Below, one piece after another: positions 1 to 32,824 of a DNA stretch of 32,824 bases. This DNA comes from Fidelibacterota bacterium. GTDB taxonomy: Bacteria > Fidelibacterota > Marinisomatia > Marinisomatales > SCKK01. The stretch's first letter is position 1, and each line of letters opens with the position of its first letter. The stretch is taken from contig JADFPG010000012.1 in NCBI GenBank assembly GCA_022562455.1, positions 1 to 32,824 on the forward strand, given 5' to 3'. Under the pieces are notes generated by a model, which was not told the DNA's origin, did not search any database, and was given only the letters and a program-made list of their open reading frames with translations. Position numbers and translations under genes: made by a program.

Positions 1-124
1 AAAATAACATTTCCTCTTCCAGTTGATCTAATTCATCTTGTTGAGCAGACAATATTGTTGTGACGAAAAAAAAGGAAGGGTATAAAAAACAATTAATGTA
101 ATTTTTTAATGTTGCTCTAAACAT
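1..124 (-). CDS. N-terminus of a secreted protein of unknown function (partial)
   Basis: This is the first 41 codons of a gene that runs leftward out of the window. The ATG is at 122-124, with an AGGTG-type ribosome binding site a few bases upstream. The product begins MFRATLKN, continues with a hydrophobic stretch (about residues 9-26, rich in F, L, I, V) and then LSAQQDELDQLEEE. That is a Sec signal peptide with a plausible signal-peptidase I site at LSA|QQ, so the mature protein should start with an acidic, Gln/Glu-rich segment in the periplasm or outside the cell. Nothing beyond the leader is visible and no family can be assigned. Confidence 0.6.
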   Translation of the reverse strand, partial: MFRATLKNYINCFLYPSFFFVTTILSAQQDELDQLEEEMLF

Positions 125-190
125 CTGGTCACCTACTATTTTTATATAATTTACACAACTAATGGAAATAAAACACGACAAACGAAAACA

Positions 191-213
191 AAAAAAAGCG
201 CCGGGGCGCTTTT
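191..213 (-). terminator. Intrinsic terminator-like hairpin
   Basis: AAAGCGCC pairs with GGCGCTTT around a GG turn. Read on the minus strand the stem is followed by seven T, so it best fits the end of a leftward transcript. The plus-strand tail has only four T. It lies just upstream of the leftward signal-peptide gene and would insulate it from transcription arriving from the tRNA region. Confidence 0.6.
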
Positions 214-506
214 CAGTCACCGGTTTAGCAGTTTTGCTTTAAGCCGCCTGCAAGTTGGTTTAAATCACGGCTTCAACGTTGGTTGAAGTTACTATAATCT
301 AAAATATTAAAAACCTGTCAAACATTTTGTAATCTCCAGATTTTTAACCAAATGACGATGTAGAGGGTGAAAAAAGCAGTTGTGAGAGGAGCGACTTTTG
401 ATAATCATGTAGAATTTCAGACGGCTCCGGGTGTATATCGAATGGTTTTGGGGAAATATTTTAAGAGCCGATTACCAAACCAACTCCACACCTTCCTTGC
501 ATAGAT

Positions 507-532
507 TTACGTACCCATAATTACGTACCCAT
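507..532. repeat. Direct repeat TTACGTACCCAT x2
   Basis: Two exact 12-base copies start at 507 and 521, a 14-base period, and each contains the palindrome TACGTA. The second copy runs into TTTTGACATAAA. The arrangement resembles paired protein-binding sites, but no gene follows in a clear way. Confidence 0.7.
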
Positions 533-662
533 TTTGACATAAATAGATATTAAATGAGGCAGCATGACACAGTGGTTACTCGAGGAATAAGCCAGTTTTA
601 GAGGAGGTGTGATTTATATTGGGAAGCTCGGGTAATAACGTTCCTTGTTGTATTTGGGGATT

Positions 663-688
663 TGTATCCTAATAAACTGTATCCTAAT
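663..688. repeat. Direct repeat TGTATCCTAAT x2
   Basis: Two exact 11-base copies start at 663 and 678, a 15-base period. The design matches the neighbouring repeat pairs at 507 and 748, but the unit sequence is unrelated. Confidence 0.65.
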
Positions 689-747
689 CACGACTTATAA
701 TACATTATTCTGCACAACATGACAAAAACCAAGTACACGCCTTTCTT

Positions 748-783
748 GGTGTCCATCCCAGTGTCCATCATTTTGGTGTCCAT
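748..783. repeat. Triplicated GTGTCCAT repeat
   Basis: GTGTCCAT occurs three times (within 748-756, 760-768 and 775-783) with periods of 12 and 15 bases. About 15 bases further on is TTTGACATTG, like the TTTTGACAT after the repeat pair at 507-532. Confidence 0.65.
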
Positions 784-828
784 TATTTGTATATATTTGA
801 CATTGATTGAATCAGTTTGAACCAAACA

Positions 829-853
829 AAAGCCCCTCAATAAAGAAGGGCTC
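829..853 (-). terminator. Terminator-like hairpin
   Basis: AGCCCCTC and GAAGGGCT form an imperfect stem around AATAAA. Read leftward it is followed by TTTTG. It lies downstream of the tRNA remnant at 884-967 and could be that former gene's terminator. Confidence 0.45.
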
Positions 854-898
854 TATGTCGGTCAGATGGTGTTTCTGACGAGTCGGGGTGAAAGGATT

Positions 899-920
899 CC
901 CCGCCTGACGGCCGGCAGGG
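899..920. repeat. REP-like palindromic insertion in tRNA T loop
   Basis: An imperfect palindrome centred on CGGCCG, beginning CCCC and ending GGG, sits exactly between GGATT and AACC of a tRNA T arm. The same placement is seen at 1313-1351. Confidence 0.6.
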
Positions 921-930
921 AACCTTCGAC

Positions 931-961
931 CCTCCCGATTGCCTAACGGCAGATCGGGAGG
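931..961. repeat. Inverted repeat hairpin
   Basis: CCTCCCGAT pairs perfectly with ATCGGGAGG, with an inner GCC/GGC pair around TAA. It stands where the anticodon arm of the tRNA remnant would be. Confidence 0.7.
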
Positions 962-970
962 CGCTTAAAT

Positions 971-1006
971 AAAAAAAACGATTAGCATATTTCTACACTA
1001 ACCGTT
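971..1006 (-). terminator. Intrinsic terminator of tRNA-Pro
   Basis: Read leftward, AACGGTTAG pairs with CTAATCGTT (nine pairs, one wobble) around a 12-base loop and is followed by eight T. It begins 10 bases after the tRNA-Pro 3' end. Confidence 0.85.
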
Positions 1007-1015
1007 CTTTTCTGT

Positions 1016-1089
1016 CGGGGTGAGAGGATTCGAACCTCCGACCCCCTGCTCCCAAAGCAGGTGCGCTAACCGGGCTGCGCTACACCCCG
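1016..1089 (-). tRNA. tRNA-Pro (anticodon TGG)
   Basis: The minus strand folds as a full cloverleaf. Acceptor CGGGGTG pairs with CACCCCG, the D arm contains AGCGCAGCCCGGTTAGCGC, the anticodon stem CCTGC/GCAGG encloses TTTGGGA with anticodon TGG, and the T arm is GGAGGTTCGAATCCTCT. CCA is not encoded. A strong terminator follows. Short pieces of this or a similar tRNA recur nearby as remnants (884-967, 1165-1176). Confidence 0.95.
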
Positions 1090-1122
1090 AAATTTTAAAA
1101 CAACAATCAAACCAGGCTGCCT

Positions 1123-1165
1123 GACCGTTCGTATTCTCCCAAATAATTGGGAGAAGTAGACGGTC
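1123..1165. repeat. Long hairpin next to a tRNA 5' fragment
   Basis: TTCTCCCAA (1134-1142) pairs with TTGGGAGAA (1147-1155) around ATAA. An outer GACCG/CGGTC stem (1123-1127 with 1161-1165) extends it across an internal loop. It abuts a 12-base copy of the tRNA-Pro 5' end. Confidence 0.7.
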
Positions 1166-1176
1166 GCTACACCCCG
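1165..1176 (-). pseudogene. tRNA 5'-end fragment
   Basis: CGCTACACCCCG is identical to the first 12 bases (minus strand) of the intact tRNA-Pro, but the rest of the tRNA is replaced by the hairpin at 1123-1165. Short and only suggestive. Confidence 0.35.
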
Positions 1177-1231
1177 TGATAAGTTTCCGGTGAGGGGTAA
1201 CTCGTGAGTAGTACACTAATGACTGCCCACC

Positions 1232-1312
1232 TTACCAGTAACCAGCTACCATTAACCCCGCCAAATAAAAGGCGGGCAGGCAGTCACCAATCATGGGTGA
1301 GCGATGGGACTT
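1232..1312. repeat. 81-bp direct repeat, copy 1
   Basis: Identical to 1394-1474, offset by 162 bases. It contains a CCCCGCC/GGCGGGC hairpin and the last bases of tRNA-His. The copy ends exactly where the palindromic element begins, inside the T loop. Confidence 0.9.
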
Positions 1313-1358
1313 CCCTCCTACTCCGCCGACTGGCGGATACGGCGGACAGGGAACCCAC
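1296..1358 (-). pseudogene. tRNA-His 3' fragment interrupted by a palindrome
   Basis: Acceptor and T-arm bases identical to tRNA-His (1458-1480) are split by a 39-base palindromic element at 1313-1351; only AACCCAC continues beyond it. The 5' two thirds of the tRNA are absent. Confidence 0.7.
1313..1351. repeat. REP-like palindromic insertion in tRNA-His T loop
   Basis: The element starts CCCTCC, contains the palindrome TCCGCCGACTGGCGGA, and ends GGACAGGG. It is flanked by GGGACTT and AACCCA, which are contiguous (apart from one G) in the intact tRNA-His. Confidence 0.75.
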
Positions 1359-1393
1359 AAATTACTCTATTTCTTGTTAAAAAACTCTCGTAA

Positions 1394-1474
1394 TTACCAG
1401 TAACCAGCTACCATTAACCCCGCCAAATAAAAGGCGGGCAGGCAGTCACCAATCATGGGTGAGCGATGGGACTT
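1394..1474. repeat. 81-bp direct repeat, copy 2
   Basis: Exact copy of 1232-1312, here continuing into the intact tRNA-His. Its CCCCGCC...GGCGGGC hairpin could act as the tRNA's 3' processing or termination structure, though no T tract follows. Confidence 0.9.
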
Positions 1475-1532
1475 GAACCCACGGCCTCCTGGGCCACAAC
1501 CAGGTGCTCTAACCAGCTGAGCTACGCCCACC
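1458..1532 (-). tRNA. tRNA-His (anticodon GTG)
   Basis: The minus strand has acceptor GTGGGCG pairing with CGCTCAC, preceded by the extra G-1 typical of tRNA-His and facing C73. The anticodon stem CCTGG/CCAGG encloses TTGTGGC with anticodon GTG, and the T arm is GTGGGTTCAAGTCCCAT. CCA is not fully encoded. The 3' part and its downstream flank are duplicated at 1232-1312. Confidence 0.95.
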
Positions 1533-1651
1533 ATTTTCTTAAATTTGCCTCAAATAAAGCTGGCAAAATTACTGGCGATTATTGACTCCTCCAAATGCTA
1601 TTCACGCCACTTCGCCGTGCATTGTTCCACTGAAATTCCGTAAATTTAGCT

Positions 1652-3028
1652 ATGCGACTTTTGCACCGCTATATCACCAGGGAGCTTGTTTTCCCCTTTG
1701 TGTATTCATTATTGATAATCGTATTTATCCTTTTTATCAATTTTTTCCTCCGGGCCATAGACCGCTTTCTGGGAAAAGGATTGGATCTATTCACGATTCT
1801 TGAATACCTTTTTCTCAACTTAGCATGGATTGTGGCCCTGGCAGTTCCTATGGCTGTCCTTATTTCAACATTGATGGCTTTTGGCCGCCTGTCTGAAGAT
1901 AATGAAATTAACGCTCTGCGGTCATCCGGAATCAGCTATTTGACTATTCTACGTCCGGCGGTGCTATTCGGCGTTAGTTTATGCGCTCTGCTGATTATCT
2001 TCAACGCAAAGATCCTCCCTGAAATGAATTTTCACGCCCGCCTTCTGGCCGGAGATATTCGTAAAATGCGCCCGGGCTTGGATATTGAGCCAGGACACTT
2101 CATCGACCATATTCCGGATTATTCCATGATTATCCGTGGGAAAAATGGCGATCTGATGGAAGATGTTCGCATTTTCAGCAAAGAAAGTAAAAAAATACAA
2201 ACCAGTATTTACTCTGAAACGGGTAAACTGTCCACAATCGATGATGCAATTATTCTTACTCTGTTTAATGGGGAAATTCATGAACTTGATTTGGATAATT
2301 ACAGTAATTATCGTCGCATCAGTTTTGACAAGCACGTGATTACCATTCCCGCAGATGATCTATTATTAAACCGCCGGGATACGGCCAATCGATCTGATCG
2401 AGAAATGACCCTGGACGTCATGTTTGAAAAACGAAAAAAATATGATGAACGGAAAAAGCGGGTTGAAGAACGACTCCGCAACACCATCAAAAAAGTGCTC
2501 GGCCAGGATTTATTACCCGAAAGTTTTATTCATGCGGAAAAACTGCTGAATATTTATAAAGAACACATCAAGCAAGATACATCCCTGACAGCTGCACAAC
2601 TTCGGTTGAAAGAAAGGCGCGTGCGCAGCCTGGAGCGGCAGGCAAAAAATGAATTTCGCCTAATCGAGTCTTACAAACGAAACTGGAATAAGTATTCGGT
2701 AGAAATTCATAAGAAATTTTCCCTGCCTGTGGCGTGTATTCTATTTGTTTTAGTCGGGGCCCCATTGGGGACTTTTTCTAAACGAGGAGGTTTCACAACG
2801 GCTATTATATTAGGGTTAGGAGTTTTTCTTATTTATTATATTTTTCTTATTGGCGGTGAGAAAATGGCGGACCGTAATTATGTTTCACCTTTAATTGGCA
2901 TGTGGACTCCAAATGTTTTACTTCTGATATTTGGTGGGTATCTTACCCTGTATGCCGTTCGTGAGCGGGCTCCATTTACGATTAAATTCCCTTGGAAAAA
3001 GAAAGATAATGAAAATGATTCCGAATGA
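1652..3028 (+). CDS. LptF/LptG-family lipopolysaccharide export permease
   Basis: Predicted inner-membrane permease of the LPS transport machine, which with the LptB ATPase drives LPS from the inner membrane onto the periplasmic bridge. The 458 residues show the family layout. Three N-terminal membrane segments lie at about 13-34, 52-76 and 100-118. A periplasmic domain with PGLDIEPGHF and RIFSKESKK follows, then three C-terminal segments at about 356-372, 382-402 and 415-435 containing LVGAPLGTFSKRGGF, a strongly conserved family motif. A charged, probably coiled-coil insert (about 255-340) is longer than in enterobacterial LptF/G and is common in FCB-type members. I cannot say whether it is LptF or LptG. 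Its 3' end overlaps the next gene by 20 bases, so the two are likely cotranscribed. Confidence 0.88.
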   Translation: MRLLHRYITRELVFPFVYSLLIIVFILFINFFLRAIDRFLGKGLDLFTILEYLFLNLAWIVALAVPMAVLISTLMAFGRLSEDNEINALRSSGISYLTILRPAVLFGVSLCALLIIFNAKILPEMNFHARLLAGDIRKMRPGLDIEPGHFIDHIPDYSMIIRGKNGDLMEDVRIFSKESKKIQTSIYSETGKLSTIDDAIILTLFNGEIHELDLDNYSNYRRISFDKHVITIPADDLLLNRRDTANRSDREMTLDVMFEKRKKYDERKKRVEERLRNTIKKVLGQDLLPESFIHAEKLLNIYKEHIKQDTSLTAAQLRLKERRVRSLERQAKNEFRLIESYKRNWNKYSVEIHKKFSLPVACILFVLVGAPLGTFSKRGGFTTAIILGLGVFLIYYIFLIGGEKMADRNYVSPLIGMWTPNVLLLIFGGYLTLYAVRERAPFTIKFPWKKKDNENDSE

Positions 3029-4292
3029 TATAATAGCTGCAAAAAACAGCGGCAAATCGATTTCTGAAAATGATCTGCATGCATTCATCGGCGGGTATGT
3101 AACCGGCAGCATTGATGATGCAACCATGACAAAATTTTTGAAAGCCATTTTTGATCATGGAATGTCAAATGATGAAATATACACTATGGTAGACATCATG
3201 ATTCATTCCGGTAAACGAATGGATTTTGGGCACATAAATGATTATGTATGCGACAAGCACAGCATTGGCGGTGTGGGTGATAAAACATCGTTAGTAATTG
3301 CTCCTTTGCTGGCCAGTGCCGGATTGGTCCTGCCCATGATGGCCGGACGCAGTCTGGGGCACACCGGAGGTACGCTGGATAAACTGGAAACCATTCCAGG
3401 TTTTAATGCGGATATCCCTATAAACGAGTTTCAAAAACTGGTGGAATCAAATGGGTGCGGAATCATGGCCCAGACCAGTGAAATTTGCCCTGCCGATGGA
3501 AAGATTTATGCTCTTCGGGATGTAACCGGAACCGTTGCATCCGTGCCACTGATAGTGGGTTCAATCATGAGTAAGAAAATAGCCGAAGGAATCCAGGGAT
3601 TGGTTCTGGATATTAAAGTGGGCAGCGGCGCATTCATGCCGAACCTGGAAAAAGCAACAGAACTGGCTGAAATGCTGAAAAATGTTGGGGAATATTTTGG
3701 TGTAACAACGGATTTAGTATATACAAACATGGATCAGCCCCTGGGTCGCTATGCCGGTATGTGGTGTGAGGTGCAGGAAAGTATTGACTGCCTCCAAGGC
3801 AGAGGTCCTGATGATACCATGGCGGTATCCCTGAAATTGGCATCAAAGCTTATGATCCAATCCGGGAAAGCCAAAGATGAAGTCGATTCAAATGCAATTT
3901 TAAATGAATTGATTAAAAATGGTTCTGCGTATAAAAAATTTGAAGAAATAGTAGCTACTCAGGGTGGTGATTTGGTTTCAGCGAATCATGAACCGGTATA
4001 TACAATGGATATATTTGCCGAAAGAGATGGAATCATCCAATCCATGGATACCACCCAAATCGGCTGGGGGCTCGTGGACATGGGTTGCGGACGGAAGCAT
4101 AAGGACGATAATTTAGACTCAACCGCCGGTTTGGAGTGCCATCGAAAAATAGGTAATGAAATACAAGAAGGTGAAAAACTCTTCACTTGTTTTTGTAATA
4201 ATGAAGACAAGCTTAAATCCGGTGTGGAAAAAATCGCCAATGCTGTTAACATTGGGACTGAATCTTTAGAACTGCCGTTATTTTATAATTAG
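3009..4292 (+). CDS. Thymidine / pyrimidine-nucleoside phosphorylase
   Basis: Cytosolic enzyme cleaving thymidine or uridine with phosphate to the base and (deoxy)ribose-1-phosphate in nucleoside salvage. The 427 residues match the family length. The KHSIGGVGDKTS phosphate-binding loop and the signature AGRSLGHTGGTLDKLE are intact. GTVASVPLIVGSIMSKKIAEG and LDIKVGSGAFM also fit, as does the C-terminal domain with GWGLVDMGCGRKHKDD. I start it at the ATG at 3009 (MKMIPND; another ATG is at 3015). An upstream in-frame extension to 2931 would lie inside the permease gene and adds no family sequence. Thymidine versus broader pyrimidine specificity cannot be decided. Confidence 0.93.
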   Translation: MKMIPNDIIAAKNSGKSISENDLHAFIGGYVTGSIDDATMTKFLKAIFDHGMSNDEIYTMVDIMIHSGKRMDFGHINDYVCDKHSIGGVGDKTSLVIAPLLASAGLVLPMMAGRSLGHTGGTLDKLETIPGFNADIPINEFQKLVESNGCGIMAQTSEICPADGKIYALRDVTGTVASVPLIVGSIMSKKIAEGIQGLVLDIKVGSGAFMPNLEKATELAEMLKNVGEYFGVTTDLVYTNMDQPLGRYAGMWCEVQESIDCLQGRGPDDTMAVSLKLASKLMIQSGKAKDEVDSNAILNELIKNGSAYKKFEEIVATQGGDLVSANHEPVYTMDIFAERDGIIQSMDTTQIGWGLVDMGCGRKHKDDNLDSTAGLECHRKIGNEIQEGEKLFTCFCNNEDKLKSGVEKIANAVNIGTESLELPLFYN

Positions 4293-4611
4293 GGCTTCTG
4301 ACAAAAGAATAATTATTACTCTGGCGATTAGTAATGCTAAATTTTCTGAAAGATTAAATTCGTCATATGGAAAATCAATATCCATTATTAGAACCCCCAA
4401 CCTTCGCTGCGACTTCCTGTCCGCCCCTTTTAAGATATTTTAATCGTGGCAGAAGGGAAAGCGGGGTTTTCTTTCTATCGCCATGGGAATTTTAGCCGAC
4501 AATTCAAGATAGAAAAAAGAACTTTGCGGAAGTTTAAAACTTCCGCAAAGTTTTGATAATCGTAGCGGGCAGAAGGGGGTCGTTGAAAAATATTTCTTTA
4601 GAATAATACCT
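4293..4611. other. Convergent intergenic region
   Basis: No gene seen in these about 320 bases between the phosphorylase and the leftward PBP gene. Besides the bidirectional terminator at 4518-4556 it has GC-rich runs (around 4410-4460 and 4565-4580) and a TTCTATC/GATAGAA inverted pair (near 4474 and 4508). Confidence 0.6.
4518..4556. terminator. Bidirectional terminator between convergent genes
   Basis: AACTTTGCGGAAG (4520-4532) pairs perfectly with CTTCCGCAAAGTT (4540-4552) around TTTAAAA. The stem is flanked by an A-rich 5' side and a T run on the 3' side, so it can serve both strands. Confidence 0.85.
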
Positions 4612-6723
4612 CTAATTTCTATGGACGGAACACAGTTTTGTCGGTTCTGTTCCGAATATAAACACTTCTATTTCCACCGGGCATAAACCAGTAGGTTTGT
4701 TTTTCGTGACTTGGCAAATTTTCATCTCAATTATATTTTCAGGTCTTTCAAACTCTTTTCGGTCATAACCCAACGTATCATGACTGGCACGCATAAACCG
4801 TGCCCACGCGGGAAGGGCTGCCCGGCTGCCATCCGAACCTTTTCCCAGACTCACCTGTGGATCATCCACACCAAACCAGACACCTGCAGCAATATACGGG
4901 GAAAATCCCACAAACCAGGCATCTGTCCAGCCTTGAGTCGTTCCTGTTTTACCGGCTGCAGGATGGTAAAAATGATATTTCCAGCGTGCGGATCCACCAG
5001 TACCTAGATCCAAAACTGTTTGCAGTAAACTCGTCATTATATAGGATGTTTCTGCACTTAAAACTTCTTCCATTCGGGGTTTATATTCCCGAAGCACATT
5101 CCCATATTTGTCTTCGATACGGGTGATCCCAAACGGAATGGAATGTACACCTTTATTCGCAAACGTGGCATACGCTCCCACTATTTCCAAAAGATGTACT
5201 TCAGACGTTCCAAGGGCAATGGCATCCACAGCGCGAATGTCTGTTAAGATACCCATTCTGCGAGCTGTTTGTTTCACGGCTTCAGCCGGGACAACTTCCT
5301 GCACCATGCGGACGGATATCAAATTAAGGGAACGCCTCAATCCTTCCCGTATGGTCGTCAAGCCACCGGTCGTTCCGTCATAGTTCTGTGGCATCCATTT
5401 TACCCACTCACCATCGGCATTTCTTACATTAAGAACCACCGGCTGATTCAATAATTGCTTGGTGACCGGTACGCCGTTATCCACGGCTGTTGTATACACA
5501 AAAGGCTTGAAAACAGATCCCGGTTGACGTAACGATTGTGTTGCACGATTGAATTGGTCCAGATAATCCGGCCGACCTCCTACCATGGCCAAAATCGCCC
5601 CTGTACGGGTGTCCAAAGCTAAAAATGAACTTTGGACTAATAATTTATCCCGAAGGTCTTTATATAATTTCATCTCCCCAGCCATCATAAGCTTGACGGT
5701 ATCCTCAGGATAGATACCTAAATAGGCTAGCTTAGAAAATTCTTCTTCATTATTAAATAAGCGTTGATTCAATCTTTTCTGATTTTCTTGAACGGATTTA
5801 ATGACTGCATCTTCTGCAATTTTTTGTAACCTGGAATCCAATGTGGTATAAATCTTCAGCCCATCGCGATAAATATTCACACCCAGATCATCATCTTCCC
5901 GTTCCATAAAGCGGCGAACATACTCTGTAAAATAAGGAGCCGTTCCACTTGTCTGCTCCTGCTGGATATTATCTAATGAACGTGCTCGAGCCTCGGCATA
6001 CTCTTCCCGGGTGACGTATCCCTGGTCTCGCATCACACGGAGAACCACATTCCGCTTGATCAGCGCTCGATCAGGATGCCGGACCGGGGAATACCTGGCC
6101 GGCGCCGGGAGCAGCCCCACCAGCAACGCACTTTCATCTAAAGCCAATTCATGAGCATGCTTGCCAAAAAATCGTTTAGCCGCCGCCTGTACGCCAAAGG
6201 TTCCATGGCCGAAATGAACACTATTCAAATACATTTCCAGAATTTCATTTTTGGTATACGTCCGTTCAATTTGGATGGCGGTAATCACTTCCTTGATCTT
6301 TCTCGTAATGGTTTTCTTGAAACCAATGTTATCATAAAGGTTTCGAGCCAACTGCTGTGTCAAGGAACTAAAACCGGATCGATAACTCATAGTGACCGTA
6401 TTTATAATAATCGCTCTGTATACATCCCGAAGAGAAATCCCCCAGTGATCATAGAATCGTTGATCCTCTTTGGCCACTACTGCATTAAGCATGTGCTGAG
6501 GAATCTGATCTAATTCCAAAAACACGCGTTTTTCATAATAAAGTTCATTCAACAGTATCCCGTCTGCAGAATATATTCGCGTCACCAGATCCGGATCATA
6601 ATTTTCCAATTGCTCGATAGAAGGAAGGTCAATGGATAGGTAAAATATATAAGCCAAAGCAAACACCATGCCTATAAAGACGGTATAAATAGAATGTTTT
6701 ATGGTACGTACCCAGGATTTCAT
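4612..6723 (-). CDS. Bifunctional penicillin-binding protein 1A (transglycosylase/transpeptidase)
   Basis: Inner-membrane-anchored enzyme that polymerises lipid II into glycan strands and cross-links the peptides in the periplasm. There is a single N-terminal membrane anchor at about 11-30. The GT51 glycosyltransferase domain (about 55-230) has the catalytic motif VAKEDQRFYDHWGI with Glu86, then SSLTQQLARNL and EILEMYLNSVHFGHG. The transpeptidase domain (about 360-650) has the SxxK tetrad GSVFKP (Ser403, Lys406), SLN (465-467) and KTGTT (592-596). The 703-residue length fits class A PBPs without the extra OB domain of E. coli PBP1a. It is downstream of fumC on the same strand with an 80-bp gap and is probably separately transcribed. 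Confidence 0.94.
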   Translation of the reverse strand: MKSWVRTIKHSIYTVFIGMVFALAYIFYLSIDLPSIEQLENYDPDLVTRIYSADGILLNELYYEKRVFLELDQIPQHMLNAVVAKEDQRFYDHWGISLRDVYRAIIINTVTMSYRSGFSSLTQQLARNLYDNIGFKKTITRKIKEVITAIQIERTYTKNEILEMYLNSVHFGHGTFGVQAAAKRFFGKHAHELALDESALLVGLLPAPARYSPVRHPDRALIKRNVVLRVMRDQGYVTREEYAEARARSLDNIQQEQTSGTAPYFTEYVRRFMEREDDDLGVNIYRDGLKIYTTLDSRLQKIAEDAVIKSVQENQKRLNQRLFNNEEEFSKLAYLGIYPEDTVKLMMAGEMKLYKDLRDKLLVQSSFLALDTRTGAILAMVGGRPDYLDQFNRATQSLRQPGSVFKPFVYTTAVDNGVPVTKQLLNQPVVLNVRNADGEWVKWMPQNYDGTTGGLTTIREGLRRSLNLISVRMVQEVVPAEAVKQTARRMGILTDIRAVDAIALGTSEVHLLEIVGAYATFANKGVHSIPFGITRIEDKYGNVLREYKPRMEEVLSAETSYIMTSLLQTVLDLGTGGSARWKYHFYHPAAGKTGTTQGWTDAWFVGFSPYIAAGVWFGVDDPQVSLGKGSDGSRAALPAWARFMRASHDTLGYDRKEFERPENIIEMKICQVTKNKPTGLCPVEIEVFIFGTEPTKLCSVHRN

Positions 6724-6777
6724 GGGGGTGAATTTAGTGATGGATTAGAAAGTGTAAATTAAGGAATTGAACGGTGT

Positions 6778-6819
6778 CGAGAAAAAACTGTTCCAACCGG
6801 ATTAGTTCTTTTTTCTCGG
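6778..6819 (-). terminator. Possible terminator overlapping the fumC stop codon
   Basis: Read leftward, GAGAAAAAA in the last fumC codons pairs with TTTTTTCTC just after the gene, with the stop codon in the loop. The T run is part of the stem, so this is a weaker candidate than the classic hairpins elsewhere in the window. Confidence 0.4.
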
Positions 6820-8199
6820 CTTTATCATTTTTTCCGGCTTTACCAGCCTGTCAAATTCCTCACCGCTCATATAACCCAATTCAATAATGGTTTCACGGAG
6901 TGTTTTGTTTTCCTTATGGGCTTTCTTGGCCACTTCCGATGCTTTGTCATAGCCTATGTGGGGATTCAGCGCCGTCACCAGCATGAGGGAATTGTGCAGA
7001 TTCTTATGGATCCGTTCCTCATTAGCCAAGATACCGTCCACACAGTTTTCCGCGAAGGAAACAGACACATCAGCCATCAACCGAATAGATTGGAGAATAT
7101 TAAAGGCCAGCACCGGACGGTACACATTCAATTCAAAATTACCGGAAGCGCCGGCTATGGTAATGGTCACATCATTCCCGATTACTTGCGTGCAAACCAT
7201 GGTCACTGCTTCCGCCTGGGTAGGGTTGACTTTACCCGGCATGATGGAACTGCCCGGTTCATTGGCAGGCAGAATAATTTCGCCAATTCCAGAACGGGGT
7301 CCGCTCCCCAGCCAACGAATGTCATTGGCAATCTTGTTCAAGGAAGCTGCTACCGTTTTCAATGCTGCTGATAATTCAACAATGCTGTCATGAGCGCCCA
7401 ATGCTTCAAATTTATTAGGAGCTGTTATAAATGGGAGTCCTGTCAGTTTCGCAATTTCTTTCGCAGATGCATCTGAAAATCCTTCAACTGAATTGATGCC
7501 GGTTCCTACGGCTGTGCCGCCCATGGCCAGTTCATAACAGTGGTTTAGTGCATTTTTCACCCGGGTAATTCCATGTTCAACTTGGGAAGCATAACCGGAA
7601 AATTCCTGGCCTAAACTTAAAGGTGTGGCGTCTTGTAAATGGGTACGGCCAAGTTTGATAATATCTTTGAATTCGTCTACTTTTTTTGCCAATGAAATTT
7701 GGAGCTTTTCCAAGGCCGGAATTAATTGATGGGTGGCGGATTCCACTGCGGCAATATTGATTGCAGATGGAAAAGTATCGTTGGTAGACTGAGACATGTT
7801 TACATGATCGTTGGGATGAACAGGATCTTTACTCCCGAGTTCGCCTCCAAGTAATTCAATGGCTCGGTTGGCAATAACCTCATTCACATTCATGTTTGTT
7901 TGCGTACCGGAACCGGTCTGCCAAACCACCAGCGGAAAATGGTCGTCCAGTTTTCCTTCAATGATTTCATCTGCTGCAGTCCTAATTATTTCAGCGAGTT
8001 TTGAATCAAGATTTCCAAAAGATTCGTTTACAGTGGCGGCAGCTTTTTTCAATATTCCGTATGCTCGAATGAAATCCCTGGAAAAATGTTCATTACCGAT
8101 TTTGAAATTTTGAAGTGAACGCTGTGTTTGGGCTCCCCAATATTTATCGTTTGATACTTCTATTGGGCCGATACTGTCGGTTTCAGTACGAGTAGACAT
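6802..8199 (-). CDS. fumC: Fumarate hydratase, class II
   Basis: Oxygen-stable, iron-free cytosolic fumarase interconverting fumarate and (S)-malate in the TCA cycle. The 465 residues match the homotetrameric class II length. Visible signatures are [17 protein letters not shown] (95-112), [17 protein letters not shown] with the catalytic-site His187, and [11 protein letters not shown] (316-326) with the catalytic Ser and Lys323/Asn325. Class II members of the superfamily can be aspartase, but [12 protein letters not shown] and the overall sequence favour fumarase. The start ATG directly follows the korB stop codon with no spacer, so translation is probably coupled and the three genes korA-korB-fumC form one operon of TCA steps. 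Confidence 0.95.
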
Positions 8200-9225
8200 T
8201 TACACTACATCCCATGTGTCACCTGAATTCAATAGCTCCTGTATGCTTCCTGCACCCCGTGTTTCAACAGCTTTATTCACCTGTTGTTCAACCATGTCAT
8301 CATACACTGGCGCATCAATGGCATACAATACGCCAATGGGATCGGGGAATTCTTCCTGATAGGTAAAATTGGCCAACATGGATGCAATGACGTAATCTTT
8401 TTCATTATGAACCAGAACATCATCAACGGAATATTGTCCGTTCAACTCGATGATTTCCGGTACATATCCAACCAGGCGTATTCCTTTATTCTTTTCAGGG
8501 CCAAATAACAAGGGCTGTTCATTTTCAAGCCAAAGAACTTTATCCGCTTTTGTTGCTTTATCTGTCATGGGCGCAAAAGCGCCGTCATTAAAAATCAGAC
8601 AGTTTTGATAAATCTCTAAAAAAGATGTCCCTTTATGTTTATAGGATCTTACAATCATGGACTGCAAATGTTTTGTTTCACGATCGATGGTTCGTGCGAC
8701 AAATGTTGCATCTGCACCCAGAGCGAGAGCCACAGGATTAAAGGGGCGATCTAAGGATCCAAGAGGCGTCGACTTTGTTATTTTTCCGACTTCAGACGTA
8801 GGCGAATACTGACCTTTGGTTAATCCATAAATACGGTTGTTAAACAACAAAACATTAATATCCAGATTACGACGTAACAGATGAATGGTATGGTTACCAC
8901 CGATAGATAATCCATCTCCATCCCCTGTCACCACCCATACAGACAACTTTGGATTTGCAATCTTGACGCCGGAAGCGATGGCCGTAGCACGCCCATGGAT
9001 TGTGTGAAAACCGAAGGTATTCATATAATACGGAAATCGACTGGAACAACCGATGCCGGAAATAAAAACAATATTTTCTTTATCGATATTAAGGTCAGGA
9101 AAAACTTTTTGCGTTTGGGATAAGACCGCATAATCCCCGCAACCCGGACACCAGCGCACTGCCTGATCCGAGACAAAATCCATTCGTGTATATTTTTTCG
9201 TTTCTATTGTTTTTGCTTCAGCCAT
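8200..9225 (-). CDS. korB: 2-oxoglutarate:ferredoxin oxidoreductase, beta subunit (two-subunit type)
   Basis: Thiamine-diphosphate subunit that, with KorA, converts 2-oxoglutarate, CoA and oxidised ferredoxin to succinyl-CoA, CO2 and reduced ferredoxin. Family marks in its 341 residues are the RWCPGCGDYAVL cysteine pair near the N-terminus with a further ligand in SGIGCSSRFPYY. The ThDP/Mg motif GDGDGLSIGGNH is followed by LLFNNRIYGLTKGQYSPTS, and AVARTIDRE-type sequence follows (here FVARTIDRE). It is the KorB of the two-subunit family known from Mycobacterium and other aerobes. It lies 2 bp after korA and directly before fumC. Confidence 0.93.
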   Translation of the reverse strand: MAEAKTIETKKYTRMDFVSDQAVRWCPGCGDYAVLSQTQKVFPDLNIDKENIVFISGIGCSSRFPYYMNTFGFHTIHGRATAIASGVKIANPKLSVWVVTGDGDGLSIGGNHTIHLLRRNLDINVLLFNNRIYGLTKGQYSPTSEVGKITKSTPLGSLDRPFNPVALALGADATFVARTIDRETKHLQSMIVRSYKHKGTSFLEIYQNCLIFNDGAFAPMTDKATKADKVLWLENEQPLLFGPEKNKGIRLVGYVPEIIELNGQYSVDDVLVHNEKDYVIASMLANFTYQEEFPDPIGVLYAIDAPVYDDMVEQQVNKAVETRGAGSIQELLNSGDTWDVV

Positions 9226-9227
9226 AA

Positions 9228-11075
9228 TCAGTTTCCTAACATTTCATTTACTTTTTCATTGATTCGCCCTGTGCTTATTGGTTTTCCTCTAACCAAATTC
9301 AACCCTATTGCATCAATTAAATAATCAGCGCGAATCACTTGAATCAACTGTCCTAAATTGATCTCGGGGATTAGTACATGTTTGAAACGAATTAAAATTT
9401 CTCCCAAATCTTTCGGCAGTGGATTCAACCAACGTAAATGGACATGGCTGACGGATTTCCCTTCTGCTTGTAGTTCTTCAGCTGAGGTACGGCAAGAACC
9501 TTTAGTCCCTCCCCAGCTCAGTATCAATAAGTCACCATTGTTTTTACCAAAGATTTCTATCGGTGGAATATCTTGAACAATGTTGTTTACCTTTTGCTGC
9601 CGTGTTAGAATCATATGGTGATGGTTATCAGGATCATGACTTACATTACCCGTACCGTCTTCTTTTTCCAAACCACCAATGCGGTGTTCCAGACCTTTCG
9701 TTCCCGGGATTGCCCAAGGACGAGCTAGCGTTTTTTTCTCTCTTCTATATGGCATAAATTGACCGTCTACCAAATTGGACGTATCCGCAAATTTCACTTC
9801 AATGGGAGGTAAATCATCAATATTTGGAATAGCCCAAGGTTCTGAACCGTTCGCTAAATACCCATCGGTTAAAAGAAGTACTGGCGTCATATATTTCAAT
9901 GCAATCCGACAAGCTTCATAAGCAACATAAAAACAATCACCCGGCGTGGACGAAGCAATCACAGGTATGGGCGCTTCTCCATTGCGACCATAAAGCGCTT
10001 GGAACAAATCTGACTGTTCTGTTTTTGTCGGCAAACCGGTGCTGGGTCCGCCCCGCTGAACATTTATAATCACCATAGGTAGTTCAGCGATCACAGCCAA
10101 ACCCAATGCCTCTCCTTTCAGAGCAATACCCGGCCCGGAAGAAGCAGTCACAGAAAGATTACCGGTAAAAGCAGCGCCGATAATGGATGTCATACCCGCA
10201 ATCTCATCTTCAGCCTGAAATGTTTTTACATTGTGATGTTTTAATGCGGAAAGTGTATGAAGTATATCACTGGCAGGAGTGATTGGATATCCGCCAAAAA
10301 ACAACGGGAGCTTTGATTTTTCTGCTGCAGCAACCAAACCCAGTGACAATGCATAATTACCAACAATATTCCTGTATTTTCCGGGAGGCAGATCTGCTTT
10401 GGATACTTGATAGCGTGTGGTGAAAATTTCAGTTGTTTCACCATAATTATATCCAGCATTCAAGGCGCGTATGTTTGCTTCAACCAACTCAGGTCGTTTT
10501 GCAAATTTCTTTCTTAACCAGGTTTTGGTTGACTCTACCGGTCGGTCATAAATCCAGAATAGAAGCCCCAATGCAAAAAAGTTTTTTGTTCGTTCTACCG
10601 TCTTGGATGGAAGACCCATATCCACGCATGCTTCCGAAACAATTTTGCTCATATCAATGGCAAATACCTTAAAAGAATCTTCTAAAGAATCATCTTCCAA
10701 TGGATTGGATTCATATCCCGCGAAGGTCAAATTCTTCCTGGTAAATGATGCTGAATTGCAAATAAGCATCCCTCCCGGCTCCAGTTCATCACGATGTACT
10801 TTTAAGGCTGCAGGGTTCATGGCGACTAATACATCAACTTTATCTCCCGGAGTATGAATATTTTTGGAGCTGAAATGTATTTGAAACGCACTCACACCTG
10901 CCAATGAACCGGCGGGAGCACGAATTTCTGCCGGGTAGTCCGGCAACGTGCTTAAATCATTTCCAACAATAGCGGTGGCTTCTGTAAAACGACCGCCGGT
11001 CAGCTGCATCCCGTCTCCAGAATCTCCTGCGAAACGAATGACAACATCATCAATATTTTTAAGTGTCTTACTCAT
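9228..11075 (-). CDS. korA: 2-oxoglutarate:ferredoxin oxidoreductase, fused gamma-alpha subunit
   Basis: Partner of korB; the 615 residues fuse the gamma domain (about 1-190, starting DVVIRFAGDSGDGMQLTGGRF) to the alpha/pyrimidine-binding domain (about 230-615). The gamma domain shows LPDYPAEIRAPAGSLAGVSAFQ. The alpha domain shows GYPITPASDIL, SGPGIALKGEALGLA and NVQRGGPSTGLPTKTEQ, where the RGGPSTG motif interacts with ThDP and substrate. No 4Fe-4S ferredoxin domain is encoded next to it, as expected for the two-subunit, oxygen-tolerant class. The gene starts a tight leftward operon korA-korB-fumC and faces the selD operon across 223 bp, which must hold both promoters. Confidence 0.93.
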   Translation of the reverse strand: MSKTLKNIDDVVIRFAGDSGDGMQLTGGRFTEATAIVGNDLSTLPDYPAEIRAPAGSLAGVSAFQIHFSSKNIHTPGDKVDVLVAMNPAALKVHRDELEPGGMLICNSASFTRKNLTFAGYESNPLEDDSLEDSFKVFAIDMSKIVSEACVDMGLPSKTVERTKNFFALGLLFWIYDRPVESTKTWLRKKFAKRPELVEANIRALNAGYNYGETTEIFTTRYQVSKADLPPGKYRNIVGNYALSLGLVAAAEKSKLPLFFGGYPITPASDILHTLSALKHHNVKTFQAEDEIAGMTSIIGAAFTGNLSVTASSGPGIALKGEALGLAVIAELPMVIINVQRGGPSTGLPTKTEQSDLFQALYGRNGEAPIPVIASSTPGDCFYVAYEACRIALKYMTPVLLLTDGYLANGSEPWAIPNIDDLPPIEVKFADTSNLVDGQFMPYRREKKTLARPWAIPGTKGLEHRIGGLEKEDGTGNVSHDPDNHHHMILTRQQKVNNIVQDIPPIEIFGKNNGDLLILSWGGTKGSCRTSAEELQAEGKSVSHVHLRWLNPLPKDLGEILIRFKHVLIPEINLGQLIQVIRADYLIDAIGLNLVRGKPISTGRINEKVNEMLGN

Positions 11076-11298
11076 GGAAGGTATATATCTGAATATTAAG
11101 GGTTAGATATAAAATGACCAGATATTTTCAGGCTTTATTTGGAGGTGCAATAGTATTGATTTCAATCGTATTTATTACCTGTTTGGCTTCAAATTTACCA
11201 ATGTGTTTCTACGTAAATCAATTGGATTAGTGCCCAATTTTTTAAGTCGATGAAAAATTGCACTTTATCTTCTATTGGTGTAAACTTAACGTGTTTTT

Positions 11299-12099
11299 AT
11301 GAGTCCTAAGTATAATCCGAATCAACTTTCTATTTTCCCGGAACTATCCGGTGATATATCTACACCCTCCATTGCAACTATCCCGGAATTCGATATTGCA
11401 CTTGGTAATTTAATTAAAATGAGTGATCTGGGGGCATTCATCCAAATTAATATTCAAGGTATTGACAAATCGTATTCTTTGAATTTAAACGAATTACATA
11501 TCACTTCTGATTTTCTACAAAAAGATACGACACCTGTAACCGTTCACTTATTTTCCCAGGAAATACGAAATGAACTAAAAAAACTGACCTACGAAGTAAA
11601 ATCATTTTTTAATCGTGGGAATTCATTTAACACTTCCTTTGGTTATTTTCTGTTTCGCAGTCATTTTCCCCGTTGGAAAACGTATTTAAAGGAATGTCAG
11701 CAAACGATTAATGATTATATTTCAACTACATTCAGCGGAGGTGTTTATGGGCATTACTTTATAGATCATTTTCAAAAAGGGTATGACTTAATAAAAAAAA
11801 CAGCGGACGTAAGAGCACCATGGGTTTTTAGAGAAAAAATATTATTAAAAGATATTCAGGATCTGCGGCATGAACTTTTAGAAGGTGGCTCCACACTATC
11901 GACCTTAACACCAACAGATTTAGAATATCCTTTCCAATTAATAGTTTTGAAAACAATGCATATTCCTATGGTTCTCCATCAATATCAAGCCCAAGTTCAA
12001 CTTCATTCTGTATTTAAAACCATTCATTTAGATTATCTTGTAGGTATAGAAATCAATACAATTGAAGATGTACGTAAATTAACCAAAAAACTAAAATGA
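11299..12099 (+). CDS. Unknown protein translationally coupled to selD
   Basis: I do not recognise this 266-residue protein. It has no signal peptide, membrane segment or cysteine motif. It starts MSPKYNPNQLSIFPELSGD, has a predicted soluble mixed fold, a basic aromatic middle (about 108-140 with FNRGNSFNTSFGYFLFRSHFPRW) and a Lys-rich C-terminus (KLTKKLK). The start has no obvious Shine-Dalgarno sequence. Its TGA stop overlaps the ATG of selD (ATGA at 12096-12099), the usual sign of one transcript and coupled translation. That placement hints at a role in selenium metabolism or in regulating SelD, but this is inference from position only. Its A+T content is higher than that of the neighbouring metabolic genes. 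Confidence 0.72.
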   Translation: MSPKYNPNQLSIFPELSGDISTPSIATIPEFDIALGNLIKMSDLGAFIQINIQGIDKSYSLNLNELHITSDFLQKDTTPVTVHLFSQEIRNELKKLTYEVKSFFNRGNSFNTSFGYFLFRSHFPRWKTYLKECQQTINDYISTTFSGGVYGHYFIDHFQKGYDLIKKTADVRAPWVFREKILLKDIQDLRHELLEGGSTLSTLTPTDLEYPFQLIVLKTMHIPMVLHQYQAQVQLHSVFKTIHLDYLVGIEINTIEDVRKLTKKLK

Positions 12100-13142
12100 A
12101 AACGAAAGAACAAATTAGACTTACAACACTATCCCACGGCAGCGGTTGAGCGTGTAAAATCGGTCCGAAAGACCTGGCCCAGGTACTGGGTCAACTTAAA
12201 TTGCCACAGGATGATCGTGTAGTCGTTGGCTTTGATGGCGCCGACGATGCTGCCGTTTTGCGTCTGCATGGTGATCGGTACATTGTCCAAACTGTAGATT
12301 TTTTTACTCCAATTGTTGACGACCCATACACATTCGGACAGATTGCTGCAGCCAATTCCATTTCCGACATATATGCCATGGGCGCCACACCGTTATTCGC
12401 ATTGAATATTGTTGGTTTTCCAATCAATGAATTACCAAAATCAATCTTAATTGATATTTTACAAGGGGGAGCAGATAAAGCGGCTGAAGCAGGCATTTCC
12501 ATTGTTGGGGGTCATTCGGTGGATGACCATGAACCGAAATATGGTTTAGTTGTAACCGGTGAGGTTGAGAAAAATAACCTGGTGCGAAATAATGGTGCAC
12601 AACCGGGAGATGCATTGATTTTAACCAAACCCTTAGGGACAGGAATTATTTCCACAGCTATAAAAAAAGAATGCGCTTCGGATAAACAGATTGAAGCAGC
12701 AGTGGAATCCATGACAACTTTAAATAAAGCGGGGGCGGATGCTATGATCGGACTTGAAGTTCATGCGGCTACCGATGTAACCGGGTTTGGGCTATTAGGT
12801 CATTTATTAGAAATGTGTCGAGCCAGTGGTGTATCGGCTGATATCGATTTCAAAAAACTGGAGTTCCTACCCGGGGTGAAAAAACTAGCATCTAATGGCT
12901 TCATACCCGGTGGGTCCAAAAGGAATCTTGAGTTTGTAAAAGAGGAAGTTCGTTTTAATGGTTCACTATCTGAAACAAATCAATTATTGGCAGCAGACGC
13001 TCAAACGTCCGGTGGATTATTAATATCTCTTCCAAATGAAGATGCAGATAAATTTCTTGATATTATTAATACTTCTACATCATTCCCTGCATTCAAGATT
13101 GGAAAGATTACAACAAAAACAGATAAGTTTATTACAATCTGA
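12096..13142 (+). CDS. selD: Selenide, water dikinase (selenophosphate synthetase), Sec-containing
   Basis: Makes selenophosphate from selenide and ATP, the selenium donor for Sec-tRNA. Read from the ATG at 12096 the protein is 348 residues, the normal SelD length, with the in-frame UGA at 12147-12149 decoded as Sec18. The context HGSG-U-ACKIGP aligns with the catalytic loop GSGCGCKI of E. coli SelD, so Sec replaces the catalytic Cys and Lys21 is the catalytic Lys. Downstream are GFDGADDAAV, QTVDFFTPIVDDPYTFGQIAA, NSISDIYAMGATPLFAL and GGHSVDDHEPKYGL, all family motifs. Starting at the TTG at 12201 would remove the active site. A SECIS-like hairpin follows the UGA, and a perfect terminator ends the transcript. 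Sec-containing SelD is an established variant. Confidence 0.95.
12162..12174 (+). promoter_or_regulatory. SECIS-like hairpin of selD
   Basis: GGTC (12162-12165) pairs with GACC (12171-12174) around CGAAA. The loop starts 17 bases after the UGA and has G as its second base; both fit the bacterial SECIS rules (loop about 16-37 bases after UGA, G within the first two loop bases). A second hairpin, CCCAG/CTGGG around GTA at 12178-12190, is an alternative. Confidence 0.6.
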
Positions 13143-13179
13143 TCATTATGATTCAATAGATTAATCACATTAGATAATG

Positions 13180-13207
13180 GTGTTTCCAGCTGGAAACACT
13201 TTTTTTA
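13180..13207 (+). terminator. Intrinsic terminator of the selD transcript
   Basis: The 20-base perfect palindrome GTGTTTCCAGCTGGAAACAC is followed by eight T. It lies 37 bases after the selD stop. Confidence 0.9.
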
Positions 13208-13468
13208 TTAATACTTGATAATAGTACTTATATATCATAGAATTACTATAGGATAACAAAGTCTTGTTACCTTTAGTCCCTCTTACTAATGCAATTTGAT
13301 TATTGCACAATATAAGGCTGATTTATCATAGGATGAATTGTTCTACTATCAATCTTTTCCATAACCGATTCCGGTGTATTAACCGAAAGATCTCTGAACC
13401 AAATCTTCTACCACTTGTCTCCCCCATACCATCGAAAACCGGGATAAATACAACCAAGGAAGTTTACG

Positions 13469-13738
13469 ATGAAAACAAACTGCTGGAACTATATGAAGTG
13501 CGGACTCGAGCTTGGAGGAAAAAAAGTAGGTAATAGCGGTGTCTGTCCTGCTGTGACATACACTGCTTTCCAAGGAATAAACGGCGGATATAACGGCGGA
13601 CGTTATTGTTGGGGAATAGTGGGAAATTTCCCCGCAAGCAATCTTCGCTGTCCCCATGCAGCTCAAATCAAGGATTGTAACCTATGCGACTTTTACAAAC
13701 TCGTAGAGAAGGAATCCGGGGATCATTTTGTCGTATAA
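13469..13738 (+). CDS. Two-CW domain small cysteine-rich protein
   Basis: An 89-residue protein beginning MKTNCWNYMKCGLELGG, with VCPA (about 26-29), the second CW in GGRYCWGIVGNF (about 44-55) and a C-terminal CPHAAQIKDCNLCDFYKLV. The spacing of two CW pairs, the VCPA motif and the ending NCxxCDFYxxV match the family called two-CW domain. That family is often a stand-alone protein or the end of sensor proteins in anaerobes, and its biochemical role is not known. Several cysteines could bind metal. An AAGGAAG ribosome binding site precedes the ATG. It lies between the selD terminator and the kor/hdr cluster and may be part of the redox region or an independent unit. Confidence 0.82.
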   Translation: MKTNCWNYMKCGLELGGKKVGNSGVCPAVTYTAFQGINGGYNGGRYCWGIVGNFPASNLRCPHAAQIKDCNLCDFYKLVEKESGDHFVV

Positions 13739-13779
13739 CAATTATGAGTCTGCTTCAAAAAGTATGTTTTGTTTTCACC

Positions 13780-13842
13780 AACGTTGCGTAGTGCAGACAT
13801 TCCTGTCTGCACACCGACAGACAAGAATGTCTATCGTACGGT
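13780..13842. repeat. Imperfect inverted repeat (REP-like)
   Basis: GTGCAGACATTCCTGTCTG and GACAGACAAGAATGTCTA are nearly reverse complements, flanked by CGTA/TACG-type ends, so the 63-base element can form a long hairpin with several mismatches. It lies between the two-CW gene and korD. The CTGTCTGC core recalls the palindrome at 23139-23158. Confidence 0.65.
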
Positions 13843-13911
13843 TGAAAAGATGAAATTGAATCGAATTCGACTTTTTCAGAGTGGACTCAAATATGGAAAG
13901 GATAATTTATA

Positions 13912-14223
13912 ATGAGCTATTGGCGAGTTCCACTGGATATTCAAGACATAAAAATTCCGAAGGGTGATATTCATATCATTATTGAGCGGTGCAAGGGGTG
14001 CAAATTTTGTGTTGAATACTGTCCTAGGAATGTTCTGGAAATGTCCACCGATTATAATCCGAAGGGATATCATTATCCTAATGTGATAAAACAGGGCGCC
14101 TGTGTAAACTGCAATCTCTGTGAATTGATTTGCCCGGAATTTTCTATTTACTGTTTAGAAGGCGAGGCGCAACCGCCCGACCCGGACGAAGTGCTTAGAA
14201 AAGGAGGAAACCATGAAAGCTGA
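13912..14223 (+). CDS. korD: Ferredoxin-type delta subunit of 2-oxoacid:ferredoxin oxidoreductase
   Basis: A 103-residue protein with two [4Fe-4S] motifs: CKGCKFCVEYCP (about 27-38) and CVNCNLCELICP (about 64-75). It matches the delta subunit of four-subunit 2-oxoglutarate or related 2-oxoacid:ferredoxin oxidoreductases. That subunit carries electrons from the ThDP-linked beta subunit to free ferredoxin or to a partner complex. Its last codons contain the AGGAGG ribosome binding site of korA and the two genes overlap by 11 bases. It is the first gene of the korDABC-gltD/mvhD-hdrCB-hdrA cluster. Confidence 0.9.
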   Translation: MSYWRVPLDIQDIKIPKGDIHIIIERCKGCKFCVEYCPRNVLEMSTDYNPKGYHYPNVIKQGACVNCNLCELICPEFSIYCLEGEAQPPDPDEVLRKGGNHES

Positions 14224-15373
14224 TCCTATGGGTGTCGCAACAGGAAGCCATTATTTAGATGGTGATCATGCCTGCGCAGAAGGTGCCATTGCCGGCGGCT
14301 GCAGATTCATGGCGGGATATCCTATTACACCTTCCACTGAAGTGGCAGAACGAATAGCAGAACGATTCCCAAAAATAGGTGGTATGTTTATCCAGATGGA
14401 AGATGAGTTAGCCTCCATGGCTGCAGTATCAGGCGCTGTATGGGCAGGGGCAAAATCCATGACTGTCACCTCCGGGCCGGGTTTTTCGCTAATGATGGAA
14501 AATATTGGGCTGGCCGTCATGATGGAAGTTCCCTGTGTCGTTGTCAATGTCCAGCGGGGCGGCCCATCCACCGGTCTGCCTACTCTTACTGCCCAGGCGG
14601 ATATGATGCAGGCCAGATGGGGCTCACATGGTGATTACGAGATAATTGCATTGTCTCCCAATTCTCCACAGGAATGTTTCGATTTAACGATTACAGCCTT
14701 CAATCTTTCAGAAAAATGGCGTGTACCTGTTTTATTCATGATGGATGAATGTGTGGGTCATATGACCGAAAAAGTTATCATCCCAAATGCAGATGAAATT
14801 GAAGTCACTCCGAGAAAATATTACAAAGGGAAAAAAGAATCTTATCGACCTTACAGATTTAATGGATCGAATTCGGTAGCTCCCATGGTCAAAGCAGGGG
14901 ATGGTTATTTTATACACATCACCGGTCTGACCCATGACGAACGGGGTTATCCTGTAATCAATGCCGAAGCCCAGGAAAAAAACGTAAAGCACCTGGTAAA
15001 TAAAATTCTGAAAAATGAGGAAAAAATTCGGATTATTGAAGAGGACCAAGTGGATGGAGCAGATGTGGTGGTTATTTCGTATGGAATCTCTTCCCGTGTA
15101 GCCATGAATGCTGTGGAAGCAGCCAGAAAAAAAGGATTAAAAGTTGGGACATTAAGACTCGTAACTGTTTGGCCCTTCCCTGAAAGCCGAATTCGTGAAC
15201 TGGCAAAATCCGTCAAGGCTTTTGTCGTTCCGGAAATCAATATGGGTCAAATTTCCCTGGAAGTGGAACGCTGTGCACAGGGAAATGCTAAAACAATTCT
15301 TGTACCCCATGCAGGAGGTTGGGTTCATGACCCCACTGACATTTTAAACGCCATCGAGGAAAGTATCGTATGA
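14213..15373 (+). CDS. korA: 2-oxoacid:ferredoxin oxidoreductase, alpha subunit (four-subunit type)
   Basis: The 386-residue alpha chain carries the pyrimidine-binding domain: GYPITPSTEVAERIAERF (about 40-57), MEDELASMAAVSGAVWAG and NVQRGGPSTGLPTLTAQADM (about 111-130). The C-terminal transketolase-like domain contains PEINMGQISLEVER. RGGPSTGLPT is shared with 2-oxoglutarate enzymes, which is why I prefer KOR over pyruvate or indolepyruvate enzymes; the substrate is still inferred. Unlike the KorA at 9228-11075 it has no fused gamma domain. The start overlaps korD and the stop overlaps korB by ATGA. Confidence 0.9.
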   Translation: MKADPMGVATGSHYLDGDHACAEGAIAGGCRFMAGYPITPSTEVAERIAERFPKIGGMFIQMEDELASMAAVSGAVWAGAKSMTVTSGPGFSLMMENIGLAVMMEVPCVVVNVQRGGPSTGLPTLTAQADMMQARWGSHGDYEIIALSPNSPQECFDLTITAFNLSEKWRVPVLFMMDECVGHMTEKVIIPNADEIEVTPRKYYKGKKESYRPYRFNGSNSVAPMVKAGDGYFIHITGLTHDERGYPVINAEAQEKNVKHLVNKILKNEEKIRIIEEDQVDGADVVVISYGISSRVAMNAVEAARKKGLKVGTLRLVTVWPFPESRIRELAKSVKAFVVPEINMGQISLEVERCAQGNAKTILVPHAGGWVHDPTDILNAIEESIV

Positions 15374-16284
15374 GTGAAACCATTACAGATTATACCAATA
15401 AACTGACTATCCCAAAGCCTGAAGAAAATTTTCGGCATCCTATGGAAGCTTACATTCGATCTGAACGGTTTCCCCACATTTGGTGTTCCTCCTGCGGGAT
15501 CGGAACCATTCTCACGGCATATATTAGCGGTCTTCAAAAATCAGGGTTGGACCCTGAAAAGGTAGCTGTTGTTTCAGGAATTGGCTGTTCCGGCCGTGTC
15601 GCCGGATACCTGAGGCTGGATAGTTTTCACAGCACTCATGGCCGGGCTCTTCCATTTGCCACAGGACTCGCATTGGGTAATCCGGAATTGAAGGTCTCAG
15701 TCATCAGTGGAGATGGTGATATTTCTGCCATTGGAGGGAATCATTTCATCCACTCTGCCAGGCGGAACATGAACTTGACCATTATCTGTATCAATAATTT
15801 CACCTACGCTATGACCGGAGGCCAAGCAGGACCCACAACTCCCATAGAAGCCAATTCCTCCACGACACCTTACGGCAGTTATGAGTATCCATTTAACCTG
15901 CCATTTTTGGCTGAATCCTGTGGAGCAGTATACGTGGCTCGATGGACAGCACTTCATATCCGGCGCCTAACCAATGCCATTTCCGAAGCTTTGCTAAAAC
16001 CGGGTTTTTCCTTCATTGAAGTTATTTCTCCCTGTCCCACTCTCTATTCACGGAGAAACCGACTTGGAACCGGATTGGACTCAATGAAATTCTATCACGA
16101 CACTGCCATCATTCAGCACGGCGCAGAAACTCGGGAAGTGGATATTGAATATCAGCAGAAAATCATTGTAGGAAAATTCGTGGACAAGGAAAAACCGACG
16201 TTTACTGAAGCCAGAGACAAATTTTTAAAAAAGAAACTGGGTGACAGGTTCGTACCATACAGGGGGCCAAATCATGGACATTAG
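15370..16284 (+). CDS. korB: 2-oxoacid:ferredoxin oxidoreductase, beta subunit (four-subunit type)
   Basis: The 304-residue ThDP subunit has IWCSSCGIGTIL (about 36-47) and SGIGCSGRVAGYL for the proximal [4Fe-4S] cluster. The ThDP motif is SGDGDISAIGGNHFIHSARRN, followed by CINNFTYAMTGGQAGPTTP. It is clearly diverged from the other KorB (8200-9225), whose equivalent is LFNNRIYGLTKGQYSPTS, so this is a separate enzyme and not a recent duplicate. Its ATG overlaps the korA stop (ATGA), and its end overlaps korC by 11 bases. Confidence 0.9.
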   Translation: MSETITDYTNKLTIPKPEENFRHPMEAYIRSERFPHIWCSSCGIGTILTAYISGLQKSGLDPEKVAVVSGIGCSGRVAGYLRLDSFHSTHGRALPFATGLALGNPELKVSVISGDGDISAIGGNHFIHSARRNMNLTIICINNFTYAMTGGQAGPTTPIEANSSTTPYGSYEYPFNLPFLAESCGAVYVARWTALHIRRLTNAISEALLKPGFSFIEVISPCPTLYSRRNRLGTGLDSMKFYHDTAIIQHGAETREVDIEYQQKIIVGKFVDKEKPTFTEARDKFLKKKLGDRFVPYRGPNHGH

Positions 16285-16855
16285 ATTTTCAGGATTCGGT
16301 GGCCAGGGAATCATAAAATCCGGTACTCTTATCGGTAAAGCAGCTTCTCTTTACGATGATAAATTCGCAACCATGACCCAGAATTTCGGGCCCGAGGCAC
16401 GAGGCGGAGCGTGTTCTGCACAATTAGTTATATCTGAAAAACCAGTTCTTTACCCTTATATCGTTCGTCCGGAAATTCTGGTTAGCATGTCCCAGGAAGC
16501 ATATGAAAAATTTCTTGATGACCTGGTTCCCAATGGCATTCTTCTCATCGATTCAGATCTTGTAAAGCCCCATAATATCCGGAAAGATGTAAACATGTAT
16601 AGTATTTCTTCCACCCGTATTGCCGAGGAAATGGGAAACCGAATTTTCGCAAACGTGGTTATGGTTGGGTTTTTCACTGCCATCACAAATATAGTGGAAC
16701 CGGATGCAGTAAAAAAAGCTCTTCCCGGTTCCGTACCAGAGCGCTTTATCGACAAAAATATAGAAGCTTTCAATAAAGGGTATCAATACGGAATAGATAT
16801 CCTTGAAAAAACGAAAACAAAACAAAAGAAAAAGAAAGAAAAAACAGAAGCTTAA
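16274..16855 (+). CDS. korC: 2-oxoacid:ferredoxin oxidoreductase, gamma subunit
   Basis: The 193-residue gamma chain starts MDIRFSGFGGQGIIKSG and contains FGPEARGGACSAQLVIS (about 37-53) and NVVMVGFFTAITNIV, all family marks. I start it at the ATG at 16274, inside the last codons of korB. An upstream in-frame start at 16241 would add residues unlike the family. The C-terminus ends in a Lys-rich tail (about 25 residues, mostly K with T, Q and E) that looks disordered and is not typical. Confidence 0.9.
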   Translation: MDIRFSGFGGQGIIKSGTLIGKAASLYDDKFATMTQNFGPEARGGACSAQLVISEKPVLYPYIVRPEILVSMSQEAYEKFLDDLVPNGILLIDSDLVKPHNIRKDVNMYSISSTRIAEEMGNRIFANVVMVGFFTAITNIVEPDAVKKALPGSVPERFIDKNIEAFNKGYQYGIDILEKTKTKQKKKKEKTEA

Positions 16856-16895
16856 TTCGGTTTACATAGAGTGGTATATTAAAAAACTGCGCCAA

Positions 16896-19217
16896 ATGAA
16901 CAGATCAAACACATTTACATTTCAAAATAAACCGGACCAATTATATCAGTTAGGCATCACCGAACCGTCCCCATGTACCCTAGCCTGTCCTGCAGGTGTG
17001 AATGTAAAATCCTATGTTTCTCTAATTTCATCAGGGCGTTTCCAGGAAGCCCTGAACGTGGTAAGAGAACGAAATCCCCTCCCCGGGATATGTGGTCGGA
17101 TTTGCTCACATCCTTGTGAAGCAACCTGCAGCAGGAATGAAATAGACTCACCTGTAGCTATCTCCTGGCTGAAGCGCTTCGTGGCAGACTACGAATTGAA
17201 CCATCCCGGAACAAAGCCGAAAAAAATTAAACAAACCCGAAAAGAAAACATTGCTATCATCGGCTCCGGACCAGCGGGACTCACTGCAGCCAACGACTTG
17301 ATCCGACTAGGGTATGGAGTAACTATTTTCGAAGCACTGCAAAAGCCCGGTGGAATGCTTATTACAGGGATTCCATCTTTTCGACTGCCCCGGGATATCG
17401 TAAAAGTGGAAATTGATGCAATAAAAGCACTAGGAGTTAAAATCAAAACCAATAATAAAATTAAAGGGAAAGATGCCATCAAAAAGTTGATGAGCGATGG
17501 ATTTGACACTGTGTTTCTGGCAGTGGGCGCCCATAAAGGGAAAAAACTCCGTATCCCCGGTGAAGATACATCTAGAGGGATTATTAATTGTGTGGACTTT
17601 TCAAATCAGGTGCATCTGGGTACTGCCCCTAACTTGGGGAAAAAAGTAATTGTCATCGGCGGCGGAAATGTTGCGATAGACACGGCCAGGACCGCGCTGC
17701 GTGTCGGGGCGCAGGAGGTTCAGCTTTATTGCCTTGAATCCAGAAAGGAAATGCCGGCCTTTGAACATGAAATTGAGCAAGCGGAAAAGGAAGGAGTTGT
17801 CGTCAATCCTTCCTGGGGACCCAAACAGATCTTAAGCCGGAATGGGAGTGTAACCGGTGTCGAGTTCAGAAACTGCATTTCTGTGTTTGATTCTGAGGGG
17901 CGGTTCAATCCTGCTTACAGCGAGGAGACCAAGTGCGTAAATACCGAGATGGTGATATCTGCTATCGGCCAAGATCTGGATCTGGATTTTCTGGGGAAGG
18001 ATCATAAACTAAAAATAACCAAACGGAATACATTTGAAGTAGATAAGGATACGCTTTCGACTTCCATGAACGGTGTTTTTGCCGGAGGAGATGCTGTCTT
18101 GGGGGCCAGCACTGTTATTGACGCCATTGCTCAAGGTCACATTGCCGCCCGGTCCATTCATCGTTATTTGAATCATAAACCACTGCAACAGGATAAAAGA
18201 ACCGGCTCGCCCCAAGAATGGGAATTCAAGGTGGAACCAACCTTGCATGAAAAATCAAAACGGGCAACAATGCCTATGATGGACATTCCTGGAAGAAAGA
18301 ACAATTTCACAGAAGTGGAATCCGGGTTTGACGAGGCAACCGCCATTGCGGAAGCCAGCCGCTGTCTGCGTTGTGGTCCCTGCAGTGAATGTTTCATTTG
18401 CATGCCGGAATGCGGAAAAGAAGTGGCTTTGATTTCCGGACCAAATGGGCAGGAGGCTTCTGTTTTCCGCATACCCCCTCTATACAAAACCCTGGACCCG
18501 GCTCATTCCCCTTGGGATGGATCTCTGGTAACTGGAAAGAATATAGTACCGGTACGATTGAATGCATTAATTCCTTTTGTGAACGAAACTCTCTGCCGCG
18601 GGTGTGGAGATTGTGTAGATGTCTGTGATTACGATGCGGTGAAACTGATACCTAAAACTGATGAAATTTCTATAGCTAAAATTAACGATGACATCTGCCG
18701 GGCCTGCGGAACCTGTGTAGCCGTTTGTTCTCCAAGCGCCATTATTCCAAGATATTTCAATCAAGTTTGGCTTGACCAAAAATTCAACGCCATGGATCCA
18801 AATAAGAAGAATGTGGTGGTCTTTACCTGCCAGTGGAATGGATCCCATATCGAAGGGGCAGCCTTTCCAGATTTCCAATCAAAAAATACAAATATCCTGT
18901 TTGTCCATTTCATGTGTTCCGGCAGGCTGGAGTCATCTTTCATTTTCCGGGCTTTAAACAAGGGAGCCGACGGAGTATTGGTTACAAGTTGCAGTGCCGG
19001 TGAATGCCATTATGATTTCGGTGTTAGTCAGGCCCAAAAGACCGTGAAGACCACTCGCCAGCTTATTCATCTCCTGGGGTTGGATTCGAAAAGGTTTGCG
19101 TATTCGCAGATCCTGGGGGCAGACCCGGAAGCGTTCATTCAGGCGGTGAATGAATTTATCAAAGCACTTCCATCCAAAGATCAGCCTGAATCTGTGAGTA
19201 AAATCAATGAACCTTAA
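16896..19217 (+). CDS. GltD/NfnB-like NAD(P)H flavoprotein fused to ferredoxin and MvhD domains
   Basis: A 773-residue fusion. About 20-110 is the Cys-rich N-terminal Fe-S domain of glutamate-synthase small subunits (CTLACPAGVNV, GICGRICSHPCEATC). The FAD fold follows with IIGSGPAGL (121-129), then an NAD(P)H fold with VIGGGNVAIDTARTAL (253-268) and GVFAGGDAV (393-401). A cysteine cluster CLRCGPCSECFICMPEC lies at 490-506. Two [4Fe-4S] motifs are CRGCGDCVDVC (567-577) and CRACGTCVAVC (601-611). An MvhD-like domain spans about 639-770 (FTCQWNGSHIEG, MCSGRLES, CSAGECHYDFG). The likely role is moving electrons between NAD(P)H and the Hdr module. I prefer the start at 16896; an in-frame start at 16803 lies inside korC and encodes only Lys-rich sequence. 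No strong ribosome binding site is seen. Confidence 0.85.
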   Translation: MNRSNTFTFQNKPDQLYQLGITEPSPCTLACPAGVNVKSYVSLISSGRFQEALNVVRERNPLPGICGRICSHPCEATCSRNEIDSPVAISWLKRFVADYELNHPGTKPKKIKQTRKENIAIIGSGPAGLTAANDLIRLGYGVTIFEALQKPGGMLITGIPSFRLPRDIVKVEIDAIKALGVKIKTNNKIKGKDAIKKLMSDGFDTVFLAVGAHKGKKLRIPGEDTSRGIINCVDFSNQVHLGTAPNLGKKVIVIGGGNVAIDTARTALRVGAQEVQLYCLESRKEMPAFEHEIEQAEKEGVVVNPSWGPKQILSRNGSVTGVEFRNCISVFDSEGRFNPAYSEETKCVNTEMVISAIGQDLDLDFLGKDHKLKITKRNTFEVDKDTLSTSMNGVFAGGDAVLGASTVIDAIAQGHIAARSIHRYLNHKPLQQDKRTGSPQEWEFKVEPTLHEKSKRATMPMMDIPGRKNNFTEVESGFDEATAIAEASRCLRCGPCSECFICMPECGKEVALISGPNGQEASVFRIPPLYKTLDPAHSPWDGSLVTGKNIVPVRLNALIPFVNETLCRGCGDCVDVCDYDAVKLIPKTDEISIAKINDDICRACGTCVAVCSPSAIIPRYFNQVWLDQKFNAMDPNKKNVVVFTCQWNGSHIEGAAFPDFQSKNTNILFVHFMCSGRLESSFIFRALNKGADGVLVTSCSAGECHYDFGVSQAQKTVKTTRQLIHLLGLDSKRFAYSQILGADPEAFIQAVNEFIKALPSKDQPESVSKINEP

Positions 19218-19234
19218 ATAATGGCGGAAACTCC

Positions 19235-20401
19235 ATGAGTAGTACACTAACAGAATCGATTAAAAAAACCAACGCCTATGCCTGCCTGGAATGTGGAAAA
19301 TGTACCAGTGTCTGCCCTGTTGCCCTTTTCCGATATAACGGTTCTGTGGGAACCAGATTCTCCCCAAGAATGATGCTGACAAAAGCAGTACGTCGGAATT
19401 ATGATGATCTTTTTCATGATTATGATCTATGGAGCTGCCTGACATGCCGGAAGTGCGATTTGTATTGTCCCTCTAATATCCATTACATCGATCTGATACA
19501 ATTTCTCAGATCGAGTGCCACCGATTCAGGGATCGATTGTGGAAAATGTTCCCACTCCGGAGCTCTACAAGCTCTGTCAAGAATTATGACTGCCAAGGAC
19601 TTAAAACCTAACCGCTTAGATTGGGTCACGGAAGATTTGGAGATTTCAACTGACGGAGACACGCTCTATTTCGTGGGGTGTGCCCCCTATTTCGATGCTT
19701 TTTTCACTGATCTCGATCTGTCTGTTTTAGACGCAGCACGAAGCAGCATAGCCATTCTGAACAAATTAGGCATCTCTCCTGTTCTTCTCGCCGATGAACG
19801 ATGTTGTGGTCATGATTTGTTTTGGAATGGTGATGTAGAGACATTCAAGAGACTTGCAGAATACAATGTCTCAGCTATAAAGAATGCGGGAATAAAAACC
19901 ATTTTATTTTCCTGCGCTGAATGCCTGAATGCCTTTAAAAAATTATATCCGGAAAATGGTTTTGCAATCAAAGCAGAATTGAAACATATGAGTCAATTTT
20001 TAGCAGAAAAGATTTCTGCAGGTGAATTGGAATTAGCATCCTCTGACAAAGAGTTAACCTATCACGATCCCTGTCGGTTAGGAAGACATCTTGGCATTTA
20101 TGATGAACCCAGACAGGTTCTCAGTTCAAATAACGACTCCCATTTTTATGAGATGAAACAGAGCGGAAAGAGGTCACTTTGCTGTGGCGTCAGCGCCTGG
20201 ATGAATTGTGATATCACAGCGAAGGCTATTCAGATAGAACGGTTAAATCAGGCAAAGGAAACAGGAGCCGAAGTCTTGGCGGTGGCATGTCCGAAATGCC
20301 AAATTCACCTTATCTGCACCCTAAAAAATGTCCCGTCAAATAAAAATTATGATATTGAGATACGTGATATCTCATCTATTACCTTAGAAAGAATGGAATA
20401 G
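19235..20401 (+). CDS. HdrC-HdrB fusion (heterodisulfide-reductase-like, HdrD type)
   Basis: The 388 residues join an HdrC part with two [4Fe-4S] motifs, CLECGKCTSVCP and CLTCRKCDLYCP (about 18-75), to an HdrB part with two CCG domains. The first is GCAPYF...CCGHD...CAEC and the second DPCRLG...CCGVS...CPKC, with 40/34 and 35/33 residues between the cysteine groups. Both are complete, so both noncubane clusters of HdrB can form. In methanogens this subunit reduces CoM-S-S-CoB; in bacteria the disulfide or other acceptor is usually unknown. It starts 17 bp after the flavoprotein gene and is separated from hdrA by a purine-rich 180-bp spacer. Confidence 0.88.
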   Translation: MSSTLTESIKKTNAYACLECGKCTSVCPVALFRYNGSVGTRFSPRMMLTKAVRRNYDDLFHDYDLWSCLTCRKCDLYCPSNIHYIDLIQFLRSSATDSGIDCGKCSHSGALQALSRIMTAKDLKPNRLDWVTEDLEISTDGDTLYFVGCAPYFDAFFTDLDLSVLDAARSSIAILNKLGISPVLLADERCCGHDLFWNGDVETFKRLAEYNVSAIKNAGIKTILFSCAECLNAFKKLYPENGFAIKAELKHMSQFLAEKISAGELELASSDKELTYHDPCRLGRHLGIYDEPRQVLSSNNDSHFYEMKQSGKRSLCCGVSAWMNCDITAKAIQIERLNQAKETGAEVLAVACPKCQIHLICTLKNVPSNKNYDIEIRDISSITLERME

Positions 20402-20500
20402 AAGAATGAAGAGATGGAAGATGGATGATGGGTGATGGGTGATGGGAAAAGGAGTAATGGAGAAATGGAGATATGGAGTAGTGGAGGAATGGCATAAAGG
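20402..20500 (+). repeat. Purine-rich low-complexity spacer
   Basis: Between hdrCB and hdrA the plus strand is almost all A and G with repeated GATGGGT and ATGGAG units. It includes three GGG runs in GGGTGATGGGTGATGGG. It could be a degenerate microsatellite. A strong AGAGGAG ribosome binding site for hdrA follows at about 20567-20573. Confidence 0.6.
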
Positions 20501-20580
20501 CAAAGTTTGAAGTATGGCAATTTCTCAAAATCAATGAGTGCAATTATTACGACTTCAATAATCAAAGAGGAGAAGAGTGA

Positions 20581-23067
20581 ATGACTAACAATGGTTTGAG
20601 GATCGGCGTGTTTGTTTGTGAATGTGGGTCAAACATTGCCGGATCATTAGACTGCGATGCTGTAAGAGACTATGCTGCAACCCTTCCGGATGTCGTCTGT
20701 GCCGTGAAGAACAGATACACATGTTCGGAACCGGGTCAGAAGGAAATCAAGAAGTACATCAAGGAACACAACCTGAATCGAATTGTTGTTGCTTCCTGCA
20801 CACCAAGAATGCATGAGATAACTTTTCGTAAATGTGTCTCTGAAGTAGGATTGAATCCTTATCTGATGGATATGGCAAACATCCGTGAGCATTGCAGTTG
20901 GACTCATCTTAATAACTGGGACGGCGCCACGGAAAAAGCAAAAGATATTGTGAAAATTACTGTGGCGAGAACCAGACTATTACAACCTCAGACAGAAACT
21001 GAAATTCCTGTCTTGAAAGATGTGCTTGTCATCGGAGGCGGCATTGCAGGCATACAGACATCTCTCGATCTTGCCGATGCAGGTTATCAGGTCCATTTGG
21101 TAGAAAAGGAGGCATCCATTGGTGGGATCATGGCGAGGTTGGACAAGACCTTTCCCACTATGGATTGTTCCATATGAATACTCGGACCCAAGATGATGGA
21201 TGTCGGTCGACATCCCCGAGTTAACCTTCTGACCTTCAGCGAAATCGAAGACATTTCCGGATACATCGGAAACTTTCAGGTCACTGTCCGGAAAAAAGTA
21301 CGTTTTGTGGACGAAGCTGAATGCAATGCCTGTGCGGAATGTGAAAAAGTGTGTCCCATGGTGGTTCCCGATGAATTTCAACTTGGCTTTTCATCCCGGA
21401 AAGCCATTTATATGCCATTCCCTCAAGCGGTCCCCTCCGTCTATATCTTAAATGAAAGTGACTGTCTGGGTCATAATCCAATTGCCTGTGGCAAATGTGC
21501 TGATGTCTGTGAAAAGGATTGTATCGATTTCGATATGAAAGACGAAATTATTGAATTTGAAGTGGGAGCGGTTATTGTGGCGACAGGGATGGAGGTTTAC
21601 GACCCCACAGAGTTGGACGAATATGGTTATACTCGATATGAAAATGTCATTACCAGTATGGAGTTAGAGAGGCTTATCTCTGCCGGAGGTCCCACCGAGG
21701 GTCATTTCATTCGTCCCACCGATCAAAATACACCCAAGCGGATTGCTTTTATTCAATGTGTGGGTTCCCGTACTCTCAACGGCAAAGGAAACCCATATTG
21801 TAGCACAATTTGTTGCATGAACACAATAAAAAACAGCTTGTTATTAAAGGATCACAATCCTGACATAGATATTAAAGTCTTTTATATGGATATTCGAGCA
21901 TATGGCAAAGGATTTGAAGATCTCTATCAACGCAGCAAACAGGCAGGTGTCCAATACATTCGTGGAATTCCTGGAGAAGCTTATGAAAACCCTACTACAA
22001 AGAACATTTCTCTTACCGTTGAAGATACTATCACAGGTTCTCTTGAAGAACATGAATTCGATTTGGTGGTTTTGGCTTTGGGAGTAATTCCTCGACATGA
22101 CACCGAGTTTATCCGGAAGAACCTTTCTTTATCAAAGACTGAAGACGGGTTTCTCATGGAGTCACACCCAAAACTCAGGCCCGTAGATGCCCCGACAGGT
22201 GGAGTCTTTTTTGCCGGGTGTGTGGAATCACCCAAGGATATCAAAGAGAGCGTCACCCAAGCCGGAGCAGCAGCGGCACGGGCACAGATTTTACTGAATG
22301 CAGGGAAAATCAGTGTGGAAGCCATCACTTCAGAATGCCTGACTGACTTTTGCACCGGTTGTGGAGTTTGTGTGAAAGTTTGCCCCTTTAATGCAATCAC
22401 AGGCGGTGATGCCAAGCTAAAGATACCTGTGGAGATGATTGAGGCAGCCTGCAAGGGATGTGGTACTTGTGCAGCCGAATGTAACTTTGATGCCATCCTA
22501 ATGAGGCATTTTGAAGACGCCCAGATAATTGCTCAGATTGATGCTGTACTTGATGAAAACCCGATGGAAAAAATTATTGTGTTTGCTTGCAACTGGTGTT
22601 CCTATGCAGGAGCAGACCTTGCTGGGCTTTCCCGGCTTCAGTATCCTCTGAGTCAACGAGTAATTCGTACCATGTGCAGCGGTCGAGTAGATTCAAAATT
22701 CATACTTCATGCATTTGAAAATGGCGCCCCCATCGTGCTTGTGTCCGGTTGTCATTTCGCTGATTGCCATTACATCGATGCGAATCGGTGGACACAAAAA
22801 CGTGTAGACAAACTGTGGGATAAGTTAGAAAAATTGGGAATCCGTCCTGAAAGACTTCAGTTAGAATGGATCAGCGCTGCAGAAGGTCAAAAGTGGGTAA
22901 AAACAATGAATGAGCTTGAGGAGATGAGAATACAGGTCACCCAAGAAGAAATAGAACATACTATAAAAATGCTGAAAGAAGACAGAGACAGGGCGGAACG
23001 AAAATCAAAAGCAAAGAAATCCCTGACGGATTTGATAAAAAAAGAACCGGTCAAAGCAATTGCATAG
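20581..23067 (+). CDS. hdrA: HdrA-MvhD fusion, selenocysteine-containing flavin-bifurcating subunit
   Basis: HdrA holds the FAD that bifurcates electrons in heterodisulfide reductase complexes. Two ORFs split by UGA at 21175-21177 are in the same frame and join as one 828-residue protein with Sec199. The context FPTMDCSI-U-ILGPKM matches the invariant HdrA motif DCSxCILxPKM, with Sec replacing Cys. The N-terminal domain has VFVCECG. FAD binding is by VIGGGIAGIQTSLDLADAGY. Ferredoxin motifs are CNACAECEKVC (248-258) and CGKCADVCEKDC (303-314). The HdrA-specific cluster is C393...C407-STI-CC411/412. C-terminal ferredoxin motifs lie at 591-601 and 624-634. A fused MvhD domain (about 665-800) has ACNWCSYAGADLAG, MCSGRVDS and SGCHFADCHY, followed by a charged tail. 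It is the last large gene of the cluster. Sec-HdrA is known in methanococci and some anaerobic bacteria. Confidence 0.95.
21180..21221 (+). promoter_or_regulatory. SECIS element of hdrA
   Basis: Two stacked stems follow the UGA. The lower stem is ACTCGG (21180-21185) with CCGAGT (21216-21221). A 12-base 5' internal loop leads to the upper stem GGATGTC (21198-21204) with GACATCC (21209-21215), closed by the loop GGTC. The loop starts 28 bases after the UGA and opens with G, as bacterial SECIS elements require for SelB binding. Thirteen perfect pairs inside a coding region are unlikely by chance. Confidence 0.9.
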
Positions 23068-23085
23068 TCAAATGAATGGGTAGGT

Positions 23086-23189
23086 AAAAGATGTCATCTT
23101 TTAGTTTGAATGTTCATAAGATCTTCGTCAAACAATTGCCTGCCTGTTGGCAGACAGGGAAAATTGGCGATAAAGATGACATCTTTTTT
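23086..23189 (+). terminator. Inverted-repeat terminator region after hdrA
   Basis: AAAAGATGTCATCTTTT (23086-23102) and AAAGATGACATCTTTTTT (23172-23189) are each near-palindromic and are also reverse complements of one another. The second, ending in six T, is a plausible intrinsic terminator for the kor-hdr transcript. A REP-like hairpin (23139-23158) lies between them. Confidence 0.65.
23139..23158. repeat. REP-like palindrome
   Basis: CCTGCCTG pairs with CAGACAGG (one mismatch) around TTGG. It shares the GGCAGACAGGG / GGCGGACAGGG ending with the elements in the tRNA region. Confidence 0.55.
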
Positions 23190-23247
23190 CATCCGGTTTT
23201 CTGTTTTTCGGTCAAGCACTAATTAACTAATACATAATAATCAAAAT

Positions 23248-23412
23248 ATGGAAGAAGCTAATTTCAAATGTTTGCGTTGCGGTCATGAATACAGAGGACC
23301 CTATGATAGAAAAGTCCCAATAGAGCGGACTTGTCCACAATGTAACAGTAACAGTGTCCGTAGAATCAAGAAAATGCCGTTGACCCGGATTTCTCGCAAA
23401 AGGTCGTTATGA
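23248..23412 (+). CDS. Small zinc-ribbon protein
   Basis: A 54-residue protein with CLRCGHEY (Cys9, Cys12) and TCPQCNS (Cys29, Cys32), the four-cysteine zinc ribbon of FmdB/rubredoxin-like small proteins, then a basic C-terminus (RRIKKMPLTRISRKRS). No function can be assigned. It lies 180 bp after hdrA and after the putative terminator, so it may be separately transcribed. Similar small zinc ribbons do occur beside redox gene clusters. It is unlikely to be random because both CxxC pairs are well spaced and codon use matches its neighbours. Confidence 0.7.
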   Translation: MEEANFKCLRCGHEYRGPYDRKVPIERTCPQCNSNSVRRIKKMPLTRISRKRSL

Positions 23413-23625
23413 GAGGGTGCAGATGTTTATAAATACAAGGCTTACAAAGAAAATTGAACGGAAACGTACTGGACAGTCCGTTGAGTACAATTTTCAAGTA
23501 AAACACAGTAGTTATGAACAGATTCACCATCGTAATAGAGTTTTGGTGAGAAATGCGGGTTAAAACCGCCAGCTCGACAGTAAAAATTTAAATTTTCAAA
23601 AACGGAATAATTAAACAGGAGGAAA

Positions 23626-24210
23626 ATGATGCAATTATATGAACCGCATTTTTTTCGTGCTTTTGTTAAAGTCAGTAAGGCAATTAGTTCAACGCTGGAT
23701 TTGCAAGAAGTTCTGGACCTCATCGTAAAAAATGCCATAGACGCTCTAAAATTAAAAGCAGGAGCAATCAGTTTGTGGAACAAACAAGAAAATCGACTGG
23801 AAATGATAACTCATCTAAACCTGAGCCAGGACTTTCTGAACAAAGGTCCTGTATATGCTGATAAAAGCATGCCAAGAGCCCTCACTTCTCGGGAGCCTGT
23901 CATTATTCCTAACATAGAATATGACGATCAACTTCAATATCCCGAAGCATGTCGTAAAGAAGGAATCAAAGCGCTTCTGTCAATTCCTATCATTTTCAAA
24001 GATGATGTAATTGGTGTGTTGCGTTTATACAATTCCAAAGTCAGAGCATTCACCGAGGAAGAGATAGAGTTTATGACAGCTCTTGCGGAACAGGGAGGTG
24101 TGACTATCAATAATGCTCTCTTTATGGACCAACTAAAAAAAGATCATCAAAGGGAAATGGATGATCTATGGAACTGGTTTAGTGATATGACAAATTTACC
24201 GGGGTACTAA
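23626..24210 (+). CDS. GAF-domain protein
   Basis: The 194 residues are essentially one GAF domain. An N-terminal helix (FVKVSKAISSTLDLQEVLDLIVKNA) resembles the linkers of signalling GAFs. The core has AGAISLWNKQENRLEMITH, then PVIIPNIEYDDQLQYPEACRKEGIKALLSIPIIFKDDVIGVLRLY, and FTEEEIEFMTALAEQGGVTINNALF closes the domain. There is no output domain, so it may bind a small molecule or sense redox state and act through a partner. A perfect AGGAGG site lies four bases before the ATG at 23626; a second ATG follows at once at 23629. It lies downstream of the hdr cluster and may be its sensor, which is inference only. Confidence 0.85.
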   Translation: MMQLYEPHFFRAFVKVSKAISSTLDLQEVLDLIVKNAIDALKLKAGAISLWNKQENRLEMITHLNLSQDFLNKGPVYADKSMPRALTSREPVIIPNIEYDDQLQYPEACRKEGIKALLSIPIIFKDDVIGVLRLYNSKVRAFTEEEIEFMTALAEQGGVTINNALFMDQLKKDHQREMDDLWNWFSDMTNLPGY

Positions 24211-24307
24211 TTGTACACTATTCTCTAAAAAGGGGAAATCTCTCAAATATATTAACCAGTAACTGTATTGTCTAAAAGGTATCACTATAAGAGGACTTTA
24301 TCCCAGC

Positions 24308-25582
24308 TTATCCCCTATCGTTCAGGGGAATATAATCAGTAATCGTATTCCCAGTGTATATTTGACGAGGCCTGTATATTTTTTTCTTTGGTTCATCGTG
24401 TAATTCTTTCCATTGGGCAATCCAACCAGGGAGCCTCCCAAGAGAAAACATAACGGTAAACATTTCCGTCGGGATACCTATAGCCCGATAAATGATCCCC
24501 GAATAGAAATCAACATTGGGGTACAATTTCCTCTCAACAAAATAATCATCCCTCAGAGCAATCTCTTCTAATTCCTTCGCTATTTCCAATAATGGATCTT
24601 GAACACCCAATTTTGAAAGAATTCGATCCGATGCATTTTTCAGGATTTTTGCCCTGGGGTCAAAATTTTTATATACCCGATGACCAAATCCGAATAATTT
24701 AAAATCCGAATCCTTGTCCTTTGCCATGTTGACATATTTTCTATAATTCCCTTTGTCTTTAGCAATCATGTTTAACATTTCGATAACTTTTTGGTTGGCT
24801 CCACCGTGTAATCTCCCCCAAAGTGCAGCAATCCCTGCCGCTATTGAAATAAACAGGTTAGCCAGACTGCTTCCCACCATACGGACCGTAGAAGTGGAAC
24901 AGTTTTGCTCATGATCAGCATGTAAAATTAACAGTAGACGTAAAACATCAGCCGTGACCGGATCAACAGTATATTCTTCCGCTGGAACTGCAAACATCAT
25001 GTAGACAAAATTCTCTTCAAACGTGAGATCATTCTTTGGATACATGAAAGGCTGACCGACGGATTTCTTGTAAGCATAAGTGGCAAGAGTTTTTACTTTT
25101 GCAAGTAGCCTTATAATATTCAAATCCAGATCGGAATTATCTTCATCCGGATAAAATGTAGAAAGGGCTGCAACGGTAGAAGCTAAGACTCCCATGGGAT
25201 GAGCATTCATAGGATATCCGTCAAAGAACCGCTTCATATCTTCATGAATCATAGAGTGGCACCGAATACCATTTGAAAAGTTACTCATCTCTTCTTTAGA
25301 TGGCAGGTGACCGTAAATAAGTAGAAAACAGACTTCTGTAAAGGTAGAATTTTCCGCAAGTTGTTCTATGGGAATTCCTCTGTATCTGAGAATTCCCTTT
25401 TCTCCATCAATGAACGTGATATCACTGGAACAAGAACCAGTGTTCCCGTAGCCTGGGTCAAATGTGATATATCCTGTTTGGGCTCTCAGTTTTGAAACAT
25501 CAATACTTTTTTCTCTTTCGCTCCCTTCATAAACAGGAAGTTCGATCACCTGGTTATCGAGTATCAGTTTCGCCGATTTCAT
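24308..25582 (-). CDS. gltA: Citrate synthase, type II
   Basis: Condenses oxaloacetate and acetyl-CoA to citrate at the entry of the TCA cycle. The 424-residue length and the N-terminal domain (TGYITFDPGYGNTGSCSSDITFIDGEKGILRYRG) identify the hexameric, NADH-sensitive type II family of E. coli GltA. Catalytic residues are present: His259 in LHGGANQ, His301 in FGFGHRVYKNFDPRA, Asp358 in DFYSG. ILHADHEQNCSTSTVRMVGSS carries the oxaloacetate-binding His. An AGGAG site precedes the ATG. It stands alone on the minus strand, with a 272-bp upstream region containing an inverted repeat. Confidence 0.95.
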   Translation of the reverse strand: MKSAKLILDNQVIELPVYEGSEREKSIDVSKLRAQTGYITFDPGYGNTGSCSSDITFIDGEKGILRYRGIPIEQLAENSTFTEVCFLLIYGHLPSKEEMSNFSNGIRCHSMIHEDMKRFFDGYPMNAHPMGVLASTVAALSTFYPDEDNSDLDLNIIRLLAKVKTLATYAYKKSVGQPFMYPKNDLTFEENFVYMMFAVPAEEYTVDPVTADVLRLLLILHADHEQNCSTSTVRMVGSSLANLFISIAAGIAALWGRLHGGANQKVIEMLNMIAKDKGNYRKYVNMAKDKDSDFKLFGFGHRVYKNFDPRAKILKNASDRILSKLGVQDPLLEIAKELEEIALRDDYFVERKLYPNVDFYSGIIYRAIGIPTEMFTVMFSLGRLPGWIAQWKELHDEPKKKIYRPRQIYTGNTITDYIPLNDRG

Positions 25583-25618
25583 TTTGTTCTCCTATCGATT
25601 AAAACTTATTCTAATTAT

Positions 25619-25673
25619 TATCCACAGGATCTCGCTTCTCGTAGCAACGCGGAGACAAGTCCTGCGGATGATA
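25619..25673. repeat. Imperfect inverted repeat upstream of gltA
   Basis: ATCCACAGGA and TCCTGCGGAT are near reverse complements bracketing a GC-rich loop with CTCGC/GCGGAG pairing. It lies between the divergent gltA and aminotransferase genes and may be a REP-like element or a regulatory hairpin in the gltA leader. Confidence 0.5.
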
Positions 25674-25854
25674 TTGATTCTTAATTTGATATAACTACAT
25701 GTAATTAACTGCCTTACATCTTATTCAAATATACGGCGTTTACTTGAATCTTAAAACAATTATCGACATTTCTATGCAGTTATTTTGGTAAGTTGTACTA
25801 AACTTGATATTTCTCTTAAAAACGGCTAACTTCGTTTATCGATAATCAAAAAAT

Positions 25855-26769
25855 ATGATACATGGTACTCATAATGCAGTAGATGATACAAGAAATCAGG
25901 ATATAAAGATTTTTATAAATGGAGAGCTACTGCCACGTAAAGATGCTAAAATTTCTGTCTTTGATAGTGGATATTTAGTGGGTGACGGTGTGTGGGAAGC
26001 ACTACGTCTGCACAATGGTAAATTGATTTTTTTGGATTTACATCTCAACCGATTATGGCAAGGTGCCACAACCATTGGGATGACACTCGACTTTAGCCGT
26101 GAGGAACTGACAGAAAATATTTGGAAAACCATCAAGGCTAATGATATGCATGATGACGTACATATTCGAGTGATGGTTACTCGCGGTATAAAAAAGACAC
26201 CTTCGCAAGACCCGAGACTTACAATATCTGGTCCTAATGTGGTAATAATAGCCGAACACAAAAAAGCATCTCCAGAAAGTAAAGAAAATGGTATTACATT
26301 ATTTACAAGTACCATCAGGAGAGGATCTCCTGATTATCTCGATCCTCGTTTAAATTGTCATAGTAAGTTGCACGAAGTACAAGCACTTATACAGGCAATT
26401 GAAGCAGGAGCAGATGAAGCTCTTATGTTGGATATACACGGTTTTGTTTCCACATGTAATGCAACAAACTTTTTTATAGTGAAAGATGGCGAAGTATGGA
26501 CTTCAACAGGACAATATTGCATGAATGGAATCACACGAGGCAACGTTATACTCATTTGTGAACAAAATAACATACCGTGTAAACAAAAGAACTTTTCTCT
26601 TTTCGATGTATATGGTGCTAATGAGGCTTTTGTTACAGGATCTTTTGGTGGTTTAACACCAGTAACTAAAATTGATGGTAGAACCATTGGAGATGGGAAA
26701 TACGGAACTTTTACTAGGAAATTAAGTGATTTGTATGAAGATCTAATTAAAGAAGAAATCAAAAAATAA
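25855..26769 (+). CDS. Class IV PLP aminotransferase (branched-chain / D-amino-acid type)
   Basis: The 304 residues belong to fold-type IV PLP enzymes. IFINGELLPRKDAKISVFDSGYLVGDGVWEALR is the N-terminal signature, and DPRLNCHSKLHEVQALIQAIEAGADEALMLD contains the PLP-lysine (HSK). G-FVSTCNATNFFIVKDGEVWTS and GITRGNVI bind the cofactor phosphate. FVTGSFGGLTPV near the C-terminus fits the family. Branched-chain aminotransferase, D-amino-acid aminotransferase and aminodeoxychorismate lyase cannot be told apart safely. The sulfotransferase-like gene follows after 6 bp, so the two form an operon. No strong ribosome binding site is seen before the ATG at 25855; an internal start is possible since the first 18 residues are outside the domain. 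Confidence 0.87.
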   Translation: MIHGTHNAVDDTRNQDIKIFINGELLPRKDAKISVFDSGYLVGDGVWEALRLHNGKLIFLDLHLNRLWQGATTIGMTLDFSREELTENIWKTIKANDMHDDVHIRVMVTRGIKKTPSQDPRLTISGPNVVIIAEHKKASPESKENGITLFTSTIRRGSPDYLDPRLNCHSKLHEVQALIQAIEAGADEALMLDIHGFVSTCNATNFFIVKDGEVWTSTGQYCMNGITRGNVILICEQNNIPCKQKNFSLFDVYGANEAFVTGSFGGLTPVTKIDGRTIGDGKYGTFTRKLSDLYEDLIKEEIKK

Positions 26770-26775
26770 AATCAA

Positions 26776-27507
26776 ATGTCGAAACATAAGATAAAACGAA
26801 TTTGTCTTTGGTCTGGTCCCCGAAATATTTCTACTACCCTAATGTATTCATTCGCACAGCGTAGTGATACTATGGTTTATGATGAACCTCTTTATGCATA
26901 TTACCTAACCAATACCAATGCAAGAGAATATCATCCGGGATCTGAAGATATATTGGTTTCAATGGAAAATGATGGAAATAAAGTAATTGAGATGATGATG
27001 GGTGAGCACGAAAAGCCAGTGGCGTTTTTCAAAAATATGACGCATCACCTTCTTAATCTTAATCGCTCTTTTATGAAAGATGTCATCAACGTCATCCTTA
27101 CAAGAGACCCAGTAGAAATGCTGCCTTCATTTGCTAAAGTAATTGACAACCCCACCATAACTGATGTAGGGTATGCTCTCCATATCGAACTGGTTAATCA
27201 TTTTCATAAAATGAACATCAACCCTATTGTATTAGACTCAAAAAAAATTCTGCTTAATCCAAAAAAGGTGTTGAGCCGCTTGTGCAATATAGTGGATATT
27301 CCTTTTGACGAGAATATGTTAGAGTGGAAATCCGGAGCTCGACCCGAGGATGGTGTATGGGCAAGGTATTGGTATGGAAATATTCACAAATCAATAGGAT
27401 TTATGGAATACAAAGCTAAAACAGAACCTTTTCCTGATAAGCTAAAGCCATTACTGGAATCTTGCATGCCTTTTTATGATCAACTGATGAAACTATCTAT
27501 AGAATAA
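26776..27507 (+). CDS. Sulfotransferase-like P-loop protein
   Basis: The 243 residues start with RICLWSGPRNISTTLMYSFAQRSD, the PAPS 5'-phosphosulfate-binding loop position of the sulfotransferase superfamily. DEPLYAYYL, VAFFKNMTHHLL, VNVILTRDPVEMLPSF (3'-phosphate binding R..S region), IVLDSKKILLNPKKVLSRLC and a C-terminal HKSIGF follow. The overall pattern matches the sulfotransferase-like domain that in plants is fused ahead of a class IV aminotransferase domain. The bacterial pair here has the same two modules as separate, adjacent genes. Whether it transfers sulfate is unknown; these proteins lack a demonstrated substrate as far as I know. Confidence 0.8.
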   Translation: MSKHKIKRICLWSGPRNISTTLMYSFAQRSDTMVYDEPLYAYYLTNTNAREYHPGSEDILVSMENDGNKVIEMMMGEHEKPVAFFKNMTHHLLNLNRSFMKDVINVILTRDPVEMLPSFAKVIDNPTITDVGYALHIELVNHFHKMNINPIVLDSKKILLNPKKVLSRLCNIVDIPFDENMLEWKSGARPEDGVWARYWYGNIHKSIGFMEYKAKTEPFPDKLKPLLESCMPFYDQLMKLSIE

Positions 27508-27538
27508 CAACAAAAAATAAACGAAACATCTAATCTTA

Positions 27539-27706
27539 TTAATTAAGCACCTGATCAGATCCTACCAAATATTTATCATTTTCCCATTTTCCTTTTAGAT
27601 ATTCATTGGGAATAATATTTCCATCACAATCTAAAAAATTACCTTTTTCATCCATTTTTATAATCCTACTCCTATCCTCTTTGACAACATCGATTACAAT
27701 ATACAT
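27539..27706 (-). CDS. Possible small hypothetical protein
   Basis: A 55-codon ORF (begins MYIVIDVVKEDRSRIIKMD, ends YLVGSDQVLN) with an AGGA-like site about 10 bases upstream. The composition is protein-like: alternating charged and hydrophobic residues, and KGNFLDCDGNIIPNEYLKGK like a beta-hairpin repeat. I do not recognise it. It is a candidate because it has coding-like character in an otherwise empty gap. Confidence 0.4.
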   Translation of the reverse strand: MYIVIDVVKEDRSRIIKMDEKGNFLDCDGNIIPNEYLKGKWENDKYLVGSDQVLN

Positions 27707-28001
27707 AAAATCAAATCCTATTATTCAGAATTCTTGTTGTTTAGAGGTTATCCGGAAGTGATTCTCACAGAAGCTTAAAATGATAAAGTGAAAATACTTG
27801 AAGAATTATTTCATAGTTAAGTTTAAAAAGATGATAAGAATCGCTTAATTTGTGAAGATATAATTTATGCCCAACAACATCGAATCCGCTTTAAGAACTA
27901 CCCTCCGAGACTGCTAAAAAGTCTACCGAACCTGAGTAAGCTCAATGTACAAGGAAATCCTCCTTCCTTGCTTTCCTTCCTTCGTTCATTACCCTTATCT
28001 A
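27707..28001. other. Gene-free gap
   Basis: No gene seen. The stretch is A+T-rich, with a CCTTCC-type pyrimidine tract (about 27957-27985) just before the end of the transporter gene. Confidence 0.5.
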
Positions 28002-28754
28002 TTAAACACCAAACCAAAGTATAATGGCAAATAAAATAATAGTTACAGTTACCACTTTCCTCACCCACCTATGACCTTTTAGGGTTGTCAGTCTCACTCC
28101 TATCTGACCACCCACAAAAGTACCGGCACCTAAAATTAGTCCAAGAGTCCAATTAACCATTCCCTTACTTGCGAAAATGCTCAGGGATAAAATTGTGAAA
28201 ACCAAAACGCAACCTACTTTTACAGCATTTCCTTTAACCAAATCAAGACCCACAAAGCTGGTAGCAGTCAGAATTAAAAAACCGACACCGGCTTGAACAA
28301 AACCACCATAGATACCCACCATAAAAAAACCAAGTGTCAATCCAATCACCGAGGACATGGAATCATTTTTATGCAATGAAGTTTCTTTGGCGCTCGGTTT
28401 TAACAGAGTCCAAAGAGAAATCACGATCATCAAAAAAACGAGGATTCTTCGAAATGTATCATCTCCGACTTCCAATGCACCCCAAGTCCCCAGAGCAGCT
28501 CCCATGGTTGCGGGGATAGCAGTCCACAATGCTAATCTCCATTCTAACACCTTGTGACGCTGAAAGCCCCAAACGGCACCCAAATTTTGAATAACAATAC
28601 CGACACGATTTGTACCATTAGCAACTGTAGGAGGAAGACCGAGGAAAATTAGTATAGGTAATGTCAGGAAGGATCCACCACCGGCAACTACATTTATTAC
28701 TCCGGCAACCAATCCTACTGGAAATAAAATTAATAAGGCGTAATCCCCTATCAT
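28002..28754 (-). CDS. TSUP (TauE/SafE) family membrane transporter
   Basis: A 250-residue polytopic membrane protein with about seven to eight hydrophobic segments in two related halves. The first half has VAGVINVVAGGGSFLTLPILIFLGLPPTVANGTNRVGI, the family signature; the second repeats the pattern around GIYGGFVQAGVGFLIL and GAGTFVGGQIGVRL. TSUP proteins export or import organosulfur compounds and small anions such as sulfite or sulfoacetate; the substrate cannot be read from sequence. It is next to the rplS end of the translation operon but probably separately transcribed. Confidence 0.87.
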   Translation of the reverse strand: MIGDYALLILFPVGLVAGVINVVAGGGSFLTLPILIFLGLPPTVANGTNRVGIVIQNLGAVWGFQRHKVLEWRLALWTAIPATMGAALGTWGALEVGDDTFRRILVFLMIVISLWTLLKPSAKETSLHKNDSMSSVIGLTLGFFMVGIYGGFVQAGVGFLILTATSFVGLDLVKGNAVKVGCVLVFTILSLSIFASKGMVNWTLGLILGAGTFVGGQIGVRLTTLKGHRWVRKVVTVTIILFAIILWFGV

Positions 28755-28812
28755 ACTATTGATAGAGTCACGTGGCTGAATATTGTAATATTCTGATGTT
28801 TCTGATGTACCG

Positions 28813-28832
28813 GAAAAAGCTACAGTTCGTAG
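28813..28832 (-). terminator. Weak terminator after rplS
   Basis: Read leftward, CTAC pairs with GTAG around GAACT and is followed by CTTTTT. The stem is short, so this is tentative. It lies just past the rplS stop. Confidence 0.4.
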
Positions 28833-28835
28833 ATA

Positions 28836-29177
28836 TTATCGCCTCTCTTTAATCCTGGCGGCTTTCCCTCGCAATTTTCTTAAATAATATATTTTTGCTC
28901 TACGGACTTTCCCTCTACGGATAACATCGATGCTTTCAATACTGGGTGAGTGAAGGGGAAAAATCCTTTCCACACCAATTCCGGAAGAAATCTTCCTCAC
29001 TGTAAATGTTGAATTTATTCCGGTTCCTTTTCTGGAAAGAACCACCCCTTCAAATCGTTGTATTCGCTGTCTATCACCTTCGACAACTTTCACATTTACT
29101 TCAACAGTATCCCCAGCTCGAAAATCCGGTATATCTTTCCGCAAATACTCCTGAGCTAAATCTTGTGCTTCAATCAT
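28836..29177 (-). CDS. rplS: 50S ribosomal protein L19
   Basis: Large-subunit protein at the 30S-50S interface. The 113 residues contain the family sequence [80 protein letters not shown] and a basic C-terminus. It overlaps the 3' end of trmD by 8 bases, as in many genomes, and is the last gene of the ffh-rpsP-khpA-trmD-rplS unit. Confidence 0.97.
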
Positions 29178-29901
29178 GACTGTTTTCCCCTATTTTCGAT
29201 ATTTCTTTTTCATATAGTTCCCATAAATCCGGGCGCCTAAGCTGCGTTCTTTTTTCTCTTTGTTTATTCCGCCAAGCTTCAATTTTTGCGTGGTGTCCAC
29301 TTAAAAGTATTTCCGGAACCTTCATTCCCCTTAATTCCTCAGGTCTCGTATAATGCGGATGATCCAACAGTTTATGTGAAAAGGAATCTGTGGTTGCCGA
29401 TTTATGATCCCCCAATACTCCGGGAATCAGGCGAACAGAAGCATCCAAAATCATCATTGTGGGTAGTTCACCATTTGTTAATATAAAATCACCTATAGAT
29501 ATTTCATCCGTCACTAAATATTTCCTTACACGCTCATCTATACCTTTGTAGTGCCCGCAGATAAATATGAGACCCTCACATTCAGACAGTTTCCAGGCTT
29601 TTTCTTGTGTAAAAGGTTCACCCTGCGGTGAAGGGAAAATTGTTCTCAGCTCCCCTTTTCCCTCGTAAGTAGACTTCACATTATCCACTGCCTTAAAGAT
29701 AGGTTCCGGCATCATCACCATTCCAGTTCCACCACCAAATGGATAATCGTCAACCTGCTTGAATTTCCCACGAGCATAGTTACGAAGATCCAAAATATGG
29801 TATTTCACCAACCCCTTATTGGCTGCCCGATTGAGTATACTCGTGGAGATGATAGCTTCTACCACCTCAGGGAAGGGTGTAATAATGAAAATATGATTCA
29901 T
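29170..29901 (-). CDS. trmD: tRNA (guanine37-N1)-methyltransferase
   Basis: Methylates G37 next to the anticodon using S-adenosylmethionine, preventing +1 frameshifting. The 243 residues have the SPOUT trefoil-knot marks [30 protein letters not shown] and [32 protein letters not shown], then the C-terminal helical domain with [28 protein letters not shown]. It should act on the tRNA-Pro(TGG) encoded in this window, a typical TrmD substrate. The gap to khpA upstream (about 93 bp) is where rimM normally sits. Confidence 0.97.
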
Positions 29902-29994
29902 TATGCCTTTAATCCTCTGGTCAGGAATTGGGAAATAATGAATTTACCTGGCTCTGTAAGAAGCTAAAATAACCGATCCAGGGTCATTTTATCT

Positions 29995-30228
29995 TTACTC
30001 TACTATTTCAAGGAGAGCTCTTTTCCCTCCTTCTTTGGCGCTGATGGCTGACATTATTGTTCGGATTGCCTGGGCTGTTCTGCCGTGTTTTCCTATGACC
30101 TTACCGAGATCACCATCGCCAACCCTCAGTTCGTATATGATGGTTCTTTCACTCTCTACTGGGCTTATACTTACTTCATCAGGTTTATCTACAAGCTCTT
30201 TTACGATACGTTCTAAGAATTCTTTCAT
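29995..30228 (-). CDS. khpA: KH-domain RNA-binding protein KhpA
   Basis: A 77-residue single KH domain with the GxxG loop in GKVIGKHGRTAQAIRTIMSA and the acidic N-terminal helix MKEFLERIVKELVDKPDEV, matching the usual 76-78 residue length. It probably binds RNA with a KhpB partner. I start it at ATG 30228 because the strong AGGAGGTG site (30235-30242) stands 6 bases ahead of it. The upstream in-frame GTG at 30237 lies inside that site and would be a misleading start. It follows rpsP by about 60-90 bases. Confidence 0.93.
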   Translation of the reverse strand: MKEFLERIVKELVDKPDEVSISPVESERTIIYELRVGDGDLGKVIGKHGRTAQAIRTIMSAISAKEGGKRALLEIVE

Positions 30229-30298
30229 GTTTACCACCTCCTACTTATGCTTTAACCAGGCTATCTTCCATATTGATTTCATATCCCATATTAGCATA

Positions 30299-31276
30299 TT
30301 ACAGTACCATATGGAACAACTTACTTGTTAGAGGATTCCTCTTCATTCTCATCATCGGCTGAGTCATCATCCACATTCTCATTTTCATCCCGAAACTTGG
30401 ACCTTTCTCACCAGTATTTAAACCGCTCTGTTTATTTTCTTCTTTTTTTCTCTTTTTAACTACTTTCGAGTCGCCCTTGTTTTTACCCGGAGCTGTATTC
30501 TTTGATTCATCGGTAGATTCAACTTCGGTTACATCCTCCACATTTGCCTTTGCTTTTTCATCTGATTCCGTTTCCTTTTCACCTTCACTGACTTCAGATT
30601 TCTTGCCTTGTTCATCCTCAGATTTATCTAACTCCTTCTTTTCCACAGCCTCCGAAACTTCCTTACTTGGTTCAGTATCCTCAACTACTTCAGGTTCCAC
30701 CTCTTTCTTAGGCTTTTCTGCCGATTCGCTTTCTATACTCTCAGATTCACGATCGTTTTCTTCGGAAGTTTTTTCTGAGTCAACTACGGGCTCTTTCAAT
30801 TTTTCATCAAAATCCAACTCGGTTGTCTCCGTCTTTGCTTCAACTTGTTTCTCTGCTTCTACAGTTTCAGAAAGATCTGCCTCTGATATAGCTTGGGTTT
30901 TCACTAACTCCACTGCCAACTTCAGTTTTTCAGCTTCCTTTTGCTTTTCGCGCTCTTCTCTGTCTAATAACCACTTCTGAAGCTCAAGATCTATTGCCTG
31001 TTCATCAAGCCCCTGGCGAATCATGTGCCATTTGTATGACAGACCAGCCTTCTTCATCAGGTTCTTTACAGTGAACGTAGGTTGGGCGCCGAGCTCAAGC
31101 CAATGAATTATTCGATCCTCTTTAAGAGAAAAGTTTTCCTTATTTTTTATTGGGTCATACCAGCCCACTTCTTCTATTGGGGCACCGTCACGCCTTTTTC
31201 TCGAATCTATAACAACCACCCTGAAAAATGGTCTATTCCTTCTTCCTATCCGTTTCAGTCTGATTTTCGTTGCCAC
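30299..31276 (-). CDS. rpsP: 30S ribosomal protein S16 with very long charged C-terminal extension
   Basis: Residues 1-85 are a normal S16 (MATKIRLKRIGRRNRPFFRVVVIDSRKRRDG, EEVGWYDPIKN, LGAQPTFTVKNLMKKAGL). Usual S16 is about 80-110 residues; here it runs to 325. Residues 100-290 are a highly charged Glu/Lys/Ser low-complexity tail, probably disordered. The last 30 residues change abruptly to Met-rich, neutral sequence (GMKMRMWMMTQPMMRMKR). One base shifted, the same DNA encodes an acidic ending DENENVDDDSADDENEEES and stops at 30321, suggesting a one-base loss in the GGG run at 30389-30391. The core function is assembly of the 30S body. Bacteroidota and relatives also have extended S16, but this tail is among the longer ones I would expect. 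Confidence 0.9.
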   Translation of the reverse strand: MATKIRLKRIGRRNRPFFRVVVIDSRKRRDGAPIEEVGWYDPIKNKENFSLKEDRIIHWLELGAQPTFTVKNLMKKAGLSYKWHMIRQGLDEQAIDLELQKWLLDREEREKQKEAEKLKLAVELVKTQAISEADLSETVEAEKQVEAKTETTELDFDEKLKEPVVDSEKTSEENDRESESIESESAEKPKKEVEPEVVEDTEPSKEVSEAVEKKELDKSEDEQGKKSEVSEGEKETESDEKAKANVEDVTEVESTDESKNTAPGKNKGDSKVVKKRKKEENKQSGLNTGEKGPSFGMKMRMWMMTQPMMRMKRNPLTSKLFHMVL

Positions 31277-31286
31277 TTATTACTCC

Positions 31287-32618
31287 TTAGTTTATCATTC
31301 TAAAATAGCGATTCATCATACGATTATTCTTATTAATCTTCGATACATTTTTCATCATCATTTTCAATTGGTTGTACTGCTTTAATAATGAATTTACCTC
31401 CTGCACAGATCGTCCACTCCCCATTGCTATCCGTTTTCTTCTACTCCCATTAATTATCCCTGGGTTTTGTCGCTCATGATGTGTCATAGAATTGATAATA
31501 GCTTCTGTCCAAATTAACTGATTATCATCCATTACCAACCCCTTTGTTATTCGCCTCATACCCGGTATTAAGCTCAAAACCTCTTCCATAGATCCCAATT
31601 TTCTCATCTGTTTTAATTGGTCTTGAAAATCCTCAAGAGTGAATTCCTGTTTTCTCAGTTTCTCTGTTATTCTAAGGGATTGCTCCTTATCCAATAAACT
31701 CTCGGCTTTTTCCACCAACGTTACTATGTCACCCATTCCAAGAATTCGGCTCGCCATCCTCTCAGGATGAAACAACTCCAATCCACCAATTTTTTCACTG
31801 GTACCAATAAATTTGATTGGTTTTTTTGTAATAGCGGTGAGTGAAACCGCCGCTCCGCCTCTGGCATCACCATCCATCTTTGTAAGAATAATTCCGGTAA
31901 TATCCAAAGCTGAGGAAAACACAGTTGCGGAATTAACAGCATCTTGACCCGTCATTCCGTCCACCACGAATAAAATCTCCTGAGGTTTGGTCATTTCAGA
32001 AATTTGCACGATTTCTTCCATCATCTCGCTATCCACATGGAGACGCCCTGCAGTGTCCAATATGACTGCATCACAGTTTGTAGATTTCGCTTCGTCAATT
32101 CCATTCAAACAGATTTTTACAGGATCGTTGTATTCTTCCACCCAAACCGGTATATCAATCTGCTCTCCAAGTTTTACCAACTGTTCTACAGCCGCAGGAC
32201 GGTAAATATCCGCTGCAACCATTAACAACTTTTTCCCCTGAGTCCTAAGATAATAAGCTAATTTAGCAGCGGTTGTAGTTTTCCCGGAACCTTGAAGTCC
32301 CGCCAATAAAATTATTGTGGGGGGCTTGGATACAAATTGAATTTTTTCTGTCTGTTTTCCCAGAAGATCCGTCAATTCACTATGTATTATCTTAATAAAT
32401 TGCTGTCCTGGTGTTACCGATTTTAAAACAGGGGAACCCTTGGCGTTTTCAATCACAGAATTAACAAAATCTCTCGCCACTTTATAATTGACATCTGCTT
32501 CCAACAAAGCACGACGGATTTCCCGACCGGTATCGGTGATGTTTTTCTCCGTAATTTTCCCCAAACCACGAAGTTGGCGGAATATTAAATTGAACCTATC
32601 TTGTAATTGCTCGAACAT
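31287..32618 (-). CDS. ffh: Signal recognition particle protein Ffh (SRP54)
   Basis: GTPase that binds signal sequences with 4.5S RNA and targets ribosomes to FtsY and SecYEG. The 443 residues have the N domain helices (about 1-85) and the G domain with P-loop GLQGSGKTTTAAKLA, then AADIYRPAA, DTAGRLHVD and TKMDGDARGGAAVS. The Met-rich M domain (about 295-443) shows LGMGDIVTLVEKA, LSLIPGM, NPGIINGSRRKRIAMGSGRSVQEVN and LKMMMKNVSK. It heads the leftward translation operon; rpsP starts 10 bases after its stop. The upstream 200 bases (32619-32824) are A+T-rich and should contain the promoter, but no clear -35/-10 pair can be picked. Confidence 0.97.
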   Translation of the reverse strand: MFEQLQDRFNLIFRQLRGLGKITEKNITDTGREIRRALLEADVNYKVARDFVNSVIENAKGSPVLKSVTPGQQFIKIIHSELTDLLGKQTEKIQFVSKPPTIILLAGLQGSGKTTTAAKLAYYLRTQGKKLLMVAADIYRPAAVEQLVKLGEQIDIPVWVEEYNDPVKICLNGIDEAKSTNCDAVILDTAGRLHVDSEMMEEIVQISEMTKPQEILFVVDGMTGQDAVNSATVFSSALDITGIILTKMDGDARGGAAVSLTAITKKPIKFIGTSEKIGGLELFHPERMASRILGMGDIVTLVEKAESLLDKEQSLRITEKLRKQEFTLEDFQDQLKQMRKLGSMEEVLSLIPGMRRITKGLVMDDNQLIWTEAIINSMTHHERQNPGIINGSRRKRIAMGSGRSVQEVNSLLKQYNQLKMMMKNVSKINKNNRMMNRYFRMIN

Positions 32619-32824
32619 ACTCTTATTTACATCTATTTTAGCAGAGAAATTTAGCAGGGAAACTAAAAGATTTGCAAAAGATATTTATACGAGAAATTAT
32701 TGGAGTTTTTGAAGAATTATTAGGTTATTATGCCAATTTATAGAGCACTAATAGATAACATATTATACAGATCGAAATCCTTCCTACTTCCTTTTCATCT
32801 CCTCACTCACGAATCCTTTACAAT

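Follow-up and report, generated by a model that had tools for sequence, protein, structure and literature searches.

Several described systems resemble the repeats reported here. Rickettsia palindromic elements (RPE) are short mobile palindromes, best known from coding sequences, and the intervening sequences (IVS) of bacterial 23S rRNA are hairpins that replace loops of RNA helices, lie in functional rRNA and are removed by RNase III. The rtT / tyrT distal repeats of Escherichia coli are tandem repeats beside a tRNA gene that start with the tRNA's own 3' end. REP/RAYT systems (GTAG- or CGTC-tagged) share with the palindromes described below their form as short (20–40 bp), dispersed, intergenic palindromes of several families. 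In REPs, GTAG or GTGG stands 0–2 nt from the hairpin foot (PMC6006769), and REPs inserted within other palindromes have been published (PMC3733652).

The stretch of DNA analysed here (the window, 32,824 nucleotides) is contig C191 of a 2.89-Mb metagenome-assembled genome (G000) in 201 contigs. Its LptF has its closest relatives in Candidatus Marinimicrobia / Neomarinimicrobiota, with 89% amino-acid identity to L104, and the divergent lptF gene adjoins a pair of tRNA genes, Pro(TGG) and His(GTG). The genome compared is that of a sister species (G001), ~93% identical to G000 across aligning regions. Around the tRNA pair lie partial tRNA copies, palindromes and a perfect direct repeat (Table 1). 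As in IVS, hairpins stand in place of RNA helix loops, but the palindromes here are dispersed repeats of DNA, and the tRNA copies that contain them are non-functional. The 81-bp His repeat has the same form as the rtT / tyrT repeats, whereas the Escherichia coli case is a single locus without palindromes replacing tRNA loops. On the minus strand, window positions 204–281 match the SAM-alpha (SAM-II) riboswitch below threshold (25.3 bits, E 0.007; gathering score 36), and 3' of this match are a GC hairpin and then a run of T.

Table 1. Intact tRNA genes, tRNA remnants, palindromes and repeats around the His-Pro locus of the window.
Feature	Positions	Strand	Evidence
Pro 3' remnant: acceptor 3' strand, T arm, variable region, D-arm start	882-965	-	alignment 46.1; orthologous loci
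T-loop palindrome CCCGCCTGACGGCCGGCAGG, 20 bp, at TTC^GAA of Pro remnant	900-919	.	direct reading; family flanks
Palindrome CCTCCCGATTGCCTAACGGCAGATCGGGAGG, replacing D-loop/anticodon region of Pro 3' remnant	931-961	.	direct reading; alignment
Intact tRNA-Pro(TGG)	1014-1089	-	ARAGORN; Rfam RF00005, 67.2 bits
Pro 5' remnant CGGGGTGTAGCG (1165-1176) abutting nested palindrome (1123-1165)	1123-1176	-	direct repeat; alignment 28.4; not in L104
81-bp direct repeat, copy 1: His 3' end + 64 bp of 3' flank	1232-1312	-	repeat search, 100% identity
His 3' remnant: T arm + acceptor 3' strand, T loop interrupted	1295-1358	-	alignment 41.8; not in L104
T-loop palindrome of His remnant, 38 bp, nested stems (CCC..., CCGCC/GGCGG), at TTC^AAG	1313-1350	.	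direct reading
81-bp direct repeat, copy 2, attached to intact tRNA-His	1394-1474	-	repeat search, 100% identity
Intact tRNA-His(GTG)	1457-1531	-	ARAGORN; Rfam RF00005, 66.4 bits

On the plus strand, the Pro 3' copy reads GGATTC (894–899), CCCGCCTGACGGCCGGCAGG (900–919) and GAACC (920–924), where the intact Pro gene has GGATTCGAACC. The His copy reads GGGACTT (1306–1312), CCCTCCTACTCCGCCGACTGGCGGATACGGCGGACAGG (1313–1350) and GAACCCAC (1351–1358), where the intact His gene has GGGACTTGAACCCAC. The palindrome CCCGCCTGACGGCCGGCAGG resembles a dispersed CCCGCCTG...CGGGCAGG family, and the tRNA-sense strands at the palindrome sites of the window form strong hairpins on folding. The Pro 3' copy is located downstream of Pro and the His 3' copy downstream of His; the Pro 5' copy, whose palindrome is in the D arm and which directly repeats the 5' end of the intact Pro gene (1078–1089 = 1165–1176), lies between both genes. 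Each flank was aligned with gaps to its own intact tRNA and compared with 1000 dinucleotide shuffles each. No shuffle reached the observed score for any of the three copies, the null maxima being 26.4 for the Pro 3' copy, 29.5 for the His copy and 27.1 for the Pro 5' copy, whose score is barely above it.

A first-pass annotation of this DNA had proposed palindromes in the T loop of two tRNA remnants, and both are real, at TTC^GAA and TTC^AAG, with positions correct to within a base or two. The copy it termed Pro-like is a tRNA remnant, although the label was too vague, as this is a copy of Pro itself. It had also named a covariance-model search as a check on the tRNA similarity: in the window, cmscan scores the two intact tRNAs only and does not detect the remnants, whereas their similarity to the intact genes holds by alignment against shuffles. 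Being incomplete and having their loops replaced, the remnants do not count as tRNAs under the covariance model; elsewhere than in the window, two remnants reach ~17 bits. The palindrome in the D-loop/anticodon region, the Pro 5' remnant and the 81-bp repeat are features beyond those in that annotation.

Among loci orthologous to the His-Pro region, His and Pro are adjacent in L106 and L108 and separated by ~6–10 bp in L107 and L109. The downstream flank of the window's Pro 3' remnant is, in L106 and L108, joined directly to the intact tRNA-Pro. This indicates that the remnant marks the ancestral gene position and that the intact gene now lies beside it, with a different terminator. L104 has no His copy and no Pro 5' copy at the corresponding place. 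An orthologue of the His-Pro locus was not found in G001, and the empty site for the window's own locus is taken from L104, which is more distant than G001. Far from this locus, a palindrome CCTGCCTGTTGGCAGACAGG at window positions 23138–23157 is absent at the corresponding G001 site.

Partial copies of this kind are common in the genus. When each tRNA was aligned to its own flanks, copies adjoined roughly 20 of 35 tRNA genes in each of G000 and G001, after a few hits to neighbouring intact tRNAs in the score lists had been discounted by eye; real copies score up to 99.7, against a shuffle maximum of 29. The copies flank the intact gene in the same orientation; almost all of those upstream carry the tRNA's 5' part, and those downstream its 3' part. 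Palindromes occupy three sites within them: the T loop (TTC^GAA), the D arm (GT[AG]G plus 0–2 nt, then the palindrome) and the anticodon loop. T-loop insertion at TTC^GAA was found in about a dozen tRNA copies in the genus and is seen in relatives too. The clearest case is Gly(GCC), in which all three arms are interrupted: GCGAGAGTAGCT[TCCCGATGAATCGGGA]GTAGAGCCCCACGTTGC[TCCCGACGAGTCGGGA]TCGCGGGTTC[CCCCGATAGATCGGGG]CATCTCTCGCTC. Palindromes within tRNA copies are added successively. The right arm of upstream copies is usually an inverted copy of that tRNA's 5' end (11/12, read by eye), for example GCTACGG beside CCGTAGC tRNAs and GCTACCG beside CGGTAGC tRNAs. Some copies form tandem arrays, with 43-bp units at Lys(CTT) (4 in G000 and 11 in G001) and 75-bp units at Lys(TTT) in G001. 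The 11 Lys(CTT) units of G001 (L062, ~1490–1970), each a tRNA 5' half with a D-arm palindrome, lie directly before the intact gene.

Beyond the genus, the D-arm pattern GTAGCTTCCCGA-N(2-14)-TCGGGA was found in 15 of 61 relatives, against none for the reversed control; outside the order, one genome of the phylum (G199) matches. All 31 distinct copies inspected are located 38–468 bp upstream of a same-strand tRNA, and nearly all match the 5' end of their own downstream tRNA. The T-loop pattern was present in 6 of 130 genomes of the order (control, 0), and 6 of the 8 loci read lie downstream of a matching intact tRNA. Two genomes of the order have a palindrome-split T-arm copy downstream of a SeC(TCA) tRNA, as called by ARAGORN (L154 ~1500 and L149 ~1500).

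The palindromes are not confined to tRNA surroundings. Of 321 family matches in 2.2 Mb, 282 (∼88%) are more than 300 bp from any tRNA, and none lies inside an intact tRNA. Their density per non-coding kb is 1.03 near tRNAs against 0.60 elsewhere, and only 59 of the 321 fall in long ORFs, where the density is 0.033 per kb. Like RPE, they are short mobile palindromes in a bacterial genome, but they are mostly non-coding. As ∼88% of copies lie away from tRNAs, the element is not tRNA-specific. The first-pass view of an element that targets tRNA T loops was therefore too narrow: most copies are without tRNA flanks, a result that the annotation itself had set as refuting the idea, density near tRNAs is just 1.7 times that in other non-coding DNA, D-arm and anticodon-loop sites are used too, and dispersed REP-like palindromes land in redundant tRNA fragments among other places. 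Its other suggestion, spread with broken tRNA copies, is partly right, as copies with palindromes occur in tandem arrays. That the palindromes are mobile and REP-like, and that relatives hold empty sites, is borne out by comparison of G000 with G001, which gave 36 palindromic presence/absence candidates of several families, about 30 of them clean, and by L104 for the window's own His and Pro 5' copies.

Most polymorphic palindrome junctions show 0–3 bp of microhomology, mostly without target duplication, and sometimes a few bases are replaced. At Arg(TCT), an upstream 57-bp insert with a 12-bp duplication (GCCCCGGTAGCT) is present in G000 only, and the downstream copy has its T-loop palindrome in G001 only. 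The Gly(GCC) copy nearest the gene has an intact anticodon arm in G001, which is replaced in G000. In the D arm of tRNA-Ser(GCT), G001 carries a 132-bp insert ending GATGGAGAGGTGG, against the original GATGGAGAGATGG, with flanks that match 100%; the insert repeats the tRNA start with one mismatch and so restores the gene. Some insertions in tRNA genes carry a 12–13-bp duplication, whereas insertions elsewhere are mostly without one, a difference that selection for a working tRNA would explain. Spacers beside tRNA copies are AT-rich, and a donor for those of the Arg, His, Pro and Ser inserts was not found among the sequences searched. Away from tRNAs, a 109-bp insert (L095/L178) combines a palindrome with a ~20-bp flanking duplication (TTCAGCACAATTA..TTTTT), a form like that of the tRNA events.

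In three families the flank favours T at positions -3 and -2 (~0.5 bit where this is stronger), a preference that the T loop TTC^GAA satisfies from either side; no such preference appeared in the TCCCGA family. A junction hairpin test on 31 polymorphic sites gave 5 at p<0.05 (binomial p=0.018; KS 0.014; Fisher 0.0016), with ATCCGTCAG^CTGACGGAT and CCTGTC-ga-cagGACAGG as examples of insertion in a hairpin loop, and two further sites (CGCGCTG^GAAGCGCG and CGCTTC^AGCG) agree with it. Insertion in the T loop is in keeping with a weak preference for a TT[C/G]^ flank and a partial one for hairpin centres. Most dispersed insertions are outside hairpin loops, and nesting in palindromes beyond the re-pairing effect is only marginal. 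General hairpin-loop targeting by all dispersed copies was rejected, the genome-wide permutation of flank complementarity being at most marginal. Within tRNA copies, an automated rule placed 15 of 29 left boundaries strictly in loops (34% expected, p=0.036). Hand reading, with position 12/13 counted as loop-adjacent, places nearly all events at loops; it carries less weight, as the reader had derived the rule from those very alignments. D-arm sites are without the TT[C/G] flank seen in the T-loop families, so insertion may follow two rules. GT[AG]G was rejected as a rule choosing the tRNAs for D-arm copies (~10/12 by hand count against 20/31 isoacceptor types, not significant).

Two traits of REPs are seen here: the short palindromes are many, dispersed and mainly intergenic, and they differ in presence and absence between relatives. 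The likeness extends to insertion into palindromes, as published for REPs (PMC3733652), and to tRNA D-arm palindromes 0–2 nt after GT[AG]G, the REP layout (PMC6006769) with GTAG coming from the tRNA; this fit could be coincidence because most tRNAs carry GTAG. The dispersed families differ in having no GTAG/GTGG tag 0–2 nt from the hairpin foot (0/24, 0/67 and 0/89 strand-flanks in three families), save a minority of the TCCCGA family (21/306, largely tRNA copies). As in REP/RAYT systems, Y1 (HUH) transposase genes with their own flanking palindromes are present in this genome and its sister: the search suggested by the first-pass annotation yielded 5 Y1 genes in G000 and 7 in G001, several of them with such palindromes. 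Most of the small genes L112, L113, L114, L116 and L117 are flanked by a distinct palindrome of their own, and these genes are possibly a set of RAYT-like systems; the hairpins beside L112 (ACTCCGTAGGAGT) resemble a polymorphic 22-mer family. None of the Y1 genes of G000 and G001 was seen flanked by palindromes of the window's families (CCCGCCTG, TCCCGA). Recurrent palindrome insertion at tRNA loop positions, as seen here, is a further difference; we found no description of it in the non-subscription papers searched, on REPs or otherwise.

Overall, we favour, with moderate confidence, a model in which REP-like mobile palindromes inserted into partial, locally duplicated copies of neighbouring tRNA genes while selection kept the intact gene. 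The window palindromes would be members of short (about 16–45 bp) dispersed REP-like mobile families of the Neomarinimicrobiota lineage, and local duplication would give rise to the partial tRNA copies and thus to redundant fragments. Insertion would proceed by a transposase-like step with a preference for a TT[C/G]^ flank and for the centres of hairpins or palindromes, and the T arm (GGTTCGAACC) would offer both. Insertion into a single-copy tRNA would presumably be lethal, and survivors would strike, or arise together with, a duplicated fragment; such lethality would account for the intact gene always remaining. The most likely candidate for the enzyme is a Y1 single-strand transposase (RAYT-like). 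An elaboration that we hold to be quite unlikely gives the order a Y1-type single-strand system with tRNA genes as recurrent landing sites, in which GT[AG]G (tRNA positions 7–10) would be the guide tetranucleotide and TTC^GAA a symmetric target, and the target tRNA end would be duplicated and copied by fold-back along with insertion, leaving an intact tRNA and a target-matched hairpin each time. The inverted copy of the tRNA's own 5' end in upstream copies could result either from fold-back synthesis or from selection that favours a hairpin.

Selection for a hairpin leads to a second model, in which the palindrome-armed copies are kept as processing, decoy or regulatory hairpins in the tRNA transcript. 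The copies retain the tRNA orientation, the window copies within the His-Pro spacer are probably transcribed, D-arm copies are present in many families of the order, invariably 38–468 bp upstream of a same-strand tRNA, and their right arm usually inverts the 5' end of the particular tRNA. We nevertheless regard such a functional RNA as unlikely, as presence, copy number and positions vary between the sister species (Lys(CTT) arrays, and also Arg, Gly, Ser and Phe), palindromes of broadly the same types also occur at scattered sites distant from tRNAs, and the D-arm pattern is restricted to those 15 relatives. The inverted, target-specific tRNA sequence would also fit a third model without mobility, in which fold-back DNA synthesis at tRNA hairpins forms the palindromes on the spot and such replication accidents yield the tRNA fragments as well. 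Template switching or slippage of this kind agrees with the nested palindromes, with the tandem arrays and with the Phe and Lys(TTT) copies of G001, which keep the T-loop bases, or nearly, inside the new palindrome (CGATTCC inside TCC-CGATTCC-ATCGGGA). However, identical palindromes occur at many unrelated loci and are polymorphic with clean empty sites, which requires movement of sequence and not local folding, so that this origin is improbable too. Very improbable is the idea that the remnants are att-site duplications from an integrase using tRNA 3' ends: downstream copies do hold tRNA 3' ends, and the window's 81-bp perfect direct repeat contains that of tRNA-His, but upstream 5'-end copies, which tRNA-3'-end integration does not make, are equally common, loops are replaced by palindromes, and the inserts between repeats are tens to ∼100 bp long without genes or cargo.

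As tRNA genes are essential and usually single copy, insertions beside an intact copy are a readable record of both element insertion and cell survival. The paired empty and occupied sites of the sister genomes allow both the target rule and the duplication step to be tested. For annotation, tRNA-like fragments with odd hairpins in these genomes are to be read as remnants and not as exotic tRNAs.

Follow-up and report, generated by a model that had tools for sequence, protein, structure and literature searches.

Why does a bacterial locus place the genes for a 2-oxoacid:ferredoxin oxidoreductase (Kor) next to those for an Hdr core, and could their products operate as one electron-bifurcating system? 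We addressed this question in a 32,824-nucleotide stretch of DNA (the window) from a Neomarinimicrobiota MAG with an estimated completeness of 93.7%. Seven genes occupy positions 13912–23067, all on the forward strand, and the first four (korDABC) overlap successively by 11, 4 and 11 bases, exactly the coordinates given by an earlier sequence-only reading of this DNA. Intergenic gaps of 40, 17 and then 179 bases follow korC; the 179-base gap lies immediately 5′ of hdrA, so a single transcript for the cluster is not certain. Scans for promoters and terminators gave no enrichment over shuffled sequence.

Two smaller features flank the cluster. Directly 3′ of hdrA is a gene for a 54-amino-acid zinc-ribbon protein (23248–23412, +), TIGR02605-like with an NCBIfam score below the cut-off and present in 29/31 informative loci with this type of HdrA. 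Upstream, selD (12096–13142, +; TIGR00476, 419 bits) carries its own in-frame UGA (12147–12149); it is a conserved neighbour in several relatives and is not part of the enzyme.

Subunit composition of the cluster

Domain calls with Pfam and NCBIfam profiles bore out the expected combination of Kor, GltD, MvhD and an Hdr core. The Kor enzyme has all four of the subunits claimed for it: a two-cluster delta subunit, KorD (13912–14223, +; Fer4_7, 2×[4Fe-4S]); an alpha subunit, KorA (14213–15373, +; POR_N and PFOR_II); a ThDP-binding beta subunit, KorB (15370–16284, +; TPP_enzyme_C, 2.6e-30); and a gamma subunit, KorC (16274–16855, +; POR, PF01558, 1.1e-36; TIGR02175 over cut-off), whose ORF opens at GTG 16241 with an ATG at 16274. 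KorA matched PRK08659 with 575 bits against a cut-off of 411, and the best NCBIfam match of KorD was OGOR_delta with 69 bits, below the cut-off of 125.

Several of these domains are fused: GltD and MvhD belong to one protein of 773 amino acids, and HdrC and HdrB to another of 388. The GltD-like flavoprotein (16896–19217, +; start ATG 16896) combines Fer4_20 and Pyr_redox_2 with a 4Fe-4S domain (Fer4) and a terminal MvhD/FlpD domain (18813–19169, +; found with PF02662 in the whole genome and aligned to MvhD chains). By sequence and fold, the closest solved structures to its GltD part are NfnABC, StnABC and Nfn large subunits, and the fusion may both provide the NAD(P)H port and act as the adapter linking it to HdrA. 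Its NAD(P)-binding domain (17538–18005, +) reads YCLES where orthologues have YRRS; residues ~220–370 share 28–60% identity with orthologues, against mostly 80–93% in the flanks, and from this pattern the domain looks to have been replaced by recombination. An AlphaFold model of the fusion built from 12 sequences was of moderate quality (pLDDT 70, pTM 0.59) and thus gives no information on domain packing or partners. An NAD(P)H-type flavoprotein, as originally proposed, is present in the window, but GltD is absent from some relatives (L081, L095, L101, L108 and L171), which carry an HdrA-like protein with FlpD in its slot; NAD(P)H is therefore not an invariable partner.

The HdrC–HdrB fusion (19235–20401, +), an HdrD/TfrB-like protein, contains Fer4_8 with two [4Fe-4S] clusters and two CCG domains. 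Both CCG motifs (C-CC-CxxC) are complete (C149, C190, C191, C227, C230; C280, C316, C317, C352, C355), and these cysteines are invariant across 15 orthologue sequences. Assignment as TfrB was rejected (149 bits versus a cut-off of 385). By analogy, HdrCB would act on a putative disulfide/dithiol or similar partner; DsrC, searched for in this role, had no match in the genome and was rejected. With the Fe-S domains of HdrC, the CCG domains of HdrB and HdrA all intact in profile searches and alignment, the Hdr core is complete, as had been claimed.

HdrA2 is a predicted selenoprotein

The last gene (20581–23067, +) encodes an HdrA2-type HdrA of 828 amino acids when read through an in-frame UGA, and matches NF040770 at 1177 bits (1176.6; cut-off 1100). 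It aligns over its whole length with HdrA of 5odc, keeps the ferredoxin-like domains and ends in the second MvhD/FlpD domain of the cluster (22573–22923, +; PF02662, 158 bits). The UGA (21175–21177, +; context MDCSI-U-ILGPKMMD) is kept in all readable orthologues, covering 60 distinct stretches. Folding placed a SECIS apical hairpin, GGAUGUC-GGUC-GACAUCC, 3′ of it (21198–21215, +), whose pairs are 95–100% retained across 60 sequences with a compensatory U-A/C-G change, and the genome contains both tRNA-Sec and SelB. Judged from the conserved codon, the covarying SECIS element and the selenocysteine machinery, the UGA encodes selenocysteine; the same evidence rules out a true stop or a pseudogene.

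The absence of hydrogenase and formate dehydrogenase had been asserted for the locus. For hydrogenase this extends to the source genome, in which no NiFe or FeFe family matched, eliminating a hidden hydrogenase donor; for formate dehydrogenase it applies to the cluster, where none was found. Rnf coupling was set aside, with no RnfC over cut-off.

The cluster is co-inherited across phyla

The order Kor, FlpD-bearing flavoprotein, HdrCB, HdrA2(Sec)-FlpD and zinc ribbon recurs as a full set in at least eight phyla, so the arrangement is not confined to one lineage; such confinement was the main refutation named by the sequence-only reading. Carriers are mostly uncultured bacterial lineages. Kor lies upstream in 27/31 informative loci with this HdrA2 (25/29 once two contigs fetched twice are dropped) versus 2/12 without it; in one exception, G184, runs of N interrupt the junction. 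Across 245 Neomarinimicrobiota genomes, KorA falls into two groups, of about 75–94% identity and of 65% or less, and the high-identity form is present in 17 of the 18 genomes with a full GltD-FlpD protein. All Hdr-linked KorA sequences (43/43) form one clade (100/99) separate from unlinked KorA, and KorA/B/C, HdrCB and HdrA show correlated distances (r 0.64–0.78). The middle flavoprotein between Kor and HdrCB varies among relatives. Conservation of gene order across phyla rules out chance adjacency, and these comparisons support Kor–GltD–Hdr as a real co-inherited unit.

Gene neighbourhoods also bear on the substrate. In seven loci of relatives sucCD lies directly upstream of kor, and in others aconitase, citrate synthase and malate dehydrogenase genes adjoin the cluster. 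Given these TCA-cycle neighbours, the Kor substrate is likely 2-oxoglutarate; NCBIfam models specific for 2-oxoglutarate scored below cut-off against the window Kor.

A candidate three-port bifurcating system

We favour, with a probability of roughly 0.5, a single soluble system in which a KorDABC 2-oxoglutarate oxidoreductase is coupled to an HdrA2-type flavin-based bifurcating module with three ports, and the domain anatomy fits such a low-, middle- and high-potential machine. By homology to HdrABC-MvhAGD and the Nfn/Stn enzymes, the three ports would meet at the FAD of HdrA. KorD/KorABC would form the low-potential port, standing in for free ferredoxin; NAD(P)H would enter at middle potential through GltD and its fused MvhD/FlpD domain; and HdrCB, with two non-cubane clusters, would provide the high-potential port towards a disulfide/dithiol or similar partner. 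Run oxidatively, the system would convert 2-oxoglutarate to succinyl-CoA and CO2 and confurcate these electrons, with those from the HdrB partner, to NAD(P)H. In reverse, bifurcation would split the electrons of NAD(P)H between the HdrB partner and the reductive carboxylation of succinyl-CoA. Because citrate synthase and fumarase genes are present in the window and no hydrogenase matched, the oxidative direction appears somewhat more likely in the source organism. We infer the physical complex, bifurcation, substrate and direction from gene content and homology; coupling of this kind would probably save energy.

Co-inheritance could also arise among functional neighbours that form no fixed complex, with Kor reducing free ferredoxin, the normal acceptor of Kor enzymes, for use by a separate, co-regulated GltD/HdrA2/HdrCB enzyme together with NAD(P)H and a partner for HdrB. 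The differing middle component, the gap before hdrA and the ferredoxin-like domains retained by HdrA are consistent with this arrangement; we nevertheless consider it unlikely, as a fixed cross-phylum order and a separate Hdr-linked Kor clade exceed the usual needs of shared regulation. A non-bifurcating, NAD(P)-linked 2-oxoglutarate dehydrogenase, in which electrons from Kor reach NAD(P)+ through GltD while Hdr exchanges electrons with a thiol pool on a side branch, seems improbable. GltD-type subunits do accompany Kor-type enzymes elsewhere, and in the NADH-dependent phenylglyoxylate dehydrogenase PadEFGHI the PadH subunit is thought to pass electrons to NAD(P)+; the cluster proteins match the PadEFGHI models of NCBIfam at 24–78 bits, far below cut-offs of 150–700. 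However, GltD is fused to MvhD, the HdrA adapter, and to no Kor subunit, and HdrA keeps a bifurcating-type architecture.

Finally, the system might serve mainly to make 2-oxoglutarate from succinyl-CoA as part of a reverse or reversed oxidative TCA cycle, with NAD(P)H bifurcation as the driving force. Such a role has been proposed for the kor/flx-hdr cluster of Escarpia and Riftia symbionts, which includes ATP citrate lyase (PMC6315080, PMC11636981). This role is improbable here: no ATP citrate lyase occurs among the neighbours examined. Those found (citrate synthase, sucCD, aconitase and malate dehydrogenase) are compatible with both directions, and direction cannot be read from sequence.

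Beyond the three-port system itself, we tentatively propose a broader possibility, which we hold with less than even confidence: that Sec-Hdr bifurcating complexes with a permanently integrated 2-oxoglutarate oxidoreductase constitute a monophyletic, multi-phylum class of energy-conserving TCA enzyme that dispenses with free ferredoxin, uses a disulfide or other high-potential partner and could run in either direction near equilibrium. If so, the very-low-potential 2-oxoglutarate/succinyl-CoA step would be wired straight to bifurcation in many uncultured phyla, changing their assigned TCA energy balance and making the step cheaply reversible. It would also raise the question of which redox substrate HdrB-like subunits use in bacteria lacking CoM/CoB and, in the source genome, a DsrC match.

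Comparison with known systems

HdrA, HdrC and MvhD here are homologues of those in methanogen HdrABC-MvhAGD and Hdr-Fdh (5odc, 7bkb), whereas GltD replaces the hydrogenase or Fdh and the low-potential partner is apparently Kor. The bifurcating transhydrogenases NfnABC and StnABC resemble the window in their GltD part, but their NuoE/F-type subunits are absent here, with FlpD in their place. The class II benzoyl-CoA reductase (Bam) complex likewise combines an NADH module with HdrA-, HdrD- and MvhD-like subunits, and its catalytic unit also works at low potential, but that unit is a tungsten BamB rather than Kor. In HdrL and type III HdrA, GltD is also joined to an Hdr system with MvhD but is inserted within the HdrA chain (PMC2702500, PMC12054007), whereas the window protein is GltD-Fer4-FlpD with no HdrA part; HdrL-like proteins occupy the GltD slot in some relatives. 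HdrA2B2C2 of Methanosarcina acetivorans, for which bifurcation was measured with F420H2 (PMC5296606), shares the fusion of a type Ia HdrA to MvhD, but the present system differs in the Sec of HdrA, the fused HdrC and HdrB and the Kor/GltD linkage, and CoM/CoB are not expected.

The nearest precedent is the kor/flx-hdr cluster, the only case returned by a literature search for kor-gltD-hdr clusters whose coverage excluded most subscription papers. In Escarpia and Riftia symbionts and Thioflavicoccus mobilis, korABCD is interspersed with flxABCD-hdrABC (PMC6315080, PMC11636981), and a direct Kor–Hdr complex feeding the 2-oxoglutarate oxidoreductase has already been proposed (PMC6315080). Both clusters unite genes for a four-subunit oxidoreductase acting on 2-oxoglutarate (the likely substrate here) with an Hdr module that is linked, here putatively, to NADH. 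That cluster combines FlxABCD with aclAB and tfrAB, whereas the one described here has no FlxABC NADH dehydrogenase-type domains and instead contains GltD-FlpD, an HdrCB fusion and Sec-HdrA2-FlpD. The window cluster is thus a variant of the Kor–Hdr clustering already published for tubeworm symbionts and Thioflavicoccus.

Anatomy of the Kor–Hdr cluster

Contig C191, the window, comes from a genome of 201 contigs, 93.7% complete and assigned to Neomarinimicrobiota through its named relatives. Its cluster, at 13912–23067 on the forward strand, encodes in order KorD, KorA, KorB and KorC (the four subunits of a 2-oxoacid:ferredoxin oxidoreductase), a 773-amino-acid GltD–4Fe4S–FlpD fusion starting at ATG 16896, a 388-amino-acid HdrC–HdrB fusion (HdrCB) and an HdrA of the HdrA2 type that ends in a FlpD domain. 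Gene and domain calls bear out the seven co-directional genes of the sequence-only reading; the first four overlap and are followed by gaps of 40, 17 and 179 bases. A two-subunit OGOR-like pair, fumarase and citrate synthase lie on the opposite strand.

Upstream of kor, a 266-amino-acid protein without a Pfam match (11299–12099) adjoins selD, a neighbourhood kept in L034, L170, L173, L175 and L176. Farther along, a single ORF (30299–31276, reverse strand) joins ribosomal protein S16 to a long C-terminal tail that is acidic and rich in lysine. The same MAG holds a second korDABC (L168; G000:C171:6826–10197), with a KorA 80% identical, behind which the contig breaks off early in a GltD gene (92% over 77 amino acids); because the bin holds only one pair of FlpD domains, both duplication and contamination could account for it.

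Gene order is conserved across phyla

Scanning the collection with an HdrCB alignment gave 80 loci from many phyla. The cluster order, which might have been confined to one lineage, is shared by at least 14 Neomarinimicrobiota genomes and was found in eight phyla: Kor, a FlpD-bearing flavoprotein, HdrCB and HdrA2–FlpD are consecutive in Neomarinimicrobiota, KSB1, Zixibacteria, WOR-3, Cloacimonadota, Gemmatimonadota, Eisenbacteria and Chloroflexota. The cloacimonadotal locus L074 places GltD–FlpD ahead of Kor, and the deltaproteobacterial locus L090 has Kor, GltD–FlpD and HdrCB and lacks an intact hdrA. HdrA2, scored present at ≥58% identity, occurs in 31 of the 43 loci with enough flank. KorA lies upstream in 27 of these 31 (25 of 29 once contigs fetched twice, L038/L053 and L040/L058, are removed), and Kor is found in 2 of the 12 loci without this HdrA2; L109, scored KorA-negative, holds KorB, KorC and the end of a KorA truncated at the locus boundary. 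A zinc-ribbon gene accompanies HdrA2 in 29 of 31 loci. In the window its 54-amino-acid product (23248–23412), encoded directly 3′ of hdrA as across phyla, may help in assembly or act as a small redox protein.

Among 245 Neomarinimicrobiota genomes, KorA matches fall into two groups, at about 75–94% and ≤65% identity, and 17 of the 18 genomes with a full-length GltD–FlpD protein have the high-identity form. On contigs reaching past korC, GltD or Hdr genes come next; the one exception is G184, where runs of N interrupt the scaffold at this junction. In a KorA tree of 59 sequences whose root is not fixed, a branch supported at 100/99 sets all 43 Hdr-linked sequences apart from the others. Distances of KorA, KorB, KorC, HdrCB and HdrA correlate (r 0.64–0.78); part of this correlation could arise simply from common ancestry of the hosts. 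As a genomic unit, kor-gltD/flpD-hdrCB-hdrA2(Sec) has good support; as an enzyme it is putative.

Several Hdr-linked clusters (L062, L065, L071, L074, L078, L080 and L113) carry two tandem korAB pairs, and the additional KorA copies group in a clade of their own (support 100/100). Separate HdrC- and HdrB-like genes stand alongside the HdrCB fusion in at least one WOR-3 locus (L062). In L047 (G214), a related GltD–HdrCB–HdrA set has only a KorD-like gene upstream and may have a different catalytic partner; genes for a methylmalonyl-CoA mutase-like protein and for a B12-binding protein are nearby.

A variable middle component

GltD-type modules of NfnABC, StnABC and Nfn bind NAD(P)(H), and the GltD part of the window fusion is nearest to NfnABC, StnABC and Nfn large subunits. 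All homologues showing the motif keep YRR(S/T), except the window and L121; the window has YCLES where orthologues have YRRS. Its NAD(P)-binding domain (17538–18005) is 28–60% identical to the nearest orthologues, with flanks mostly at 80–93%. This segment looks like a domain replacement by recombination, and YCLES may mark a cofactor switch from NADPH to NADH.

Among relatives, the slot between KorC and HdrCB holds GltD–FlpD, as in the window, an HdrA–GltD–HdrA chain with FlpD (HdrL or type III HdrA; PMC2702500, PMC12054007), or a GltD-free HdrA-like protein that bears FlpD. The constant core is therefore Kor, a FlpD adapter, HdrCB and HdrA2(Sec)–FlpD.

Selenocysteine in HdrA

A UGA at 21175 interrupts the HdrA frame in the context DCSI-U-ILGPK, common to every readable HdrA orthologue; the selenocysteine aligns with C197 of 5odc HdrA. 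In L047, L074, L080, L081 and L113, hdrA has two UGAs three codons apart, giving D-U-A-I-U (UxxU) in contrast to DCSIU. Taken alone, the window sequence has only a modest folding advantage over shuffled sequences (z −1.7), so the case for a SECIS hairpin rests on conservation: 60 distinct 48-base stretches 3′ of the UGA share an apical hairpin with pairs 95–100% formed, a GGUC loop in 54, and one pair varying on both sides (U-A 41, U-G 12, C-G 7). The genome encodes SelB and an above-cut-off tRNA-Sec, and selD, shortly upstream of the cluster, has its own in-frame UGA.

Proposed mechanism and relation to known systems

Neighbouring TCA-cycle genes point to 2-oxoglutarate as a candidate Kor substrate: sucC and/or sucD directly 5′ of kor (L069, L081, L091, L092, L113, L117 and L131), citrate synthase and malate dehydrogenase downstream (L038, L041 and L048), aconitase downstream (L125), and citrate synthase within the cluster (L072).

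In HdrABC–MvhAGD, electrons enter via MvhD and are divided at the FAD of HdrA between HdrB and ferredoxin (PMC6019823). Mapped onto this plan, NAD(P)H–GltD–FlpD would form the middle-potential port, HdrCB the high and KorD/Kor the low. Both CCG motifs are complete, and with all HdrB-type cluster cysteines invariant HdrCB should be catalytically equipped; CoM/CoB is an unlikely HdrB partner. The window genome (bin 93.7% complete) gave no match to the DsrC family, heme-copper oxidase, or NiFe or FeFe hydrogenases.

HdrA2–MvhD and GltD–HdrA fusions are already known. In the open-access literature, we found no account of the kor-gltD/flpD-hdrCB-hdrA2(Sec) cluster or of how widely it occurs. A similar idea has been published for the kor/flx-hdr cluster of Escarpia and Riftia symbionts and Thioflavicoccus (PMC6315080, PMC11636981).
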